Assembly: GCA_001802125.1 (NCBI GenBank)
Contig: MGZK01000008.1
Location: 1-64,000, forward strand
Length of the DNA: 64,000 nt
Origin: Geobacteraceae bacterium GWC2_55_20
Lineage (GTDB): Bacteria; Desulfobacterota; Desulfuromonadia; Geobacterales; Pseudopelobacteraceae
Reading direction: 5' to 3'
Part shown: positions 1 through 64,000 of the stretch, in pieces
Position numbering within the stretch: the first letter of the stretch is position 1
Layout of the letters: the number at the start of each line of letters is the position of its first letter
The notes under the pieces: model-generated
Database searches by the model: none
What the model was told of the DNA's origin: nothing
Seen by the model: only the letters and a program-made list of their open reading frames with translations
Position numbers and translations under genes: made by a program

Positions 1-1
1 C

Positions 2-2989
2 ACATACGGTATCGTCGCCGGCGGGCGCTACGGCAACACCCTCAGCCAGGACGGAATAAACGACTACGCCTACAAGGGCGGCATATTCGCCGGCCTGCCG
101 ACCGGCAGCGCACTGTCTGCCGAGGCCTGGATCTACTCCTTGGGCCAGACCTACGACTACAGCGGTATCGTTTCCTGGGGATCAAGGGGCACCGGCTGTG
201 TCACCCCTTTCACCAACTTTGCCTCCGTGGCGATGAGCGTCAGCGCCGGCGGCTATCCGCAGGTGCCGACCTGGTGCAACGACTACGTGCCCGGCAGCGG
301 ACTGCAGATCCCCACCAATGCCTGGACCCACTACGCCTTCACGATGAACGGCAGGGAAATCAAGGTCTACATCAACGGGGTGGCACAGAGCGGATCGCTT
401 GATATCTCCAAGACCGTTCCGAACGTGAATTCGCGGGAACTGGCGATCGGGGCGCTGGAGCTGACCGGCGCCAGCCGGACCTTCAAGGGCAGGATCGACG
501 AGGTGCGCGTCTACAGCCGGGTACTGTCCGCGGATGACATCGCCGCCCGCTATTCCGCGGTCATACCTTCCGTTACCGTCGGGCCGAAAAGCGACACCGT
601 ATCTTACGGAACGGCCTCCACCATCAACCTGGTGATGCCGCATCCGGCCAATATCGTTGCAAACGGAGAATTCGACGGAACGCTCACAACCAAATGGTAC
701 GCCTGGCCCGACTGGAATAATGTCACCCAGGATTCTACTGTCTTCCACAGCGGCGGCAAAGCGATAAAACTCTCCAAGAACCTGGCCGCCAGCAGCGCGG
801 TCACAGTCTACCAGAGCTACACCAACTTCATTCCCGGAGGCAGGTACATCCTGACCGGCTCGATCAACGCCTCGCTCGGCAGCAGCGGCGAATCCTGGTG
901 CCGCCTGGCAAACGGAGCCGTTTCGGTCAATTACTACAGTCCGCAGATAGCCATCTCCGCCTCCGATGCCACCAAAAACAACCAGGGCTGGTTCCGGCTT
1001 TCAACTCCGATCACACTGCCGCTGACCGCGCCCGGCGGCGGCAGCATCACCAGCCTCAACATCGAGTGCGGCATCCGGACCACGACGGCTGGCCCCCAGA
1101 CGGCCTACTTCGACGCGCTGCAGCTTGTGCCCGACCCGCCGCTGGTACTGACCGCAACAGCCGTATCCGAAACCGAGATCGACCTGGTCTGGAACGACCT
1201 GTTCGGTGATGAAACCGGCTTCAACCTCTACCGCTGCCAGGGAGCGGCATGCGATCCGGTCGCGGTTAACAGGCAGTTCGGAGCCGGAATCGTGAAATAT
1301 CGCGACTCGGGCCTGACACCGGGAGAGAGTTACAGTTACAAGGTAACCGCCTACAAGACCGCCACCTGTCCCTGGGAGAGCAGCGCCAGCGACATCAAGA
1401 CCGTTGTGACTGCACTGGTGGCACCGATTCTCAGAAGCGTGGCCCCGTTGACTTCCACCACCATGAAGATCAACTGGAGCGACACCACCTCGACCGAAAA
1501 CGGTTACACCCTGGAACGCTGCGACGGGGAAAGCTGCAAGGTTGACACGCCGGTCCCGGTATACAGCCCGATAGCAACTGAGATCCAGACGGCGCATGAC
1601 ATCGAAAGCTCGCTCAAGGCCAGGTATACGTTCAACGGCAACCAGAGCGACATCAGCGGCAGCGGCCTGAACCTGACCAGCAGTTCCGCTCCCACCTATG
1701 CCGACAACGGCATACTGCTGCACTCCATGTGCGGCATGACCAGCGCCAACACCGGCATCCTCAACACCGACGAACATACCATCGAGTTCGAGTTCAAGCT
1801 CAACGCCGATCCCGGTTCGACAAACATCTTCTATTACAGGGCCGGCGGCAGCAGATACAATCCGCTGATATCCGGAAATTCCACCGGACGCCTCACCATC
1901 ACCTATGATCCCGGTTTCTTCATGACCATCGGTTCAAACGGCGTCAACGGCGCTCCCTTCGCCTACAACAACTGGTACCGTCTGCGTGTTGTCAAAACCG
2001 GTGGCAAGTTGAATGTATTCATCGACGACAGACAGATCGTCACCAACCAGACCGTTCCCAGTTCGCAGGTGGCCGGCGGCGCTGCGTATCCGCTCAACTT
2101 CGGCAGCTGCTGGAACCCCAACACCACCCTGCGGAATTTCAGCATCTACAACAGCGGTGTCGATGCCGGCCTGGTTTCATATCTCGACGACAAGGTCTGT
2201 CCCAGCACCTATTACAAATACCGGGTAACACCCAACCGGGCCACGGCCTGGGGACAGACCATGACCAGCAATGCGCTGGGCGCCACCACTCCGATCTTCA
2301 TGTCACCCAAGCTGCCGGTCACCGCCAGCGAGGGGGGCGATACCCAGATCAACCTGGGCTGGAGCGCCAGCGACCAGAACGACCAGACCGGATTCGTGCT
2401 GAAGGAGTGTCCGGATGGCTCGTCCTGCTCCTATCCGACGACGCCGAACGTCACCAGTTACAGCCGTAGCGGACTGTCTCCCGAAACCAGGTACTGCTAC
2501 TCGGTGGCCGCCTACAAGGCCGCCGACCACTGTAACGGCGGCGCGGGAGTGACCTCCGCCTATGTGGACGCCGACAGGTGCATCACCACCTACAGCGCCC
2601 GCGCCGGGAACCTGACCGCCAAGGCGCTCAATTCGAACAAGATCCTGCTGGAATGGGACGACATGTCCGGTGACGAAGACCGGTTCCTGATCCAAAAGAA
2701 AATCTGGAACGGCCAGTGGGTGGTCAGGGAGATCTCGGCCGCCACTGCCGGAAAAGGCGCCAGGCATTCATTTATTGACACCATCGGGATCCAGCCGTTA
2801 AAAAAATATACCTACCGGGTGGTCACGGTGAAGGGGGCGGTGGAATCACCTCCCAGTAATGAGGCGGTGGTCACCTACACCGATCCGGACAGCGGAGCGA
2901 CCATCGAAACCACGCCGGCGTTCAAGGGTGGCATGGACAAGGCCACCTGTATCTGCACAACGGTTGACGGGAAAGAAGTCTGCAAGTGA
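2..2989 (+). CDS. Secreted LamG / CBM-like / Fn3 multidomain protein (5' partial)
   Basis: The frame is open from base 2, so the start lies outside the window. Visible modules in order: a LamG (concanavalin A-like) domain over about bases 2-560, with the typical WTHYAFTMNG and GRIDEVRVYSR segments; a jelly-roll region resembling carbohydrate-binding family 4/9 over about 570-1135 (NGEFDG near its start, YFDALQLV at its end); Fn3-like units around 1140-1430 and 1430-1560; a second LamG-like domain around 1600-2200; then two more Fn3-like units to about 2890. Several Fn3 units carry a close cysteine pair (CQGAAC, CDGESC, CPDGSSC), likely disulfides, and the tail ends CICTTVDGKEVCK. This suggests an extracellular or surface adhesion or scaffold protein. 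The cytochrome gene begins 7 bp downstream, so the two are probably co-transcribed. No catalytic motif was recognised. Confidence 0.85.
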   Translation, partial: TYGIVAGGRYGNTLSQDGINDYAYKGGIFAGLPTGSALSAEAWIYSLGQTYDYSGIVSWGSRGTGCVTPFTNFASVAMSVSAGGYPQVPTWCNDYVPGSGLQIPTNAWTHYAFTMNGREIKVYINGVAQSGSLDISKTVPNVNSRELAIGALELTGASRTFKGRIDEVRVYSRVLSADDIAARYSAVIPSVTVGPKSDTVSYGTASTINLVMPHPANIVANGEFDGTLTTKWYAWPDWNNVTQDSTVFHSGGKAIKLSKNLAASSAVTVYQSYTNFIPGGRYILTGSINASLGSSGESWCRLANGAVSVNYYSPQIAISASDATKNNQGWFRLSTPITLPLTAPGGGSITSLNIECGIRTTTAGPQTAYFDALQLVPDPPLVLTATAVSETEIDLVWNDLFGDETGFNLYRCQGAACDPVAVNRQFGAGIVKYRDSGLTPGESYSYKVTAYKTATCPWESSASDIKTVVTALVAPILRSVAPLTSTTMKINWSDTTSTENGYTLERCDGESCKVDTPVPVYSPIATEIQTAHDIESSLKARYTFNGNQSDISGSGLNLTSSSAPTYADNGILLHSMCGMTSANTGILNTDEHTIEFEFKLNADPGSTNIFYYRAGGSRYNPLISGNSTGRLTITYDPGFFMTIGSNGVNGAPFAYNNWYRLRVVKTGGKLNVFIDDRQIVTNQTVPSSQVAGGAAYPLNFGSCWNPNTTLRNFSIYNSGVDAGLVSYLDDKVCPSTYYKYRVTPNRATAWGQTMTSNALGATTPIFMSPKLPVTASEGGDTQINLGWSASDQNDQTGFVLKECPDGSSCSYPTTPNVTSYSRSGLSPETRYCYSVAAYKAADHCNGGAGVTSAYVDADRCITTYSARAGNLTAKALNSNKILLEWDDMSGDEDRFLIQKKIWNGQWVVREISAATAGKGARHSFIDTIGIQPLKKYTYRVVTVKGAVESPPSNEAVVTYTDPDSGATIETTPAFKGGMDKATCICTTVDGKEVCK

Positions 2990-2996
2990 TAATTAC

Positions 2997-5390
2997 ATGA
3001 GATCCATCCTCTGCCTTGTTATAATTATCGCTGCCATTTCCAGTCCCGGCAACTGTCCGGACGCGGCTGTTTCCGGCGAGATTACGGCGTCAAAGCCGGC
3101 GGAGGCCGCTTTTGCCGGATCGAAGAGCTGCCGCGAGTGTCACGATCGCTTCTACAAGCTCTGGTCCGGCTCGTTTCACGGGCTGGCAATGCAGGCCTAC
3201 CACAGGGGCTTTGGTGAAGGAAAGATACAGCCGCAGCAGGCAGCGATCAGGATCGGCGAATACAGCTACCGGGCCGATCTCCTGCTGGACGCGGTGGTCG
3301 AAAAAGGGCCGGACGGCGACCGCAGCTATCCGATAGCGCACGTCATGGGGGGCAAGTACGTTTACTACTTCCTGACGGCCATGGACAAGGGCCGGCTGCA
3401 GACACTTCCGGTGGCATACGACCTGCGCAAAAACGAATGGTTCGACACGGCGCTGTCCGCCGTCAGGCACATACCCGGCCGCCGCGAGACTAGCGCACCT
3501 AACAGCTGGAAAGATGTTTCCTACACCTTCAACAGCGCCTGCCGGGACTGCCATGTCAGCCAGCGGGCCAGCTCTTTCGACCGCGACACCGACAGTTTCA
3601 GCACCTCCTGGAAAGAGCCGGGGATAAACTGCGAAACCTGCCACGGCCCTTCGGAGGAGCACAACCGGGTTCTGCGTGCTCTTCCCAAGGGGGAGAAACC
3701 GCTGGACTACAAGCTGGTGCGCACCAAACTGTTCACGCCGGCGCAGCACAACGACTCCTGCAACTCCTGCCACGCCAAGGCGGCCCACCTCACCGGCGGC
3801 TACAAAGCCCCGGAGCGTTTCTTCGATCATTTCGACCTGGCAACCCTGGAAGACAGCGATTATTACCCCGACGGGCGCGACCTGGGCGAGAACTACACCA
3901 TGACCTCCTGGATGCTGAGCCCCTGCGCGAAGCAGGGACAGCTGCACTGCATCACCTGCCACACTTCCAGCGGCCGTTACCGGTTCCGCAAGCCGGAGGA
4001 TGCCAACAAGGTCTGCCTCCCCTGCCACGAGAAGCATGTGAAGCAGCCGTTTCCCCACACCCGCCACAAGACCGGCAGCGCCGGGTCGCACTGCGTATCC
4101 TGCCACATGCCGACCACCGAATTTGCCCGCATGAAGCGCAGCGACCATTCGATGCTGCCCCCCATGCCCTCGGCAACGATCCGCTTCAATTCGCCCAACG
4201 CCTGCAACGGCTGCCATGCCGACAGAAGTGCCGAATGGGCCGACAATGCCGTGCGTTCCTGGCGAGCCAGGGATTACCAGGCTCCCTACCTGAAGCGCGC
4301 CGCGCTGATCGAGCGGGCCCGCAGGAAAGATTGGAGCGGCCTGGACTTGATTCTCGCCTATATCGGCGACAAGTCCCGGGACGAGATCTTCTCGGCCTCG
4401 CTGATCAGGCTGCTGGAGGATGCGGACTTCAAGCGCACCACCCCCACGCTGCTGTCGGCCCTGAAAGACCGGTCGCCGCTGGTCAGGGGCGCGGCGGCCG
4501 ACATCCTGGGTCGAAATCCGGCGCCCGAGGTGTTACAGGCTCTGGCCCGGGCCACCGGTGACGAATACCGTCTGGTACGGGTGATGGCGGCCGGTTCCCT
4601 GTCGGCCTATCCCCAGTACGAGCCGCAAAAGGAGTCTGCCGCGCAGGTAGAAAAAGCCACCGCGGAATACCTGGAGGTGCTGGCATCGCGGCCGGTCAGC
4701 TGGATAGCCAGCTACAACCTGGGCAACTATTACCTGAACCGCGCCCAGCCGCAAAAAGCGCTGGATGAATATCAACGGGCGCTGAAACTCTCCGGCTCCG
4801 CCGTGATGCCGCGGGTGAACTCGGCCATAGCACAGGTCCAGCTGGGGCGGAAGGACGAGGCCGAGGAATTCCTGACACAGGCGGTGGCGCTCTCCCCGGA
4901 ACAGTCCGTTGCCCATTACAACCTGGCAATGCTGGCCGGAGAGCGCGGTGACCTGCCCAAGGCTGAAAAACACCTCAGGCTCTCTTTCAGCATCGACCCG
5001 GGCATGGCCGACGCCGCTTTCCGGCTCTGCCTGCTGATGTCGGGCGAACGGATCAACGAGGGCATAGCCTGGTGTCGGAAAGCGGTGGAGATAAGCCCTG
5101 ACGAGCCGGATTACGCATATACCATGGCCGTTTCCCAGAGCCGGGCCGGAGATTTCGATGGGGCGATCGCTACGCTTTCCGCGCTGATCGGCCGCATCCC
5201 CTCCTTTGCCCAGGCGTATCTTCTGCAGGGTGAACTGTACCAGATGTCCGGCAACGACGAATTGGCACTACTTGTGTATCACCGCATGACGGAAATGTTC
5301 GCAATCGGCGAACAGTATCGAAAGATTGCCCGCGAACGCATCGAGGCGCTGCGACCTTCCGGGACACCCGGACCGGGAGCGGTCCGATAA
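2997..5390 (+). CDS. Octaheme c-type cytochrome with HEAT and TPR repeats
   Basis: 797 aa exported multiheme cytochrome. The ATG at 2997 was chosen over upstream in-frame starts because it lies just after the previous stop and opens a hydrophobic signal sequence (MRSILCLVIIIAA). Eight CxxCH haem-binding motifs follow: CRECH, CRDCH, CETCH, CNSCH, CITCH, CLPCH, CVSCH and CNGCH. The segment CHMPTTEFARMKRSDHSM matches the recurring CHMP...DHS signature of the cytochrome c554-like/TPR cytochrome family. Haem domains occupy about residues 40-410, HEAT-like helical repeats about 420-560 and TPRs about 565-790 (for example YNLGNYYLNRAQPQKALDEY). Such proteins sit in the periplasm or outer surface of Geobacter-type bacteria and transfer electrons; the repeats probably dock partner proteins. 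It is flanked by two large exported proteins. The redox partner cannot be told from sequence. Confidence 0.9.
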   Translation: MRSILCLVIIIAAISSPGNCPDAAVSGEITASKPAEAAFAGSKSCRECHDRFYKLWSGSFHGLAMQAYHRGFGEGKIQPQQAAIRIGEYSYRADLLLDAVVEKGPDGDRSYPIAHVMGGKYVYYFLTAMDKGRLQTLPVAYDLRKNEWFDTALSAVRHIPGRRETSAPNSWKDVSYTFNSACRDCHVSQRASSFDRDTDSFSTSWKEPGINCETCHGPSEEHNRVLRALPKGEKPLDYKLVRTKLFTPAQHNDSCNSCHAKAAHLTGGYKAPERFFDHFDLATLEDSDYYPDGRDLGENYTMTSWMLSPCAKQGQLHCITCHTSSGRYRFRKPEDANKVCLPCHEKHVKQPFPHTRHKTGSAGSHCVSCHMPTTEFARMKRSDHSMLPPMPSATIRFNSPNACNGCHADRSAEWADNAVRSWRARDYQAPYLKRAALIERARRKDWSGLDLILAYIGDKSRDEIFSASLIRLLEDADFKRTTPTLLSALKDRSPLVRGAAADILGRNPAPEVLQALARATGDEYRLVRVMAAGSLSAYPQYEPQKESAAQVEKATAEYLEVLASRPVSWIASYNLGNYYLNRAQPQKALDEYQRALKLSGSAVMPRVNSAIAQVQLGRKDEAEEFLTQAVALSPEQSVAHYNLAMLAGERGDLPKAEKHLRLSFSIDPGMADAAFRLCLLMSGERINEGIAWCRKAVEISPDEPDYAYTMAVSQSRAGDFDGAIATLSALIGRIPSFAQAYLLQGELYQMSGNDELALLVYHRMTEMFAIGEQYRKIARERIEALRPSGTPGPGAVR

Positions 5391-5429
5391 CTAATATCCA
5401 TTTCAGATTTTACGACAATGGAAGGCAGT

Positions 5430-5602
5430 AGTGTCCGGTTAGGTTATTGCAGTGGCCTTAAAAGTCCCCCGCCCCTTGCGGGAGGGGGTTAGGGGGTGGG
5501 GGAGATCGCCACAAAGTTACTCCGTTGCAGCTTCACCCACCCCTCAATCCCCTCCCGTCAAGGGAGGGGAGGCTAAATGCAAAGACCAAACCGGACGACA
5601 CT
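5430..5602. repeat. MITE/REP-like palindromic element abutting a start codon
   Basis: The segment begins AGTGTCCGGTTAGG (5430) and ends AACCGGACGACACT (5589-5602), an imperfect terminal inverted repeat: the right end read in reverse is AGTGTCGTCCGGTT, with one extra GTC. Inside lie long C/G-rich complementary blocks (5466-5502 against 5536-5572), including CCCCGCCCCTTGCGGGAGG and CCCCTCCCGTCAAGGGAGG, each a hairpin of its own. It codes for nothing recognisable. Such non-autonomous palindromic elements are usually multicopy. Its right end is 2 bp from the ATG at 5605, so the normal leader of that gene appears to have been replaced. Confidence 0.75.
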
Positions 5603-5604
5603 GA

Positions 5605-8409
5605 ATGAAAGGAAACAAATTGATTCAGCTGACAAAACCCGCAACAAGACGGCTGCCGCTGGCGCTGTCGGCCTTGATCCTGTTTATACTGGCTGTTTCC
5701 CTCCCGGCCCATGCCGCCGATGTGATCATCGAAGGGCGGGTGCTGACCGAATCCGGCCCGCTGGCCAATGCATCGGTCTCCGCCTACCGCAGCTACGCCG
5801 ACCTGCGGAACGGCTCCGGACCGGTGGCAGCCGCGACCAGCAACAGCGACGGATTGTACCGGCTGAATCTGCCGCCGGGTTCCTACTTTTTCACCGCCAA
5901 CGGTGAAAGCGACGGACGCCGCTTCCATGCCTACCATGGCAGCAACCCGCTCACGGTTGCCAACGAGACCTTCTGGCTCGGCCTGCTGGCGACCCCCCGG
6001 GACTTACCACCGGCCTACGCTGATGGCCAGACCGGCCTGGAGGGGATCGTCACCTACAAGGGTAAGCCACTGGAAGGCGCCTATCTGGCGCTTTACAAGC
6101 CGGACAGCAAGAGCTTCAAGGGATTGGGGGTCAGGACCGAATCGATTGGAAGCGACGGCAGGTTCAGACTGAACCTGCAGCCCGGCTCCTACGTGGTCAC
6201 CGCCAGGAACATCGAGAACGGCAAGAGCAACCGACCGCTCCAGCAGGGCGATCTTTACTGCTACTTTTCCGGCAACCCGGTCGAAGTCAAACAGGACCAG
6301 AAAGCCCGGATCGAGATGTCCTGCTATCCCAAGGGCAACCGGGACAACTTCGTAGCGACCAGGAAGATCAAATCCGATGTTCTCAACACCTATTCCGAAC
6401 AGCAGGCCTCCTCTAAATCAGGCATACGCGGAATCGTCACCGACCAGACCGGACAACCGGTCGCCGGAATGAACGTACTGGCCTACCGCCTGACAACCCC
6501 GGTATTCATGATGTACCATGTCTATCACGGCAGCGAACATTCGGCACTGACCGACAGGCAGGGCAGATTCTTCATCCCGCTGGATTCGGACGGCAATTAC
6601 GGTCTGGTGGCGCGCGACACGCTGGGGGACGGCCCGCACCGGGGCGAGCTGTACGGACTGTACCAGGGAAATGTGCGCCACGCGGTGAGCTTGAAGCAGG
6701 GGCAAACCGTGGAGAACGTATCCATCATCGTCGGCAGGGTCATGGATGACAGCGGACAGCCCCCTGCCGGGACGGCGCCGCAGGTCGTGGTCGGTACCAC
6801 CGACGGCAACCCGGTCGTGCTGAGCGATACGGTCATCACCAGGGACACGGTCTGGCAGGGAGAGATCATCATCCAGGGGGTGGTGGCGGTCAAGCGCGGA
6901 ACCACCCTGCAGATCCGGCCGGGAACCACCATCAGGTTCAGAAAGACGGACCGGGACAACAACGACGTGGGCGACGGTGAGATACTGGTTGAAGGGCGCC
7001 TGATCGCAAGGGGAACCCCGGAGAACAGAATCGTCTTCACCTCGGCCGAGGACAAACCGGCGGCCGGCGACTGGTCTTACCTGCAGTTCCTGGCTTCCAA
7101 CAGGGGCAACATCATCGAGCACTGCCAGTTCGAATACGCCTTTGCGGGGGTGATGATCCATTATGCCGACGTGAAGATCAGCGATACGCTCTTCAGGAAC
7201 AATAACCGGGGATTGCACTACAACACCGCCGACCTCGAAGTAGATCACAGCACGTTCGTCAACAACCGCATCGGCATAAGATTCATGCGCATGGAAGGCA
7301 ATGTGCGCATCACCAACAACCACATCACCCAAAACGATATCGGCGTGCTGTTCGTGCGCCAGCACGTCAATGCGGTCAACTTCGAACAGCTCAACCGCGG
7401 ACAGGAAGTCCCGGCCTATCAGGGAAACAACATCCACGCCAACCGCAATTACAATTTTTCACTGGGCGAAGAGCAGGAACGGGACATAAAGGTGCCGGGC
7501 AACTGGTGGGGAACACCGTCAACAAGCGCCGTTGCCGAGCTGATGTACGACCGCAGCAAGAATCCCACGGTCAGCCGGATAGAGTTCGAACCGTTTCTTG
7601 AGACCCCGGTGGCCGGCGCCGGAGTGCGTGGTCTTAACCCCGAGTTCATCTTCGCAGGCTTGGCAAAGAACGATTCGCGCGACAACGAGACCCCACAGGC
7701 CGGAGTACTTTCCGGACGTTTCCTCATGGCCGACGACAGGCCGCTCTCCGGGGCGCTGCTGTACCTGTACAACCTGAAGAGCGGCCCGCTCCCCTCCCTG
7801 AACCGCTACTGGCGTGTTCCCAACCATAGCGCCGAAGTCGGCGCCGACGGGCGTTTCAGCATCCAGGCGCCGCCCGGCATATACAGCATCGGTGCCATAA
7901 AACGCTCAAACGGCCTGTATATCGGCCCTCCGGAACTGGACGACCTGTTCATGCTCAACCTGGATGAAACCGGCCAGCCCAGGGCCTTCAGCCTGAAACC
8001 GGGAGCGCTGCTCAACCTGGGCGATATCAGGGAAACACCCGTTTCCGCCAGGAAAAAGGACCCATCGGAAGCGGTCACCGCGATCGAGGGGGTGATTACC
8101 GACATCAAGGGAAAACCGCTGGAAGGGGTGCTGGTGTTTGCATTCACCAGGCCCGCTGTTGTCGGCAAACCGCTCTTCGTATCCCAGCCCAGCGATGCCA
8201 GGGGGCATTTCAGGCTGGCCATCGCCGAAGGCGGCACATACTACCTCAAGGCCCGCAGCAACCTGGGGGGAGGCCCGCCCCAGACCGGACTGGTTATCGA
8301 CGGCAACAAGCTGGAACCGCTGGTCCAGGTTTCGGTCAACACCGGTAGGACCGCCACCGGGATCGCCCTCAAGACCAAGACCTTTCCGGGACGCGGGCGC
8401 AAGAAGTAA
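5605..8409 (+). CDS. Exported protein: carboxypeptidase-regulatory-like repeats plus parallel beta-helix
   Basis: 934 aa. A signal peptide is evident (LPLALSALILFILAVSLPAHA). Carboxypeptidase-regulatory-like (beta-sandwich, CarboxypepD_reg) units occur at about residues 40-120, 145-205 and 270-370, with typical SDGLYRLNLPPGSY and SDGRFRLNLQPGSY segments. A right-handed beta-helix follows at about 395-670 and ends in GNWWGTPSTSA, the NWWG landmark of NosD/pectate-lyase-like proteins. Two further regulatory-like units lie at about 700-830 and 845-930. The start at ATG 5605 gives the signal peptide but has no Shine-Dalgarno sequence at proper spacing, because the upstream MITE-like repeat reaches to within 2 bp. 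Probably an outer-surface structural protein associated with the neighbouring cytochrome. No catalytic residues were identified. It resembles the lipoprotein at 57354-58619. Confidence 0.85.
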   Translation: MKGNKLIQLTKPATRRLPLALSALILFILAVSLPAHAADVIIEGRVLTESGPLANASVSAYRSYADLRNGSGPVAAATSNSDGLYRLNLPPGSYFFTANGESDGRRFHAYHGSNPLTVANETFWLGLLATPRDLPPAYADGQTGLEGIVTYKGKPLEGAYLALYKPDSKSFKGLGVRTESIGSDGRFRLNLQPGSYVVTARNIENGKSNRPLQQGDLYCYFSGNPVEVKQDQKARIEMSCYPKGNRDNFVATRKIKSDVLNTYSEQQASSKSGIRGIVTDQTGQPVAGMNVLAYRLTTPVFMMYHVYHGSEHSALTDRQGRFFIPLDSDGNYGLVARDTLGDGPHRGELYGLYQGNVRHAVSLKQGQTVENVSIIVGRVMDDSGQPPAGTAPQVVVGTTDGNPVVLSDTVITRDTVWQGEIIIQGVVAVKRGTTLQIRPGTTIRFRKTDRDNNDVGDGEILVEGRLIARGTPENRIVFTSAEDKPAAGDWSYLQFLASNRGNIIEHCQFEYAFAGVMIHYADVKISDTLFRNNNRGLHYNTADLEVDHSTFVNNRIGIRFMRMEGNVRITNNHITQNDIGVLFVRQHVNAVNFEQLNRGQEVPAYQGNNIHANRNYNFSLGEEQERDIKVPGNWWGTPSTSAVAELMYDRSKNPTVSRIEFEPFLETPVAGAGVRGLNPEFIFAGLAKNDSRDNETPQAGVLSGRFLMADDRPLSGALLYLYNLKSGPLPSLNRYWRVPNHSAEVGADGRFSIQAPPGIYSIGAIKRSNGLYIGPPELDDLFMLNLDETGQPRAFSLKPGALLNLGDIRETPVSARKKDPSEAVTAIEGVITDIKGKPLEGVLVFAFTRPAVVGKPLFVSQPSDARGHFRLAIAEGGTYYLKARSNLGGGPPQTGLVIDGNKLEPLVQVSVNTGRTATGIALKTKTFPGRGRKK

Positions 8410-8661
8410 ACTATAATCGGACAATTTATAAGCAGAGAATCAGACTCAACATGAGGAGGTGTGTTTCCAAGAAAATTTCAGGATTTTTCCACATGGTTAT
8501 ATTATTAAGGGCTCAACTCTGTTGCGTTCAAAACAGATATCTGTTAGAAGTGCAGGCTCGGTGTTTAGCAATGTCCAATTATATTTAATACATAATGGCA
8601 TTGGGTAGTGATGACGACTAACACTTGCGAGCCATTTAATCTTTTACGTAACGGAGTAGGC
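8410..8661. other. Intergenic region before the LuxR-type regulator
   Basis: About 250 bp, A+T-richer than its flanks, with no open frame supported by a ribosome binding site. A GAGGAGGT run at 8452-8459 is not followed by a coding frame of useful length. An in-frame GTG at 8608 and ATG at 8611 would lengthen the downstream regulator by 17-18 residues. No riboswitch or terminator was recognised. Confidence 0.5.
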
Positions 8662-9264
8662 ATGAGAGTTGTGATCAGCCTTGGGAGTTCACTACTGGGT
8701 AAAGCCTTGCAGGAACAGTTACAGCAACAGCCTGAAATATCCGAGGTGGTCGTGCTGAATCCCGACCGCGATCTGGAGTTGTCCGAGCCGGATTTTCTGA
8801 TTACCGACGTCTATACCATAAAACAGAGCAAACCGGCCTGGCTGACCGGATCAAAAACGGTTCTTCTCGATTACGGTCTCAGCGAAGACAGCATCGCCTG
8901 CCTGATCATCACCAACAAGATCAACGGAATAATGACGGTTGACGCAGACATGCGTCTGCTTTTAAAGGCATTTCATGCAATCAACAACGGACAGATCTGG
9001 ATAGACAATTGCAAAATCAAGGCATTGGTCAACTTCGCCGACAACACCAAGGATTCAATTATTGCAGGATGTTTGAGCAACAAGGAACGGGAAGTTGTCA
9101 TGAACATTTCCCAGGGCCTCACAAACAAGGAAATTGCCTCACAACTCTACATCAGTGAACAAACCGTAAAAACTCACATCAACAGCATTTTTAAAAAATT
9201 GAACATGACACGTCGGACCCAGCTGGTTCCGCTGGGAATAAAACTTAAAGAAGCCCTCATTTAG
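8662..9264 (+). CDS. LuxR-family response-regulator-like transcription factor, degenerate receiver
   Basis: 200 aa DNA-binding regulator. The C-terminal part (about 137-195) is a clear LuxR/GerE helix-turn-helix: LSNKEREVVMNISQGLTNKEIA, then ISEQTVKTHINSIFKKLNM. The N-terminal part has the length and pattern of a receiver domain, with a beta-3-like PDFLITDVYTI carrying an aspartate and a GIMTVDADMRLLLKAFHAINNGQIWI ending. However, the acidic pair expected after beta-1 is absent (MRVVISLGSSLLG), so ordinary phosphorylation is doubtful. Start 8662 was chosen because GGAG lies 5-8 bp upstream; a GTG at 8608 is the alternative. It lies downstream of the surface-protein/cytochrome genes and could control them, which is inference only. 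Confidence 0.8.
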   Translation: MRVVISLGSSLLGKALQEQLQQQPEISEVVVLNPDRDLELSEPDFLITDVYTIKQSKPAWLTGSKTVLLDYGLSEDSIACLIITNKINGIMTVDADMRLLLKAFHAINNGQIWIDNCKIKALVNFADNTKDSIIAGCLSNKEREVVMNISQGLTNKEIASQLYISEQTVKTHINSIFKKLNMTRRTQLVPLGIKLKEALI

Positions 9265-9672
9265 TAGTTTTCCGAAAAGCCCTGCCATCAAATCCATTTC
9301 GATGCACATTTCTTTAATAATACTACTTAAGTTCTAGCCAACCAGCGAACCCTCCGCAGTCGCCCCTGTCATCCCAGGGAGAAATTACACCGATATTACG
9401 GATGGTTATGAAATCGATGCGGGATTTTGATTCTATTTGGAGGCCAAAAGCAGGTTCTGATTATCAAACTTACGTTGTAGTTCGTTTTCCGAAAGATTTA
9501 GCCTGTTGACCGATTGTTACTCGGTTTCCAACCTGTTACAACTGCTCTGCGTCGAAAAAATAATAGTCAACCGCCAGACGGAATTATGAAGATTCGGCGC
9601 AGCAGCACTCTCCGCGTATTGTTTTGAACTTTGTCGTCCAACTAAACTCATCAAACCCAAGGAGGAATGAAA
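9265..9672. other. Intergenic region, 408 bp
   Basis: No open frame with start, ribosome binding site and useful length was found on either strand. A short direct repeat, TTTTCCGAAA, occurs near 9269 and again near 9487. A strong AAGGAGG at 9659-9665 belongs to the next gene. I looked for a GEMM-type riboswitch, common in this group, and did not see one. No terminator hairpin is clear after the regulator. Confidence 0.45.
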
Positions 9673-10020
9673 ATGAAAATCGTTAATATTTCAAAAAAAG
9701 CTCTGCTTTGTATCTCACTGTTAGGCTTAACAGTTCCGTGCATGGCAAACGAGATTCCCCAATCAGGAAAACATGTGCAACGTGTTGAGCAGGAAGAAGC
9801 AATTGTGGTAAATATCGACCAGAACTATGTCACCCTTCAGTCGATTGGAGACAAGGACAAAATATCTTCCATTCCATTCAGCAATACCGGTAGATTAAAA
9901 GTCGGAGACAAGGTGATCGTAACCGGCAATACTTTTAAGATAAAAGATGATGCCGGGCAAGCCGGCTCCGGGGGAGCTTCATCCGATGAGAAATCACCTG
10001 AGAACGGTAAAAAGCTGTAA
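9673..10020 (+). CDS. Small exported protein of unknown function
   Basis: 115 aa from ATG 9673. This start is 7 bp after GGAGG at 9661-9665, whereas the in-frame ATG at 9667 is only 1 bp away. A signal peptide (KKALLCISLLGLTVPCMA, cleavage near NEIPQ) implies periplasmic location. The mature part holds a small beta-rich module (EEAIVVNIDQNYVTLQS, LKVGDKVIVTGNTFKI) that resembles short OB-like or SH3-like folds, then a low-complexity Gly/Ser/Lys tail. No family was recognised. It stands alone and is followed by a strong terminator. Confidence 0.7.
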   Translation: MKIVNISKKALLCISLLGLTVPCMANEIPQSGKHVQRVEQEEAIVVNIDQNYVTLQSIGDKDKISSIPFSNTGRLKVGDKVIVTGNTFKIKDDAGQAGSGGASSDEKSPENGKKL

Positions 10021-10128
10021 AAGGCGTGCTGATTCACGGGCAGTTCAATTCCCACGACTCCGTCATTAGAACGGTTGCCGCTGCCGGCATGCATTAAACG
10101 ACACAAAACAAAATCAATGGAGAGATAT

Positions 10129-10175
10129 AAAAGATGGGATATTCCGATTTGCTCGGCATATCCCATCTTTTTTTT
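10129..10175 (+). terminator. Rho-independent terminator
   Basis: AAAAGATGGGATAT pairs with ATATCCCATCTTTT around a loop of about 15 bases, followed by a run of T to 10175. It lies 110 bp after the small exported protein and before the convergent aminotransferase. Confidence 0.85.
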
Positions 10176-10213
10176 ACATTTGACCTCACAACGACCTTCT
10201 TAGAAACAAATCA

Positions 10214-11518
10214 TCAAGCCAGATCCTGCACTCCCTGATAAATGATATCGAACAGTTCCTGGATATTTTCCTCGGCAATACAGGAAAAGGCGATACGCAG
10301 GTCCGTTTTGGTGGTGGAAATGGCACCGACTCCGTATTTATCAAGCAAATGGATACGCAACTTTTCAGCTTCCACGGTTTTCAATTTCAGGCACATGAAA
10401 TAACCGGAGTTGAACGGGTAGTAATCCCATGCTTTCTGATATTTGTCGCTGTTGAGCACCTGTTTGGTTTTCAGCGCGCGGCCTTTCATCACCTGGAATT
10501 TTTCCTCCTTCTGGGCAAGGAATTGTGGTGAGCGAAGCGCCTCGATGACAAAAGTCTGGGAAGGATGCGGACAGTTGGAGATCTTGGCACGGATAATACC
10601 CATGGCCTTCTTTTCAAGGGCTGTCATGACCGGAGCATTTTCATAACCGTTGCCATCGGCAAAGGTAATAAAGCCGGTACGGAAACCCCAAACGAACTCT
10701 TCCTTGGTAGCGCCATCCAGTTTGATTGCCAGGATGCGCGGATGCAGGTTGGCCAGTTTGCCAAACAGCGACTCTTTCAGGCTGTCCTCGTAGAACAGAC
10801 CGAAGTAGGCGTCATCGGAAATGGCAACAACATTGCAACCCGCTTCGGCCACCTCTTTGATGGCTGCCACAATGGCGTCGCCCTCAGCAACGGTCGGTGT
10901 GTAGCCACTTGGGTTATTAGGGAAATTGAGCAGTACTATTGCTTTCCCCTTTTCCTCGGCGGTATTTTTCAGTTCAGCTTTAAAGGCCTCCACATCATAG
11001 CCACCGGTGGCGGTAAAAGTAGGATGTTTCTTGACGATAGCTCCGTTGCAGGTGCCGAAGGTCAGGTTGTAGTTACCCCACAGCATATCCGGCAGGATCA
11101 GGTGATCGCCTTTATCGACAAACATGTCGCCCACGATGGAGAGACCGTGGGTCAAGGCATTGGTAACAATCGGGTTGCTGAAATGCTTGCCATTCTGGCT
11201 GGGATTTTCCCGCAGCATTTTTTCACGCCACAAGGCACGCAGCTCCGGCTTGCCGGCCGGAGGCGCATAGGGGAAAATATCCTTTGGATCAAAGGCGGAA
11301 AGTTTGTCCTGAATGCACTGCAGAAACATCGGGCCACCGTTTTCTGTGGCAATGCCGATGGTAGCGTTAAATTTGTGCGCTTTTTCCTTTGCTTCAGCCG
11401 ACTGGGTCAAAATACCTTTTGGGAAAAAAAGGTTTTTACCAAGGTCGGACAACATCTCCAAAACGTGCGGACTGTGTTGCGTAAGCTGATCGTTGAGTTC
11501 CTGTGCTAATGGATTCAT
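10214..11518 (-). CDS. PLP-dependent aminotransferase, class I/II
   Basis: 434 aa. Start ATG at 11518 is preceded on the minus strand by AGGAGG at good spacing; in-frame codons further upstream look non-coding. Fold type I features are present: NFPNNPSGYTP (substrate and PLP contact), AISDDAYFGLFY (Asp and Tyr of the cofactor site), and the Schiff-base lysine in LDGATKEEFVWGFRTGF, whose arginine probably binds the alpha-carboxylate. The large-domain helix GIATENGGPMFL and the YAPPAGKPELR segment are typical. It transfers an amino group between an amino acid and a 2-oxo acid in the cytosol; the substrate is not evident from sequence. It is a monocistronic gene running against the small exported protein upstream of it in the window. 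Confidence 0.9.
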   Translation of the reverse strand: MNPLAQELNDQLTQHSPHVLEMLSDLGKNLFFPKGILTQSAEAKEKAHKFNATIGIATENGGPMFLQCIQDKLSAFDPKDIFPYAPPAGKPELRALWREKMLRENPSQNGKHFSNPIVTNALTHGLSIVGDMFVDKGDHLILPDMLWGNYNLTFGTCNGAIVKKHPTFTATGGYDVEAFKAELKNTAEEKGKAIVLLNFPNNPSGYTPTVAEGDAIVAAIKEVAEAGCNVVAISDDAYFGLFYEDSLKESLFGKLANLHPRILAIKLDGATKEEFVWGFRTGFITFADGNGYENAPVMTALEKKAMGIIRAKISNCPHPSQTFVIEALRSPQFLAQKEEKFQVMKGRALKTKQVLNSDKYQKAWDYYPFNSGYFMCLKLKTVEAEKLRIHLLDKYGVGAISTTKTDLRIAFSCIAEENIQELFDIIYQGVQDLA

Positions 11519-11771
11519 CGTACTCCTCCTGTTTATTGTTGCTTCCACAATGGATGCAGGGCTTATTGGCTGCGGATAATATTATGGGAGTAGAACAACA
11601 CCGGCCCATTTTTGTCAATAGATAAATGCAATGCCTGCCAATAGTATTGGTATACACAGGGGGTCCAGGGGATGTCAGTATTTGATATGAAAACTTTATC
11701 TTTAATTCTTGAGATGATATTGTGTAAGTGCTTTCCTGTGCATTTAACTTTACTTATTCAAAGGATTATTC

Positions 11772-12878
11772 ATGCAAAGCGTTACCTATGACGTTCTCAT
11801 TATCGGCGGTGGTCCTGCCGGACTTTCAACCGCTTACCTCTGTCATAAAAACGGTCTTTCCTATCTGGTTCTTGAATCGGGCAAGGCCATTTTCCAGGGG
11901 ATTGCTAACACCTACCCGGAAGGGAAACTGGTATACGCCTCCAAACCCAAGGACGCGCCGGAACCCTTCATGGTCGAGGAACTTCGCCCACCCGACAAAC
12001 CGGTTACCGTCGAGAGCTACCTGCAGTATGTGCAGCACTTCGTGCAGCATGAGAACCTGAATGTGCAGACCGAGGTGGCCTTCGAGGATATCAAGGACGA
12101 ACGGGACGGCTTGACCGTAATTACATCCAAAGGCAACTTCAAGGGGAAGAAGGTCGTACTCTCCTTCGGCAGCAACATCCCCCGCGAACTCTCGGTTTAC
12201 GGCGATGCCAAGATGGTGGCCAAGAACGTCGATGATCCGGGCAAATACATCGGCATCAAGACTCTGGTGATCGGCGGCGGCAACACCGCTGCCGATGTGA
12301 TCATCAACATCCTCAAGAGCAAACGTGAGGTCAATGACACACAGCCGGTTTACTGGGCTCACAAGGCCGAGATCTTCGATGTCAACAAGGAGACCGCCCA
12401 GCGTCTGGGCGAAGAGATTCTGCTGGGTGGGAACATCAGGCTGTTGCCCGGTGCTACTCCGCGCATCGGTGAAGTCGATGACGAGGGTGTTGACCGGCTG
12501 GTCATCCGCATCAACGAGTTCAAACAGGCCGACGGCATCGACCTGTACCACGCCTTGAGCTTCCCGATGCAGAATGTGATCGCCTGTATCGGTTCCCAGG
12601 GACCGGTGCCGATCTTCGACAAACTGGGCATACAGTCGATCGCCTGCGCTTCAGGGGTCTGCAAGATCGCCAAGGAGGGAGAAAGACTGGTGCTGCTGTC
12701 TTCCGGGTTTGAATCCACCCGCAAAGGGGTCTACGTGATCGGCGGAGCGATTTCACCCTCCTACATGAAAATCACCGAGGGTTCGATTGTGGAGGAAAAG
12801 CATCCCAACCTGATCTATACCGCAATCAACGACGCCTACCATGTGGTTGAAGCGATACGGGCAAAGATCGCAAAATAA
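11772..12878 (+). CDS. YpdA-like FAD/NAD(P)-dependent oxidoreductase
   Basis: 368 aa flavoprotein of the thioredoxin-reductase-like fold. The FAD-binding Rossmann motif GGGPAGLSTAYLC is at about residues 12-24 and the NAD(P)-binding motif GGGNTAADV at about 174-182; a GGAISP segment near the end is the usual second FAD contact. The CxxC redox pair of true thioredoxin reductases is missing, as in YpdA/bacillithiol-disulfide-reductase-like and related proteins. It is cytosolic, and the substrate is unknown. AAAGGA precedes ATG 11772. It is a single gene, convergent with the amrB gene and separated from it by a symmetric terminator. Confidence 0.85.
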   Translation: MQSVTYDVLIIGGGPAGLSTAYLCHKNGLSYLVLESGKAIFQGIANTYPEGKLVYASKPKDAPEPFMVEELRPPDKPVTVESYLQYVQHFVQHENLNVQTEVAFEDIKDERDGLTVITSKGNFKGKKVVLSFGSNIPRELSVYGDAKMVAKNVDDPGKYIGIKTLVIGGGNTAADVIINILKSKREVNDTQPVYWAHKAEIFDVNKETAQRLGEEILLGGNIRLLPGATPRIGEVDDEGVDRLVIRINEFKQADGIDLYHALSFPMQNVIACIGSQGPVPIFDKLGIQSIACASGVCKIAKEGERLVLLSSGFESTRKGVYVIGGAISPSYMKITEGSIVEEKHPNLIYTAINDAYHVVEAIRAKIAK

Positions 12879-12904
12879 CTGTCGCCGTATCGATAGTTGA
12901 CAAT

Positions 12905-12934
12905 AAAAAAGCCCCCGGAATCGGGGGCTTTTTT
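12905..12934. terminator. Bidirectional rho-independent terminator
   Basis: AAAAAAGCCCCCG, loop GAAT, CGGGGGCTTTTTT: a perfect hairpin with A and T runs on both sides. It lies between convergent genes and can stop transcription in both directions. Confidence 0.93.
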
Positions 12935-12952
12935 GCTGCATGCATCAAGTTG

Positions 12953-13756
12953 TCAGTAAACAGTCACCGCGGCATAACCGACCACCTGGCGATGGTCGCC
13001 GGACACATCCCCGCTGTTGCCGTAGGCAACCAGTTCGGCCGTCAGGGCTCCCAATTCACGGGTGGCCTCCAACATCACCGCGGAAGGGGCAACTCCGCAC
13101 ATGGTGATATGCCGGCTGCGGCAGATATCCAGCAATCCCTCGGCGTCGAAGGCCATGACCTTCTCCAGCGCCAGTTGATCCTTGCTGCGGGCGGAATCGG
13201 CAGATTCGTAGTGGGTCATGTCCGAACTGGCAACGATCAGCACATCCCCGTCGTATTCACGGATTGCAGCGGCAATGCCGCTGCCGATCGCAGCCAGCGC
13301 CGTGTAATCGCCGCGTCCGAGGCAGATCGCCGAGATGGAAACATCGGGACGCAGGTACTGGATAAAGGGGAGCTGGACTTCAAGGGAATGCTCATACTGG
13401 TGAGCGACACGATCGGGCTGGAGATACGCGACATGTTGCAGCAGGAGACTGTTGAGGCGTGAGTTTACCGGCACCGTTCCCAACGGGGTCAGCCATTCAC
13501 CATCCGGATAAAGAGCAGCAGGAGAGCCGTTGCCGGTATGGTTGGGGCCGATGATCAGCACCGTTTGCGGAATTTCGATTTGCGAGTAGACTTGGCCGGC
13601 AATCGCCCCGGAATAGACATAACCGGCATGGGGTGAAATAATTCCGAGCACCCTGCGCCTGGAATCGTTTTCGGGGACAAGAGCCGCCAGTGTCGATTTA
13701 AGCTGCTGAATACCGCCTGGATAGAATTGACCCGCCACGACCGGTTGACGCTGCAT
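12953..13756 (-). CDS. amrB: AmmeMemoRadiSam system protein B (MEMO1 family)
   Basis: 267 aa, full length for the MEMO/AmrB family. The N-terminal AGQFYPG, then ISPHAGYVYSG, IGPNHTG, EHSLEVQLPF and SSDMTHY segments are family landmarks; the conserved histidines form the metal site seen in MEMO1 and the related LigB dioxygenases. In bacteria this protein is usually encoded near AmmeMemoRadiSam system proteins A and a radical SAM protein, neither of which is visible here. The reaction is not established. It probably forms the distal end of a minus-strand cluster with scpB, scpA and trpS, 24 bp after scpB. Confidence 0.9.
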   Translation of the reverse strand: MQRQPVVAGQFYPGGIQQLKSTLAALVPENDSRRRVLGIISPHAGYVYSGAIAGQVYSQIEIPQTVLIIGPNHTGNGSPAALYPDGEWLTPLGTVPVNSRLNSLLLQHVAYLQPDRVAHQYEHSLEVQLPFIQYLRPDVSISAICLGRGDYTALAAIGSGIAAAIREYDGDVLIVASSDMTHYESADSARSKDQLALEKVMAFDAEGLLDICRSRHITMCGVAPSAVMLEATRELGALTAELVAYGNSGDVSGDHRQVVGYAAVTVY

Positions 13757-13780
13757 GATAGACCTCCCTGATTTGAAGTA

Positions 13781-14386
13781 TCACTCAAACGGCAAATCAC
13801 TCTCCACCGGGACCGCCCGCGCCTGTCCCAGCGGCAACTCTTCCTGGCGCTCATATTGCGGCACTTCGTCAAGCGCCTGGATTTCTTTAAGTGTCGGTAG
13901 ACTCTTTAGGTCCTTAAGCCCGAATATTTCAAGGAATTCTTTCGATGTACCATAAATCAGCGGCCGGCCGGGTATGTCCTTTTTGCCCAGAATTCTGACC
14001 ACTCTTTTTTCCAGCAATGATTTTAAGATACCACCGCAATCGACACCGCGCAGATGCTCGATCTCGGCGCGGGTAATCGGCTGACGATAGGCAACGATCG
14101 CCAGCGTTTCCAGGGCCGATTGGGAAAACTTGGACGCACGGGCCTTGATGTGGCGTGTGACATAGCCCTGATAGGTGGCGCGTGTTCTGAACTGCCAGCC
14201 GCCGGCGACCGCAACCAGTTCGAATCCCCCGCCCCTTGCCTCGTGGAATTCCGCCAGTTCCGACAATGCCGCCCGCACCTCGTCACGCTCGAATTCGTCG
14301 AGCAGGTCACAGATCCGGTCAGTCGATATCGCGGAATCGGATGTAAATATGATGCTTTCTATGATCGAGGACAGTGTAGATGACAT
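13781..14386 (-). CDS. scpB: SMC-ScpAB complex subunit ScpB
   Basis: 201 aa, usual length. It is a winged-helix protein of the bacterial condensin complex, dimerising and binding ScpA to organise and segregate the chromosome. Typical segments: IIESIIFTSDSAIS at the N-terminus, RTRATYQGYV, and ALETLAIVAYRQPITRAEIEHLRGVDCGG, the most conserved family stretch, followed by KKDIPGRPLIYGTSKEFLEIFGL. Starts at ATG 14386, 6 bp after the scpA stop, so the two are co-transcribed as in most bacteria. Confidence 0.96.
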   Translation of the reverse strand: MSSTLSSIIESIIFTSDSAISTDRICDLLDEFERDEVRAALSELAEFHEARGGGFELVAVAGGWQFRTRATYQGYVTRHIKARASKFSQSALETLAIVAYRQPITRAEIEHLRGVDCGGILKSLLEKRVVRILGKKDIPGRPLIYGTSKEFLEIFGLKDLKSLPTLKEIQALDEVPQYERQEELPLGQARAVPVESDLPFE

Positions 14387-14392
14387 TATGAA

Positions 14393-15196
14393 TTATTCTT
14401 CCGAAAGAGTCTGGGTCACTGCTGGAACAAACCAGATTGATCCGTGCCGGTCTCCCTGGAAGATGCGGATCAACTTGAGGCGACAGAGTTCCAGCAGTGC
14501 CAGGAATGTCACTATGATCCGTTCGCGGGTCAATTCGTCCCGCACCAGATCGTCGAATTGGACGGTTTCCTTTTCCTGCAGCAGTGAAAGTATCTCATTG
14601 ATACAGTCCGCGATGCTGAGCGAATCTCCCGGTGCGACGTCGTGGAAGCTCTCGACCGGGATACGGATCAGAAGCACACGGAATGCGTCAACCAGCTCGA
14701 ACAGGCTGACTTCCAGCGGCCCTTCCTCGTTCTGGGCTGCCAGTAGAAACGGTTCGGTCACCGCTCTGGTAAAGACCTCCCGCCCCAGCAGCGCCCGTGC
14801 CCCGATCACCATCCCGGCTTCCTTGTACTGCTGGTACTCCAGCAGGCGCCGCACCAGTTCTGCCCGCGGATCGGCCTCTTCATCCTCGGCCTCTTCCTGA
14901 TCATCCAGTGGCAGCAGCTGACGTGATTTGATATGCAGAAGCGTTGCGGCCATAACCAGAAAGTCACCCGCTACTTCCAGGTTGAGCTCCTTCATCAGCT
15001 TGATGTAATCCAGGTACTGGCGGGTAATCACCGCAATTGAAATATCGTAGATATCCAGTTCGTTCTTCTTGATCAGGTGCAGCAGCAGATCCATCGGCCC
15101 ATCGAACTTGTCCAGATGTACGCTGTACTGCTCGTGAAAACCATCCAGAAGTGGCGCGGCATCATCGGCAAAATGTCGTGCTTCGCTTCTGCTCAT
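14393..15196 (-). CDS. scpA: SMC-ScpAB complex subunit ScpA (kleisin)
   Basis: 267 aa kleisin that bridges the SMC head domains. The N-terminal FDGPMDLLLHLIKKNELDIYDISIAVITRQYLDYI is the family signature for the SMC neck-binding helix; AGDFLVMAATLLHIKSRQLLP follows. The middle is acidic and the C-terminal winged helix ends with ELCRLKLIRIFQ. The start at 15196 is 1 bp from the trpS stop, implying translational coupling in trpS-scpA-scpB order. Confidence 0.96.
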   Translation of the reverse strand: MSRSEARHFADDAAPLLDGFHEQYSVHLDKFDGPMDLLLHLIKKNELDIYDISIAVITRQYLDYIKLMKELNLEVAGDFLVMAATLLHIKSRQLLPLDDQEEAEDEEADPRAELVRRLLEYQQYKEAGMVIGARALLGREVFTRAVTEPFLLAAQNEEGPLEVSLFELVDAFRVLLIRIPVESFHDVAPGDSLSIADCINEILSLLQEKETVQFDDLVRDELTRERIIVTFLALLELCRLKLIRIFQGDRHGSIWFVPAVTQTLSEE

Positions 15197-15197
15197 A

Positions 15198-16178
15198 TCA
15201 GAACTTCAATGCGGTGCGAACCTCGGTCATGACGGAGTCTGAAATCATTGACGCTCTCTGGCTGCCATGCCTTAAAAGATCATCCACAAAAGCGGGATTG
15301 ATGGCCAGCTCTTCACGCTTGGCTCTGCAGGGAGCCAGACGCTCGTTCATGCAGCCCGCCAGAATTCGTTTGCACTCAACACAACCGATCGATGCATTGC
15401 GACAGGCCGGGATTATTTCATCAAGCTTGTCCTGGGGAACATAGATACGATGCAGGTTGAAAGCCACGCAGACATCCGGATCGCCGGGATCGGCGCGGCG
15501 CACGCGGGCAGGATCGGTCATCATCGCCATGACTTTCTTGCTGGTTTCTTCAGCTGTATCCGAAAGGTAGATCGAGTTGCCGTAGGACTTGCTCATCTTG
15601 CGACCGTCAAGCCCAAGCAATTTAGGCGTTTCTGTCAGCAGCGCCTCGGGCTCCGGAAAGACACTTCCGTACAGGTGATTGAAACGCCGGGCGATCTCTC
15701 TGGTTATTTCCAGGTGCGGCAACTGGTCGTGCCCGACCGGAACCCTGGTTGCCTTATAGAGTATGATATCGGCGGCCATCAGCACCGGATAGCCGAGAAA
15801 ACCGAATGTGGAAAGATCGCGCTGGTCAATGTTGTCCAGCATCTCCTTGTAGGTCGGATTGCGTTCGAGCCAGGACACTGGTGTGATCATCGAGAGGATC
15901 AGGTTCAATTCGGAATGATGCGGCACCAGGCTCTGGCGGAAGACGACACTCTTGGCCGGATCAAGACCGAAGGCAACCCAGTCCAATACCATTTCGCGGG
16001 TGCTTTCGGCAATTCCGGACGTATCCGCGTATTCGGTGGTCAATGAATGCCAGTCAGCGACAAAAAAGAAACAGTCGTATGAATCCTGCATTCTGATCCA
16101 GTTTTCAAGAACTCCATGATAATGCCCGATATGCAACCTGCCGCTCGGCCTCATGCCGCTGACAACGCGTTGTTTCAT
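15198..16178 (-). CDS. trpS: Tryptophanyl-tRNA synthetase
   Basis: 326 aa class Ic aminoacyl-tRNA synthetase that charges tRNA-Trp in the cytosol. The HIGH-type motif is GRLHIGHYHG (about residues 14-23) and the KMSKS motif is GRKMSKSYGNSIYL near residue 195. VGHDQLPHLEITREIARRFN and PVLMAADIILYKA are conserved tryptophan- and ATP-site segments. Start ATG 16178 fits the usual N-terminus (RVVSGMRPSG). It heads the trpS-scpA-scpB group. Confidence 0.97.
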   Translation of the reverse strand: MKQRVVSGMRPSGRLHIGHYHGVLENWIRMQDSYDCFFFVADWHSLTTEYADTSGIAESTREMVLDWVAFGLDPAKSVVFRQSLVPHHSELNLILSMITPVSWLERNPTYKEMLDNIDQRDLSTFGFLGYPVLMAADIILYKATRVPVGHDQLPHLEITREIARRFNHLYGSVFPEPEALLTETPKLLGLDGRKMSKSYGNSIYLSDTAEETSKKVMAMMTDPARVRRADPGDPDVCVAFNLHRIYVPQDKLDEIIPACRNASIGCVECKRILAGCMNERLAPCRAKREELAINPAFVDDLLRHGSQRASMISDSVMTEVRTALKF

Positions 16179-16309
16179 AGATAACAGCTCCTTGTGCTTT
16201 TTTAATCCGGTAAATCAGCAGATTCATCAGGGATGGAGGTTGCCTTTGACGGTATTTCTGCTATTGTGGCAAACCTGTATTCATACCAAAACCGGACAGG
16301 GAAATTTAC

Positions 16310-16774
16310 ATGAACCAACACAAAATTGAAACCAAAATCATGAATCCATTGATCGGCGCCAGCATACCGCTACCGGGTTATGCCACCACCGGCGCGGCGG
16401 CGCTCGACCTGCGCGCCTGTCTGGAGCACTCCATGACGGTCCAACCGGGTGAGACCGTACTGGTACCGAGCGGTATTGCCATCAGCATCCACGATCCGGG
16501 ACTGGTAGCGCTGCTGGTTCCCCGTTCAGGCCTGGGCATCAAGCACGGCATCGTGCTGGCCAATACTGTCGGAGTGATCGATTCGGATTATCAGGGCGAG
16601 ATTGGTATCGGCATTTTCAATCGGGGTCTGCAGCCCTACACGATTGAACCGGGCGAGCGGATCTGCCAGATGATGTTCGTTCCCGTGACTCAGGTTGCAC
16701 TGGAGCTGGTTTCCGAATTCAGCCGGGAATCAGAGCGCGGTACAGGGGGATTTGGCTCAACCGGCAGCAGGTAG
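16310..16774 (+). CDS. dut: dUTP diphosphatase
   Basis: 154 aa homotrimeric dUTPase; hydrolyses dUTP to dUMP and pyrophosphate, keeping uracil out of DNA. All five family motifs are visible: AALDLRA (1), PRSGLG (2), [11 protein letters not shown] (3, with the catalytic Asp), GERICQMMF (4) and [10 protein letters not shown] (5, the C-terminal arm). ATG 16310 follows AGGGA. Divergent from trpS and convergent with the PilZ gene. Confidence 0.97.
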
Positions 16775-16792
16775 ACATGATGGGGCAATGCA

Positions 16793-17866
16793 TCAATACT
16801 TGTTGTACTTTTCCTGATACTTCTTGATCGCATCCTCAAAAATCATTTCGATCTCACCCTTGGGTCGATTATGTGCGTAACCCCAGAAATAGTTTATCAA
16901 GGCTGCTGAAATCAGGGTGATAACTATCGCTGAAACTGCCCAGGCAACCAATGATCTGGCATTGAATATTCCCGATGCATACTTGTCATCGTCCCCATTG
17001 ACCCCTCTAAACAGGTATCTTTCCCTCATTTGCCGGATTCTTTTGAGCTGGATATTGGAAATATGGTTGACTATCGCGTCGCGTTCACGCTCACCGATGT
17101 AAACAAACTGCATACCGGTATTGAAATATACCTGATCGCTTCCCGCGGCAAAGTTCCGGTTTGCAAAGATCACCCGTGCAATCACGTCCACAACCCTCCG
17201 TGGCGAAGGAACGAGAATTTCAAGCAGCACATACTCCCCGTTTTCAAAATCCTGGTGGGTTATGAGCCGGATACCACCACCGCTGACATTTGCCGCCAGC
17301 GGTATTATGGTATCCCATGAATCAGCGGTTTCACTTTCGCCGGCAATCCGCCCCTCCGCATCCTGAATTTTTTCATTGGGGAGATCGGCACTTTGGGATA
17401 GCAGATCACTACTCCAGATTTTTTCCTTCTGCTCCAGCTCAATCTGCTGACGGTGCGCCCGGCGCAATTCCCACTGTCTGTGGAGCACCTCGATATTCTG
17501 TTCTCTGCTAACATAGTATTTGATGGGAAGAAATGCATCGATCCGGTAGTATTCGCGCAGTTCATCGGAGACAATTTCGCCGATCAGCCTTAGAAGCAGT
17601 TCCCGTGAATCACCTTCCGAGACAATGATGGCCCGGCAACTGTATCCGGCGCCCTCTTTCCCCCCCCGCAATTCAAGTATCTGTCCATACTGGAGCTTTA
17701 CGCTGACAGGCAGAACATCTCTTGAAAGTTGCAGGGAAACGAGGTCTTCGTCGATATTATGAATAATGGCCCAGTCCCTGAATACTTCGGCGTTAGGCAA
17801 TGGAATGCCGACACCAACCTTGATACCGACCGAAAAAAAACGGGTATACTGTTCAAGGTCACTCAT
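16793..17866 (-). CDS. PilZ-domain protein with C-terminal membrane anchor
   Basis: 357 aa. A likely c-di-GMP receptor: the two binding signatures are present, RxxxR as REYYR at about residues 104-108 and (D/N)xSxxG as NVSGGG at about 193-198. They are separated by an unusually long insertion (about 85 residues) containing a charged, probably coiled-coil segment (RQWELRRAHRQQIELEQKEK). An N-terminal domain of about 90 residues resembles the flagellar-brake-like domain that precedes PilZ in such proteins. Near the C-terminus LVAWAVSAIVITLISAALIN is one transmembrane helix. Start ATG 17866 lies 8 bp after AGGAG; a TTG directly upstream is possible. The output target is unknown. Confidence 0.85.
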   Translation of the reverse strand: MSDLEQYTRFFSVGIKVGVGIPLPNAEVFRDWAIIHNIDEDLVSLQLSRDVLPVSVKLQYGQILELRGGKEGAGYSCRAIIVSEGDSRELLLRLIGEIVSDELREYYRIDAFLPIKYYVSREQNIEVLHRQWELRRAHRQQIELEQKEKIWSSDLLSQSADLPNEKIQDAEGRIAGESETADSWDTIIPLAANVSGGGIRLITHQDFENGEYVLLEILVPSPRRVVDVIARVIFANRNFAAGSDQVYFNTGMQFVYIGERERDAIVNHISNIQLKRIRQMRERYLFRGVNGDDDKYASGIFNARSLVAWAVSAIVITLISAALINYFWGYAHNRPKGEIEMIFEDAIKKYQEKYNKY

Positions 17867-17889
17867 CAATCAGCTCCTGGTAAATATAT

Positions 17890-18081
17890 TTATTTAAGAA
17901 CGCTGTTCAATGATGCCAACAGATCGTCAATATTGATTTTATGAACACCAGCGCCATGTTCCAGGGTCTCCAGGTCGGCTATCTGGCATTCATAACAATC
18001 AAGATTGAATTTTTTGAACACCGGCAGGGTTTCAGGGTGCTGTGTAATGATGTCGGAAATGATCATGTCTCGAGTAATCAT
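17890..18081 (-). CDS. DUF1858 domain protein (small redox-type domain)
   Basis: 63 aa from ATG 18081, preceded by GAGGG. It matches the short DUF1858 family: MIISDIITQHPETLPVFKKFNLDCYEC, in which the CxxC pair (here C-Y-E-C) is the conserved core, followed by a helix (LETLEHGAGVHKINIDDLLASL). The family is found alone or fused to hybrid-cluster proteins and is thought to bind via its cysteines; its function is not settled. It lies between the PilZ gene and a minus-strand terminator, so it probably has its own promoter. Confidence 0.85.
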   Translation of the reverse strand: MITRDMIISDIITQHPETLPVFKKFNLDCYECQIADLETLEHGAGVHKINIDDLLASLNSVLK

Positions 18082-18097
18082 CTGTACCCTCGCTCTC

Positions 18098-18130
18098 ATA
18101 AAAAGATGAGGCGCCTTTCAGCGCCTCACC
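18098..18130 (-). terminator. Rho-independent terminator (minus strand)
   Basis: On the minus strand GAGGCGC, loop TGAAAG, GCGCCTC is followed by ATCTTTTT. It sits just after the stop of the shortened aminotransferase frame, ending the rsmD-coaD transcript. Confidence 0.85.
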
Positions 18131-18138
18131 TTGACATG

Positions 18139-18324
18139 CTATTTTAGATTTTTTATCGCCTCTTCTATTCGGTGCATACCTTTTATTAAGTTTTCCATGC
18201 TGGTTGCAACTGAAAATCGGGCATATTTGTCGACGCCGCCAAACGGCATGTAGCGTGTAAAGCCGGCATCGAATGCCGGTGTGGGATACAGCTGAATTTG
18301 ATTTACGTGCTCTGCAAGCTTCAT
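18139..18324 (-). pseudogene. Internally deleted aspartate aminotransferase (N- and C-termini fused in frame)
   Basis: A 61-codon frame with a good ribosome site (AGGAAAG before ATG 18324). Its first ~20 residues, MKLAEHVNQIQLYPTPAFDA, read like the start of an AspB-type aspartate aminotransferase (MKLA-x-x-V-x-x-I-x-x-x-PT-x-x-x-DA). Its last ~30 residues, from KYARFSVATSMENLIKGMHR, read like the extreme C-terminus of the same family, which carries the RFSYATSMEN-like segment. The whole catalytic middle (roughly 330 residues with the PLP lysine) is missing, yet the frame is intact and both the ribosome site and terminator remain. A perfect inverted repeat, CCGGCAT-TCG-ATGCCGG, lies at the presumed junction. 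It is most likely a deletion pseudogene; a retained small peptide cannot be excluded. It follows coaD by 55 bp. Confidence 0.7.
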
Positions 18325-18379
18325 CATTCTTTCCTGCCAATTTTAGTGGGTGATTATCCACATTCCAGCTTTATCCGTA

Positions 18380-18865
18380 CTACACCAGTCCATATTTCTG
18401 TTTTAATGCTGCCTTGATTTCCGGAGGTACAAACATATCGATATCTCCGTTCAGAGAACAGACCTCCTTGACAATCGAAGAGGATAGATATCCATACTGC
18501 AAAGACGTCATCATAAACAGGGTTTCAATTTCACGGCCGATGGTGCTGTTCATCTGGGCAATCTGAAACTCGTACTCGAAATCCGATATGGCCCGCAATC
18601 CGCGAATGATCACATGTGCCCCACGAACGGATGCATAATCTATCAGAAGACCGCTGAAAGTGTCAACCGTGACTCTCTCTTCCTCCTTTAGTACATCATG
18701 GATAAGTGCCACGCGTTCATCGGTTGAGAATAATGCGTTTTTCTGGGAGTTTCTTGCAACTGCAACGATAATTTCATCAAATATCGTCAGGCCTCGCCTG
18801 ATGATATCCAGATGTCCATAGGTGATCGGGTCAAAAGACCCGGGATACACCGCGACTTTTTTCAT
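18380..18865 (-). CDS. coaD: Phosphopantetheine adenylyltransferase
   Basis: 161 aa, standard length. Adenylates 4'-phosphopantetheine to dephospho-CoA, the penultimate step of coenzyme A synthesis, in the cytosol. The nucleotidyltransferase motif is YPGSFDPITYGHLDII (T/HxGH type). VIIRGLRAISDFEYEFQIAQMN and YGYLSSSIVKEV are diagnostic. The start ATG overlaps the rsmD stop (ATGA, 18862-18865), so the two are translationally coupled. Confidence 0.97.
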   Translation of the reverse strand: MKKVAVYPGSFDPITYGHLDIIRRGLTIFDEIIVAVARNSQKNALFSTDERVALIHDVLKEEERVTVDTFSGLLIDYASVRGAHVIIRGLRAISDFEYEFQIAQMNSTIGREIETLFMMTSLQYGYLSSSIVKEVCSLNGDIDMFVPPEIKAALKQKYGLV

Positions 18866-19425
18866 GCTCTCTCCAGATTATAGAATTCAATAGCCGTATC
18901 GCCATATACGCGCCGGTCGGTCTTGATCAGAGTTCCCACGGTTCCCGGCAAGGGATTTCGTACGGAACATTCCGCAATGAATAAGGAATCAACGGTTAAC
19001 AGCCCAAGTTCGCACAATAACGCTGCAATTGACAGGTAAATGCCCGAGTCATATGGCGGATCAAGAAACACAAGATCGTACCCGGCTCCACGTTTTGAAA
19101 GCAACTTCAACGCCTTGTGTGATTCCATCGTCAACAGTTCCGACCTATGCTCAAACTTGGCGGCGGTCAGATTCTCGGTAAGTATCCCGGATACATTTCT
19201 GTTCTGCTCTATGAAAGTACATGAAGCCGCGCCCCGGCTTAATGATTCAATTCCCAGGCTGCCTGTTCCGGCACAGATATCCAGAACACGGCATCCTTGA
19301 AAATCAATTTGATTTGAAATTATGTTAAAAAGCGACTCCTTGACCCTGTCTGCCGTAGGGCGGGTTACTTCCCCATGTGGTGATTTCAACTTCATTCCGC
19401 GACAGATACCGGCAATTACTCGCAT
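18862..19425 (-). CDS. rsmD: 16S rRNA (guanine(966)-N(2))-methyltransferase
   Basis: 187 aa SAM-dependent methyltransferase modifying G966 of 16S rRNA. RVIAGICRGMKLKSP at the N-terminus and RPTADRVKESLFNII are family signatures; VLDICAGTGSLGIESLSRGA is the SAM-binding motif I and FLDPPYDSG the catalytic NPPY-type motif. Overlaps coaD by 4 bp, an arrangement common across bacteria. Divergent from the MCE operon. Confidence 0.95.
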   Translation of the reverse strand: MRVIAGICRGMKLKSPHGEVTRPTADRVKESLFNIISNQIDFQGCRVLDICAGTGSLGIESLSRGAASCTFIEQNRNVSGILTENLTAAKFEHRSELLTMESHKALKLLSKRGAGYDLVFLDPPYDSGIYLSIAALLCELGLLTVDSLFIAECSVRNPLPGTVGTLIKTDRRVYGDTAIEFYNLERA

Positions 19426-19526
19426 TTCAAATTCCTCTGACTCGGATTCACAGAGAAAGCTAACGCAAATAGAGAGTCAGGTCAAGCAGGAAGAGGTCAA
19501 CCCTGGCTTCAAGCACAATTCTCACG

Positions 19527-19554
19527 TTGACAACAATGCTTTTCTCGATAGTAT
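19527..19554 (+). promoter_or_regulatory. Possible sigma-70 promoter of the MCE operon
   Basis: TTGACA at 19527-19532, a 16 bp spacer and TAGTAT at 19549-19554. The expected transcription start falls at about the ATG at 19562, which would make the first message leaderless or nearly so; the AGGG at 19557-19560 is too close to serve as a normal ribosome site. Confidence 0.4.
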
Positions 19555-19561
19555 GTAGGGC

Positions 19562-20209
19562 ATGTCAACCGCCTTACTATTCGATAATGTAAGCCATTCA
19601 AACCTTCTTTGCCGATTTTCATGCAAGTTCGAAACAGGAACCCGTTCGCTTGTCCTGATTGCCAGAGAGGAAGACAGCCGTCAATTTGCACGATTGATAA
19701 CCGGAATGATCCAGCCCGACTCAGGTTCAATAAACGTCCTGGGCTTTTCCCTGACGGACGCAACCAGTGAAATCTTGATGAATTTGCGTCTAAAAGTTGG
19801 TATTGTCCCTTTTTCAGGCGGCTTGGTTTCGAATTTAAAGGTCTGGGAGAATATTTTTCTGCCCATGACCTATCATTTCGGCGAACCGGCTGTTCAGAGC
19901 CAGGAATCGGCACGCAACTATCTGGATGAACTCGGATATAAAGGCAAAAGAATGGTGTTGCCCGCGCATCTTTCACTGTTTGAGAAAAGAGTGGTTGCGT
20001 TTATCAGGGCGGCAATAATGAAACCTGAAATGATGCTTTACTGCAACAGCCTGGAAAAGATATCAACCACGGAACAAAGCATGCTTTTGACTGTAATTAA
20101 CCGCTTCCATGCGGAGATGGAAGAAAGAACCTCGATCGTCTTTGCTTCTACTACGGACGCTGTTGATATTCACAGCTTTGATAATGTCATCTCTTTGCTC
20201 CAGCGATAG
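19562..20209 (+). CDS. Degenerate ABC-ATPase-like protein (MlaF-like fold, catalytic motifs lost)
   Basis: 215 aa with the overall pattern of an MlaF-type ABC ATPase. LITGMIQPDSGSINVLGFSL, LRLKVGIVPFSGGLVSNLKVWENIFLPM and RAAIMKPEMMLY fall at the family positions after the P-loop, around the Q-loop and around Walker B. Every catalytic element is altered, however. The P-loop region reads LIAREEDSRQF with no GxGKS; the Q-loop glutamine is absent (VPFSGG); the LSGGQ signature is LSLFE; Walker B with its glutamate is MMLYCNSLE; and the H-loop histidine is replaced (FASTTDA). It cannot be expected to hydrolyse ATP. It is the first gene of an operon with an MCE protein 21 bp downstream. No permease gene lies next to it. 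It may be a structural or regulatory subunit. Confidence 0.75.
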   Translation: MSTALLFDNVSHSNLLCRFSCKFETGTRSLVLIAREEDSRQFARLITGMIQPDSGSINVLGFSLTDATSEILMNLRLKVGIVPFSGGLVSNLKVWENIFLPMTYHFGEPAVQSQESARNYLDELGYKGKRMVLPAHLSLFEKRVVAFIRAAIMKPEMMLYCNSLEKISTTEQSMLLTVINRFHAEMEERTSIVFASTTDAVDIHSFDNVISLLQR

Positions 20210-20230
20210 ACTATTGGAAACGGTATCTGA

Positions 20231-21211
20231 ATGATTCGTGAAGAAGACCCCAGGTTTAAACATCTGGAACGAAAAATCGGCCTTTTTATTGCGGTTTCGC
20301 TTGTCGGGATCGTTTTGGCGTTTCTGTTCTACGGCATCCAGAAAGATTTCTTTGCCGCAACCTACAGTCTTCATTTTACCGTGGATCGCGGCACCGGCTT
20401 TTCCAAAGGAATGCCGGTCAAACTTTCCGGCTTCAGAATCGGCCGCGTAACCTCAATATCTCTTAACGATCAAGCCATGGTGGACATAGCCATTGAATTG
20501 GACAAAAAATACCGTACCTGGATTCGAAGCGATTCAGTCGTCAAACTGGTCAAGGAAGGTTTGGTCGGTGACAACATCATTGAAGTTTCCGCAGGATCCC
20601 AGGATAAACCCGAGATTAAAGATAACGAAGCAATCGTTTATGTAAAGACAAAGGCTCTGGATGAGATGGCCGATGAAATCGCGGAGAAGATCAAACCGGT
20701 ATTGGTTGAGGTACGCGACATAATCGGTTATATCAACAATCCTGATGGTGACCTTAAAAAGAGCATCCATAATCTGGAGGTTTTGACTCGCAACCTGGAA
20801 GGAACCCGCCGTAATACCGACAGGCTACTGGTCTCGGCCAATGGCTCGATCGAGCGTTTATCATCAAAAACCGATACCCTACTCGACACTGCCAGCAAGA
20901 AGGTGGAAGACCTTGACCTCGCTCCGACACTTAACCGTGTAAATCTGGCCATTGACAACATTGATAAAAAACTGCCTCAACTACTGGAAAAGGCTGATGC
21001 AACACTTACTGACATATCCGGATTTTCCAGAGAGGCCAGGATTCTGTCGGAATCAGCATTTCCCAAAATCCCCGGACTGCTTTCCCAGACGGAAGATGTG
21101 ATGCTGGGTACTGACCGTCTGATAAATTCCATACAAAACGTCTGGATATTCCGGAACAACACACCTCCACCAGCTGGCAAGCTGTTTATACACGGTGACA
21201 GCAATGAGTAA
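20231..21211 (+). CDS. MCE/MlaD-family lipid transport protein
   Basis: 326 aa. One N-terminal transmembrane helix (KIGLFIAVSLVGIVLAFLFYGIQ) anchors it in the inner membrane. The MCE domain follows at about residues 38-115: LHFTVDRGTGFSKGMPVKLSGFRIGRVTSISL, then VKLVKEGLVGDNIIEVSAGS. The remaining ~200 residues are helical with long coiled segments. MCE proteins form periplasmic hexameric rings or tubes that move lipids between membranes, normally with an MlaE-type permease and an MlaF ATPase. Here the only ATPase-like partner is the degenerate protein upstream. The stop overlaps the start of the next gene. Confidence 0.88.
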   Translation: MIREEDPRFKHLERKIGLFIAVSLVGIVLAFLFYGIQKDFFAATYSLHFTVDRGTGFSKGMPVKLSGFRIGRVTSISLNDQAMVDIAIELDKKYRTWIRSDSVVKLVKEGLVGDNIIEVSAGSQDKPEIKDNEAIVYVKTKALDEMADEIAEKIKPVLVEVRDIIGYINNPDGDLKKSIHNLEVLTRNLEGTRRNTDRLLVSANGSIERLSSKTDTLLDTASKKVEDLDLAPTLNRVNLAIDNIDKKLPQLLEKADATLTDISGFSREARILSESAFPKIPGLLSQTEDVMLGTDRLINSIQNVWIFRNNTPPPAGKLFIHGDSNE

Positions 21212-22178
21212 TTCAGGACGGATTCATTCATTGGTGCTATTAACCATGCTGTTATCAACCGTTACAGCATGTTCAATCACATCGGGAAAATCGGTTATCA
21301 GATCGGAGACACATCTTCAAACAGAGAAGTTACTGGAAAGAGGTTTACGCGCCCAGCAAAAAAACAACATTCAACAGGCCGAACAGCTTTTTGCCGATGC
21401 GCTGGCATTAAGCTCATCAATTGAAGATAATCCGGACCGGGTTATTGCGCTTGTCAACCTTGCCCGACTGAACCGGCTGGGAGGAAAGATCGACGCATCA
21501 AGACTCTATATCGATCAAGTGTTGCAGATCTGCATCGCTCACCCTGAATTCACCTCTGAAGTCACCTACGAGAAAGCACTGGTTGAAATTGCCCTTAACA
21601 ACAATACTGATGCTTTGAAGTGGGCCTCCAGAGCCCTGGATGCCGAGAATGGTCCGTCAAAGGGTGTCAGACGTAATCTATTGGCAAGAATACAGCTAAT
21701 CAACGGCAATTTGGACATAGCAACCAAAACCGCAACCATCGCGCTGCAGGAGAACAGAAACAATGATCTGCCCGAAGAAGAGGCAAACTCATTGAGGATG
21801 CTAGGAGATATCGAGCTGGAGTCTCGTCGCCTGGAATCAGCCGAAAAGCAGCTTCTGGAGGCGCTTGAAATTGACAAGAGGACGGGGGCGAGCGCCAAGA
21901 TCGGCCTTGATCTGGAGAAACTCGCGGAAGTTGCCGAGAGGAAAAATGAGCCGCTCCAAAACGCGGATTATCTTGAACGGGCCTGTTCGGTCCATCTGTC
22001 GGCCGGAAGAAGGGATAAGGCGGTTTTCATCCTGCAAAAGCTGATTAAAGCGTATCAAAAAAACGGTGATACAAGAGCGGCGGAGAAAGCCAAGTCGGCA
22101 CTGGAGCAACTTATGAGCAAAACAGTGCCCTACACCAGTTCAACATCTGAAATGGCCAACCCTTCCAGCAAGCCATAG
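21204..22178 (+). CDS. TPR-containing outer-membrane-type lipoprotein
   Basis: 324 aa from ATG 21204, overlapping the MCE gene by 8 bp; a GTG at 21195 is a less likely start. The signal peptide ends in a lipobox, TVTAC, so the protein is lipid-anchored. The rest is tetratricopeptide repeats (GLRAQQKNNIQQAEQLFADAL, ANSLRMLGDIELESRRLESAEKQLLEAL). It probably acts as an envelope scaffold for the MCE protein. Its last 49 bp overlap the end of the convergent ppx/gppA gene. Confidence 0.8.
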   Translation: MSNSGRIHSLVLLTMLLSTVTACSITSGKSVIRSETHLQTEKLLERGLRAQQKNNIQQAEQLFADALALSSSIEDNPDRVIALVNLARLNRLGGKIDASRLYIDQVLQICIAHPEFTSEVTYEKALVEIALNNNTDALKWASRALDAENGPSKGVRRNLLARIQLINGNLDIATKTATIALQENRNNDLPEEEANSLRMLGDIELESRRLESAEKQLLEALEIDKRTGASAKIGLDLEKLAEVAERKNEPLQNADYLERACSVHLSAGRRDKAVFILQKLIKAYQKNGDTRAAEKAKSALEQLMSKTVPYTSSTSEMANPSSKP

Positions 22179-23041
22179 TCGCTGACTTTCAAACGTCCGA
22201 ATCCGAATCGGTCCATAACATGTCCCGTTATAAGAATACCGGCCATGATCAAATCCTCCCGCCCTTTTTCAAGGCCTGGAATCGAGATTCTCTCTGACGG
22301 TGACAATGGCAGCAACCTCTGGTAGATCGCTTCAATTTCGGCTCTGCTGATCAGAAAGTTGTTAACCCGGCGATAATCGTAATCTGTCATTTCCATCTGA
22401 ATGGCGGCCAGAGTTGTAGCGGTCCCAGCTGTTGCGACCAGTTCCGAGCCCGGTTGTCCGCAGATGCCGGCCGCTGACATCTCGGTTTCCAGCTGGTTCA
22501 GCACGGTCACGATCCTCTGGTTCATGGACTGGAAGGTAGTAAAACCCTCGGTTAGCCTGACGACCCCCAACGGAATACTGCGCACAAACTGCGGAATCCC
22601 GTTTTCAGCAACGGTAAGCTCCGTACTGCCCCCGCCCACATCCAGGACCACCATCTTCTCATGAATTACGTCAAGACCGGAGATAACTCCTTCCAGCGTC
22701 AAACGACCTTCAAGATCACCGCCGATGACGTTCAGCCTGATTCCGGTTTCACGAAAAACATGTTCAACAAACGTGGCCCCGTTTACCGCATCCCTGACGG
22801 CGCTGGTAGCGGAAGCCCGAATCTGCTCAACGCCATATTCCCTGATTATGCCTGCAAATTTTTTCAAGCAGTTCAATCCACGCTTTTGGGCCTCTTCAGA
22901 CAAACCCATGTCGTCGGAAAAGCCTCCGCCAAGCCTGACTATTTCCCTTTCAACGCGCAGAGTTGAAAGCTTCCGGTTGATGCGTTCTCCGATGAGCAAA
23001 CGTGCCGTATTGGTACCGAAATCAATGGCTGCACATTTCAT
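22130..23041 (-). CDS. Exopolyphosphatase / guanosine pentaphosphatase family (Ppx/GppA)
   Basis: 303 aa from ATG 23041; upstream in-frame codons overlap the neighbouring gene and do not match the family. The actin-like ATPase fold shows the two phosphate-binding motifs AIDFGTNTARLLI (residues 4-16) and VLDVGGGSTELTV. It is the short, two-domain form of the family without the C-terminal HD domain. It removes terminal phosphate from polyphosphate or converts pppGpp to ppGpp. It starts 1 bp after the Na/Pi-cotransporter-like gene, tying both to phosphate metabolism. Confidence 0.9.
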   Translation of the reverse strand: MKCAAIDFGTNTARLLIGERINRKLSTLRVEREIVRLGGGFSDDMGLSEEAQKRGLNCLKKFAGIIREYGVEQIRASATSAVRDAVNGATFVEHVFRETGIRLNVIGGDLEGRLTLEGVISGLDVIHEKMVVLDVGGGSTELTVAENGIPQFVRSIPLGVVRLTEGFTTFQSMNQRIVTVLNQLETEMSAAGICGQPGSELVATAGTATTLAAIQMEMTDYDYRRVNNFLISRAEIEAIYQRLLPLSPSERISIPGLEKGREDLIMAGILITGHVMDRFGFGRLKVSDYGLLEGLAISDVELV

Positions 23042-23042
23042 T

Positions 23043-24677
23043 TTATTCGGTTCTCCTGATCTGAACACCCAAGACATTCCAGCACAGTTCCGCAATTCTC
23101 ATGCAGGATGAAGACATCTCCTGAAAAAGCATGGCGGAACGTGGCGGGCAAACCCCGGAACAGATTCTGCTGAAATGCGACTCTTTGATCTGGTCATACA
23201 GCTGACGGGTACGGGCTTTCATCTGATGTAATTCATCACGGTCATAGTTCTCGCTGGAAGAAACGAATTTTTCCATCCTGATGATTATGTTACCGGTCTG
23301 CTCAGCCAGGATTATAAGGTCACGCATTGCATCCGGAGAAAAGATAATTCCCGACTGCTTGCGGTCCAACGTGCAATCCAGAATATCCTCACAGACATCA
23401 CCTATATGCTCCAGTGCGGAAACAACCTGAATCAGACCTGGAACCTCAAACATTATATCAGGCCCGCTGGCACTTTTTGACAATGCTGCCAGAAACGAAG
23501 TTATTTCAGAATTGAGTGAATCCAGCAGCTGTTCATGCTGACGAATCGTTTCAACCCGCCGCGCATCGAAGTTAGAAAGAATTGCGAGAACATCGGCAAA
23601 CATCCAGGAAGTTACAGCTGCCATACGCTGGACCTCCTTCCTGGCCTGCTCAAGCGCAATAGGTGGAGTTATCAGGATGCGTCGGTCGAGATAACCGGCA
23701 CTGGGCTGCATGCCACCCACCTTGCCGCTTGCATCCGACTCGAACATATGCAGGAGCCTGGAAACCGGACTTGCGGAGACAAACAGTATCAGAGCTCCAA
23801 TTACACTGGGTATGGTATACCCCCATGATAAAACATTGCAGAGGTCATGATTGCCGAAGCTGGAGGCAATTTCATAAGATAAATCCGCACCGGCCTGCGA
23901 AAATATTATCAAGGGCAAACATGTAATCAGCGTGATCAGCATCAGAACCATCGCGACCCGTCTGGCGACATATTTGCCACCAACAGAGGCAAGCAGCCCG
24001 ATCACCGACATACCAAGCATGCCTCCGCAGCACATGGCAAATGAGAGCGACAGCGGCATTTCTCCGTTATTCTCCAGGGAAGCGATTATGGAAAGAGTGG
24101 ACTGGGTGGATTGAACGAGAAAAGATATTATGGCGCCGGATAAAGCCGCCATGAGACTTGACTGATACAGCATTCCATAAATCAGGTCGTTAAGAGGGTG
24201 GCCACCATTAACCGGACGGTAACTTCCCTCCAGCAATGACAGCCCGAAAAACAGCAGGCCGACCCCTAGCAACAGGGTTCCATAATGAACAAGACGGCGG
24301 TTTCTGAAGAAATACTTGATTATGAATCCACCTAAAATGAAAAAACCGGAAAGCAGACTATAAGGAATCAGGTGCAGATGCAAAGAGAGAGAACTACCGA
24401 GCAGGATTCCGGAAAGGACACAGATTGCCTGAAAAACGTTAATAACGCCGCCATTAAGCAGTCCGACGGCAAAGATCACCGCCGCACTACCGGAACTGAG
24501 CGCGAACGTCATTACAATACCGGACAAGAGGGAGGTAAAACGATTTGACATCAGCAGAGAAACCAGATTTCTGATGCGGTGATCCGCAATAGCACGAATA
24601 CCTTCAGACAACAGTTTCATTCCAAGTAAAAACAGCCCGATGCCGCCTAAAGCACCTTCTAAAAGACTCAGATGCAT
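23043..24677 (-). CDS. Na/Pi-cotransporter-like membrane protein with PhoU-like tail
   Basis: 544 aa. The N-terminal ~310 residues are hydrophobic with about eight membrane helices arranged in two repeats, as in the NptA/YjbB family; the C-terminal ~200 residues are helical and PhoU-like (LIQVVSALEHIGDVCEDILD). The QSSSATT signature expected in each repeat is altered: the first is TFALSSGSAAVIFAVGLLNGG (glutamine lost) and the second SFLVQSTQSTLSIIASLENNG. Phosphate transport is therefore likely but not certain. It is coupled to ppx/gppA 1 bp downstream. Confidence 0.82.
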   Translation of the reverse strand: MHLSLLEGALGGIGLFLLGMKLLSEGIRAIADHRIRNLVSLLMSNRFTSLLSGIVMTFALSSGSAAVIFAVGLLNGGVINVFQAICVLSGILLGSSLSLHLHLIPYSLLSGFFILGGFIIKYFFRNRRLVHYGTLLLGVGLLFFGLSLLEGSYRPVNGGHPLNDLIYGMLYQSSLMAALSGAIISFLVQSTQSTLSIIASLENNGEMPLSLSFAMCCGGMLGMSVIGLLASVGGKYVARRVAMVLMLITLITCLPLIIFSQAGADLSYEIASSFGNHDLCNVLSWGYTIPSVIGALILFVSASPVSRLLHMFESDASGKVGGMQPSAGYLDRRILITPPIALEQARKEVQRMAAVTSWMFADVLAILSNFDARRVETIRQHEQLLDSLNSEITSFLAALSKSASGPDIMFEVPGLIQVVSALEHIGDVCEDILDCTLDRKQSGIIFSPDAMRDLIILAEQTGNIIIRMEKFVSSSENYDRDELHQMKARTRQLYDQIKESHFSRICSGVCPPRSAMLFQEMSSSCMRIAELCWNVLGVQIRRTE

Positions 24678-24702
24678 CTATGTGACACGGCTACACATAA
24701 AC

Positions 24703-25344
24703 TTATTTTACAATTTTAAAAGGGAACAGAAAATCAGGGGTTGATAATTTTGTTGCGCCTTTAGCAAATATCAATAATTTTATGTTCTTATGATTTGCGG
24801 GATCAAACTTGAAGTAAGTCAATCCCTCGATTTTCATACCGGGGATTACCGGAACCATCGGGAGGGCCTTTGTATAAATATCCTGCGGATACAGTTCATA
24901 ATAGTATGGGAGGGACGAATTGGACCTGTTATAGAAATTGGTCTTTTGATAGTCTTCAAGATAGTAGAATCCTACATAAGGATATGGCATCAGGTAGTAT
25001 GAATCTTTTTTCAACATCTCGCGAACCTTGTCAGGAGTCAGAAGCGTGTATTGCAGATTGTTTTCATCAACGAGCACAAAAGAATCTTCCGGAAAAGCTA
25101 TCACGGAACCGGAAGTATTTCTTATTGAAACCATAAAAGCGGTTACGAAACCTTCCAGGTTATAGGCATTAATTCCGGTTTCATCCACACGTACCGATAT
25201 TTCGGTTCCCTGGTGCGTTATTGTCTGCGAGTTATCGGCCAAATTCACACTGCCGTTGGCGACCTGTTCAGGAACAACCTTTACGGTAGAACAGCCGCTC
25301 GCGAATAAGAATACACTAATTATTATCAAAAGGGCAAGTTTCAT
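24703..25344 (-). CDS. Lipoprotein of unknown function
   Basis: 213 aa. Signal peptide with lipobox FASGC, so it is membrane-anchored in the envelope. The mature part is rich in beta-strand and tyrosine (YYLMPYPYVGFYYLEDY) and contains an immunoglobulin-like pattern (FVTAFMVSIRNTSGSVIAF), as in exported DUF-type proteins that guard outer-membrane machinery. No family is assigned. It lies 16 bp after the 150 aa exported protein, in a run of envelope genes on the minus strand. Confidence 0.7.
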   Translation of the reverse strand: MKLALLIIISVFLFASGCSTVKVVPEQVANGSVNLADNSQTITHQGTEISVRVDETGINAYNLEGFVTAFMVSIRNTSGSVIAFPEDSFVLVDENNLQYTLLTPDKVREMLKKDSYYLMPYPYVGFYYLEDYQKTNFYNRSNSSLPYYYELYPQDIYTKALPMVPVIPGMKIEGLTYFKFDPANHKNIKLLIFAKGATKLSTPDFLFPFKIVK

Positions 25345-25360
25345 AATGTCTCCCCGGCAA

Positions 25361-25813
25361 TTAATGTTCTTCTGTTTTCTTTGGGTCTATCGGAATCGAA
25401 TCCAGCCGTTTGATATCATCGGCAAAAAGTGCAATCGTAAGCAGCGATGACGATTTTGTCTTTCTGGTTCCAAGCTGGATGGTAATCCAGAGATCAAGCT
25501 CAAGGTTATGCTTCACTCGCAGATACTTTTCTATCCGGCCCGCGACCTGATAGGCGTTGATTACATCCTGCTCATTTTCAGGACGCCCTGAATAGCTGCA
25601 TTCCAGCTTGATGATATTATCCCTTGCAATTTTCTTAAGCTCGGGGACCAAACGATCAAACCGCCGGTACACGCTCTGATCCACACTACCCTTCACCGGA
25701 ACCACAGCCAGCACCCTTGAGGTTCCCATTGGATTTTGAGCGAAAGCAGTGCCATTTAATATCAATGCCAGCAGAATAATAGCACAACATACATATAACT
25801 TGCTAATATTCAT
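25361..25813 (-). CDS. Exported protein of unknown function
   Basis: 150 aa from ATG 25813, preceded by AAGGAAGG. The signal peptide (KLYVCCAIILLALILNGTAFA, cleavage before QNP) sends it to the periplasm. The mature part alternates helices and strands (YRRFDRLVPELKKIARDN, IEKYLRVKHNLELDLWITIQLG) and looks like a compact alpha/beta domain. It starts 1 bp after the OmpA-family gene and is surely co-translated with it, so a role next to that outer-membrane protein is likely. Confidence 0.7.
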   Translation of the reverse strand: MNISKLYVCCAIILLALILNGTAFAQNPMGTSRVLAVVPVKGSVDQSVYRRFDRLVPELKKIARDNIIKLECSYSGRPENEQDVINAYQVAGRIEKYLRVKHNLELDLWITIQLGTRKTKSSSLLTIALFADDIKRLDSIPIDPKKTEEH

Positions 25814-25814
25814 A

Positions 25815-27425
25815 TCATTGACCTTCCTTGGAGACCAGGAAGAGGATTTCCGTGCGGCGGTTCTTTCTGCGGCCATCCGCGGTTGCATTATCGGATATGG
25901 GGGTCGATTTACCTAATCCCTTGATAAATATCTTGGAAGGATCGACCCCTTCATGACTGATGAGGTATGTAGCTGCGGAGATCGCTCGCTTCAGGGACAG
26001 GTCCATGTTGTAGGCCAGTGAACCGATACTGTCGGTATGTCCGTCGATCTTCAGATATAACCATTTCTTGTCTTTCCTGATCTGTTCGGCAACTTCCGAT
26101 AACATCTTCTTGCCTTCAGTGGAAAGCGTCCATTGGTCAAAATCGAAAGTTACATCCGGAAACCTGAAACGACGATAAACCGACATGCGCTCCGGCAGTG
26201 CGGCAACAGCGGGAATTGAAACCTGTGAGCCCTTGACATCCACACCATACAACGGTGTGATGCCGCGTATACGGTTCATGGTATAATCTATCGCGCTTGC
26301 TTCCCGATCCTGTATTTTCTGCGGTTGAAGTGAGATTTCCTCATCGGCGGCTTTAAGCGGTATCTCGACCGGAATCACGGGTGATGTCAGGTTGGAAGAG
26401 GCCTGTTGCGGGGCAATGGTAATCTGGCCGTAAGGCTTGATCAGCACCTCTTCCCTGTCTGAATCTACCTCAACTTCCAGCTTGCTGACTGGAGAGGACT
26501 GAGCGGCTGAGGCCTTGAGAAGCAGGCTGGATATGGGTATGATTTTAAGAGGTTTGAGAGCGTCCTTGGTTTTATCCCTGGATGCCTGTTTGCGACCAAC
26601 CGAAGGAATCGGCTTGACAAATGTGCCGACCCCCTGACAGGAGCTCAGTCCAAACAGCAGTTTGAGATCAGGATCATACTCCCCGAAACCGGTGCCAGCC
26701 GAAGCGTTGATTGTCAGATGCGGAGAGAGATAGTACTGAATACCGGCTGAAACCTCCATGCTGTAGCCGGAATGAATGCTCAGCCTGCTTAATGCGGGAT
26801 TATCTTCCACATAGTAGCGCTTGGTGCCGCCGACAAGTTCGCCAAGCAGCTTCATTCGCGGCAGAAGCATGTAATCGAGACCCGCGCCGAAGGTGAATTC
26901 ATTTTCCATTGATGCACCGGAAATCGAACCGGGCATCAGATAACCGGCAGAAGCATGTAACCCGATATCATTTTTGTTGATGGAAGTAATAATTTTTGCG
27001 GAAAGATCGGTGACTCCATCAGCAATGCGATTCTCCGAGATGTGCCGTTGCCCCAGAAAATCAAACGCCATCTTGAACATCGATGAGCGATCGCCAAGGA
27101 AGCGAAGTTTGGTGCCGATATCGAGAGTGCCCCTGCCGGATGCATCTTCCTGACCATTAAACAGGATATTCGGATATGCGCCATAAACCTCCCAGAATGT
27201 TCCGATTCCCAGAGTTATCGAGACCGGCACAACCAAGGAGCTTTTCTTGTCAAAACTGTTATTTTTACCGTAACATGACCACAGACCGACGCAGATATTC
27301 CCGGCATCCAGTGTTTCGGCCGATGGCACATCAATAAGTCCGCTTGAACCGGATCTGCCCGGGTTGGCAGATGCGCAAACCGGAATCAGGCAAGCCAATA
27401 TGACTACGATAAAAAAATTAATCAT
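25815..27425 (-). CDS. OmpA-family outer membrane protein
   Basis: 536 aa. The signal peptide MINFFIVVILACLIPVCASA supports ATG 27425, although no clear ribosome site precedes it. Residues about 30-280 are beta-strand-rich and fit an outer-membrane barrel; a linker of about 120 residues follows. The C-terminal OmpA/MotB peptidoglycan-binding domain carries VTFDFDQWTLSTEGKKML, LKIDGHTDSIGSLAYNMDLSLKRA and GKSTPISDNATADGRRKNRRTEI, including the Asp and Arg that grip diaminopimelate. It tethers the outer membrane to the cell wall. First of three envelope genes on this strand. Confidence 0.88.
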   Translation of the reverse strand: MINFFIVVILACLIPVCASANPGRSGSSGLIDVPSAETLDAGNICVGLWSCYGKNNSFDKKSSLVVPVSITLGIGTFWEVYGAYPNILFNGQEDASGRGTLDIGTKLRFLGDRSSMFKMAFDFLGQRHISENRIADGVTDLSAKIITSINKNDIGLHASAGYLMPGSISGASMENEFTFGAGLDYMLLPRMKLLGELVGGTKRYYVEDNPALSRLSIHSGYSMEVSAGIQYYLSPHLTINASAGTGFGEYDPDLKLLFGLSSCQGVGTFVKPIPSVGRKQASRDKTKDALKPLKIIPISSLLLKASAAQSSPVSKLEVEVDSDREEVLIKPYGQITIAPQQASSNLTSPVIPVEIPLKAADEEISLQPQKIQDREASAIDYTMNRIRGITPLYGVDVKGSQVSIPAVAALPERMSVYRRFRFPDVTFDFDQWTLSTEGKKMLSEVAEQIRKDKKWLYLKIDGHTDSIGSLAYNMDLSLKRAISAATYLISHEGVDPSKIFIKGLGKSTPISDNATADGRRKNRRTEILFLVSKEGQ

Positions 27426-27486
27426 AATTAAATATAAACTGGATTCCAATCTTTGCTTTGTCTGAAGGGAGGCGCGCCATATTGGG

Positions 27487-27762
27487 TTAGCCTAGAACCA
27501 TCTCTTTCAGTTCTTTTCCAACCTTGAAAAACGGCAGTTTTTTAGGACTTACCTTGATTGGCTCACCGGTTTTGGGATTTCTGCCGGTATAGGTGCCGTA
27601 ATCCTTGATAACAAAACTGCCCAGACCTCGGATTTCGATACGATCTCCGTTTATCATGGCTTCTGTCATCGAAGAAAATATTAAGTTAACAATCTCTTCA
27701 GCACGCTTTACTGGAATCTCTTTTTTGACGGCCAACTGCTCAATAAGTTCCGATTTGTTCAT
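27487..27762 (-). CDS. Integration host factor beta / HU-type DNA-bending protein
   Basis: 91 aa from ATG 27762, 6 bp after GGAGG. A complete DNABII protein: MNKSELIEQLA at the N-terminus, GDRIEIRGLGSF in the body and GRNPKTGEPIKV at the DNA-intercalating beta-arm with its conserved proline. The GDRIEIRGxGSF wording is closer to IHF-beta than to HU. IHF bends DNA and typically assists sigma-54 promoters, of which this window has three. Confidence 0.92.
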   Translation of the reverse strand: MNKSELIEQLAVKKEIPVKRAEEIVNLIFSSMTEAMINGDRIEIRGLGSFVIKDYGTYTGRNPKTGEPIKVSPKKLPFFKVGKELKEMVLG

Positions 27763-27816
27763 TACAACCTCCAATGTATAGCCATATTCGATGTTAAAAG
27801 CAAACTGAAGTTCAAT

Positions 27817-28839
27817 TTAATGGCAACATTTTCCAAGATATTTCTTGAAAATCACGGCTGCATCATTCTGCCTGCCGGCTGCAAGCAACGCACCGTACAA
27901 CTTTTCTGCCGCGGAACGGACATACGCCGTTGACAACAGCGGAGTATACTGGTCTATCGCGCCATCAAGGTCGCCGGAGGCTTCCAGTATCTCCGCACGC
28001 ATCAGCATTGCCTGTTCAGGCATCAGCTCTTCGGCAATCATCGTGTCCAGCACCTGCATGCACTCGGCTACCCGGCCGCTGTCAATCAGAAGCATGGCAA
28101 GATTGAGCCATATCAAAGTGTTGGAACGATTATGCTGAAGCGCCTTACGCAAATACTGTTCCGCTTCAAGATCTTTTCCCAACCGATGCAGAACCTTCCC
28201 GATTTCGCAGCAGTAGATATCCTGATCAACAGTTCCGGCGCACTGTTCCAGGCGGGTCAAAGCATCTTCGTGACGGTCCTGACTTGCGGCAACATATGCG
28301 TATGCAAAATCTTCTCCCAATTTCACATAACGATGATACTGCTCAGCCGGCAACTGGCGAATAAGCAGGTCATAATATTCCATAGGGTGCAGGGAATCAT
28401 CATCCTGCGGTGAGTCGGCACAGTCAACGCCAGTTGTATGAGAACATGTGCCGCATGCGGATGCCTTGACCTGTTCGGCGGGAGCGCCGTCCGCCACACT
28501 GCACTCATTAAGCATTGCTTCCGCCTTTTCCCGTACACTGACATCATAAGTCAGTGTTTTTACTAGTTCGAGGTGATCTATTGCCTTAACTGTGTCTCCT
28601 CTTGAAAAAGCAAACCGGGCTTCGCTCAGATTTAGTTCTGCCAGCTTTAAATTGGCGGCTTCAATCCGTTGTTGAAAAGTCAATTTCAGATCGTTTTCCG
28701 AATCCGTGTCAGAGCAGCGCTTGAGGCCGTCTTCATAGCAGGTTCTTGCATCGAAAAAGGCTTCGGATTCAAGATAACGATCTCCCTTGGCCAGTAAATC
28801 CGCAGGAGCCTTTGAAAAAAGTCTGGACAGTATTCTCAT
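27817..28839 (-). CDS. TPR protein with a cysteine-rich linker
   Basis: 340 aa, cytosolic (no signal peptide), with tetratricopeptide-type helical repeats along its length (YLESEAFFDARTCYEDGL, YLRKALQHNRSNTLIWLNLAMLL, ILEASGDLDGAIDQYTPLL). Around residues 110-140 a linker holds a cluster of cysteines (CSVADG, ACGTC, GVDCADS) that could bind metal. The start at 28839 is preceded by AGAGAGG. It follows rlmD by 13 bp. The function is unknown. Confidence 0.75.
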   Translation of the reverse strand: MRILSRLFSKAPADLLAKGDRYLESEAFFDARTCYEDGLKRCSDTDSENDLKLTFQQRIEAANLKLAELNLSEARFAFSRGDTVKAIDHLELVKTLTYDVSVREKAEAMLNECSVADGAPAEQVKASACGTCSHTTGVDCADSPQDDDSLHPMEYYDLLIRQLPAEQYHRYVKLGEDFAYAYVAASQDRHEDALTRLEQCAGTVDQDIYCCEIGKVLHRLGKDLEAEQYLRKALQHNRSNTLIWLNLAMLLIDSGRVAECMQVLDTMIAEELMPEQAMLMRAEILEASGDLDGAIDQYTPLLSTAYVRSAAEKLYGALLAAGRQNDAAVIFKKYLGKCCH

Positions 28840-28852
28840 TATATAACCTCTC

Positions 28853-30187
28853 TTATTTTTTGTTCAGCAAGGTGACACTTTCCAAGTGATAGGTCTGTGG
28901 AAACATATCCAGCGGTACAGATTCGACAACACCATAGCCATGACCGGCAAGCAAGCCGCAATCCCTGGCGAGTGTGCTCGGATCGCATGAAACATAAATT
29001 ATTCTGGAGGGGTTCAGGCGGGCGATTTCCGGAACAACGTCTCCGGCGCCGGTTCGGGGAGGATCAAGCAATATGACGTCAAAAGGGGTGGCGTCTGGAT
29101 CAAGTCGCCTGAGAGCGACTTTCGCATCAGCACAGACAAAATTGACGTTACTTATATTATTGCGGATTTTATTGGAGTTTGCCGAGCGGATGGAACCTTC
29201 AGAACCTTCAATCCCGTAAACCGAGGCCACATCATCAGCCAGCGGTATTGAAAAATTACCGTTACCGCAATAGAGGTCGAGCAGTCGATCGGCAGGCCTG
29301 AAATCACCCAGACGCCTTATTATTGAAAGCAGGGCCACGTTCTGGGCCTGGTTTACCTGCGCAAAACCGCCAGGGAGATATGTGAGAACGCACGAGCCCT
29401 GATCCGGATTACGGCCGGGCATGCAATAGCTGATTTCGGCACTACCCCACAGCTTTTCAGGCTCCGTCTTCCGGTTCGCCTGGATAAAAAGACCTGTGCA
29501 TGGGCCAAGCTTCGAGGAACTACCGATCAGATACGACTTCAGCCCTGAAAGGTCTTTTCCGGAATAATGAACCACAGCCACCGCGCCCTGCTCACCGGAA
29601 TCGATGCTGATCTGATCAATAAAGCCGACACCGGCATAACCCTGCAGTACCGACCTCAGACAATTCAGAATCTCGTTTATCACCGGTTTTGCCACTGGAC
29701 AGCCATTAAGCGCATTTTCCACTACGTGCGTGCTGTTCCTATGGAATCCGATACGCAACCCGCCCCGGTCCGCGGACACCTTGAAGCGGACCCGGCTGCG
29801 ATAGTCATATGCCAGTGGTGAAGCAACGGTGTCACTGATCAGACTTCCATCGACCCGCCCTCCCCGCCAGAGGGTATCGGCGAAGATCTGGCGTTTCTGC
29901 TGCAACTGGACCGGATACTGAACATGCTGCCAACTGCATCCGCCGCAGACTCCGTATATTTCACACACTGGAATGTCACGATCAGGCGAAGGCTGGATGA
30001 TTTCGACAATCTCGGCCGTACAGTAGGATTTTTTCTGGCTGGTTATTCGAAGGCGTACTTCATCACCGGGGCAGCTGAACGGAACAAAGCAGATCTTGCC
30101 ATCAATCCGGCAGACACCGTTCCCGCCAAATGCAAGTTTTTCGATCCGGGCTACGGTTGTATCCACGTCAAAAGACCCTTGATGCAT
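28853..30187 (-). CDS. rlmD: 23S rRNA (uracil-5-)-methyltransferase RlmD
   Basis: 444 aa from ATG 30187. Methylates a uridine (U1939 by the E. coli RlmD model) of 23S rRNA. The N-terminal TRAM domain reads ARIEKLAFGGNGVCRIDGKICFVPF. The iron-sulfur cluster cysteines are CEIYGVCGGCSWQH plus an upstream or later cysteine; LLDLYCGNGNFSIPLA is the SAM motif; LLDPPRTG and VSCDPSTLARD, with the catalytic cysteine, close the domain. It could also be the paralogous RlmC/TrmA-type enzyme. Overlaps the end of the preceding 132 aa gene by 20 bp. Confidence 0.9.
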   Translation of the reverse strand: MHQGSFDVDTTVARIEKLAFGGNGVCRIDGKICFVPFSCPGDEVRLRITSQKKSYCTAEIVEIIQPSPDRDIPVCEIYGVCGGCSWQHVQYPVQLQQKRQIFADTLWRGGRVDGSLISDTVASPLAYDYRSRVRFKVSADRGGLRIGFHRNSTHVVENALNGCPVAKPVINEILNCLRSVLQGYAGVGFIDQISIDSGEQGAVAVVHYSGKDLSGLKSYLIGSSSKLGPCTGLFIQANRKTEPEKLWGSAEISYCMPGRNPDQGSCVLTYLPGGFAQVNQAQNVALLSIIRRLGDFRPADRLLDLYCGNGNFSIPLADDVASVYGIEGSEGSIRSANSNKIRNNISNVNFVCADAKVALRRLDPDATPFDVILLDPPRTGAGDVVPEIARLNPSRIIYVSCDPSTLARDCGLLAGHGYGVVESVPLDMFPQTYHLESVTLLNKK

Positions 30188-30566
30188 GCTTCTTGACGGA
30201 CTTACCGAGAATGGCCCGGTACTCGTTCCTGACAAAGCGACGCTCGAAGTCGGGAGTCGTCAGATAAGAGATGGCGGTATTTTTGAACGAGTCAACCAGT
30301 TGATTCCGTACAGAAATGATATCCTGTTCCGGCACAGCCATCTTTTCCAATACCCTCTCAAAAACGACCGATTGCCCCAGTTTATCAAGTGCATCCAGGT
30401 ATTGGACTTCATTTTCAAAAAACATCCTGTCAAGCGCCACGTTGCAATGTGCCAGGACCTTGACATGATAATACCCGCCAAAATAATGCCGGGTTTCGTC
30501 AGACAGAGTAATGCAGAGACCAGAACTCAGTTCGATGGTTGTAATGATGTTTGAATTGCTCAGCAA
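30168..30566 (-). CDS. Conserved-looking protein of unknown function
   Basis: 132 aa when read from a TTG at 30566. GAGGG lies 6 bp upstream and the frame overlaps the creatininase-family stop by 7 bp, which favours this start; longer readings would run through the creatininase gene in another frame. The body is helical (VQYLDALDKLGQSVVFERVLEKM, VRNQLVDSFKNTAISYL) after a short beta-rich start containing YFGGYYHVKVLA. No motif was recognised. Its embedding between the deazapurine genes and rlmD suggests a link to RNA modification, without proof. Confidence 0.65.
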   Translation of the reverse strand: MLSNSNIITTIELSSGLCITLSDETRHYFGGYYHVKVLAHCNVALDRMFFENEVQYLDALDKLGQSVVFERVLEKMAVPEQDIISVRNQLVDSFKNTAISYLTTPDFERRFVRNEYRAILGKSVKKHASRVF

Positions 30567-31279
30567 GAGTGTCCCTCGATTTTTCTTATCAAATCCAGCA
30601 GGCCTTCCACCACCGCTTCCTCGATCCGGGCGCCCTTCTCGGCGGAAGCCTTGCCCGGATCCCCCCACACTCCTCCGGGCCAGTAGCGCCGCTTGTCGCG
30701 CACCAGGATTCCAGGAGGGAAAGACGGGTATTCAGCCGGAGCGGTCCCTTTGACCAGTTCAGGATGGGAATGCATGATCCTTGAAGTTTCTATTTCTCCG
30801 GCATGGCAATCACCAGGCGTTTCGATCAGATCCCTGGCGCGATCCCGGGCCAGCAGGAATTCGGTAACAACGGCAACCGAGATATCGTCATAGCAGGCGA
30901 TCAACTCTTCACCGGCGTCCTGCAAAGCCATGCCATGGGCTCCGCCGGCATGGCCGCTGAGCGCGATGAATGTATCCAGGCCATGTCCCCGCAGAGACTT
31001 GACGATATCGATAAAGAGCGACTTGAGAGTGGTGGTCGTAATCGAGATTGTACCGGGATGGCAGGCGGACGAGCGACAATTGCCGTAGTGGATCGGCGGT
31101 GCAACGAACAGCGGCCTTCGTTCCGCCGCTTTAATGCACACCTGGTATGCCTCGAAGGTGTCGGTGGAGAGCGGAAGATGGGGGCCATGCTCTTCCACCG
31201 AACCGAACGGGATCAGAACGATCCTGGTGCGGGTGAGGCCGGCCTCAAACTCCGGCATTGTCATGTCAGAAATGATCAC
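30560..31279 (-). CDS. Creatininase-family metallohydrolase
   Basis: 239 aa; the start is a GTG whose last bases overlap the queE stop (GTGA), implying coupling. Metal-binding landmarks of the creatininase/MftE fold are present: IPFGSVEEHGPHLPLSTDT (Glu, His, Asp), SGHAGGAHG (His) and DCHAGEIETS (Glu). Family members hydrolyse amide or cyclic amide bonds. Here it sits inside a queD-queE operon, so a deazapurine-related or pterin-related substrate is possible, but creatinine itself is unlikely. Confidence 0.85.
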   Translation of the reverse strand: MIISDMTMPEFEAGLTRTRIVLIPFGSVEEHGPHLPLSTDTFEAYQVCIKAAERRPLFVAPPIHYGNCRSSACHPGTISITTTTLKSLFIDIVKSLRGHGLDTFIALSGHAGGAHGMALQDAGEELIACYDDISVAVVTEFLLARDRARDLIETPGDCHAGEIETSRIMHSHPELVKGTAPAEYPSFPPGILVRDKRRYWPGGVWGDPGKASAEKGARIEEAVVEGLLDLIRKIEGHSC

Positions 31280-32025
31280 AACGCCCCCAAAAGTTTGTGC
31301 ATCTGGGGAATGACGCGCACATCCGGCAGGCGTCCGGAGGCCAGTTCCTGAAGATGAAGAAGATGGGCAGCCTTGATACCGATAGTGCCGTCAGGCAACG
31401 TCAACGGCTGCAGAAACAGCGGAGTATCAATGTTTATCCTGGCTATGATCTCGCACACCTTGAATATTTCGTGCTGTTCCGTCACATCACCGACAACGAC
31501 CTTGACTGAAACATTGCAGCCCTGGGCTTCACGCAGAAAAAGCGCGTGCAAGTCCCACAGCTGCCCTGTGCAACCGGCTGTCGAAGGAAGCTTCATATCC
31601 ATGCTGATATAGTCCAGGTGCCGCTTCACCTGCCCAAGCGCCAGATGCATGGTGCCGTTTGTTTCAAGATGGATCGGAATGATTCTGCGGATATCGGGAA
31701 ACAGCCTGGCCAGCAGGTCGGCATACAGCAGAGGTTCGCCGCCGGTGAAGCTGACAGAATGGTGCGCTCCCGGAAGCAGGGCCTGCCATTCGGCGATGAT
31801 ATCGGTAATAGCATGCAAAGGCATCGGCTGCGGAATATTAATCAAATCTGCTGATCCGGGTCTGGACTCAACCCTGCCGATTTCTGTCCTGCCGAATTCG
31901 GTATCACAATAGCAGCAGTCCAGGTTGCACTCGGTCAAGCGCACAAATATCTGGCGGCGGCCGGCGAGGAGGCCTTCGCCCTGAATCGACGAAAACAGCT
32001 CGCTGATGTGGATCATATCACTCAT
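31276..32025 (-). CDS. queE: 7-carboxy-7-deazaguanine synthase
   Basis: 249 aa radical SAM enzyme that rearranges 6-carboxytetrahydropterin into 7-carboxy-7-deazaguanine on the way to queuosine. The cluster motif is CNLDCCYCDT (CxxxCxxC) near residue 33; SIQGEG at the N-terminus and SFTGGEPLL are family hallmarks. It overlaps queD by 8 bp and the creatininase-family gene by 4 bp, so all three are co-translated. Confidence 0.93.
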   Translation of the reverse strand: MSDMIHISELFSSIQGEGLLAGRRQIFVRLTECNLDCCYCDTEFGRTEIGRVESRPGSADLINIPQPMPLHAITDIIAEWQALLPGAHHSVSFTGGEPLLYADLLARLFPDIRRIIPIHLETNGTMHLALGQVKRHLDYISMDMKLPSTAGCTGQLWDLHALFLREAQGCNVSVKVVVGDVTEQHEIFKVCEIIARINIDTPLFLQPLTLPDGTIGIKAAHLLHLQELASGRLPDVRVIPQMHKLLGAL

Positions 32026-32386
32026 AGTAACGTGCGGATGCGTTATCAGATTCCCAGACGGTTATTGAATCGACCTTGATATTATCGTTATTCATACGCT
32101 CCGAAATACGATCGTACAGATATTTGGCGATATGTTCCGAAGATGGAGAAAGGTCACGGAAAGCCGGATTTTCATTGAGATACTTGTGATCCAGCTCATT
32201 AATTATAGCTCCGGCATCCCGTTTGAGAACCTTGAAGTCAATCCCGAGGCCCGACTTGTCCAGTTCGCGGGCCGTCACCGACACCTCTACTTTCCAATTG
32301 TGACCGTGCAGGTTTTCGCAATCTCCCTGATAATTGATCAGGTTATGAGCGGCAGCAAAGCTGGTTTTGATTGTCAGCATATACAT
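32018..32386 (-). CDS. queD: 6-carboxytetrahydropterin synthase
   Basis: 122 aa, standard length. Converts dihydroneopterin triphosphate to 6-carboxytetrahydropterin. Zinc histidines lie in SFAAAHNL and CENLHGHNW, with the catalytic cysteine just before the latter; LDHKYLNE and the C-terminal VWESDNASARY complete the active site. First gene of the queD-queE-creatininase-unknown-rlmD group; queC is not in the window. Confidence 0.94.
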   Translation of the reverse strand: MYMLTIKTSFAAAHNLINYQGDCENLHGHNWKVEVSVTARELDKSGLGIDFKVLKRDAGAIINELDHKYLNENPAFRDLSPSSEHIAKYLYDRISERMNNDNIKVDSITVWESDNASARYYE

Positions 32387-32445
32387 ATGAAAAAATCCTC
32401 CGGATACGGTATTTATTGCTTCAACAGATTCTGTTGATATTACAC

Positions 32446-32475
32446 AAAAATATGGGCAACCACAAGGTTGCCCAT
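32446..32475 (-). terminator. Rho-independent terminator of metY
   Basis: ATGGGCAACC, loop of four, GGTTGCCCAT, followed on the minus strand by ATTTTTG. Placed 28 bp after the metY stop, between metY and queD. Confidence 0.85.
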
Positions 32476-32502
32476 AGACATGATTAAAAAAGGCGTTTAT
32501 GC

Positions 32503-33837
<1,335 letters not shown>

Positions 33838-33927
33838 TCACGCCCAAACAAGTCAAGTATATTTTAATAGCCATGGGAACAAACGAGAAAAAACTTAAAT
33901 ATTCAGATGTGAATTCTGCCCGCGAAG

Positions 33928-33965
33928 TAGAATATTCTCCACCTGTTTTGAATATTCCCCACCAA
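33928..33965 (+). promoter_or_regulatory. Tandem GAATATTC enhancer-like element, copy A
   Basis: GAATATTCTCCACC at 33930-33943 and TTGAATATTCCCCACC at 33948-33963, with the GAATATTC cores exactly 20 bp apart. The same arrangement occurs at 37107-37140 and 48633-48668. The proximal core begins 88 bp before the GG of the sigma-54 promoter at 34036. Probably the upstream activating site of an enhancer-binding protein. Confidence 0.75.
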
Positions 33966-34035
33966 ATCCAACCAAACATACCGGCCCCCAAAACACTCAT
34001 TCAACAATATTAGGTAGTTGTGTTCTAGAGCGGGT

Positions 34036-34052
34036 TTGGCACGCCAATTGAA
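34036..34052 (+). promoter_or_regulatory. Sigma-54 promoter (-24/-12) of the HMA-DUF2318-ABC operon
   Basis: TTGGCACGCCAATTGAA matches YTGGCACGrNNNTTGCW at correct spacing, with A for C in the -12 element. The expected start of transcription is near 34063, 21 bp before the ATG at 34084. Confidence 0.8.
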
Positions 34053-34083
34053 GACATAGTACCATCAATGTCAGGAGACAAAC

Positions 34084-34536
34084 ATGCCCTTGATCAACAA
34101 AAAACACACAAGACTGCTATCGACCTCGCTGCTCGTCGTCATAACCATTACCGTCCTGGCGGTTCTCGCTCTTCGCGTCAGGATCGGTGCGACAGCTGAT
34201 TCGGTAACCGTCCTGAGAACGAGCGGCATGACCTGCGGCAGCTGCTCCAGCAAGATTACCAAGGCGCTTGAGTCATTAAAAGGGGTTGCGGTCACCGAGG
34301 TGGACGTTGAGGGCGGATGGGTGGTAGTGGGTTACGACACAAAGACCGTCAAGCCGGAAGCTCTGGCAGAGAAAGTCAACGCCGCCGGCTTTGGTAGCAG
34401 AGTGCACAGGGTGCTGACTCCGGAGCAGTTCAAACAGATAACCGGCAGGGACATCGGGAAGCAGGCCTCGCCTTCTGGCGGCTGCGGTGGTTGTGGCACC
34501 CAGGGCGGCGGATGCGGGTCCAACAAACAAAGCTAG
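34084..34536 (+). CDS. Membrane-anchored heavy-metal-associated (HMA) domain protein
   Basis: 150 aa. AGGAG precedes ATG 34084. One N-terminal transmembrane helix (LLSTSLLVVITITVLAVLAL) is followed by an HMA domain whose metal loop is GMTCGSC (Cys51, Cys54), as in copper chaperones and MerP, and then a glycine/cysteine tail (GGCGGCGTQGGGCG) that may bind further metal. It probably collects Cu(I) or a similar soft metal on the periplasmic face. First gene of a four-gene operon controlled by the sigma-54 promoter at 34036. Confidence 0.85.
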   Translation: MPLINKKHTRLLSTSLLVVITITVLAVLALRVRIGATADSVTVLRTSGMTCGSCSSKITKALESLKGVAVTEVDVEGGWVVVGYDTKTVKPEALAEKVNAAGFGSRVHRVLTPEQFKQITGRDIGKQASPSGGCGGCGTQGGGCGSNKQS

Positions 34537-34628
34537 ACACCTTCCGATAATCGGGAGGCATGCATGAACGAAATTATATTCAGCAAGAAACGCAGCAAAT
34601 AATTTCAAACATACAAAAGGAGATCTAA

Positions 34629-35093
34629 ATGGCTACAATTCGCACGAAACAGGTGGTATGGGCAGGAATCGTAACGGTGGCGCTATTGATTGGCGCGGTC
34701 AGTGTTTTTGCCTTCTCGCTGGGCAAGTACGAAAAGGTGAAGGTAGCGAACGGGATTGCTACGATTCCAGTGTCCAAACTGGCTGACGGTAAGGCCCATT
34801 TTTACAAATTTGATGATGGTGGCAAGGAGATTGCCTTCTTCGCAGTCAGGTCAAGCGACGGCAGCATCAAAACCGCCTTCGACGCCTGTGATGCCTGCTA
34901 TAAATCCAAAAAGGGTTATGAACAACAGGATGACAAGATGAACTGCAAGAACTGCAACCAGAAATTCGCCATCAACCGTCTCGGGCCCAATGCCAGCGGC
35001 GGCTGCAATCCCGGTTATCTGCCGCACCAGCAAAACGGCAACAATATTTTCATTACAGTAAATGATCTCAAAGGCGGGGCGAGATACTTCTGA
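34629..35093 (+). CDS. DUF2318 domain protein, membrane-anchored
   Basis: 154 aa. An N-terminal helix (VVWAGIVTVALLIGAVSVFAF) anchors it. The DUF2318 core is clear: FDACDACYKSKKGY, then MNCKNCNQKFAINRLGP and GGCNPGYLP, whose cysteines are presumed metal ligands. In Campylobacter-type P19 iron systems a DUF2318 protein is encoded with FtsX-type permeases and an ABC ATPase, the same partners found here, although P19 and Ftr1 are absent. The stop overlaps the permease start (TGATG). Confidence 0.85.
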   Translation: MATIRTKQVVWAGIVTVALLIGAVSVFAFSLGKYEKVKVANGIATIPVSKLADGKAHFYKFDDGGKEIAFFAVRSSDGSIKTAFDACDACYKSKKGYEQQDDKMNCKNCNQKFAINRLGPNASGGCNPGYLPHQQNGNNIFITVNDLKGGARYF

Positions 35094-36253
35094 TGAAACT
35101 TCACACAATATCCATCAACAACCTGAAGCGCCGTAAGGCCAAAATGGCATTTCTTACCATCGGCCTGATGGTGGGAATTGCCACAATCGTCACACTGGTG
35201 ACCCTGACCCGCTCCATGTCCAGTGATATTGAACGCAAAATGGACGAGTTCGGCGCCAATATTCTCGTCACTCCCCAGAGCAACGGCCTCTCAATGAATT
35301 ATGGCGGCATCAGTCTGGGCGGCGTGACCTTTGATCAGCGCGAGATTCTTGAAGAAGATCTGGCCAAGATAAAGACCATAACCAACCACAGGAATATCTC
35401 GGCTATCAGCCCCAAGGTGCTGGGTGGCACCAAAATCAACGACCATGACGTGCTGCTGGTTGGTGTCCACTTCGAGAGCGAGTTGAAGATGAAACAGTGG
35501 TGGAAGGTTTTCGGAAATGAACCCAAGTCGGAACACGATCTTTTGCTCGGTTCTGATGCATCCAAAGTGCTAAACGTATCTCCCGGTGACAATCTGACCA
35601 TCAAAGGTGAAACCTTCACGGTTGCCGGGGTGCTCGACCAGACCGGCTCGCAGGACGACGCTCTTGTTTTTGCCGGCCTGGCCACAGCCCAGAAGCTATT
35701 GGACAAGAAGGGCAAGATCAGCATGGCTGAGGTCGCAGCGCTCTGTTCAGGTTGCCCCATCGGCGACATGGTGACCCAGATTGCCGAGAAACTGCCGGAT
35801 GCCAAGGTATCGGCCATCCAGCAGGTAGTCGAAGGCCGACTCAAGGCTCTGGATCAGTTCAAGCGCTTTTCCTACGCCATGGCCGGTGTAGTGGTCTTTA
35901 TCGGTTCACTGATCGTTTTTGTCACCATGATGGGCAGCGTCAACGAGCGGACCACGGAGATCGGCGTCTTCAGGGCCATCGGTTTCAGAAAGAGTCACAT
36001 CATGCGGATCATTCTTTTAGAGGCGGCTCTGGTCAGTCTGCTGGCCGGATTTCTGGGATATGCGGTCGGCATGGGAGGAGCCAAACTGGCCCTGCCGTTC
36101 ATGGCCGAGAGTAAGAATGCCCATTTGATATGGGATTCAACGGTAGCCTTCGGTTCAATCGGACTTGCGTTGACACTGGGGCTCCTGGCCAGCCTTTATC
36201 CGGCACTGCACGCATCAAAGATGGACCCGACAGAGGCACTAAGAGCTCTGTAG
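35093..36253 (+). CDS. FtsX/MacB-type ABC permease
   Basis: 386 aa. It has one N-terminal membrane helix (KMAFLTIGLMVGIATIVTLVTL), a periplasmic domain of about 220 residues and three C-terminal helices (for example FSYAMAGVVVFIGSLIVFVTMM), the layout of MacB/LolC-type mechanotransmission permeases. The FtsX signature VNERTTEIGVFRAIGFRKSHI lies between the helices. It should dimerise and work with the ATPase downstream to move or extract an envelope substrate. The stop codon lies inside an intergenic repeat. Confidence 0.9.
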   Translation: MKLHTISINNLKRRKAKMAFLTIGLMVGIATIVTLVTLTRSMSSDIERKMDEFGANILVTPQSNGLSMNYGGISLGGVTFDQREILEEDLAKIKTITNHRNISAISPKVLGGTKINDHDVLLVGVHFESELKMKQWWKVFGNEPKSEHDLLLGSDASKVLNVSPGDNLTIKGETFTVAGVLDQTGSQDDALVFAGLATAQKLLDKKGKISMAEVAALCSGCPIGDMVTQIAEKLPDAKVSAIQQVVEGRLKALDQFKRFSYAMAGVVVFIGSLIVFVTMMGSVNERTTEIGVFRAIGFRKSHIMRIILLEAALVSLLAGFLGYAVGMGGAKLALPFMAESKNAHLIWDSTVAFGSIGLALTLGLLASLYPALHASKMDPTEALRAL

Positions 36254-36307
36254 GGGCAGGTCTTGCACCTGCCCAACTGCGGGCGCCCGCAAGGGGACGC
36301 CCTTACA
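36249..36307. repeat. REP-like palindromic repeat within the operon
   Basis: Begins TGTAGGGGC and ends GACGCCCTTACA, an imperfect inverted pair; inside, GGGCAGGTCTTGCACCTGCCC is a hairpin, followed by GCGGGCGCCCGC. The wording resembles a widespread bacterial intergenic repeat. It overlaps the permease stop and separates permease from ATPase, where it could act as an mRNA processing or attenuation site. Confidence 0.7.
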
Positions 36308-36333
36308 AAAACACGAAATTGGACGGCTCATTT

Positions 36334-37005
36334 ATGGCACTCATCGAAGTTAAGAACGTAAAAAAACAGTACACCAGCGGCGATGACGTTGTCGAAGCGC
36401 TCCGCGGTGTGGACATCAGCATTGAGGCGGGTGAATTCATCACCATCATGGGGCAGTCAGGTTCCGGCAAGAGCACCCTGTTGTCCGTGCTGGGCGGCAT
36501 GAACCACCCTACTACGGGCGAGATAGAAATGGCCGGAGTAAAACTTTATCAACTGCCCGGCGAAAAACTGGCCGACTTCCGGGCACAGAACCTGGGGTTT
36601 GTCTTCCAGTCTTTCAATCTTATCTCCTACCTGACCGCCATCGAGAACGTCATGCTGCCGCTGGCTATCGTCAAGATGAGCACAGCGGCAAAAAAGATCG
36701 CCGCCCGCCAGGCCCTCCTCGAACGGGTCGGCCTGGGCGGCAAGCTGGACCGTCTGCCAAATCAACTCTCCGGCGGAGAACAGGAACGGGTAGCCATAGC
36801 CCGAGCCATCGTCAACAATCCCCATATACTCCTGGCAGACGAGCCGACCGGCAACCTTGATTCCAAAACCAGCGATGAGGTCATGGCGCTGTTTCGCGAA
36901 CTGAACGATGCCGGTCAGACCGTTGTCATGGTAACGCATAACCCGGAAAACGGGGCTTATTCCGATCGGACCGTCATATTGAAAGATGGTATGGTCGTTT
37001 TTTAA
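36334..37005 (+). CDS. ABC transporter ATPase, MacB/LolD type
   Basis: 223 aa from ATG 36334, the family-typical start ([13 protein letters not shown]). Intact motifs: Walker [11 protein letters not shown]-loop FVFQSFNLI, signature [15 protein letters not shown], Walker [13 protein letters not shown] and H-loop VTHN. It powers the FtsX-type permease upstream. Last gene of the sigma-54-controlled operon. The ribosome site is weak because a repeat occupies most of the preceding gap. Confidence 0.92.
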
Positions 37006-37104
37006 AGACTCCCCGCCATACCCTGATCTACCGTCTGGAGAAATACGGGATCGTGCAGCCGGAGAAAGATTGAGCCTGAATGAGACGTCTGCCGGTCTAC
37101 CACG

Positions 37105-37140
37105 AAGAATATACTACTCGACTGTTGAATATTCCTCACC
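37105..37140 (+). promoter_or_regulatory. Tandem GAATATTC enhancer-like element, copy B
   Basis: GAATATACTACTC at 37107-37119 and TTGAATATTCCTCACC at 37125-37140, cores 20 bp apart. The proximal core begins 77 bp before the GG of the sigma-54 promoter at 37202, one helical turn less than in copy A. Confidence 0.75.
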
Positions 37141-37201
37141 GATGTCATTGCAATACTTGCCGGAATCCTTGTAACTCTTTGAATACCCGCATCCAATGCG
37201 T

Positions 37202-37218
37202 TTGGCACGATATCTGAT
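37202..37218 (+). promoter_or_regulatory. Sigma-54 promoter (-24/-12) of the cus-type efflux operon
   Basis: TTGGCACGATATCTGAT carries a perfect -24 half and a weaker -12 half (CTGAT). Transcription would begin near 37229, which excludes the in-frame ATG at 37196 as start of the next gene and supports 37259. Confidence 0.75.
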
Positions 37219-37258
37219 ATACTCATTTCGTCATAAACCACGTAAATCAGGGGCGGCC

Positions 37259-38632
37259 ATGAAAAACTTTTTTGTCGTAGTAGCCACAACGCTCATCTTT
37301 ACCAACTGCGCTCTCGCCGAAGAGCCCAAGCCCGTTGAAAACCTTTCCAATCTCGTCTCCAACGCGCTGACCAACAACCCGGAGCTGAAAGCGTCCCAGT
37401 CCCGCTGGCAGATGTTTGCCAATAAGTCCAGGCAGGCATCAAGCCTGGAAGATCCGATGTTCATGTTCAAACTTCAGAATATGCTGGTTCGCGAACCTTT
37501 TGTTTTCAACAAAGACCCCCAATCCGCCAAGGTGATCGGCATCTCTCAGCAACTCCCCTTCTGGGGCAAGCGGGCCATCAAGCAGGAGGTCGCCAACTAC
37601 GAGGCCGAATCCTTTAAATGGTCCATTGAAGAACGCAAGCTTGAGCTGACCCGAATGGTCAAGGAAACCTACTACCAACTTTGGGCCGTCGATAAGGGTT
37701 TGGAGATTGTTGACAAGAATCTGAAGATCCTGGCCGACTTTGTGACCATTACCGAGTCAAAGTATTCGGTAGGTCAGGGGGTACAGCAGGACATTTACAA
37801 GGCCGGCCTGGAAAAATCCAGGATGCTCGACATGCAGATAACCCTCAAACAGCAGCGAAAAAGTCTGGAAGCCAACCTCAATTACCTCCTCTATCGCCCC
37901 GGAAATACCCCGGTAGGCACCATCGCGGATTTCTCGCTGCCGCTACTCCCGCTCACCGCCGAACAACTGAATCAGACCGCCCATGACAAGCGCCCCCAGG
38001 TAAAAAGTCTGATCAGCCTGGCAAACAAGGGGCAGGCGTCTCACCGCCTGGCGCAAAAGGAATTCTATCCCGACTTCAACCTCTCCTTCGAGTATATGTT
38101 CAAGGAAGCCATTTCGACCGATATGGTAAGCGATCCCGGCTATGACATGTTTACCGTCGGAGTAACCTTCAACCTGCCCTTCCAGCAGCAACGCCGCCGG
38201 GCGATGCTGGCCGAATCGACATCCGAGACAAACATGGCGACGGAAGAGTTAAACGGCTTGAAGAACAACATCTCGTATACAATCAACGACACTCTTGCCC
38301 AGTTGGATCGCCGCAGAAAACTGGTGGAACTCTACAGGGGAGGCATCATCCCGCAGGCGGAACAATCCCTGGAATCAGCCGTGATCAGTTATCGGGTGAG
38401 TAAAGTGGATTTTTTGACGCTCCTTGACGGAAGAATGACCCTGTTCAACTACGAGCGGGAACTTTACGAGTCACAGGCAGAGTATATGATGAAACTGGCA
38501 CAGCTTGAAGCGGCTGTCGGAATCGATCTGGTATCAGCTCCTGTATTGCAGATGACAGCACCGCTGGCTGCCGTGCCGGAGCAGGCGCCATCACAGGCAG
38601 CACCGGCTTCCGGGCACATTCAACATCATTAA
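37259..38632 (+). CDS. TolC-family outer membrane efflux protein (CusC-like)
   Basis: 457 aa from ATG 37259, preceded by AGGGG. Signal peptide KNFFVVVATTLIFTNCALA. The two-fold TolC repeat is visible: long helices with ASQSRWQMFANKSRQASSLEDPMF and, later, LISLANKGQASHRLAQKEFYPDFNLSFEYMF, then FNLPF and ALAQLD-type stretches. It forms the outer-membrane and periplasmic tunnel of the RND pump encoded by the next two genes, 24 and 52 bp further on. Confidence 0.9.
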   Translation: MKNFFVVVATTLIFTNCALAEEPKPVENLSNLVSNALTNNPELKASQSRWQMFANKSRQASSLEDPMFMFKLQNMLVREPFVFNKDPQSAKVIGISQQLPFWGKRAIKQEVANYEAESFKWSIEERKLELTRMVKETYYQLWAVDKGLEIVDKNLKILADFVTITESKYSVGQGVQQDIYKAGLEKSRMLDMQITLKQQRKSLEANLNYLLYRPGNTPVGTIADFSLPLLPLTAEQLNQTAHDKRPQVKSLISLANKGQASHRLAQKEFYPDFNLSFEYMFKEAISTDMVSDPGYDMFTVGVTFNLPFQQQRRRAMLAESTSETNMATEELNGLKNNISYTINDTLAQLDRRRKLVELYRGGIIPQAEQSLESAVISYRVSKVDFLTLLDGRMTLFNYERELYESQAEYMMKLAQLEAAVGIDLVSAPVLQMTAPLAAVPEQAPSQAAPASGHIQHH

Positions 38633-38656
38633 AATTCACGATACCGAGGTACGGCC

Positions 38657-40123
38657 ATGGCCCTGAACAAAAAAATCGCAATCCCCCTGGCAATCCTGAT
38701 CATCTCCGTTTCTGTCGCTGGAGGCTGGCTCTACAAAAATGGCTGGTTCAAGGATGATGGTGGTGGTCATTCAAAGCTTGAACACAAAGTTCAGCTCTGG
38801 ACCTGTTCCATGCACCCCTTCATCATCAAGGACAAGCCAGGCACCTGCCCGATCTGCGGCATGGAACTGATCAAGAAGCTTGATGATGCAGCTGTTGCCG
38901 GCACACCCCAGACTCCGGAGCAGAAGCAGCAGGCCGATATGCTCGGTCACGTCTCGCTCTCTCCGACCCAGCGGGTAATGGCCAATGTCGCCACCGTGGA
39001 GGCGAAACAAGCCGCACTGAACAAGGAGATCAACGCCGTCGGTATCGTGCAGTTCGACCAGTCGCGGCAGGCCAAGGTCACCGCCTGGATCGCCGGCCGC
39101 ATCGACAGACTGCATGTCAACAAAGTCGGCGATATTGTCAGCAAGGATAAACCGGTAGCCGAAGTCTATTCCCCCGACCTGGTTGCCACCCAGCAGGAAT
39201 ACCTGCTGGCGGTCAAGAGCCGTGAGCAGCTGAAGAATTCACCGATTCCCTCCATTTCCCAGAATGGAGAAGGTCTGGTGGCATCGGCCAAACAGCGCCT
39301 GTTGCTCTTCGGAGTCAAGGAGAGTCAGATCGCCGAATTGGAAGCGTCGGGCAAGCCTAATATCAGGCTTCCTATCTACACACCGCTTTCCGGTGTAGTG
39401 ATTGAAAAGATGATGCAGCAGGGGCAGTATGTCAACACCGGCGAGGTACTGTTTAACATCGCCGATCTTTCCAGAGTCTGGGTCGAAGTGGAAGTTTATG
39501 AGAACGAGTTCCCCAACATCCATATCGGACAACAGGTAGAGATTCGCTCCCAGTCGTTTCCCGGCAGACCGTTCAGCGGAAAAATCGCCTACATCTATCC
39601 CTTCCTTGACCCCAAAACCAGGACTGTCAAGGCCCGGGTGGAGATGGCCAATCCCGGTATGAAGCTGAAGCCCGATATGTTCGTCAATGCAATCATCAAG
39701 GTGCCGCTTGGCTCGGCAATTGTCGTACCGGTTACCGCGGTCATTGACACCGGAAAGCGTCAAGTAGTCTGGGTGGAAACTTCGACTGGGATGTTCGAGC
39801 CGCGTGATGTCCAGGTCGGACAGACAAGTAATGACAAAATACAGATTCTGTCGGGCCTCAAATCGGGCGATAAAGTGGCGGTGTCCGGCGGCTACCTGAT
39901 CGACTCTGAATCGCAACTGAAGGGTGGCGGTGGTGTGGACCATAGTCAGCATACCGGCGGGGGCAAGCCGGAGGCTAAGGGGCAGCAACCAGTACCGGCT
40001 GCAGGTTCCCAAAAGCCTCAGGGTGAACATGAAGGGCATGGTTCCGCACCGGCGCAACCTGCCAAACCTGCACCATCGGCACCGGCGAAGAAGTCTCTGA
40101 AAATGGATGACATGAAAATGTAA
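38657..40123 (+). CDS. RND efflux periplasmic adaptor (CusB-like) with heavy-metal-binding domain
   Basis: 488 aa. An N-terminal helix (IAIPLAILIISVSVAGGWLY) anchors it in the membrane. A heavy-metal-binding domain follows with LWTCSMHPFI and GTCPICGMEL (Cys50, Met52, His53, Cys64, Cys67). The adaptor body has the biotinyl-lipoyl/barrel-sandwich and beta-barrel parts (AGRIDRLHVNKVGDIVSKDKPVAEVYSPDL; YTPLSGVVIEKMMQQGQYV). The C-terminal tail is rich in His and Met (QHTGG, HEGHG, KMDDMKM), fitting Cu(I)/Ag(I). It hands metal to CusA and closes the pump. Confidence 0.92.
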   Translation: MALNKKIAIPLAILIISVSVAGGWLYKNGWFKDDGGGHSKLEHKVQLWTCSMHPFIIKDKPGTCPICGMELIKKLDDAAVAGTPQTPEQKQQADMLGHVSLSPTQRVMANVATVEAKQAALNKEINAVGIVQFDQSRQAKVTAWIAGRIDRLHVNKVGDIVSKDKPVAEVYSPDLVATQQEYLLAVKSREQLKNSPIPSISQNGEGLVASAKQRLLLFGVKESQIAELEASGKPNIRLPIYTPLSGVVIEKMMQQGQYVNTGEVLFNIADLSRVWVEVEVYENEFPNIHIGQQVEIRSQSFPGRPFSGKIAYIYPFLDPKTRTVKARVEMANPGMKLKPDMFVNAIIKVPLGSAIVVPVTAVIDTGKRQVVWVETSTGMFEPRDVQVGQTSNDKIQILSGLKSGDKVAVSGGYLIDSESQLKGGGGVDHSQHTGGGKPEAKGQQPVPAAGSQKPQGEHEGHGSAPAQPAKPAPSAPAKKSLKMDDMKM

Positions 40124-40175
40124 GTTTTAATCCCCCGGTGTCAAAGGTGGACTTCAAGCCCGACAAGGATCTCAC

Positions 40176-43100
40176 ATGATAGAAAAGATTATTGAATATT
40201 CCGCCCGCAACCGGGTCATTATCCTGATGATGTTCGGATTGATCATCGCCTGGGGGACCTGGTCGGTTTACAAGACCCCGGTGGATGCGATTCCGGACCT
40301 GTCCGACAATCAGGTGATTGTCTTCACCGACTATCCGGGTCGTTCGCCGCAGGTGGTGGAGGACCAGGTCACCTATCCGCTGGCTGTCAACCTGCAGGGA
40401 TTGCCCCAAGTGCGGGCGGTACGGGCTTCCTCGGCTTTCGGCTTCTCGATGATCTACGTGATCTTCGAGGACAAGGCGGATATATACTGGGCGCGAACCC
40501 GCGTGCTGGAACGCCTGAACTACGCCGCCTCCCTGCTTCCTGCCGGCGTGGTTCCGACCCTCGGTCCGGACGGTACCGGCGTTGGGCACGTCTTCTGGTA
40601 CACGATCGAAGGCAAGGGCTATGATCTGGAACAGCTGCGAACCCTGCAGGACTGGTTCGTACGCTATCAACTCAATACCGTTCAGGGTGTCGCCGAGGTT
40701 GCCTCTATCGGCGGACTGGTGCGTGAGTACCAGATTGACCTGGACCCCAACAAACTGTTTGCCTACAACATCAAGGTGGCCAAGGTCATGGATGCGGTCA
40801 AGGCCTCCAACAAGGATGTGGGGGGCAAGCTGATTGAACAGGCCGATGCCGAATATCTGATCCGTGGGCGCGGCTATGTCAAATCCAAGGAAGACCTGGA
40901 GAACATTGTCGTCGGCGCGGACATGCGCGGCACGCCGATCTATGTCAAGAACCTGGGAACGGTGCAGACCGGCGGAGCAATCCGGCGCGGTCTGCTGGAG
41001 ATGAACGGCGAAGGTGAATCAGTGGGCGGCATTGTCGTCATGCGCTACGGCGAGAATGCCAAGGACGTCATCGATCGGGTCAAGGTCAAGATCAAGGAAC
41101 TGGAGAAGGGGCTGCCTCCCGGTGTCAGGATCATGGTCTCCTATGACCGCTCAGACTTGATTCAGCGGGCAATTGATACCCTGAAGAAAAATTTGCTGGA
41201 GGAATCAGTTGTCGTTTCTCTGGTAATACTCGTCTTTCTATTGCACTTCCAGAGCGCCCTGGTAATCGTATTGACCCTGCCGATCTCAGTGCTGATCGCT
41301 TTCATAACCATGAAGCTCATGGGCGTCAGCTCCAATATCATGTCGCTGGGCGGTATTGCCATAGCCATAGGCGTGTTGGTGGACGCCGGGGTCATCATGG
41401 TGGAAAACTGCTATCGCCATCTCTCCGAGATGCCTCCGGAGGATCGGGCAAGCAAGCGATTGGAGACAGTCATTGCTTCAGCCAAGCAGGTTGGCCGGGC
41501 CATTTTCTTCTCCCTGGCGATCATCGTACTCTCTTTTGTGCCGGTCTTTCTTCTGGAAGGTCAAGAAGGAAAACTGTTCCATCCACTCGCTTTCACCAAG
41601 ACCTTCTCCATGATGGGGTCTGCCCTGATTGCCATTACTCTGGTACCGGTGTTGATGTATTACTTCATGCGGGGCAAAATGCCGCCCGAGAGTTCCAACC
41701 CGATCTCGACCTTCTTCATCAAGTTGTATTCGCCGGTTATTCGTTGGGTGCTTGTCTGGAAAAAGACCACCATTGCCCTTAACGTAGTGGCCCTGCTGGT
41801 TGCCGTGCCGATGTTCATGAAGCTGGGAAGTGAGTTCATGCCGCCATTGGATGAAGGGTCACTGCTCTATATGCCGGTCACACTTCCCAACGTCTCGATC
41901 ACCGAGGCCAAGCGGATTATCCAGGTGCAGGACCGGATCATCAAAGCCGTACCCGAGGTTGAACATGTTCTGGGCAAGGTAGGTCGTGCCGAGACCTCTA
42001 CAGATCCGGCACCGGTTTCCATGTTTGAAAGCATCATTATATTGAAGCCGAAAGACCAATGGCGTCCGGGAATCAAGAAGGCCGATATCGTTGCGGAACT
42101 GGATACCAAGCTCCGACAGATCGGTGTCAGAAATGGCTGGACTCAGCCGATCATCAACCGCATTAACATGCTCTCCACCGGTGTCAGAACAGATCTGGGG
42201 GTCAAAATATTTGGTAATGACCTGAATGTACTCAAAGATCTGGCGATTCAGACAGAAGCGATTCTAAAACCGATCAACGGCGCGGCCGACGTTGTAGCCG
42301 AGCGGGTCACCGGCGGCAATTACATCGACATCGATATCGACCGAGAAGCGGCGGCTCGCTATGGCGTGAACGTCGGGGATATTCAGGATGTCATTGAAAC
42401 CGCATTGGGTGGCGAAATGCTCTCCACTACGGTAGAGGGACGCAACCGCTTCCCGATCCGCATCCGCTACCTGCGCGACTACCGCGACAATATCCCGGCC
42501 ATTCGCCGCATTCTGGTGGCAGGAATGGATGGCGCCCAGGTGCCACTCTCACTGGTGACAAAACTGAAGATATCCACCGGTGCGCCGGAGATCAACAGCG
42601 AGGGTGGATTGTTACGTTCACTGGTATTTCTGAATGTCCGCGGGCGTGACATGGGCGGTTTCGTAACCGAGGCCAAACAGGTTCTGGAAAAGAATCTCAA
42701 GCTACCTCCCGGCTATTACGTAGCCTGGTCCGGGCAGTGGGAGAACCAGATCCGCGCCAAGGCCCGCCTGCAGATGCTGGTACCGATCGGCATCGTTATC
42801 ATTTTCATCCTGCTCTACTTCACCTTCCACTCGGCCCTGGAGGCGAGCATGGTCATGCTCTCGGTGCCATTTGCCCTGGTGGGAGGGGTCTATCTGGTCT
42901 CGGCTCTGGGCTACAACCTGTCGGTGGCGGTCTGGGTTGGCTTTATTGCTCTGTACGGCATCGCCGTGGAGACCGGGGTGGTGATGGTGATTTACCTGCA
43001 CGAGGCCCTGGACAAGAAACTGATCAATGGCCCCTGTACGGAACAGGATATTTACGATGCTACCTTCGAGGGAGCGGTGCTCCGCCTGCGTCCCAAGCTG

Positions 43101-43313
43101 ATGACTGTCGCCGTCGCTCTCCTCGGCCTGCTTCCGATCATGTGGTCAACCGGCACCGGTGCCGATGTAATGAAGCCGATTGCCGCCCCGATGATCGGCG
43201 GCATGATCTCATCAGCCGTGCATGTATTGATCATGACGCCGGTCATATTCGTATTGATGAAGAAAAGGGATTTGAAAAAAGGAAAACTGCATTACTCGGG
43301 AATGAAGCATTAA
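40176..43313 (+). CDS. cusA: Heavy-metal RND efflux pump (CusA/SilA-like)
   Basis: 1045 aa inner-membrane proton-driven exporter. It begins IEKIIEYSARNRVIILMM (first helix) and repeats the RND plan twice: large periplasmic loops between helices 1-2 and 7-8, GIAIAIGVLVDAGVIMVEN in helix 4 with the proton-relay aspartate, and ALYGIAVETGVVMVIYLHE in helix 10. The segment VGRAETSTDPAPVSMFE and the following MLSTGVRTDLGVKIFG resemble CusA/SilA copper/silver pumps more than CzcA zinc/cobalt pumps. It is the last pump gene of the operon. Confidence 0.92.
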   Translation: MIEKIIEYSARNRVIILMMFGLIIAWGTWSVYKTPVDAIPDLSDNQVIVFTDYPGRSPQVVEDQVTYPLAVNLQGLPQVRAVRASSAFGFSMIYVIFEDKADIYWARTRVLERLNYAASLLPAGVVPTLGPDGTGVGHVFWYTIEGKGYDLEQLRTLQDWFVRYQLNTVQGVAEVASIGGLVREYQIDLDPNKLFAYNIKVAKVMDAVKASNKDVGGKLIEQADAEYLIRGRGYVKSKEDLENIVVGADMRGTPIYVKNLGTVQTGGAIRRGLLEMNGEGESVGGIVVMRYGENAKDVIDRVKVKIKELEKGLPPGVRIMVSYDRSDLIQRAIDTLKKNLLEESVVVSLVILVFLLHFQSALVIVLTLPISVLIAFITMKLMGVSSNIMSLGGIAIAIGVLVDAGVIMVENCYRHLSEMPPEDRASKRLETVIASAKQVGRAIFFSLAIIVLSFVPVFLLEGQEGKLFHPLAFTKTFSMMGSALIAITLVPVLMYYFMRGKMPPESSNPISTFFIKLYSPVIRWVLVWKKTTIALNVVALLVAVPMFMKLGSEFMPPLDEGSLLYMPVTLPNVSITEAKRIIQVQDRIIKAVPEVEHVLGKVGRAETSTDPAPVSMFESIIILKPKDQWRPGIKKADIVAELDTKLRQIGVRNGWTQPIINRINMLSTGVRTDLGVKIFGNDLNVLKDLAIQTEAILKPINGAADVVAERVTGGNYIDIDIDREAAARYGVNVGDIQDVIETALGGEMLSTTVEGRNRFPIRIRYLRDYRDNIPAIRRILVAGMDGAQVPLSLVTKLKISTGAPEINSEGGLLRSLVFLNVRGRDMGGFVTEAKQVLEKNLKLPPGYYVAWSGQWENQIRAKARLQMLVPIGIVIIFILLYFTFHSALEASMVMLSVPFALVGGVYLVSALGYNLSVAVWVGFIALYGIAVETGVVMVIYLHEALDKKLINGPCTEQDIYDATFEGAVLRLRPKLMTVAVALLGLLPIMWSTGTGADVMKPIAAPMIGGMISSAVHVLIMTPVIFVLMKKRDLKKGKLHYSGMKH

Positions 43314-43338
43314 CGTAATCAAAACCGTCGGTGTCTAT

Positions 43339-44472
43339 GTGGAAGAAGAAAACAAAAAATCCGACACAGCAGTTGACGAAATGTTTGAGATGTCATCGAC
43401 CTCCACTAAAATCACGACAATAGCGGCCGCAGTAATAGTTGTTATCTGTTGCGGGCTTTTCCTGATAATGATGTTGTTACGTAGAAGTGTTCTACCATTG
43501 CCAAAATTGGCAGAGAATGTTGCATTGATTGCCTCCGGTGACCTTCAGGTTGAGATTGCAACATCTGGGAAAGATGAAGTTGCGCAGTTGTCATTCGGTA
43601 TCAAGAATATGACGGAAAAATTGCGGGGCATACTCACCCAGATTTCACAGACATCTACTCAAGTCGCTTCGGCAGCCAACCAACTGAATTCAACTGCCGA
43701 GCAAATCGCTACCGGAGCCGAAGAGGTTGCCGCTCAATCAGCAACAGTTGCAACTGCCGGTGAAGAGATGTCGGCCACATCCGGTGACATCGCCCAGAAC
43801 TGCCAGATGGCGGCTGAAGGGGCTCAGCGGGCAACACAATCAGCACAAAACGGTTCAGGTGTCGTGGAAAATACCGTGGCGGTCATGGGGCAGATTGCTG
43901 AGAAAGTTCAGGAGACAGCCAGAACGGTAGAGAGTCTAGGGGCACGCTCTGACCAGATTGGCAACATTATCGGCACCATTGAGGATATCGCCGACCAGAC
44001 CAACCTGCTTGCACTTAATGCTGCTATTGAAGCTGCCCGTGCTGGTGAGCAAGGTCGAGGTTTTGCAGTCGTTGCTGACGAGGTTCGTGCTCTGGCTGAG
44101 CGTACTACCCATGCCACCAAAGAGATTAGCGAAATGATAAAGGCGATACAGAAGGAGACCAGAGGTGCTGTTATTGTCATGGAACAGGGGGTGCAACAGG
44201 TTGAAGCAGGTACAGTAGAAGCGGCAAAATCGGGTGATGCTCTTCGAGATATTCTGGAACAGATTAACTCCGTAGCCATGCAGGTCAATCAGATAGCCAC
44301 TGCTGCTGAAGAACAGACAGCAACAACCAGTGAAATTTCCAGCAATATGCACCAAATTACTGAAGTGGTGCAGCAAACATCACATGGGGCACAGGAATCC
44401 GCCACGGCGGCGGCACAACTGAATGGCAACGCTGAAGAACTACAGAGATTGGTAGGTCAGTTTAAGTTGTGA
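43339..44472 (+). CDS. Methyl-accepting chemotaxis protein lacking its sensor domain
   Basis: 377 aa from a GTG at 43339. The signalling part is complete: HAMP-like region after LPLPKLAENVALIASGDLQVEI, methylation helices, and the hairpin tip IEDIADQTNLLALNAAIEAARAGEQGRGFAVVADEVRALAERT. In front of it there is only one membrane helix (ITTIAAAVIVVICCGLFLIMMLL) and a short acidic leader; the usual first helix and ~150-residue periplasmic sensor are missing. No good ribosome site precedes it and the frame runs back without a stop into the cusA end. Probably a 5'-truncated receptor joined to the efflux operon by recombination. Confidence 0.8.
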   Translation: MEEENKKSDTAVDEMFEMSSTSTKITTIAAAVIVVICCGLFLIMMLLRRSVLPLPKLAENVALIASGDLQVEIATSGKDEVAQLSFGIKNMTEKLRGILTQISQTSTQVASAANQLNSTAEQIATGAEEVAAQSATVATAGEEMSATSGDIAQNCQMAAEGAQRATQSAQNGSGVVENTVAVMGQIAEKVQETARTVESLGARSDQIGNIIGTIEDIADQTNLLALNAAIEAARAGEQGRGFAVVADEVRALAERTTHATKEISEMIKAIQKETRGAVIVMEQGVQQVEAGTVEAAKSGDALRDILEQINSVAMQVNQIATAAEEQTATTSEISSNMHQITEVVQQTSHGAQESATAAAQLNGNAEELQRLVGQFKL

Positions 44473-44564
44473 CAATGAAAAACTGGGATTTTTTTCATTC
44501 ACTGCGTAGCAAACGATGGGGGTTGTAAAATAGATTGTGTAAGTGGCTATACATCGAGCTTACC

Positions 44565-44582
44565 GCTCAATAACGATTGAGC
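44565..44582. promoter_or_regulatory. Perfect inverted repeat upstream of the histidine kinase
   Basis: GCTCAAT-AACG-ATTGAGC, 28 bp before the ATG at 44610. Possible operator; it has no T run and is not a terminator. Confidence 0.4.
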
Positions 44583-44609
44583 AAATAAAGTCAGACAAAA
44601 GAAGGAACT

Positions 44610-46553
44610 ATGGATTCAAATCGAATTGATAGCGTAAATTTGGATATGCAAAATTTCACTCAGCGTGAGCAGAAGTTGTTGTTTTCTCCGCTGAAACTGG
44701 TTGCAGCACTGGTGTTTTGTATATTTACCGTGGAATTTCTCGTCATGGTTCTGTTGCATAACCTGCCCACGCTTTCTCCCGTATCGGAATTTCTGCTGGA
44801 TGCCTTCTTGCTGTCAGTAGCCCTCTGCCCAGTACTGTTCTTTATGCTGCTGCGACCGTTGCAGCACCTGGTTGCTCAGTATCATGTCAACGTACACAAG
44901 TTAACAACCCATAAAGATCAACTTGAGCTTGAGGTAAAGTCGCGCACGGCTGAATTGGACCTGATGGTGCAACAACTGCGTGATGAAATTATCGAGAAAG
45001 ACAGGGCCAAAGACTCCTTGAGCAAAAACACGGTTTATTTGGAAGCAATTATAGAATCTATTGCCAGCCCGCTTTTCTTCAAGGATGAAAAGGGGCACTA
45101 TCTTGGGTGCAATTCACTTTTCTGCGACTTCATCGGACTTACCAAACAGCAGATCATCGGTTCTTCCGTGTTCGATGTTGCTCAGCCTGAGTTGGCTGAG
45201 GTCTACCATCGCGCTGACCTGGAACTTATGGAGAACAGAGGGGCACAGACGTACGAGACACAGGTGCGCTATGCAGACGGGTCGCTGCACGATATCGTGT
45301 TCAACAAATCGACAATCCTGCACCGTGATGGCCAGGTGGGCGGCCTGGTCGGGGTAATGCTGGACATAACCGCGCTCAAACAGGCCGAGGCGGAAAAGGA
45401 AAAACTGACGCAACAACTGTTGCATTCACAGAAGATCGAGTCCATTGGTCGCCTTGCAGCTGGATTGGCTCACGACTTCAACAACCTGCTTACGCCTATC
45501 ATCGGATATGGAGAGATGATTCGAAAGTCATCCGAGTCGGATGAGCGTACAACTAAAAGAGTAAGTGGCATCCTAGATGCTGCCGCCAAGGCACGTGACC
45601 TGAACCGCCAGTTGCTGGCCTTTGGGCGTAAACAACATCTGGATATGAAGCTGCTCGACTTGAATCAGGTCATCGAGTCATTCAACTCCATTCTGAGCCG
45701 TACGATCCGTGAGGACATATCCATCTCCCTGCAACTTGATGTGTCGCTAGGAAGCATCATGGCCGACAAAAGTCAGTTGGAACAAATTCTCATGAACCTG
45801 GCGATCAACGCTCAGGATTCCATATCCGACAACGGAAAGCTGATCATAGAGACGGCCAACATTACCCTCTCCCAGTTACCTGTCGGGAATTTCAACCTTA
45901 AACCCGGTGATTATATCCTGCTCATGGTCAGCGACAACGGCTGCGGCATGGATGCCGAAACCGTAAGTCACATCTTTGAGCCGTTTTACACCACCAAGCC
46001 GGTGGGACATGGAACGGGGCTCGGATTGGCGACAGTCTATGGCATAATTAGCCAGCATGGCGGCACTATCAACGTGTACAGCGAACCTGGTTACGGTACG
46101 ACTTTCAAGCTGTATTTCCCCAGACTTGATGAATGCCTTCCTGTGGAGGTTATGGCCGGAAAGACTGAGGAGGTAGTTCTCCATCGAGGCCGAACCATCA
46201 TGGTTGTAGAGGACAATGTCATGGTACGGGAAATGACGTGTGAGTTACTGAATACTGCCGCCTACATCGTGCTGGAAGCCGACAGCGCTGAACAGGCGAT
46301 CAAACTTTTACAGAGTCACGGCAAGCCAATAGATCTGCTCCTCAGCGACGTCATCATGCCAGTAATGAACGGGCCGGCCATGTATGAACTATTAAAGACG
46401 TTTCAAGCCGATCTCAAGGTACTGTATATGACTGGCTACAGTGAGAATATTTTTTCATCCAGTGGAACCGGCGATGACAGTATCAACTACATACGGAAAC
46501 CTTTTACCCCCAACGCTCTGTTTGACGAGATAGACAAACTTTTAAGTAATTAA
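44610..46553 (+). CDS. Hybrid sensor histidine kinase with C-terminal receiver
   Basis: 647 aa. Two membrane helices near residues 27-47 and 58-80 with hardly any periplasmic loop, a coiled coil, a PAS domain at about 140-260 (IIESIASPLFFKDEKGHYLGCN), a HisKA domain with the phospho-acceptor His288 in LAHDFNNLL, an HATPase domain (NLAINAQDSI, DNGCGMD, HGTGLGLATVYGI) and a receiver with Asp580 in LLLSDVIMP. It probably senses a cytosolic or membrane signal. The preceding gap carries a palindrome. No response-regulator partner is adjacent. GAAGGA precedes ATG 44610. The neighbouring genes suggest a link to metal stress, which is inference. Confidence 0.9.
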   Translation: MDSNRIDSVNLDMQNFTQREQKLLFSPLKLVAALVFCIFTVEFLVMVLLHNLPTLSPVSEFLLDAFLLSVALCPVLFFMLLRPLQHLVAQYHVNVHKLTTHKDQLELEVKSRTAELDLMVQQLRDEIIEKDRAKDSLSKNTVYLEAIIESIASPLFFKDEKGHYLGCNSLFCDFIGLTKQQIIGSSVFDVAQPELAEVYHRADLELMENRGAQTYETQVRYADGSLHDIVFNKSTILHRDGQVGGLVGVMLDITALKQAEAEKEKLTQQLLHSQKIESIGRLAAGLAHDFNNLLTPIIGYGEMIRKSSESDERTTKRVSGILDAAAKARDLNRQLLAFGRKQHLDMKLLDLNQVIESFNSILSRTIREDISISLQLDVSLGSIMADKSQLEQILMNLAINAQDSISDNGKLIIETANITLSQLPVGNFNLKPGDYILLMVSDNGCGMDAETVSHIFEPFYTTKPVGHGTGLGLATVYGIISQHGGTINVYSEPGYGTTFKLYFPRLDECLPVEVMAGKTEEVVLHRGRTIMVVEDNVMVREMTCELLNTAAYIVLEADSAEQAIKLLQSHGKPIDLLLSDVIMPVMNGPAMYELLKTFQADLKVLYMTGYSENIFSSSGTGDDSINYIRKPFTPNALFDEIDKLLSN

Positions 46554-47894
46554 ATGCCAGCCAATATACTTAACCTCCCTGCCTATACTGTTACTAATAT
46601 CGTCGAGACGGAACACGATTATCACATTAATGCCGAAACGAAAACCACCTCGCAGACTTGCCCTCATTGCTACAGTGACCACCTCGTAGGCTTCGTCCGT
46701 AACGAGCAACTGGTACGTGATCTGCCGATTCACGGTAAGCGGATCGGCATCTACGTCGATACCAGACGCTATCAATGCCGCTCATGCAACAAGACCTTTT
46801 ACGAGCGTCTACCGGACGTGGACGGCAAGCGCATGATGACCTCGCGCCTGGTTGCGTGGCTTGGCAAACAATCAGTCAAGCGGCCCTTCTCCCATCTCGC
46901 CGAGGAAATCGGCATAAGCGAGATGACGGTTAAGAACGTCTTCAACGACTACATCAACGAGCTTGAACGTACAGTCAGATTTGAGACGCCCCAATGGATG
47001 GGGATCGACGAGATCCACATCATCAAGAAACCCCGCTGCGTAGTTTCAAACATCGAGAACAATACCATCGTCAACGTCCTGCGCGACCGCAACAAGAAGA
47101 CCGTAGCGGAATACCTGTTTCGTCTCAAGGGCAGGGACCTGGTGAAATGCGTTGCCATAGACATGTGGGAACCGTACAAGGATGCCGTGCGGGATGTCAT
47201 GCCCCAGGCGACTATCGTGATTGACAAGTTTCATGTAGTCCGGATGGCAAATGACTGTCTTGAGAAAGTACGGAAGGAGATTCGCGGGAGCCTGACTGAT
47301 AAACAGCGCCGAGGCCTGATGCATGATCGGTTTATCCTCCTGAAGCGTGAATCAAACCTTAAAGGTCTCGACCTCATCACACTTGAGTCCTGGACAAAGA
47401 ATTATCCGGCCCTGGGTGCGGCCTATCGGGCCAAAGAGGATTTCTTTGCCATCTACGATGCAATGACGGTTCAGGAAGGGATTACTCAATTTCGAGATTG
47501 GGAGGCCAGCCTGGCACCAGAGATCAAGACGCCTTCTACCCTCTCACGCGAGCAGTTAACAACTGGATGCCGGAGATCATGGCGTACTTCGATCATCCGG
47601 TTACGAACGCTTACACCGAGTCGCTGAACAACCTTATCCGGGTCATGAATAGAATTGGGGATGGGTTACAGCTTTGAAGCTCTCAGAGCAAAGATTCTCT
47701 TTACGGAAGGTGTCTGCAAGATCAAGAAACCGAAGTTCCAGCGTCCGGTCCAGAAGCCGCAAGAAATGGAGGCCTTCAGTTACTTTTCCTCTATCTCCAA
47801 AATGGGGCCATCAACAGTTTCCGAGGGACGCGAGATTAACTATGGAGCGGACATATCAACACTGGTGAGGATGATCGAGGAAGGCTTGCTTTAA
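46554..47894 (+). pseudogene. ISL3-family transposase, two frameshifts
   Basis: The first frame (46554 to about 47520) gives the zinc-finger N-terminus (CPHCYSDH, YQCRSCNKTFYERLP), HTH and catalytic start (PQWMGIDEIHI) of an ISL3/IS204-type transposase. The match then continues in a second frame (about 47520-47650: FYPLTRAVNNWMPEI, NAYTESLNNLIRVMNRIG) and returns to the first frame (from about 47655: GYSFEALRAKILFTEG) to a stop at 47894. Two indels therefore inactivate it. The ATG immediately follows the kinase stop (TAAATG), so the left end of the element is missing; CATGAAATATGGATACCCC at about 47909-47927 may be the right end. Confirmed IS boundaries cannot be given. Confidence 0.88.
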
Positions 47895-48020
47895 CCTCTC
47901 ATACATCATGAAATATGGATACCCCTAACTCTTAAATGGCAATTTTCAGTCGGATTATTGTTGCGCGTCTCAAGCCCTCAGGCCATTCCGGCCACTGAAT
48001 TAACAATTGGGAGTGAATGT

Positions 48021-48503
48021 ATGAAACTCAATCACATCATTGCAGCGTTATCCATGGTTTTCGTATCTTCATTTGCCTATGCCGGCGGAAACCACGCGGG
48101 CGGTCACGGCGAAGCAGAGACAATCGGTCAACCGGGTAAGGCAAAGAACATCAGCCGTACTATCACGATCACTATGTTCGATACGATGCGCTACAGCCCG
48201 GCCAGCATTTCGGTCAAGCAGGGTGAAACCGTCAAGTTCATCGTTAAAAATTCCGGCAAGACCAAACATGAACTGGTCCTGGGCACTGAAAAAGAGCTGA
48301 AGGAGCACTATGAGTTGATGAAGAAAAACCCTGAGATGGAGCACGCTGATGAAAACATGCTTACAGTCCAACCAGGCGAATCAGGTGAAATTATCTGGCA
48401 CTTCACCAAAGCAGGTAAAATTGATTTTGCGTGTCTGCTGCCAGGCCACTATGACGCGGGTATGAAAGGGACTGTGAGGGTGAAGTCGCGGAAGGCAAAG
48501 TAG
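48021..48503 (+). CDS. Exported cupredoxin-domain copper protein
   Basis: 160 aa from ATG 48021, preceded by GGGAGTGA. The signal peptide (HIIAALSMVFVSSFAYA) leads into a His-rich stretch (NHAGGHGE). The plastocyanin-like domain has a complete type-1 copper set: His83 (TKHELV), Cys138, His143 and Met148 (DFACLLPGHYDAGM). It probably binds copper in the periplasm for storage, buffering or electron transfer. It follows the dead transposase and precedes the third sigma-54 unit; its own promoter was not identified. Confidence 0.85.
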   Translation: MKLNHIIAALSMVFVSSFAYAGGNHAGGHGEAETIGQPGKAKNISRTITITMFDTMRYSPASISVKQGETVKFIVKNSGKTKHELVLGTEKELKEHYELMKKNPEMEHADENMLTVQPGESGEIIWHFTKAGKIDFACLLPGHYDAGMKGTVRVKSRKAK

Positions 48504-48513
48504 GAGTTAAAAA

Positions 48514-48591
48514 ATGAAAACGCTAAAATTATTCTCGATCATGCGAACACCTATTATCAAAACGCCCACCCAAAATCAGCATGTATTGTAG
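48514..48591 (+). CDS. Possible 25-residue peptide or gene remnant
   Basis: ATG 48514 follows GGAG at 7 bp and opens a 25-codon frame (MKTLKLFSIMRTPIIKTP...) that begins like a signal peptide and stops at 48591. Most likely the start of a gene lost by deletion; a real small peptide is not excluded. Confidence 0.25.
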   Translation: MKTLKLFSIMRTPIIKTPTQNQHVL

Positions 48592-48630
48592 ACACTTCAC
48601 TGCACGGCCTGCCTGAATACACATTTGTTG

Positions 48631-48668
48631 AGGAATATGCTGCTCAACGTGTTGAATATTCTCCACAT
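48631..48668 (+). promoter_or_regulatory. Tandem GAATATTC enhancer-like element, copy C
   Basis: GAATATGCTGCTC at 48633-48645 and TTGAATATTCTCCACA at 48652-48667, cores 21 bp apart. The proximal core begins 66 bp before the GG of the sigma-54 promoter at 48718, again one helical turn less than in copy B. Confidence 0.75.
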
Positions 48669-48717
48669 CCTCACATATTCTCAGGTACATTAGCCAGTAA
48701 TATCAAGGTGATACACA

Positions 48718-48734
48718 TTGGCATGGCATATGCT
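48718..48734 (+). promoter_or_regulatory. Sigma-54 promoter (-24/-12) of the His/Met-rich protein genes
   Basis: TTGGCATGGCATATGCT has both halves (GG and GC) at the right spacing. Transcription would begin near 48745, 40 bp before ATG 48785. Confidence 0.82.
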
Positions 48735-48784
48735 ATTATAAAGTTATCAAATGAACTAATACCTGAATCAAGGAGAAATTGAAC

Positions 48785-49264
48785 ATGAATAAAATGACCG
48801 TACTAATTGCAGCGCTCTTTGCCCTTGCAGCTCCTGTGGCCTCTTTTGCCGCTAACCATGGCGGCCACGAAGGCGGCTCTCATGACATGGGGCACGGTGG
48901 TCATCAAGGGGATGTGGCTCATGAAGAAGTGGTAGACAGTGTTAAAGCGACCTTCAAGGTTATGAGCATGAAAGAGCACATGAAGTCCATGAACATGGAA
49001 ATGCCGAAAGGGATGAAAGAGTCACATCACATCGCGGTTGAGTTCAAGGATGCAAAAACGGGCAAGGCCCTGACCGAGGGTGAGGTTAAGGTGAAAGTAC
49101 AGAACCCTGACAAAAGCAGCCAGTCCAAGGACTTGATGGGAATGCAGGGCCATTTCGGGGCGGACTTTGATCTCTCAAAGAAGGGTAAGTACGGCGTCAT
49201 GAGCAAGTTTCAGTTGAAGGACGGAAAAGTGCGCCAGTCCAAATTCTGGTACACGGTGAAGTAG
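48785..49264 (+). CDS. His/Met-rich exported metal-binding protein
   Basis: 159 aa from ATG 48785, 9 bp after AGGAG; a TTG at 48779 is too close. The signal peptide is MTVLIAALFALAAPVASFA. The mature start is packed with histidines (ANHGGHEGGSHDMGHGGHQG) and the middle with methionines (MSMKEHMKSMNMEMPKGM), as in periplasmic copper/silver proteins. The C-terminal half is a beta-sandwich-like module (LTEGEVKVKVQNPDKSS, GKYGVMSKFQLKDGK) reminiscent of YtkA/FixH-type domains. Likely a periplasmic metal buffer. Controlled by the third sigma-54 promoter. Confidence 0.8.
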   Translation: MNKMTVLIAALFALAAPVASFAANHGGHEGGSHDMGHGGHQGDVAHEEVVDSVKATFKVMSMKEHMKSMNMEMPKGMKESHHIAVEFKDAKTGKALTEGEVKVKVQNPDKSSQSKDLMGMQGHFGADFDLSKKGKYGVMSKFQLKDGKVRQSKFWYTVK

Positions 49265-49319
49265 CGAGTTACACGAGACGGAGAAGACATTTTCTCCGAG
49301 TACGAAGGGGAGGTGTACA

Positions 49320-49580
49320 ATGAGAAGGTTACTGGTAATCTTAATGGCAATGGGGCTGTTCGGAACAATGCCGGCTTTTGCCGGGCATGGCGACATGAAG
49401 ATGGAACATGAAGGCGTAAGGCAGTGTGCTTTACAGGCAGAATCGATCCAGGAGAAGATCAAACGACTGGAAACCGAGGTTGCGAAAGGTGAGAAGAAGT
49501 ATGATGCCAACCAACTGAAAGCACTGGAGAAAAAACTTAAAGAAGCGAATGAACTACTGGAAATACTGAACAGAAACTGA
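49320..49580 (+). CDS. Small exported helical protein
   Basis: 86 aa; GGAGG lies 6 bp before ATG 49320. The signal peptide (LLVILMAMGLFGTMPAFA) is followed by a short His/Met stretch (GHGDMKMEHEG) and then one long charged amphipathic helix (QEKIKRLETEVAKGEKKYDANQLKALEKKL). The layout recalls small periplasmic metal or stress proteins of the ZraP/CpxP kind, but no motif of those families was identified. It shares the sigma-54 unit of the preceding gene; a hairpin (CGGAGAA-GACATT-TTCTCCG, 49279-49298) lies between them. A strong terminator follows. Confidence 0.75.
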   Translation: MRRLLVILMAMGLFGTMPAFAGHGDMKMEHEGVRQCALQAESIQEKIKRLETEVAKGEKKYDANQLKALEKKLKEANELLEILNRN

Positions 49581-49592
49581 ATTCATCCAATC

Positions 49593-49626
49593 GAGGCGGG
49601 CCTAAAAACCCGCCTCAACTTTTTTA
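49593..49626 (+). terminator. Rho-independent terminator
   Basis: GAGGCGGG, loop CCTAAAAA, CCCGCCTC, then AAC and TTTTTT. It ends the 48785-49580 transcription unit. Confidence 0.92.
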
Positions 49627-49678
49627 ATCCGATTTCCGCAAATACATTAATAGCTAAGATGACCATCCAAAATCCTAC

Positions 49679-50083
49679 TCACCCTGCAATTAACGGCAGA
49701 TCCTTCCTATAGACCGTACCCTGGAAAATGGCCACCAAATCACCGGCATCATCGGTTATCATAACCGAATATGTCGCCAGCTTGCGGTTTCTGGCCAGTT
49801 CCCTGGCCTCGGCATGCAGGGTTCCGGCAACAGCGGCCTTTACAAAAGAGACGCTGGTATTGATTCCCATGGACAGTGTCCCGTGGGAATTTGAGGCTGC
49901 CGCAAAAGCGAAATCGGCCAGGGTGAAGATGGCGCCGCCATGCACTGTTTTGGCGCCGTTATAGTGGTACGACTGAATCACCATCCTGGCTTTCGCAATG
50001 CCCGGTTCGACCTCCAGCAGCTCGATTCCGGCATGCCTGGCAAAAAGATCCTTTTCCGAGAAAAACTGCTTGATTTTCTGCAT
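49679..50083 (-). CDS. PaaI-family hotdog thioesterase
   Basis: 134 aa from ATG 50083, after AAAGGG. The hotdog-fold signature NGAKTVHGGAIFTLADFAFAAASN gives the HGG motif and the central helix with its catalytic acidic residue. The C-terminal SVMITDDAGDLVAIFQGTVYRK is typical. It hydrolyses an acyl- or aryl-CoA thioester in the cytosol; the substrate is unknown. Longer upstream readings are unlikely because they overlap the next gene. Confidence 0.88.
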   Translation of the reverse strand: MQKIKQFFSEKDLFARHAGIELLEVEPGIAKARMVIQSYHYNGAKTVHGGAIFTLADFAFAAASNSHGTLSMGINTSVSFVKAAVAGTLHAEARELARNRKLATYSVMITDDAGDLVAIFQGTVYRKDLPLIAG

Positions 50084-50105
50084 TGATACCCTTTCCTGCC
50101 CCGAT

Positions 50106-50471
50106 TCAGATAGTGATGGTCTCTCCCGGGCGCAAGCGCTTCTGCTCAAAATCGGTCGGAGCGTCAAAAGAGGCTGCCAGAAGATAGAAAAACAACATGA
50201 CCAGGCCGCTGATCAGAATGAACAGCGGCAGGATGCGAACGGATTCATCGCGTTTTTCATGGGGCAGCACAAGGCCGAAGGCCGCCAGAACGACTCCGTA
50301 ACCTCCGATCGCCGCCGCCCAGAAGATGCCCAGGCGATAGATACGGCTCTCGGCGGCCAATGTCAGAGAAAACATCTCCGACAGAATACCGTGATAAAAA
50401 CTGGCGACAATGATCAGGATCAGGGCCGCCATCACCAAGCGCATGCCGTTTCTGACCGTGCGTTTACGCAT
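50106..50471 (-). CDS. Small membrane protein of unknown function
   Basis: 121 aa with three predicted membrane helices: LVMAALILIIVASFYHGIL, IFWAAAIGGYGVVLAAFGLVL and ILPLFILISGLVMLFFYLLAASF. Charged ends, no signal for cleavage. No family was recognised. It lies 22 bp before the thioesterase gene and 24 bp after the YciO-type gene on the same strand, so it is probably part of that group. Confidence 0.7.
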   Translation of the reverse strand: MRKRTVRNGMRLVMAALILIIVASFYHGILSEMFSLTLAAESRIYRLGIFWAAAIGGYGVVLAAFGLVLPHEKRDESVRILPLFILISGLVMLFFYLLAASFDAPTDFEQKRLRPGETITI

Positions 50472-50495
50472 GCGTCCTCTCCATGATTTTATCCA

Positions 50496-51104
50496 TCAGC
50501 CGCACCATGAAACATCACCCAGTCCGATTCGCAACACTTCCGGCTTGTCGTTGATCAGGCTCACCACGGAACTGACATCGGTCGTCAGGATACCGCCATC
50601 CAGGATGAAGTCCAACTGATTGCCGAAGGTATCGGCAATGGCATACGGATCGCCCACCGGCTCTTCTCCGGAGAGATTGGCGCTGGTGGTAATGATCGGA
50701 TTGCCGAGAGCTGAGACCAGATTCGTACAGATCCGGTTATCGGGAATCCTGATACCGACCGTCTTCTGGCGGGTCAGCAACAGGTCAGGAACCTCGCGGG
50801 TCGCTTCCAGAACAAACGTGTACGGTCCGGGCAGAAAGCGTTTCAGATGCTTGAAAGCGGAATTGCCGACCCTGGCATAGCGGGATATCTCCGAAAGTGA
50901 TGAACAGATAATGGAAAAGGGCTTGCGGCGGTCCCGCAACTTCATCTGGTAGATGCGTTCGATACTCTTTTTGCAGAAGATCGAGCAACCGATGCCGTAG
51001 GTGGTGTCGGTCGGATAGGCAATGACACTGCCGTTTTTGAGACCTTCGACTACTCGCGAGATCTGGCGCGGCTGAGGATCATCCGGGTGAATTTCAAGAA
51101 TCAT
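50496..51104 (-). CDS. Sua5/YciO/YrdC-family protein
   Basis: 202 aa from ATG 51104, after AAAGGG. The YrdC fold core is GSVIAYPTDTTYGIGC, RKPFSIICSSLSEISRYARV, LPGPYTFVLEAT and VGIRIPDN, ending ITTSANLSGEEPV. It is the stand-alone YrdC-like form without a Sua5 C-terminal domain. True TsaC makes threonylcarbamoyl-AMP for tRNA t6A with TsaD, whose gene lies 2 kb upstream on the same strand; sequence alone cannot tell TsaC from YciO. Confidence 0.88.
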   Translation of the reverse strand: MILEIHPDDPQPRQISRVVEGLKNGSVIAYPTDTTYGIGCSIFCKKSIERIYQMKLRDRRKPFSIICSSLSEISRYARVGNSAFKHLKRFLPGPYTFVLEATREVPDLLLTRQKTVGIRIPDNRICTNLVSALGNPIITTSANLSGEEPVGDPYAIADTFGNQLDFILDGGILTTDVSSVVSLINDKPEVLRIGLGDVSWCG

Positions 51105-51126
51105 GCTGACGCCCTTTACAAAACAA

Positions 51127-52488
51127 TTAATTCCGCAAGTCCCTGTCCGATTCGTCCTCAAGGCCGGATTCTTCGGCCTCAAGCAGATTGTCGGCGTATT
51201 CGCGCGGGATGTCCTGAACATCACGCAGCTTGCGCTCTATCACACGGGTGCGGGTGGCGGCCAGGTCGATCTGGTTGCCGGCCTCCTGCAACTTCTTACG
51301 GGTTTTTTCCAGCACCACGCCGAATTTTGAAAACTCGCTGCGAACCGAACCGAGCAGGTTCCAGACCTCGGCAGAACGTTTCTCGATCGCCAGGGTGCGA
51401 AAACCCATCTGCAGACTGTTCAACAGAGCCGCCAACGTGGTCGGGCCGGCCACGATAACCTTGTATTCACGCTGCAAAACATCAAAAAGCCCCGGCAGAC
51501 GGAGAACCTCGGCATACAGCCCCTCGGTCGGCAGGAACATCACACCGAAGTCGGTCGTGTGGGGCGGCTCCAGGTACTTGTCACGAATATTCCTGGCCAT
51601 TTCCCGCACTGCGCGATCCAGGGTTTTGGAAGCTTCGAGCGCCGCAACCGGATCGCCGAGCTCCTGCGCTTCCAGCAGACGAATATAATCCTCCTGCGGG
51701 AACTTGGCATCCAGCGGCAGCCACACCGAACTTTCCTGCACGCCATCCCGTCCCGGCAGTTTGAGGGCGAACTCGACCCGTTGGCCGCTGCCGGGCCGGG
51801 TTTCCACATTCGAATCATACTGGCCCGGCGCCAGTATCTGCTCCAGCAGGCTTGCCAGCTGGATCTCTCCGAAAGTACCGCGGCTCTTGACGTTTGTCAG
51901 CACTTTTTTGAGATCACCGACGCCGATCGCCAGCGACTGCATCTCTCCCAGTCCGCGCTGCACCAGCTCCAGGCGTTCGCTGACCAGTTTGAACGACTCG
52001 CCCAGACGCCTCTCCAGCGTGTCATGCAGCTTTTCATCGACGGTGGCGCGCATCTGTTCCAGCTTTTTGGCGTTATCTTCCTGGATCATCCGCAAACGCG
52101 CGTCAACGCCGTCACGCAACTTATCAAGCCGGGCCTCGTTGCTGGCGGTCAGCTCCTTCAGCTGTGCCGCGAACAGCTCCAGCTGATTCTTCTGCAGACC
52201 GGCAATGTCGCTCATCCGCTTGAGCAGCGAATCACCCAGCAAGGTGATGCCGGAAGTCATCTCCTCGCGGGAGTTGCGAACCCCGGAGAGCATCTCCGTC
52301 CGTCCCCGGGCAAGTTCATCGCCCAGAAGCCGTTCCTGGCGTTCGAAGAGTTTCCCCAGGTTTTCGATAGCGGCCAGGATACCGGACGATTCGTTCGTAC
52401 CGCGCCGGATAATTACAACCAGAAAACAGAGCAGACCGCAACAGACCAGCAGAAGCAAGATGATTATGTAGGCGGTCGTTAATGACAT
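51127..52488 (-). CDS. rmuC: DNA recombination protein RmuC
   Basis: 453 aa. An N-terminal membrane helix (TAYIIILLLLVCCGLLCFLVVII) and a long coiled coil (about residues 35-190) precede the nuclease-like RmuC domain: GDLKKVLTNVKSRGTFGEIQLASLLEQIL, WLPLDAKFPQEDY and DFGVMFLPTEGLYAEVL. It limits inversions and recombination at repeats in E. coli. The start is 18 bp after the rsmA stop. Confidence 0.94.
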   Translation of the reverse strand: MSLTTAYIIILLLLVCCGLLCFLVVIIRRGTNESSGILAAIENLGKLFERQERLLGDELARGRTEMLSGVRNSREEMTSGITLLGDSLLKRMSDIAGLQKNQLELFAAQLKELTASNEARLDKLRDGVDARLRMIQEDNAKKLEQMRATVDEKLHDTLERRLGESFKLVSERLELVQRGLGEMQSLAIGVGDLKKVLTNVKSRGTFGEIQLASLLEQILAPGQYDSNVETRPGSGQRVEFALKLPGRDGVQESSVWLPLDAKFPQEDYIRLLEAQELGDPVAALEASKTLDRAVREMARNIRDKYLEPPHTTDFGVMFLPTEGLYAEVLRLPGLFDVLQREYKVIVAGPTTLAALLNSLQMGFRTLAIEKRSAEVWNLLGSVRSEFSKFGVVLEKTRKKLQEAGNQIDLAATRTRVIERKLRDVQDIPREYADNLLEAEESGLEDESDRDLRN

Positions 52489-52506
52489 GGCACAGCGCCT
52501 CGGCCC

Positions 52507-53331
52507 CTATGCAACAAGAGGAGCATTCTCCGACAGCCAACGGGACAGTCGGGCAAACTCCTCCAGTGACAGGGTCTCGCCCCGGCGCCGGCCATCGATA
52601 TCGCAACTCTTCAGCAGCAGTTCCAGATCCATGCCTTTGGTGCATTCGGCTGATTTCAGGCAATTGGCCAGAGTTTTCCTGCGCATCGAAAAAGCAGCCT
52701 TGACAACGCCACGGAAGATATTCTCGTTGCCGACCTCGGCCCGCGGAGTCAAAAGCGGAGTGAAGTTCAGGATGGCCGAGTCAACCTTGGGCCTGGGGTG
52801 GAAACTGCCCGGATGAACGATGAAGCTTCTGCGGATATCGAACCACAATCCCAACAGCACGGTGGTGACACCGTAGGCCGAACAGTCGGGCTCCGAGGCC
52901 AGCCGGTCGCCGACCTCTTTCTGGAGCATCAGTGTCATGCGCGACAGCCTGTGATGCACTTCCAGCAGGCGGAACAACACCTCGGTCGAAATATTATAGG
53001 GAAGATTGGCAACCACATTCCATTTGCCGGGAGTTTCGGAGAGCAGCGCGTCCAGATCTACTTTCAGCACATCGGCGTCAATCACCGTTACCCTCGGATT
53101 CTCCTTGAGACGTTCCCGGTGGTAAGCCGCCAGGGCGTGGTCAAACTCGATCAGAACCAGCCGTCCGGCACGTTCCGCCAGATGATCCGTCAAAGCGCCC
53201 CGACCCGGTCCGATTTCAAGAACGGCGTCATCGGGCTGAATCCGCGCGGAGTTAATAATTTTTTCGACGACATTCTGGTCAACCAGGAAGTTTTGTCCCA
53301 GCGATTTTAGCGGGCGTCTGTTGGAGCTCAC
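52507..53331 (-). CDS. rsmA: 16S rRNA (adenine(1518)-N(6)/adenine(1519)-N(6))-dimethyltransferase
   Basis: 274 aa (KsgA family). Starts at a GTG overlapping the tsaD stop (GTGA). Motifs: LGQNFLVDQNVVEKI, the SAM motif VLEIGPGRGALTDHLA, VIDADVLKVDLDAL, and the catalytic NLPYNIS. Dimethylates two adenines in helix 45 of 16S rRNA during small-subunit assembly. Confidence 0.95.
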   Translation of the reverse strand: MSSNRRPLKSLGQNFLVDQNVVEKIINSARIQPDDAVLEIGPGRGALTDHLAERAGRLVLIEFDHALAAYHRERLKENPRVTVIDADVLKVDLDALLSETPGKWNVVANLPYNISTEVLFRLLEVHHRLSRMTLMLQKEVGDRLASEPDCSAYGVTTVLLGLWFDIRRSFIVHPGSFHPRPKVDSAILNFTPLLTPRAEVGNENIFRGVVKAAFSMRRKTLANCLKSAECTKGMDLELLLKSCDIDGRRRGETLSLEEFARLSRWLSENAPLVA

Positions 53332-54350
53332 GGCAATAGTTCCTTTATGCTGTCCATATCCCAGGTGGCGGTTACATCCAGAGAGTCCGGGGACGCCAGA
53401 CCGTTTGACAGGTAGTAATCACCAGGTACCGCCAGCATGGCGGCGTTGTCGCCGCATAGTGATGGCGCCGGAATGGAGAGATTGATTTGCATCTTATCGC
53501 ACAACTGCGCCATGCGCCGACGCAAGCCGCTGTTGCAGGCCACCCCGCCGGCTACCACCAGACGCCGCGCGCCGGTCTGCTTCAACGCCGCTTCGGTCTT
53601 GAAGGCCAGGACATCGCAGACCGCCTGCTGGAACGAAGCACACAGGTCATTCAACTCCTGACTTGGAACCGTCAGCGGATGCTTGGCCACATGCTGCAGC
53701 ACAGCCGTCTTCAGGCCGCTGAAACTGAACCTCAAAGTGCCGTCATGCATCAGCGGACGCGGCAGGGCAACCGCTGCGGGATTTCCGGACAAAGACAGCT
53801 TGTCGATCAGCGCTCCGCCGGGGTAGGCCATACCCATGATCTTGGCCGATTTGTCGTAGGCCTCACCGGCGGCGTCGTCAATGGTCCTGCCCAGCGTGGT
53901 ATAACGCCCTATACCTTCCACGTGATAGAGGTGGGTATGCCCTCCGGAAACTACCAGCGCCAGAAAAGGGAACTCCAGCGGCTGTTCCAGAAACGCCGCC
54001 AGCAGGTGCCCCTCAATGTGATGAACACCTACAAAAGGGACCTTCCTGGCGGCCGCAATCGCCTTGGCCGCCGAAAAACCGACCAGCAGGGCGCCTGACA
54101 GCCCTGGGCCACGGGTAACCGCCACCCCTTCAATATCGGCCATGCCAATTCCGGCATCCCGCAATGCCTGGCTGATCACCGGCGAGATCATTTCAAGATG
54201 CTTGCGTGAAGCGATCTCCGGCACGACTCCGCCGTATTCGGCATGGATCAGCACCTGCGAGGAAACGACCGACGAAAGGATTGTCCGGCCGTCACGCACC
54301 ACCGCGGCAGCGGTTTCATCGCAGGATGTTTCTATCGAGAGGACCAGCAT
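53328..54350 (-). CDS. tsaD: tRNA N6-adenosine threonylcarbamoyltransferase
   Basis: 340 aa, standard length. It transfers threonylcarbamoyl to A37 of ANN-decoding tRNAs with TsaB and TsaE. Motifs: SIETSCDETAAAVV at the N-terminus, ASRKHLE, the metal-binding GVHHIEGHLLAAFLE (HxxxH), ALVVSGGHTHLYHV and VAGGVACNSGLRR. Coupled to rsmA by a 4 bp overlap. A Sua5/YrdC-type gene lies further along the same strand. Confidence 0.97.
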   Translation of the reverse strand: MLVLSIETSCDETAAAVVRDGRTILSSVVSSQVLIHAEYGGVVPEIASRKHLEMISPVISQALRDAGIGMADIEGVAVTRGPGLSGALLVGFSAAKAIAAARKVPFVGVHHIEGHLLAAFLEQPLEFPFLALVVSGGHTHLYHVEGIGRYTTLGRTIDDAAGEAYDKSAKIMGMAYPGGALIDKLSLSGNPAAVALPRPLMHDGTLRFSFSGLKTAVLQHVAKHPLTVPSQELNDLCASFQQAVCDVLAFKTEAALKQTGARRLVVAGGVACNSGLRRRMAQLCDKMQINLSIPAPSLCGDNAAMLAVPGDYYLSNGLASPDSLDVTATWDMDSIKELLP

Positions 54351-54400
54351 GAAATACCTTTTCCAAAATCAATGTCGGTGGATGATCTGCCCCAAATAAA

Positions 54401-54486
54401 ACAGAGGACACAAGGCATGCGGAGTTGATACCAGATACATCGAGCTGCATCTGATATCCTCCGTGTCCCCCGTGTCCTCCGTGGCA
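54401..54486. repeat. Degenerate intergenic repeat with short GTGTCC units
   Basis: CAGAGGACACAAGG at 54402-54415 and TCCTCCGTGTCCCCCGTGTCCTCCGTGGC at 54457-54485 flank an imperfect hairpin (GATACCAGAT / ATCTGATATC). It looks like a common intergenic repeat class of repeated GTGTCC units; no gene is present. It lies in the gap before tsaD. Confidence 0.4.
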
Positions 54487-54495
54487 GTTTTTAAA

Positions 54496-55812
54496 CTACA
54501 GCAGGTTTGCCGCCAGCTCAGCCAGTTCGGAACGTTCGCCCTTGGTCAGCGTTACATGGGCCGCGATGCGCTCACCCTTGAACTTTTCAACCAGATAGGT
54601 CAGACCGTTGCTGGATGCGTCCACATAGGGATTGTCGATCTGGTACGGATCGCCGGTCAGAACGATCTTGGTGCCCTCGCCCACCCTGGTGACGATCGTC
54701 TTGATCTCGTGGGGCGAAAGGTTCTGGGCTTCATCGACGATCAGGTACTGATTCGGAATCGATCGTCCGCGGATATAGGTCAGGGGCTCGATATCCAGCA
54801 GACCCATGGCCATCAACTCCTTGTAACCTTTGCTGTGGCGCTTTTCCGATTCGTGCCCGGAGATCAGCAATTCGACGTTATCGAAAATCGGCTGCATCCA
54901 GGGGGTCAGTTTTTCTTCGATATCACCCGGAAGAAATCCGAGATCCTTGCCCATCGGGAATACCGGACGCGACACCAACAGGCGGTTGTAGACATTTTCC
55001 TCCGCGGTTTTGTGCAGACCTGCGGCAATCGCCAGCAGGGTCTTACCGGTGCCGGCCTTGCCGACCAGCGTCACCAGCTTGATGCTGTCGTCCATCAGGA
55101 CATCCAGCGCAAACGATTGCTCACGGTTGCGGGCGAAGAGGCTCCAGATACCTTCCTTGGGCACCTTGCGCACCGGCACTATGCGGCCGTTGGCCGGATC
55201 GTTGCGACAGATGGCGGTGTGGGATGGATTGGAGCTGTCCACGATTGTGATGAATTCATTGGGGCCAAGCTCCAGGGGCGCCTCGATCCACCCCTGACCA
55301 TAAAAACGGTCAACCGCTTCAGGCGGCACCTCGACGCTACGGGTTCCGGCATACAGATCCTGAATGTCAACCTTGTCGGATTCATAATCCTCGGCAACCA
55401 CGCCGATGGCGTCGGCCTTGATCCTCAGGTTCGAATCCTTGGTCACGAATATGGCCTGCATATCCGGGAAACGATCTTTGATGTCCAGTGCAACAGCCAG
55501 GATGCGATTGTCGCCGTTATCGACCCGCAGATCGACCGGCAGGTTTTTGAAATGTTTTTCGGTAAACAGCTCAACCCGTAGCGTCCCGCCACCGGGCATG
55601 GAAACACCGGATGCCAGCGAGCCCTTTTCACGCATGGCATCGAGAATCCTGGAAACCATGCGCGCGTTGCGGCCGGTTTCGTTCATGTCCTTCTTGAAAC
55701 GGTCAACCTCTTCAATAACCGTGATGGGGATGATGATGTTGTTGTCCTGAAACTTGAACAGCGATTGCGGGTCATGCAGAAGTACGTTGGTATCGAGTAT
55801 GAAATTCTTCAC
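54496..55812 (-). CDS. PhoH-family ATPase with N-terminal PIN domain
   Basis: 438 aa from a GTG at 55812 (AGAAAGG 6 bp upstream), which gives the family start KNFILDTNVLLHDP. The PIN ribonuclease domain spans about residues 1-140 (acidic residues in LDTNVLLHD, EEVDRFKKDMNE and KDSNLRIKA). The PhoH ATPase follows with Walker A GKAGTGKTLLAIA, QPIFDNVELL and Walker B YLIVDEAQNLSP. The architecture is that of YlaK/PhoH2 proteins, RNA helicase-nucleases linked to RNA quality control. Confidence 0.92.
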   Translation of the reverse strand: MKNFILDTNVLLHDPQSLFKFQDNNIIIPITVIEEVDRFKKDMNETGRNARMVSRILDAMREKGSLASGVSMPGGGTLRVELFTEKHFKNLPVDLRVDNGDNRILAVALDIKDRFPDMQAIFVTKDSNLRIKADAIGVVAEDYESDKVDIQDLYAGTRSVEVPPEAVDRFYGQGWIEAPLELGPNEFITIVDSSNPSHTAICRNDPANGRIVPVRKVPKEGIWSLFARNREQSFALDVLMDDSIKLVTLVGKAGTGKTLLAIAAGLHKTAEENVYNRLLVSRPVFPMGKDLGFLPGDIEEKLTPWMQPIFDNVELLISGHESEKRHSKGYKELMAMGLLDIEPLTYIRGRSIPNQYLIVDEAQNLSPHEIKTIVTRVGEGTKIVLTGDPYQIDNPYVDASSNGLTYLVEKFKGERIAAHVTLTKGERSELAELAANLL

Positions 55813-55862
55813 GGACGGCCTTTCTGTAGGGGTTGGGAGATGATGAGACGGTAACGGCGGCA

Positions 55863-56126
55863 CTACTTTTCTATGATCTGAACGGTCATTCCGTCCGTCT
55901 TGCCGAGCAGTTTGATCCAGACCGCGCGGTTACGGTATTTGGCGTCAAGAATGACCTCGCCATCCTTGTTGATGGCCGAGAGAACGCTTTCCGGTGAATC
56001 GTTGACGGTAAAGTAGGTATAAATACCGGTTTTGTACAGGTCCTCCTTGGTAAACGGTCTTTCAGGGGGCAGGGAACAGGCTGCACAGGCAACTATTGAA
56101 AACAACAAAGCAATCAGCAATTTCAC
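55863..56126 (-). CDS. Small lipoprotein of unknown function
   Basis: 87 aa from a GTG at 56126, 7 bp after AAGGAG. The lipobox IVAC lies in KLLIALLFSIVACAAC. The mature part (KTGIYTYFTVNDSPESVLSAINKDGEVILDAKYRNRAVWIKL) looks like one small alpha/beta domain. No family was recognised. It lies between the desulfurase-like gene (28 bp upstream) and the PhoH gene. Confidence 0.7.
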   Translation of the reverse strand: MKLLIALLFSIVACAACSLPPERPFTKEDLYKTGIYTYFTVNDSPESVLSAINKDGEVILDAKYRNRAVWIKLLGKTDGMTVQIIEK

Positions 56127-56154
56127 GTGGCAACTCCTTTTCGATCCGCCAATT

Positions 56155-57312
56155 CTACATCGATTCCTTGATTTTACCGACGCATTGTACAACGGCATCG
56201 GAAAAAAATGCAATCTCTTCCGAAGTGCTCGACCATCCCGGGCTCATGCGGAGTGTGCCTCCCGGCAGAGTGCCGATGGTGCGGTGGGCCAGCGGTGCAC
56301 AGTGCAGTCCCGCACGCACCGCGATATCGAAACCGTGATCGAGTTCCGCAGCCAAGAGGGACGCGTCAACCCCCTCGACGTTAAAAGAGAGTACCGCGCC
56401 GCGACTCTCCGGATCACCCGGCCCATAGATTTTTACTCCAGGAAGCAGCCCCAGCAGCCTTGCGGCCTGGTTGACCAAAGAGTGTTCGTGCTGAAATATG
56501 GTGTCTATCCCGCGATCCAGTATGAATTCAATTCCGGCTTTCAACCCGGCAATTCCGGGCAGGTTATGGGTTCCGGCCTCATAGCCGTCCGGCATCATCA
56601 GCGGCTGCTCCAGAGAGGTGGAACTGGTACCGGTTCCACCTTCGAAGATCGGCTTCAGTTCGATATGCGGCGCAACATACAACAGACCGGTACCCGGCGG
56701 ACCCAACAACCCTTTATGCCCGGGAGCGGCCAGAAGGTCGATTCCGCTCGATACGACATCGATATTGATATAGCCGGCGGACTGGGCCGCATCCATCAGA
56801 AACATTGCACCGGCCTTATGACAGATCGCGGAAATCCGATCGATCGGCTGAATCGCCCCGCAGACGTTGGAGATATGCCCCACGGCAATCATGCGGGTAT
56901 CCTTACGCACAAACCGCGCTATCTGATCCGGGTCCACCAGTCCCTCCGGCCCGGCATCGACAATGGTGACATCCACCCCGTCACGTCCGAGGGCATGCAG
57001 CGGACGCAAAAGTGAATTATGCTCCATGCTGGTTGTGATCACATGATCGCCCGGCTTGAGTGTCCCGTGCAGCGCCAGGTTGAGAGCCCCGGTAGCGTTG
57101 TGGGTAAATATGATCCGCGATGAATCGGCTATGGAAAAGAGCCTGGCCACGGCCTCGCGAGCCATGAACATGATCCGGCCCGCTTCCAGCGAACGGTGAT
57201 GACCGCCGCGTCCGGGTGATGCGCCGACCTCCCGCATGGCATGAATTACCGCCTGGTAAACCTCTTCAGGCTTGGGAAACGATGTTGCTGCATTGTCGAG
57301 ATATACGGACAT
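56155..57312 (-). CDS. Class V aminotransferase / cysteine desulfurase-like protein
   Basis: 385 aa PLP enzyme. YLDNAATSFPKPEEV at the start, FTHNATGALNLAL, TTSMEHNSLLRPL, FLMDAAQSAGYI, and the Schiff-base lysine in LLAAPGHKGLLGPPGTGLL define the IscS/SufS/Csd-related fold. AGLHCAPLAHR supplies the position of the active cysteine. It belongs to the sub-family annotated as cysteine desulfurase family proteins found outside isc/suf operons. It likely releases sulfur from cysteine or acts on a related substrate. GGAG precedes ATG 57312. Confidence 0.88.
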   Translation of the reverse strand: MSVYLDNAATSFPKPEEVYQAVIHAMREVGASPGRGGHHRSLEAGRIMFMAREAVARLFSIADSSRIIFTHNATGALNLALHGTLKPGDHVITTSMEHNSLLRPLHALGRDGVDVTIVDAGPEGLVDPDQIARFVRKDTRMIAVGHISNVCGAIQPIDRISAICHKAGAMFLMDAAQSAGYINIDVVSSGIDLLAAPGHKGLLGPPGTGLLYVAPHIELKPIFEGGTGTSSTSLEQPLMMPDGYEAGTHNLPGIAGLKAGIEFILDRGIDTIFQHEHSLVNQAARLLGLLPGVKIYGPGDPESRGAVLSFNVEGVDASLLAAELDHGFDIAVRAGLHCAPLAHRTIGTLPGGTLRMSPGWSSTSEEIAFFSDAVVQCVGKIKESM

Positions 57313-57353
57313 TTACAACTCTCCAAAAACCGGCATGGCACGGACCGGGGTAG

Positions 57354-58619
57354 TCACCGGAGAAAAGCGGGTTTTTCATTCAACCAGGGAAAAACATGCA
57401 CGCTGCCGGAACGCGGGTCACGCACGGCATCATGTATCTTTTGTGAAATGGCTGAAGAATCGGCGCTCCCCCACCAGTTCAGCAATGCGCCGATATCCTC
57501 ACGGCCGGCATTGTATAGATTAAATCCTGTATTCGCTTCGAAAGCGTTACCCCACAAAAGCGCGCGCCCATCCTCAAGGCGTAACGCATCCTTGCCGTTA
57601 TTGAAGAACCGGCAGCGGTTCACCTTTATCCGCGCCCCCGTCAGGTGGAGCGCGGTTTCACGGTTGCCGCTAAAAGAGGTTGCCACAATCTGCCCTTCGC
57701 CCCCCTTGAAACTGGCTCCGTTCCCGTTTCCGGACAACTCGCCGGAAGTCATCCTGATGCGGCAATCATCCGCCAGTATCCCGTACTGCTGGTTATTCCG
57801 TATTTGCAAGGATGAGACGCTGGCCGCCGAACGGTTCATCACAATTCCGCGTTTGCAGTCGGCAACGATTACATCCGCAGAATCAAGCTCGCTGTCGTGC
57901 ATCTCGATCCCGGTTTCTGACTCGGAAACTGATCCGCCTGCTATCTGTACAACCGCATCCCGCATCAGAAAACCGGTGTGTGACCTGCTGACCGCAACAT
58001 GCTTGAGGCTGACGGTCGAAAACCGCGCTTCGATGGCCGAATTCGCGTATTCGATCCGGCAATGTTCCAGCTGATTGCGCTTCTCGCTGGATACAAGCGA
58101 TATCCCGCCCCAGTCTCCACGAGCAGGCCTTTTACGATCCGATGTCATCACAACCGGGCTATCGATGGTTCCAACGGCAATAATCCGCCCCTGAACTACC
58201 AGTCGCGCCGCATTGTTGCCGGCACCGGCGGCGGCAAACCTGATTATGGTACCGGGCTCGATCCGCAGCGTCGCCTGCGGAGCAACAACCAGAGAGCCCT
58301 TGATCAGCACGCTGCCCTTAAGGACGGTATCTTCCGTCAGGAAGGCCCCGTCATGGACAACCGCGGCAGCATCGTTTGACACACCGGAATCGTTACTGGC
58401 GGGTTCTTCATGCGCGGCAACACCTGGTGTCCGCGCAGGTTCCAGCGGAATAATCAGCGCCGGTCTGATTGTGGGAAGGACCCGATCTGCGGTGGCGGGA
58501 ACAGGAATAAACTTGTTATTGCTTGATGGTGGCTTGCGATCAATCGAATGCTTTGCACATCCGCCTGCCACAAAAACCAACATGCACAAAAATGCAAATA
58601 CGACCCGGATATACTTCAC
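57354..58619 (-). CDS. Lipoprotein with right-handed beta-helix
   Basis: 421 aa from a GTG at 58619, 8 bp after GGAG. The lipobox VAGGC anchors it to a membrane. After a proline-rich linker to about residue 90, a parallel beta-helix runs to the C-terminus (VLKGSVLIKGSLVVAPQATL, GDWGGISLVSSEKRNQLEHCRIEYA) and ends in LLNWWGSADSS. The order of landmarks - introductory strand set, PGTxIRF, GDW, LEHCxxEYA, NWWG - is the same as in the protein at 5605-8409. Probably an envelope protein; no enzymatic residues were identified. Confidence 0.82.
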   Translation of the reverse strand: MKYIRVVFAFLCMLVFVAGGCAKHSIDRKPPSSNNKFIPVPATADRVLPTIRPALIIPLEPARTPGVAAHEEPASNDSGVSNDAAAVVHDGAFLTEDTVLKGSVLIKGSLVVAPQATLRIEPGTIIRFAAAGAGNNAARLVVQGRIIAVGTIDSPVVMTSDRKRPARGDWGGISLVSSEKRNQLEHCRIEYANSAIEARFSTVSLKHVAVSRSHTGFLMRDAVVQIAGGSVSESETGIEMHDSELDSADVIVADCKRGIVMNRSAASVSSLQIRNNQQYGILADDCRIRMTSGELSGNGNGASFKGGEGQIVATSFSGNRETALHLTGARIKVNRCRFFNNGKDALRLEDGRALLWGNAFEANTGFNLYNAGREDIGALLNWWGSADSSAISQKIHDAVRDPRSGSVHVFPWLNEKPAFLR

Positions 58620-58773
58620 GCATATACTCCAATTGAAATCAATAAAGCTCTAACACAAATCACGCGACGATGTAAATTTAATGTTGACTCGTTGCTGCTA
58701 TAGAACGACTGGCAACCGCTGCACGATGATGTTATGTGCTTTCAGGAGTTTAGGATATTTCAAAATAAATATG

Positions 58774-58802
58774 TTGACAGGGCATATATGTTGTGGTTTA
58801 TT
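58774..58802 (+). promoter_or_regulatory. Sigma-70 promoter of nrdJ
   Basis: TTGACA at 58774-58779, a 17 bp spacer, and TTTATT at 58797-58802. The leader to ATG 58900 is about 90 bases. Confidence 0.7.
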
Positions 58803-58827
58803 TTCGCACCTCCACAAAATATGGTGG
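58781..58827 (+). promoter_or_regulatory. Probable tandem NrdR boxes
   Basis: GGCATATATGTTGTGG (58781-58796, in the promoter spacer) and CCACAAAATATGGTGG (58812-58827, near the start of transcription) resemble the NrdR consensus ACACWATATATWGTGT. Their centres are 31 bp apart, three helical turns, a spacing usual for NrdR. The left half of the first box is poor. Confidence 0.6.
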
Positions 58828-58899
58828 TTCAAGACTTACTAATCAAACCACAGCCAATCTTTCAATATCTATATGTTTTTTAAAAACCAAGGAGATTGT

Positions 58900-61140
58900 A
58901 TGAAAAAGAACAGTGCACCGGCCGCCCTTCCCAACCTGTCCAAAAATGCCGCTACCGTGCTTGAAAAGCGTTATCTGCGCCGGGACGCCACCGGTAAGGT
59001 TCTCGAATCCCCTGCCGACATGTTCCGCAGGGTTGCGGATACGATAGCGGCTCCGGACAAGAAGTTTGACAAAAAGGCGGATGTGGCAGCCCTGTCCGAC
59101 ACCTTTTACAATATGATGACCTCTTTCGAATTCCTGCCCAACTCTCCCACGCTGATGAATGCCGGACGGCCTCTGGGACAGCTCTCGGCCTGTTTTGTGC
59201 TGCCGGTGGGCGACTCGATGGAAGAGATTTTCGATGCGGTCAAGTACACCGCGCTGATTCACAAATCAGGCGGCGGCACCGGCTTCTCGTTTTCCCGCCT
59301 GCGCCCGGCCAACGATGTGGTCAGCTCCACCACCGGCATCTCCAGCGGCCCGCTCTCGTTCATGCGCGTGTTTGACATCGCCACCGAAACCATCAAGCAG
59401 GGCGGCACCCGCCGTGGCGCAAACATGGCCATCCTCCGGGTGGATCATCCCAACGTGATGGATTTCATCATGTGCAAGGCCGATCAGAAGCATCTCAACA
59501 ACTTCAACATCTCGGTCGGCCTGACAGAACAGTTCATGCAGGCTGTCGAGCGGGACGAAGAATACGACCTGATCAACCCGCGCGACAAGAAGATCTGCGG
59601 AACCATGAACGCCCGCAAGGTGTTCCAGCGCATCGTCAAACAGGCCTGGGAAAACGGCGAGCCGGGTATCGTGTTCCTTGACCGCCTCAACCGGGATAAT
59701 CCGACACCCCATGTGGGCGAGATCGAATCGACCAACCCATGCGGCGAACAGCCGCTGCTCCCTTATGAATCCTGCAACCTGGGTTCGATCAACCTGGGAG
59801 TATTTGTCAAGGACGGCGCCATCGACTGGAAGAAACTGCGCGAGACCATCCACAACGCGGTCCACTTCCTGGACAACGTGATTGAAGCCAACAACTACCC
59901 GCTGCAGCAGATTCACGACATGACCCACGCCAACCGCAAGATCGGCCTGGGGGTCATGGGATGGGCCGACATGCTGATCCTGCTGGGCGTACCCTACAGC
60001 TCCGATGAAGCGGTCAAACTCGGCAAGAAGGTGATGAAGTTCATCAACGACGAGGGGCACCTGGCATCCCAGGAACTGGGCAAGAGCCGCGGATCATTCC
60101 CGAACTTCAAAGGATCGATCTTCGACAAGAAAGGCGCTCCGCCGCAGCGCAACGCGACTGTCACCACCATCGCCCCCACCGGCACCATTTCGATCATAGC
60201 CAACGCGTCATCCGGCGTGGAACCGCTCTTTGCCGTTTCCTACATCCGCACCGTGATGGACAAGAACGTGATGGTGGAAGTCAACCCGATGTTCGAGAAG
60301 ATCGCCAAGGAGCGCGGTTTCTATTCGGAAACCCTGATGCAGAAAATCGCCGAACACGGCACCGTCCACGACATTCCCGAGATACCGGCCGATGTTCGCA
60401 ACATCTTTGTCACGGCCCACGACATTTCTCCGGAAAACCATATCCAGATGCAGTCGGCCTACCAGCTCTACACGGACAACGCGGTATCCAAAACGGTAAA
60501 CTTCCCCAACACCGCCACTATCGATGATGTGGAAAAAGTTTACATGATGGCCTACGAGACCGGCTGCAAGGGCGTCACGATCTATCGCGACGGCTCCCGC
60601 GACGAGCAGGTGCTCACCACCGCCAAAAAAGAGGAGCCGGCTGTGGTCGCGGCGCCGGCCACGGTCGAGGACGACAAGAAATCCATCAAGCGCGACCGCC
60701 CCAAATCGCTCAAGGGCTGCACCCACCAGATGCAGACCGGCTGCGGACCGCTCTATATCACCATCAACGAGGACTCAAACGGCCTGTTCGAGCTCTTTAC
60801 CACGATGGGCAAGGCCGGAGGTTGCGCGGCTTCCCAGAGCGAGGCGATCGGCCGCATGGTGTCGCTGGCATGGCGCAGCGGTATCCAGGCCCGCCAGGTG
60901 GTCAAGCAGCTCCTGGGCATCTCCTGCCACTGCCCGTCCGGATTCGGCGACAACCGCGTGCTCTCCTGTGCCGATGCGGTGGCAAAAGCGATCCAGAACC
61001 ACATGATCGACAACGGCTACGATATCAACACGGAAGTAGCCAAGCAGGACCGCGGCGCCTGTCCCGAGTGCGGCGGCATCGTCGAGCACGAGGGAGGCTG
61101 TTCGGTCTGCCACGTCTGCGGCTATTCCGAATGCGCATAA
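58900..61140 (+). CDS. nrdJ: Vitamin B12-dependent (class II) ribonucleoside-diphosphate reductase
   Basis: 746 aa from ATG 58900, 6 bp after AAGGAG; a longer reading from 58873 lacks a ribosome site. Makes deoxyribonucleotides using adenosylcobalamin instead of a stable protein radical, with or without oxygen. Visible: SPTLMNAGRPLGQLSACFVLPVGDSM (first active-site cysteine), GGGTGFSFSRLRP, STNPCGEQPLLPYESCNLGSIN (catalytic cysteine and NxCxE region) and the C-terminal zinc-binding tail CPECGGIVEHEGGCSVCHVCG. Probably repressed by NrdR through the boxes at 58781-58827. A strong terminator follows. Confidence 0.96.
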   Translation: MKKNSAPAALPNLSKNAATVLEKRYLRRDATGKVLESPADMFRRVADTIAAPDKKFDKKADVAALSDTFYNMMTSFEFLPNSPTLMNAGRPLGQLSACFVLPVGDSMEEIFDAVKYTALIHKSGGGTGFSFSRLRPANDVVSSTTGISSGPLSFMRVFDIATETIKQGGTRRGANMAILRVDHPNVMDFIMCKADQKHLNNFNISVGLTEQFMQAVERDEEYDLINPRDKKICGTMNARKVFQRIVKQAWENGEPGIVFLDRLNRDNPTPHVGEIESTNPCGEQPLLPYESCNLGSINLGVFVKDGAIDWKKLRETIHNAVHFLDNVIEANNYPLQQIHDMTHANRKIGLGVMGWADMLILLGVPYSSDEAVKLGKKVMKFINDEGHLASQELGKSRGSFPNFKGSIFDKKGAPPQRNATVTTIAPTGTISIIANASSGVEPLFAVSYIRTVMDKNVMVEVNPMFEKIAKERGFYSETLMQKIAEHGTVHDIPEIPADVRNIFVTAHDISPENHIQMQSAYQLYTDNAVSKTVNFPNTATIDDVEKVYMMAYETGCKGVTIYRDGSRDEQVLTTAKKEEPAVVAAPATVEDDKKSIKRDRPKSLKGCTHQMQTGCGPLYITINEDSNGLFELFTTMGKAGGCAASQSEAIGRMVSLAWRSGIQARQVVKQLLGISCHCPSGFGDNRVLSCADAVAKAIQNHMIDNGYDINTEVAKQDRGACPECGGIVEHEGGCSVCHVCGYSECA

Positions 61141-61161
61141 GCTGAATAAAGTTCATACCAT

Positions 61162-61204
61162 GTAAAAGGCCCCCTTCCGGCAATAGCGGAAGGGGGCCTT
61201 TTAC
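61162..61204. terminator. Bidirectional rho-independent terminator
   Basis: An 18 bp perfect stem, GTAAAAGGCCCCCTTCCG against CGGAAGGGGGCCTTTTAC, with a 7-base loop and A/T ends on both sides. It separates nrdJ from the convergent M16 peptidase gene. Confidence 0.95.
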
Positions 61205-61227
61205 ATTACTGATAAAAAAATCAAGAG

Positions 61228-62487
61228 TCAGACGCTCAGCATCTCCTCGTTCAGCCCCAGATCATTAACCGGCCCCATCACTTCAAGGTGCAGACAGTCA
61301 CTCCTGAACAACTGCTGCGAAACTCTCAGGATATCCTGGCTACTGACCGCATCGTAATTGGCAAGGACATCCTCAATGGTTTGCTGGTAATGGAAGTAGA
61401 TCTCGTTCTTGGCCAGTCTGGTCATCAGGTTGTCGCTGCTCTCAAGCGACATGAGCGTTTTCCCCTTCAGCTGCTCTCTGGCGGAGTCCAGTTCATCCTG
61501 TGGCACCTCTTCGGTTACCAACCGCGACAACTCACCGCAGGCAATATCGATGACTTCGCGGCAGCAGGCTTTTTCGGTGCCGGAGTGGATCACCATGGCG
61601 CCGCTGTCAGCATGTGAGATCAGGTAGGCGTACACCGAATAGGCCAGCCCCTTCTTCTCCCGCACCTCCTGGAACAGCCGTGAGCTCATCCCTCCCCCCA
61701 GTATCGTCACCAGCAGGAACAGTGCGTAACGGTCGGGATGGTCGTGACTCTGACCGGGGGTGCCGAGACAGATCAGGGCCTGCTCCATCTCGCGCTCGGT
61801 GAGATTAAGAACCTTGGAGCGGTTTGCTGCAATATCGTATGGTTCAGGTTGCCAAGTTGAAGTTATGGATGAAAAGAGCGGTTCCATGATCGCGACCACC
61901 TCTTCGTGCCGCAGATTGCCGGCTGCCGCAATGATGATGTCCTGGGGGCGGTAACGGCTCTCCTTGTGAGACAGAATCGCTTCACGCGAAAGGCTTCCGA
62001 TTGTGTCCGCGGTGCCCAGAACCGGCATGCCCAGCGTCTGCCCCTGCCAGTAATTCAGATGAAAACGGTCATGAATGAACTCGTCGGGAGTGTCTTCACG
62101 CATCTTGATTTCCTGCAGAATGACCTTGCGTTCACGTTCGATCTCATCGGCCGGAAAAGTCGAGCAGAGGAAGATGTCGGCCAGAAGGTCGGCTGCGCCC
62201 GGCAGAAACTTTGCCAGAACCTTGGCGTAATAGCAGACATACTCGTGGCCGGTGAAGGCGTTCAGGACTCCGCCGATGGAATCGATTTCGCGGGAGATCT
62301 GGCGTGCGTTGCGGCGGTCGGTGCCCTTGAAGAGCATGTGCTCGATAAAGTGCGCCACTCCGTTGTTTTCAGGGGACTCGTGACGGGTGCCGTTGGCCAC
62401 CCAGATGCCGGTGGTGACCGTGTGCATGTGATCGACACGCTGGGTCACAACCCGTACACCGTTTTTTAATGTAGTAGAAGTTATCAT
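61228..62487 (-). CDS. M16-family zinc metallopeptidase
   Basis: 419 aa from ATG 62487; an in-frame ATG at 62499 is an alternative. The inverse zinc motif HxxEH is present as [15 protein letters not shown] near residue 50, with the third ligand glutamate about 75 residues later in [24 protein letters not shown]. The second, inactive half of the M16 fold follows ([26 protein letters not shown]). It resembles YmxG/PqqL/mitochondrial-processing-type peptidases and is probably cytosolic (no signal peptide). Divergent from the histidine kinase gene. Confidence 0.93.
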
Positions 62488-62605
62488 GGCTGCAAGCATA
62501 CCCGGATTTTTTAATTATTCAACCGCAAACCGGATTTTTTATTCACATCATTACGTAAAACCGGTATTAGTGGCAAAAGTCTGTTTGTCCAACCGGAGCA
62601 ACCCC

Positions 62606-64000
62606 ATGATCACAAATTCAATGCGAATCAAGTCAATTTTGAGATTCGTCGCTCTGCTGGGGGCGGCTCTGGCATTGAACTGTGTTCACACCGCCTCGCT
62701 CCGGGCGGTTGAAATCGACGTCACCCCTCCTGCCGCAATTGTGATCGGAGGCGACCGCGACTACCCCCCCTACGAGTTTCTGGACAAAAACGGAAAACCG
62801 GCCGGCTATAATGTCGAACTGACCAGGGCCATTGCCGACGTGATGGGGATGCAGGTCGAGTTCCGATTCGGCGGTTGGTCCGAGATGCGGACCGCGCTGA
62901 TTAACGGCTCCGTGGATGTACTTCAGGGCATATCCTATTCGGACGATCGTACCAGGACCCTGTCGTTTTCGCCGCCACACACGATCATCAACCACGCCAT
63001 TTTCGCCCGCAGGGACACCTTGCCGGTTTCTTCTGTGGAGGAGCTGCGCGGCAAGGAGATCGTGGTTTTCCGGGACGGAATCATGCACGATTACCTGGCA
63101 TCGCTCGGATTCGGACAAAACCTGATCATGACCGATACACCGGCCGATGCGTTGCGGCTTCTGGCTTCCGGCAAGCATGACTATGCGGTACTGGCGATGT
63201 TGCCCGGCATGTACATTATCCGCGAGAACAAACTATCCAACCTGGTGCCGGTTGCCAAAAGCATCTCGACACAGCGCTACTGTTACGGAGTAAAGAAGGG
63301 TAACGAGGAGTTGCTGGCGCGTTTCAACGAGGGATTGGCAATTCTGAAGAAGACCGGCCGCTATCAGGAAATCTACGACCGCTGGCTGGGAGTGCTCGGG
63401 CCGCCCAAGGTGGCCTGGGAAAAGGTGCTCTGGTATGGTGGCATGGTGCTGATCCCCTTGCTGGCGATCCTGGTCGGAACAGTGATCTGGTCGCGCACGC
63501 TGCAAAAAAGGGTCGCCCGGCGCACCGGCGAACTGGCGCTGGAAGTGGCAGAACGTAAACGGGCGCTGGAAGAGTTGCGACGTCACCAGGACAAGCTGAT
63601 CCAGGCCGACAAGATGGCCTCGCTCGGCATCCTGGTCGCCGGGGTTGCCCACGAGATCAACAACCCCAACGGCCTGATCCTGCTCAATATGCCGATCCTG
63701 CGCGAGGTTTACCGGGACGCGGAGGAGATACTGGAGGAACGCTACCGTGCCCAGGGCGACTTTACCCTGGGCGGCCTGCCCTACTCCCGCATGCGCAACG
63801 AAGTCCCCTGCCTGCTGGAGGAGATGCAGGAAGGGGCCAACCGCATCAAGCGGATTGTGGAGGAATTGAAAGACTTTGCCCGCCAGGATGTATCCGCCGC
63901 AACGGAAGTGCTGGACTTCAATGCCGTGGTCCAGACCGCAGTGCGTCTGGTCGATTCCTCGATCCGCGCTGCCACCAACCGCTTTGAAACGGATTATGCT
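62606..64000 (+). CDS. Sensor histidine kinase with solute-binding sensor domain (3' partial)
   Basis: 465 codons visible, running off the right edge. GGAG lies 8 bp before ATG 62606. A signal/anchor segment ([16 protein letters not shown]) is followed by a periplasmic solute-binding family 3 domain at about residues 40-265 ([61 protein letters not shown]), a membrane helix ([16 protein letters not shown]), a coiled coil and a HisKA domain with His349 in [14 protein letters not shown]. The ATPase domain lies outside. It senses a small ligand in the periplasm; such kinases often pair with NtrC-type regulators encoded next to them, which cannot be checked here. Confidence 0.92.

Follow-up and report, generated by a model that had tools for sequence, protein, structure and literature searches.

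Between coaD and a DUF1858 gene of Geobacteraceae bacterium GWC2_55_20, we identified a short open reading frame that preserves three fragments of an AspB-type aminotransferase gene. The reading we favor, and consider probable, is that of a displaced gene: AspB was made redundant by a second aminotransferase, was then hollowed out by two deletions, and has been drifting since. As gene relics go, the frame is ordinary, although its probable cause is unusually clear; it adds a case to a known kind and is not a new kind of gene. Its value lies in recording an enzyme replacement: the relic is recent, its sister gene is intact, a likely replacement enzyme is encoded close by, and across the order none of the genomes examined retains both enzymes. 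The relic is probably decaying slowly, and would be of note mainly as showing one enzyme replacing another. All positions given below refer to the window, i.e., the whole stretch of 64,000 nucleotides of contig MGZK01000008.1 that was analyzed.

Structure and ancestry of the frame

The frame runs on the minus strand from an ATG at 18325-18327 to a stop at 18139-18141 (18139-18327, 62 codons). A second ATG at 18322-18324, which is the start common to all three relics described below, yields 61 codons and confirms the frame that the original prediction had placed at 18139-18324. The slot is bounded upstream by coaD (18380-18865) and downstream by a DUF1858 gene (17890-18099, conserved start at 18081), both on the minus strand. 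In 22 of 80 named loci, Geobacter sp. H7geo (WKKS01000003) among them, the same slot holds an intact AspB gene. The ancestral order would have been coaD - aspB - DUF1858. Alignment with the intact aspB of three genomes of the genus (G005, G010, and G036) resolved the frame into three collinear in-frame pieces on the minus strand: AspB residues 1-20 (18265-18324), residues 59-68 (18235-18264, GFTRYMP-GG), and residues 368-398 (18142-18234). The first 20 and last 31 residues and the position of the terminator are shared with the intact coaD-adjacent genes. The original prediction had described the two AspB termini as fused in frame; the termini do match residue by residue, but a middle piece had gone unnoticed, which makes for two junctions instead of a single one.

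Absent from the relic are 337 of the 398 AspB codons, including the catalytic lysine region that had been reported as gone: the motif SKTYAMTGWR of the intact gene, which we take to be the site of the cofactor-binding lysine, falls within the deleted part, between residues 68 and 368. With these codons missing, the alignment indicates that the parent function is lost, and the relic product, if made, would lack both the catalytic lysine and the cofactor fold. The third piece contains the triplet YAR, presumably the substrate-binding arginine near the AspB C-terminus, and this position is occupied by R here, by L in G024, and by I in G011. The AspB ends can be recognized only with a relative's intact gene, because database profiles alone miss the relic. 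Specifically, Pfam profiles run against the 62-aa relic protein returned 0 families up to E = 1, leaving the family profile PF00155 unmatched, and the best match of a PDB sequence search with the same 62 residues (E = 0.16, C-terminal 28 residues only) did not rise above noise. The closest solved structure to the intact coaD-adjacent AspB is 1j32. Taken together, the shared slot, the three collinear pieces, and the intact sister gene indicate that the frame descends from an AspB-type class I aminotransferase gene, the origin originally proposed for it.

Among 39 genomes of the genus, the relic was found in three (G000, i.e., this genome, G011, and G024), an intact 398-aa aspB in another three (G005, where it occupies the same slot as the relic, G010, and G036), and neither form in 33. 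Of the 80 named coaD loci, 22 contain intact aspB and 2 the relic; in 47, coaD is immediately followed by DUF1858, and 9 are arranged otherwise. Both other relic genomes carry the same two junctions. The arrangement named in the original prediction as refuting it, i.e., the shortened gene beside an intact aspB, was not observed, since 0/3 relic genomes have an intact copy. In a FastTree phylogeny of 81 loci based on up to four neighboring proteins, the three relics form one clade (support 0.998) sister to the intact locus of G005 (1.000), and the deletions are therefore older than the split of the three. Since the identical two junctions recur in three different assemblies, each with substitutions of its own, a misassembly or a sequencing error can practically be dismissed as the explanation, even for a draft genome in 186 contigs.

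In the 81-locus tree, the loci that lack aspB are scattered. We searched for aspB remnants in 43 of the 47 aspB-less spacers, the 4 under 25 bases having been dropped. The coaD-DUF1858 spacer of one locus (L098, genome G012, positions 5481-5600) retains only a short, eroded piece of the aspB 3' end (0/2000 shuffles), a leftover that is independent of the relic and far more eroded. Two further candidates, in L117 (12/2000 shuffles) and L097 (9/2000), were unconvincing given 43 tests.

Deletions and repeats at the junctions

The first deletion removed 114 bp (38 codons) in frame and is flanked by a 12-bp direct repeat, now fused at 18265-18276 (minus strand). The two copies read GCAATCGATGCC and GCCATTGATGCC in G005, and repeat identity in the intact genes is 10/12 (G005), 9/12 (G010), and 12/12 (G036). 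The second deletion, also in frame, removed 897 bp (299 codons), catalytic lysine region included, and is flanked by short direct repeats fused at 18227-18237 (minus strand), the copies of which are 8/11 identical in all three intact genes. At the same spacing in G005, the repeat match of deletion 1 was reached by 2/1069 windows and that of deletion 2 by 1/287. Across all pairs 60-1100 bases apart, the corresponding fractions were 7e-5 and 1.7e-3, which makes the second repeat less remarkable than the first.

These repeats suggest that AspB would have lost both stretches by deletion between short direct repeats, possibly through slippage. The two copies of each repeat happen to specify identical residues in one and the same frame (AIDA...AIDA and GAD...GAD), which may explain why the frame stayed open; by chance, both deletions would be in frame about 1 time in 9. 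Deletion between short direct repeats is a known route by which bacterial pseudogenes become shorter, and the relic resembles such pseudogenes in having repeats at both deletions, relaxed substitutions, and an enzyme function probably covered elsewhere. It differs in that both deletions are in frame and the frame is still open.

A 7-bp perfect inverted repeat with a 3-base loop (CCGGCAT-CGA-ATGCCGG, 18263-18279) spans junction 1 and had been proposed to have guided the deletion. The repeat is real in this genome and in G024, but is absent in G011 and from the sister's intact gene. There, the part that was lost is preceded by ACTGGCAATCGATGCC; the CGG, and with it the right end of the repeat, originates on the far side of that part. 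It cannot have guided the deletion, since the deletion itself brought the two arms together and the sister's unbroken gene does not have them. The inverted repeat is instead a product of junction 1 plus substitutions.

Selection, ribosome site, and terminator

Given a frame that is still open in three genomes, the question is whether selection acts on it. In a three-taxon codon model with shared branch lengths, dN/dS was 0.42 for the relic versus 0.076 for its neighbors, a clear elevation (LRT 25.1). With the neighbors' clock imposed, dN/dS = 1.0 was rejected for the relic (LRT 13.2); on its own branch lengths, dN/dS was 0.55 and 1.0 was not rejected (LRT 1.8). Variable sites of the relic were spread nearly evenly over codon positions (8/7/11), compared to 21/17/122 summed over four neighbors (rsmD 5/10/37, coaD 4/1/30, DUF1858 4/1/13, and a gene that we take to be PilZ-like 8/5/42). 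This flat codon-position pattern and a dN/dS above that of the neighbors indicate that constraint was relaxed after the loss of function. Pairwise, the relics differ at 13/183, 21/183, and 18/183 sites and the two adjoining spacers, summed, at 4/112, 14/101, and 12/101, although these spacers contain the terminator and the ribosome site and are an imperfect neutral standard. Pairwise counts and the codon model place the relic between its neighbors and neutrality, and we read it as mostly relaxed, possibly with weak residual constraint. The probability of the frame surviving by chance in three lineages under substitutions alone was 0.29 on the relic's own lengths and 0.09 on the neighbors' lengths; assumed indel rates of 0.05-0.1 per substitution lowered this to 0.07-0.02 and 0.006-0.0004, respectively.

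Nor is the ribosome site intact, as had been supposed. The weakened site lies at 18330-18338 on the minus strand (GGCAGGAAA, where the sister's intact gene has AGGAGGAAA), and its predicted pairing with the 16S end, the letters of which we assumed, amounts to -5.5 kcal/mol in the relics. For 22 intact genes, the median is -10.3 kcal/mol, with values from -12.9 to -5.3 and 1/22 weaker than the relic. The relic's site is about half as strong as those of its relatives.

The most serious alternative is that the frame now serves as an independent small protein gene, i.e., that the leftover peptide, which has a C-terminal helix, was kept and acts in a function unrelated to transamination. The frame is open and of equal length in three genomes whose neighboring genes have diverged by roughly 0.14-0.39 at synonymous sites, the joint estimate of dN/dS rejects 1.0, and a C-terminal helix is predicted, with blocks at pLDDT 72 and 80. 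However, the codon-position pattern is nearly flat, total divergence is near that of the adjacent spacers, the ribosome site is weakened, the overall fold predicted from the three relic sequences is poor (pLDDT 59.9, pTM 0.29) and of too low quality to serve as a query for structural comparison, and only 3/39 genus genomes carry the frame. We consider this alternative unlikely, and slightly more so the specific course in which two in-frame deletions produced a small protein that took on a new function and was retained while the three species diverged. If true, a new small gene would have formed by the hollowing out of an old one.

Behind the relic, a terminator hairpin followed by a T run (18100-18132, minus strand) was detected by RNA folding (-24.8 kcal/mol, z -4.6), even though a consensus terminator scan of 17800-18900 listed none. 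The hairpin is nearly unchanged across the three relic genomes, and these features might suggest that the sequence is kept as a spacer, translated or folded, that separates coaD from its terminator and, e.g., protects the coaD message. Similar stems with T runs do follow coaD in several aspB-less loci (e.g., L085, L104, and L109), in line with such a role, but in 47/80 named loci only 12-231 bases lie between coaD and DUF1858 and the frame is missing, and no RNA element in 17800-18900 matched Rfam. A spacer role is correspondingly improbable. Because like stems follow coaD in loci without aspB, the terminator belongs to the slot and not to the relic; the hairpin noted in the original prediction is real, but it is no sign of retention. 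The view that keeping frame and signals is unusual for a decaying pseudogene is weakened by the halved ribosome site, the terminators at aspB-less loci, and the flat codon positions. More generally, the case illustrates how little a start, a ribosome site, a terminator, and the absence of internal stops say about whether a short frame is a gene.

A second aminotransferase and the probable displacement of AspB

About 7 kb from the relic, the window encodes a full-length aminotransferase of another family, NCBIfam NF006388 (444 aa, 10214-11548, minus strand, likely start ATG at 11516-11518). It is the likely replacement and the probable answer to where the organism now encodes aspartate aminotransferase, a question that the original prediction had raised. 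The closest PDB structure is 2x5f, named aspartate/tyrosine/phenylalanine aminotransferase, and NF006388 is described only as "hypothetical protein", a name that could conceal the aspartate step in annotations. Judging from these family names only (1j32-like for AspB, 2x5f-like for the second enzyme), both would catalyze the same reaction.

Within the genus, the second enzyme was found in 32/39 genomes, and the three genomes with intact aspB, G005 included, are among the 7 without it. Across 141 genomes of the order, at match thresholds of E 1e-60 and 1e-110, the second enzyme was detected in 88, AspB in 42, both in 0, and neither in 11. A complementary distribution is expected of non-orthologous displacement, and no genome carried both enzymes (Fisher P 5e-26, a value overstated because the genomes are related). 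The 11 genomes with neither enzyme at these thresholds (G015, G022, G034, G040, G058, G092, G112, G126, G130, G132, and G137), taken as the complement of those listed with matches and in some cases incomplete or fragmented, would reflect assembly gaps or a third enzyme, and with them the two-enzyme pair is not the whole story. A coaD match was available for 19 genomes more distantly placed in the order; in 11 of them the second enzyme stands directly behind coaD (8-97 bases), i.e., in the aspB slot (G038, G039, G041, G042, G047, G048, G049, G051, G052, G054, and G056).

In a tree of 46 of the 88 second-enzyme sequences, the relic clade groups with genus g10 (0.998), unlike in the neighborhood tree. 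Homology of G005 to the window ends at 11690, just before the gene adjoining the second enzyme in the three relic genomes, and 4001-11689 had no match in the G005 stretch that was fetched, which puts the second enzyme at the edge of the break. The simplest reading of the tree and the break would be horizontal transfer; alternatively, the second enzyme may have descended vertically and then been lost in G005. Beside the second enzyme, positions 10129-10173 also match G024 in inverted orientation, probably as a palindromic hairpin.

Under the displaced-gene reading, the ancestor of the three genomes would have had this aminotransferase or gained it, probably by horizontal transfer, and its presence would have made AspB redundant. 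Since the deletions, the relic would have drifted under little constraint and would have no function today. The second enzyme was most likely in place before AspB lost its middle, and enzyme replacement is probably the cause of the loss of aspB. In the titles and abstract openings that we surveyed, we found no description of this relic, although it may still have been published. For one step and two Geobacter species, a comparable situation is described in PMC2700814: the aspartate aminotransferases of G. metallireducens (Gmet_2078, Bacillus circulans type) and G. sulfurreducens (GSU1242, Sinorhizobium meliloti type) are of different types. Gmet_2078 would presumably fall in the NF006388 family, and GSU1242 would be of the AspB type seen here. 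The likeness is that each genome uses one of two alternative enzymes for the step, and the difference is that here the exclusion extends over 141 genomes and the relic of the losing enzyme is still in place.

Follow-up and report, generated by a model that had tools for sequence, protein, structure and literature searches.

A four-gene module encoding a membrane-anchored HMA protein, a DUF2318 protein of the short type, an FtsX-type ABC permease and an ATPase adjoins a copper-type pump in the window, the 64,000 nucleotide stretch of Geobacteraceae bacterium GWC2_55_20 analysed here. As judged from its sequence, the module most likely serves envelope copper handling, of which it would be an undescribed part, rather than iron uptake. 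A role in copper or silver handling is probable, and the assignment is well supported by context since the module recurs beside CusCBA or CsoR-CopA and conserved boxes are found upstream of both operons. With somewhat less confidence, the module is read as an envelope copper (or silver) handling unit that would work with CusCBA via a relay from the HMA protein over DUF2318 to the permease. The cysteine relay as a mechanism, taken on its own, is advanced tentatively. In the open-licence literature, DUF2318 papers were found that do not deal with copper and none was found on this cluster.

Open reading frames combined with a Pfam profile search placed four intact genes in order on the + strand at 34084-37005 (Table 1), as originally predicted, with a membrane-anchored HMA protein carrying a Cys/Gly tail at the head of the operon. 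This protein has one N-terminal transmembrane segment (residues 11-29), a GMTCGSC motif and a C-terminal CGGCG tail. HMA domains bind Hg, Zn and Cd too, which was counted against the copper reading. The DUF2318 protein has one N-terminal transmembrane segment and cysteines arranged as CxxC-x15-CxxC-x16-C. No NCBIfam equivalog reached its cut-off for any of the four proteins and DUF2318 had no match at all in that collection; the nearest models to the ATPase were MacB, LolD and FtsE, all below cut-off. The listed reading frame of cusC opens at 37196, yet the ATG at 37259 suits the promoter.

Table 1. Features of the module, the adjoining pump and their putative control elements, in window coordinates.
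Feature	Coordinates	Strand	Basis or remark
Putative activator sites: boxes GAATATTCTCCACC / GAATATTCCCCACC in tandem with 20 bp spacing	33930..33963	+	conserved upstream of HMA in relatives
Sigma-54-like element TGGCACG-N4-TTGA	34037..34051	+	pattern match upstream of HMA
Membrane-anchored HMA protein	34084..34536	+	PF00403, 4e-14
Short DUF2318 protein	34629..35093	+	PF10080 FtrD-like, 2e-33
FtsX/MacB_PCD (MacB/LolC-type) ABC permease	35093..36253	+	PF02687, 1e-22; PF12704, 5e-15
LolD/MacB-type ABC ATPase subunit	36334..37005	+	PF00005, 1e-32
Tandem boxes GAATATAC / GAATATTCCTCACC upstream of cusC	37107..37140	+	pattern match
Sigma-54-like element TGGCACG-N4-CTGA upstream of cusC	37203..37217	+	pattern match
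CusC-type outer membrane channel (OEP)	37259..38632	+	ORF and profile match
CusB-type adaptor with HMBD metal-binding domain	38657..40123	+	profile match
CusA-type RND pump, Met triad M566/M616/M665	40176..43313	+	alignment to E. coli CusA
Boxes GAATATGC and GAATATTC plus TTGGCATG-GCAT-ATGC	48633..48733	+	precedes the small His/Met-rich protein gene at 48785
Small His/Met-rich exported protein, recurrent in cluster	48785..49264	+	no Pfam match

In E. coli CusA, residues M573, M623 and M672 form the established methionine triad for Cu(I) and Ag(I). The window CusA could be aligned with this protein end to end and all three positions are methionine in it; by its triad, the pump adjoining the module is predicted to be a CusCBA-type copper/silver efflux system. 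It is the equivalent of the CusA, CusB and CusC of E. coli CusCFBA, and the logic of a periplasmic copper chaperone is common to the two systems. E. coli, however, uses CusF and CusRS, whereas no CusF was seen in the operon here and a histidine kinase and an NtrC-type sigma-54 regulator are found with the cluster; the HMA protein, DUF2318 and the ABC transporter are additions relative to the E. coli system.

The distribution of the module was evaluated with a profile of its permease (PERM), which was present in 78 of 395 Desulfobacterota genomes and 52 of 245 genera. At 80 named loci (Geobacter, Geomonas, Citrifermentans, Geotalea, Oryzomonas, Pelotalea and others) DUF2318 was found 70 times, the ATPase 75, HMA 53 and CusA 49 times, counts that include related loci and many short contigs. 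CusA of at least 45% identity lay within about 9 kb of 38 of the 46 named PERM loci whose flanks were long enough and of none of 15 FetA-type loci, one of which gave a weak CusA-like match at 39% identity, below the bar; the Fisher p of 7e-9 for this difference is overstated as the loci are related. The Met triad is complete in the PERM-linked CusA proteins (at least 46% identity) in every case in which the alignment extends over all three positions. It is not kept by RND proteins from the flanks of PERM with 24-31% identity (L078, L097, L134).

Copper genes of other kinds are also linked to the module. A Cu-signature P1B ATPase was found at 12 and a CsoR-like gene at 11 of the 80 named loci, and at none of the 15 controls; CsoR-CopA adjoin the module in Geomonas, Citrifermentans and Pelobacter propionicus. 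The whole arrangement is present on plasmid pPRO1 of P. propionicus DSM 2379, where genes for a CsoR-family regulator, a P-type ATPase, HMA, DUF2318, the FtsX permease and its ATPase are followed by those for an M23 peptidase, a kinase, a sigma-54 regulator, TolC, an adaptor and CusA/CzcA. In the Geomonas-type arrangement the genes are split, with kinase, HMA and DUF2318 at one locus and permease and ATPase elsewhere with CsoR, a Cu-type P1B ATPase and CusCBA; one genus (g17) was taken as Geomonas since named Geomonas contigs show a matching arrangement. The permease was kept in all 18 genomes searched of the Geomonas type and of neighbouring genera. The unit is thus found repeatedly in Geobacterales and in other Desulfobacterota, in most cases next to CusCBA and, in the copies examined, without P19 or Ftr1, in keeping with the distinct, undescribed copper- or silver-linked envelope system that the original prediction had put forward.

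At 40 loci from distant Desulfobacterota, the ATPase was adjacent in 40 cases, DUF2318 in 38, a CusA-like pump in 19 and HMA in 13, so that the trio of DUF2318, permease and ATPase occurs without CusA or HMA at roughly half of them. Some of these distant trio loci, read by eye, adjoin ZIP or TlpA-like genes. The copies of one genus (g2; L133, L134 and L137) also lack a copper pump, and the HMA gene is not constant at the module in other genomes. As about half of the distant loci and the g2 copies have no copper pump, a broader unit may have copper as one of its uses, and its core of three genes may be used for several metals.

The relation to the P19/Ftr1 iron system was examined by gene content. 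P19 (PF10634) and FTR1 (PF03239) gave no match in a profile search of this 99.88% complete genome, confirming the absence that had been proposed. Among 117 relatives, DUF2318 was found in 96, P19 in 6 and FTR1 in 8; the six P19 genes are all at separate FetA-type loci, and neither Ftr1/FetM (PF03239) nor P19 was found near the PERM copies examined, nor did the sequences give any iron-only signal. The contexts of 80 DUF2318 loci are mostly of three types: short DUF2318 with HMA and/or permease, ATPase, histidine kinase, response regulator and CusCBA (type A); six FTR1-P19-FetA-FetB-FetC-FetD clusters (type B); and a long FetA-like protein of about 445 amino acids with two Fet-type permeases and FetD, lacking P19 and FTR1 (type C). 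DUF2318 genes have been said to lie almost always in a P19 cluster (PMC6083913), a statement that fails in this order given the counts above and the loci of types A and C.

The FetMP-FetABCDEF system of Campylobacter jejuni (PMC10783030, PMC6083913) resembles the module in the cysteine pattern of its DUF2318, in its MacB-like ABC permease with a separate ATPase and in the position of the permeases as neighbours in the tree. It includes FetM/Ftr1 and P19, two permeases (FetB/FetC) and a FetA of eight transmembrane segments with YHS, whereas the module has neither iron protein, a single permease and a short one-segment DUF2318, and is set apart by its HMA protein, CusCBA linkage, sigma-54 control and an invariant periplasmic CxxC. 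This CxxC (C218 and C221 in the window) is part of a permease motif, E-V/I-x-A-x-C-x-x-C-P, between the first two transmembrane segments, was invariant in two sequence sets (49/49 and 40/40) and would lie on the periplasmic side by analogy with MacB topology; it was absent from the FetB/FetC sequences examined. In the tree, one PERM clade (support 96/99) stands beside one Fet clade (97/87), and the other FtsX permeases of the genome fall outside the two at a weak outer split (40/82). The copper-linked and iron modules accordingly resemble two parallel branches within a single DUF2318-ABC lineage, and the sequences do not single out either as the source of the other. The idea of a rewired P19-like module held as far as the adjoining clades go, but not in implying descent within the Fet type, from which the module differs in clade, permease number, DUF2318 length and CxxC. 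Membership of the P19/Ftr1 system itself was rejected in view of gene content and the permease tree.

A Fet system that has no P19, carries out periplasmic iron redox chemistry or uptake and stands beside a copper pump by chance would fit with the requirement for DUF2318 and related permeases in iron-limited growth of C. jejuni (PMC10783030), a study that describes both DUF2318 and the Fet ABC transporter as having no known function, and with Fet permeases being the nearest clade. Given a genome with neither iron permease nor P19, the repeated linkage to CusCBA, CsoR and CopA, the control common with cusC and a permease in its own clade with its own CxxC, such a role in iron acquisition is very improbable.

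Evidence for copper also came from a paralogous cluster on contig 25 of the same genome, whose permease is 83% identical to the window copy. Its order is HMA-DUF2318-permease-ATPase-histidine kinase-(other genes)-sigma-54 response regulator-CusC-CusB-CusA, and the presence of kinase, regulator and CusCBA in one cluster was counted in favour of the copper reading. The window copy, unlike this one, has no kinase and regulator, which were either lost from it or never there. The kinase has four transmembrane segments with conserved His/Cys, only short loops and no periplasmic sensor domain. Such a protein would suit a sensory device, in which HMA and DUF2318 serve it as periplasmic metal or redox reporters and the signal is reset or amplified by the ABC pair, in a manner like that of BceAB for BceS; kinase, HMA and DUF2318 are together without the permease in Geomonas, DUF2318 is directly 5' of kinase, regulator and CusCBA at one locus (L135), and the permease model matches BceAB too. 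Many copies, that of the window among them, nevertheless have no neighbouring kinase, DUF2318 tracks the permease (38/40) far more than the kinase in distant members of the phylum, and an ATP-driven extractor would be superfluous for a sensor alone. The sensory device is therefore judged unlikely and a copper handling unit that works with CusCBA is preferred.

The two operons of the window have upstream elements in common, as had been noticed originally. Boxes of the GAATATTC type and TGGCACG-N4-(T/C)TGA precede both the HMA gene (34084) and cusC, and the site in front of the small His/Met-rich protein gene is apparently a third under the same control. Across 53 Geobacterales HMA upstream regions, TGGCAYG-N4-TTGA was found in 25 (0.3 in shuffles) and the boxes in 28 (0.9 in shuffles); the corresponding numbers for 31 cusC upstream regions were 5 for the sigma-54-like element and 16 for the box, and both were zero upstream of the kinase and ATPase genes, which served as controls. 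The control element common to both operons exceeds chance. The boxes are spaced 20-22 bp apart and their distances to the promoter cluster at about 76, 87, 97, 107 and 118 bp, that is, in steps of one helical turn. In 39 genomes the exact tandem-box pattern was seen at 19 places, of which 13 belong to the module, and nowhere when reversed as a control. A genome scan with a single box and two mismatches gave 87 matches versus 20 in the control and was too loose for defining a regulon. At its -12 part the promoter-like element reads TTGA, or CTGA at some cusC copies, and the consensus TTGC was seen in no match where TTGC or TTGA was allowed, so the sigma-54 label is based on the -24 part, on the spacing and on the sigma-54 regulator that is linked. 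These elements support the control of both operons by one predicted NtrC-type regulator, and we infer that the cluster's own regulator would bind the boxes.

The fold of DUF2318 was modelled. A sequence search of the PDB gave no match at E up to 1, and the fold is hence seen only via an AlphaFold model (pLDDT 84.5) and profile comparison. Rieske proteins were among the best Foldseek rows for the model (best E 8e-4), VIA matched residues 42-153 to the T4moC ferredoxin (1vm9; Z 9.9, 2.8 A over 101 residues), and the 50 entries that it listed were Rieske-type proteins. Alignment of 189 DUF2318 domains with Rieske proteins of the same genome group by hhalign scored 33.7 (probability 77%; the E of 2e-5 is the value for one comparison), whereas 30 column-shuffled controls did not exceed 16 and five unrelated families did not exceed 19. 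Rieske [2Fe-2S] ferredoxins such as T4moC thus have fold and profile match in common with DUF2318 but carry CxH and CxxH, whereas this ligand motif is absent from all 189 domains, long FetA types included; these have five cysteines as CxxC-x13-15-CxxC-x14-16-C, the fifth in the third loop. In the profile alignment C87 takes the place of the Cys in CxH, and C106 and C109 those of the Cys and His in CxxH, while C90 replaces the first Rieske His, shifted by one residue, and C126 is the fifth invariant Cys. DUF2318 is accordingly modelled as a Rieske fold with cysteines in place of His ligands, a prediction that extends to FetA of the iron system.

The permease groups by sequence and model with the type VII permeases MacB, LolC/E, HrtB and BceB-like proteins, the model being of modest confidence (mean pLDDT 70; under 50 in the CxxC region). 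Fold, topology and a LolD/MacB-like ATPase are as in MacB, LolCDE and HrtBA; the module differs in its unfused ATPase, the lack of MacA, the periplasmic CxxC and the DUF2318 partner. A MacAB-TolC exporter was rejected, as ATPase and permease are separate genes, there is no MacA and the sole nearby adaptor is CusB. The same fold of extractors, along with the M23 peptidase gene directly after the ATPase on pPRO1, would be compatible with envelope repair, that is, a Lol/MacB-like exporter of a copper-damaged or lipid-linked product that is co-regulated with copper efflux and has no contact with copper. Since this leaves the conserved HMA protein, the five-cysteine Rieske-fold domain and the CxxC of the permease unexplained, it is held to be quite unlikely.

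Under the preferred reading of copper handling with CusCBA, the HMA protein would capture Cu(I) on the periplasmic face, and the all-cysteine DUF2318 would form a cysteine relay with the CxxC of the permease, powered by ATP via mechanical coupling. This relay would either hand Cu(I) to CusB/CusA or keep Cu(I) or its carrier reduced and transferable, and CusCBA would expel the Cu(I). The histidine kinase and sigma-54 response regulator would switch both operons on from the tandem GAATATTC boxes. The sequences show gene content, co-localisation, common control elements, conserved cysteines, the Rieske fold of the model and a copper-type pump; in this scheme we infer the identity of the metal, the direction of transfer, the redox role and mechanotransmission. 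More speculatively, an all-cysteine metal or Fe-S centre in DUF2318 and a dedicated MacB-like ABC transporter might constitute a general ATP-driven envelope machine for periplasmic metal reduction or handover, whose partners would be P19/Ftr1 in the iron uptake of some bacteria and HMA and CusCBA in copper/silver efflux here.

If the module acts as proposed, a large group of metal-reducing bacteria would possess an ATP-driven component of copper efflux for which no description was found. The main partner of DUF2318 in these relatives is a copper/silver pump, not P19, and the Rieske-fold reading, if true, would give DUF2318 a concrete redox or metal site in copper and iron systems alike.

Downstream of cusA the window holds several further genes. 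Directly after cusA lies an MCP-type chemotaxis signalling protein, in which HAMP is present and no periplasmic sensor domain is visible. This stretch also encodes an ISL3-family transposase, whose frame breaks near its C-terminus and which adjoins a hybrid histidine kinase; the transposase looks like a decaying insertion, by which the cluster may have been disrupted. A cupredoxin-like exported protein (PF00127) is encoded near the CusCBA operon. At the -12 position of both sigma-54-like elements TTGA (or CTGA) was found, not TTGC, and the same holds consistently for the elements of relatives.

Positions of the features described
Feature	Locus	Positions
sigma-54-like element upstream of HMA gene	window	34037-34051
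sigma-54-like element upstream of cusC	window	37203-37217
MCP-type protein	window	43339-44472
ISL3-family transposase	window	46554-47894
cupredoxin-like protein	window	47958-48503
unrelated ORFs, second genomic copy (contig 25)	L003	7694-12297
CCC-motif small protein	L258	9769-10284
CCC-motif small protein	L282	9866-10216

In the genome's second copy, the histidine kinase is separated from its sigma-54 regulator by several unrelated ORFs, which look like an insertion into the cluster. A third DUF2318 context, common in Geobacterales, comprises a FetA-like long protein (about 445 aa), two Fet-type permeases and FetD (L118-L124, L131 and L132); P19 and FTR1 were not found in the fetched flanks of these loci. 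In distant loci of other Desulfobacterota, CCC-motif small proteins are encoded immediately upstream of DUF2318 and are possibly another metal-binding partner of the DUF2318-permease-ATPase core unit.
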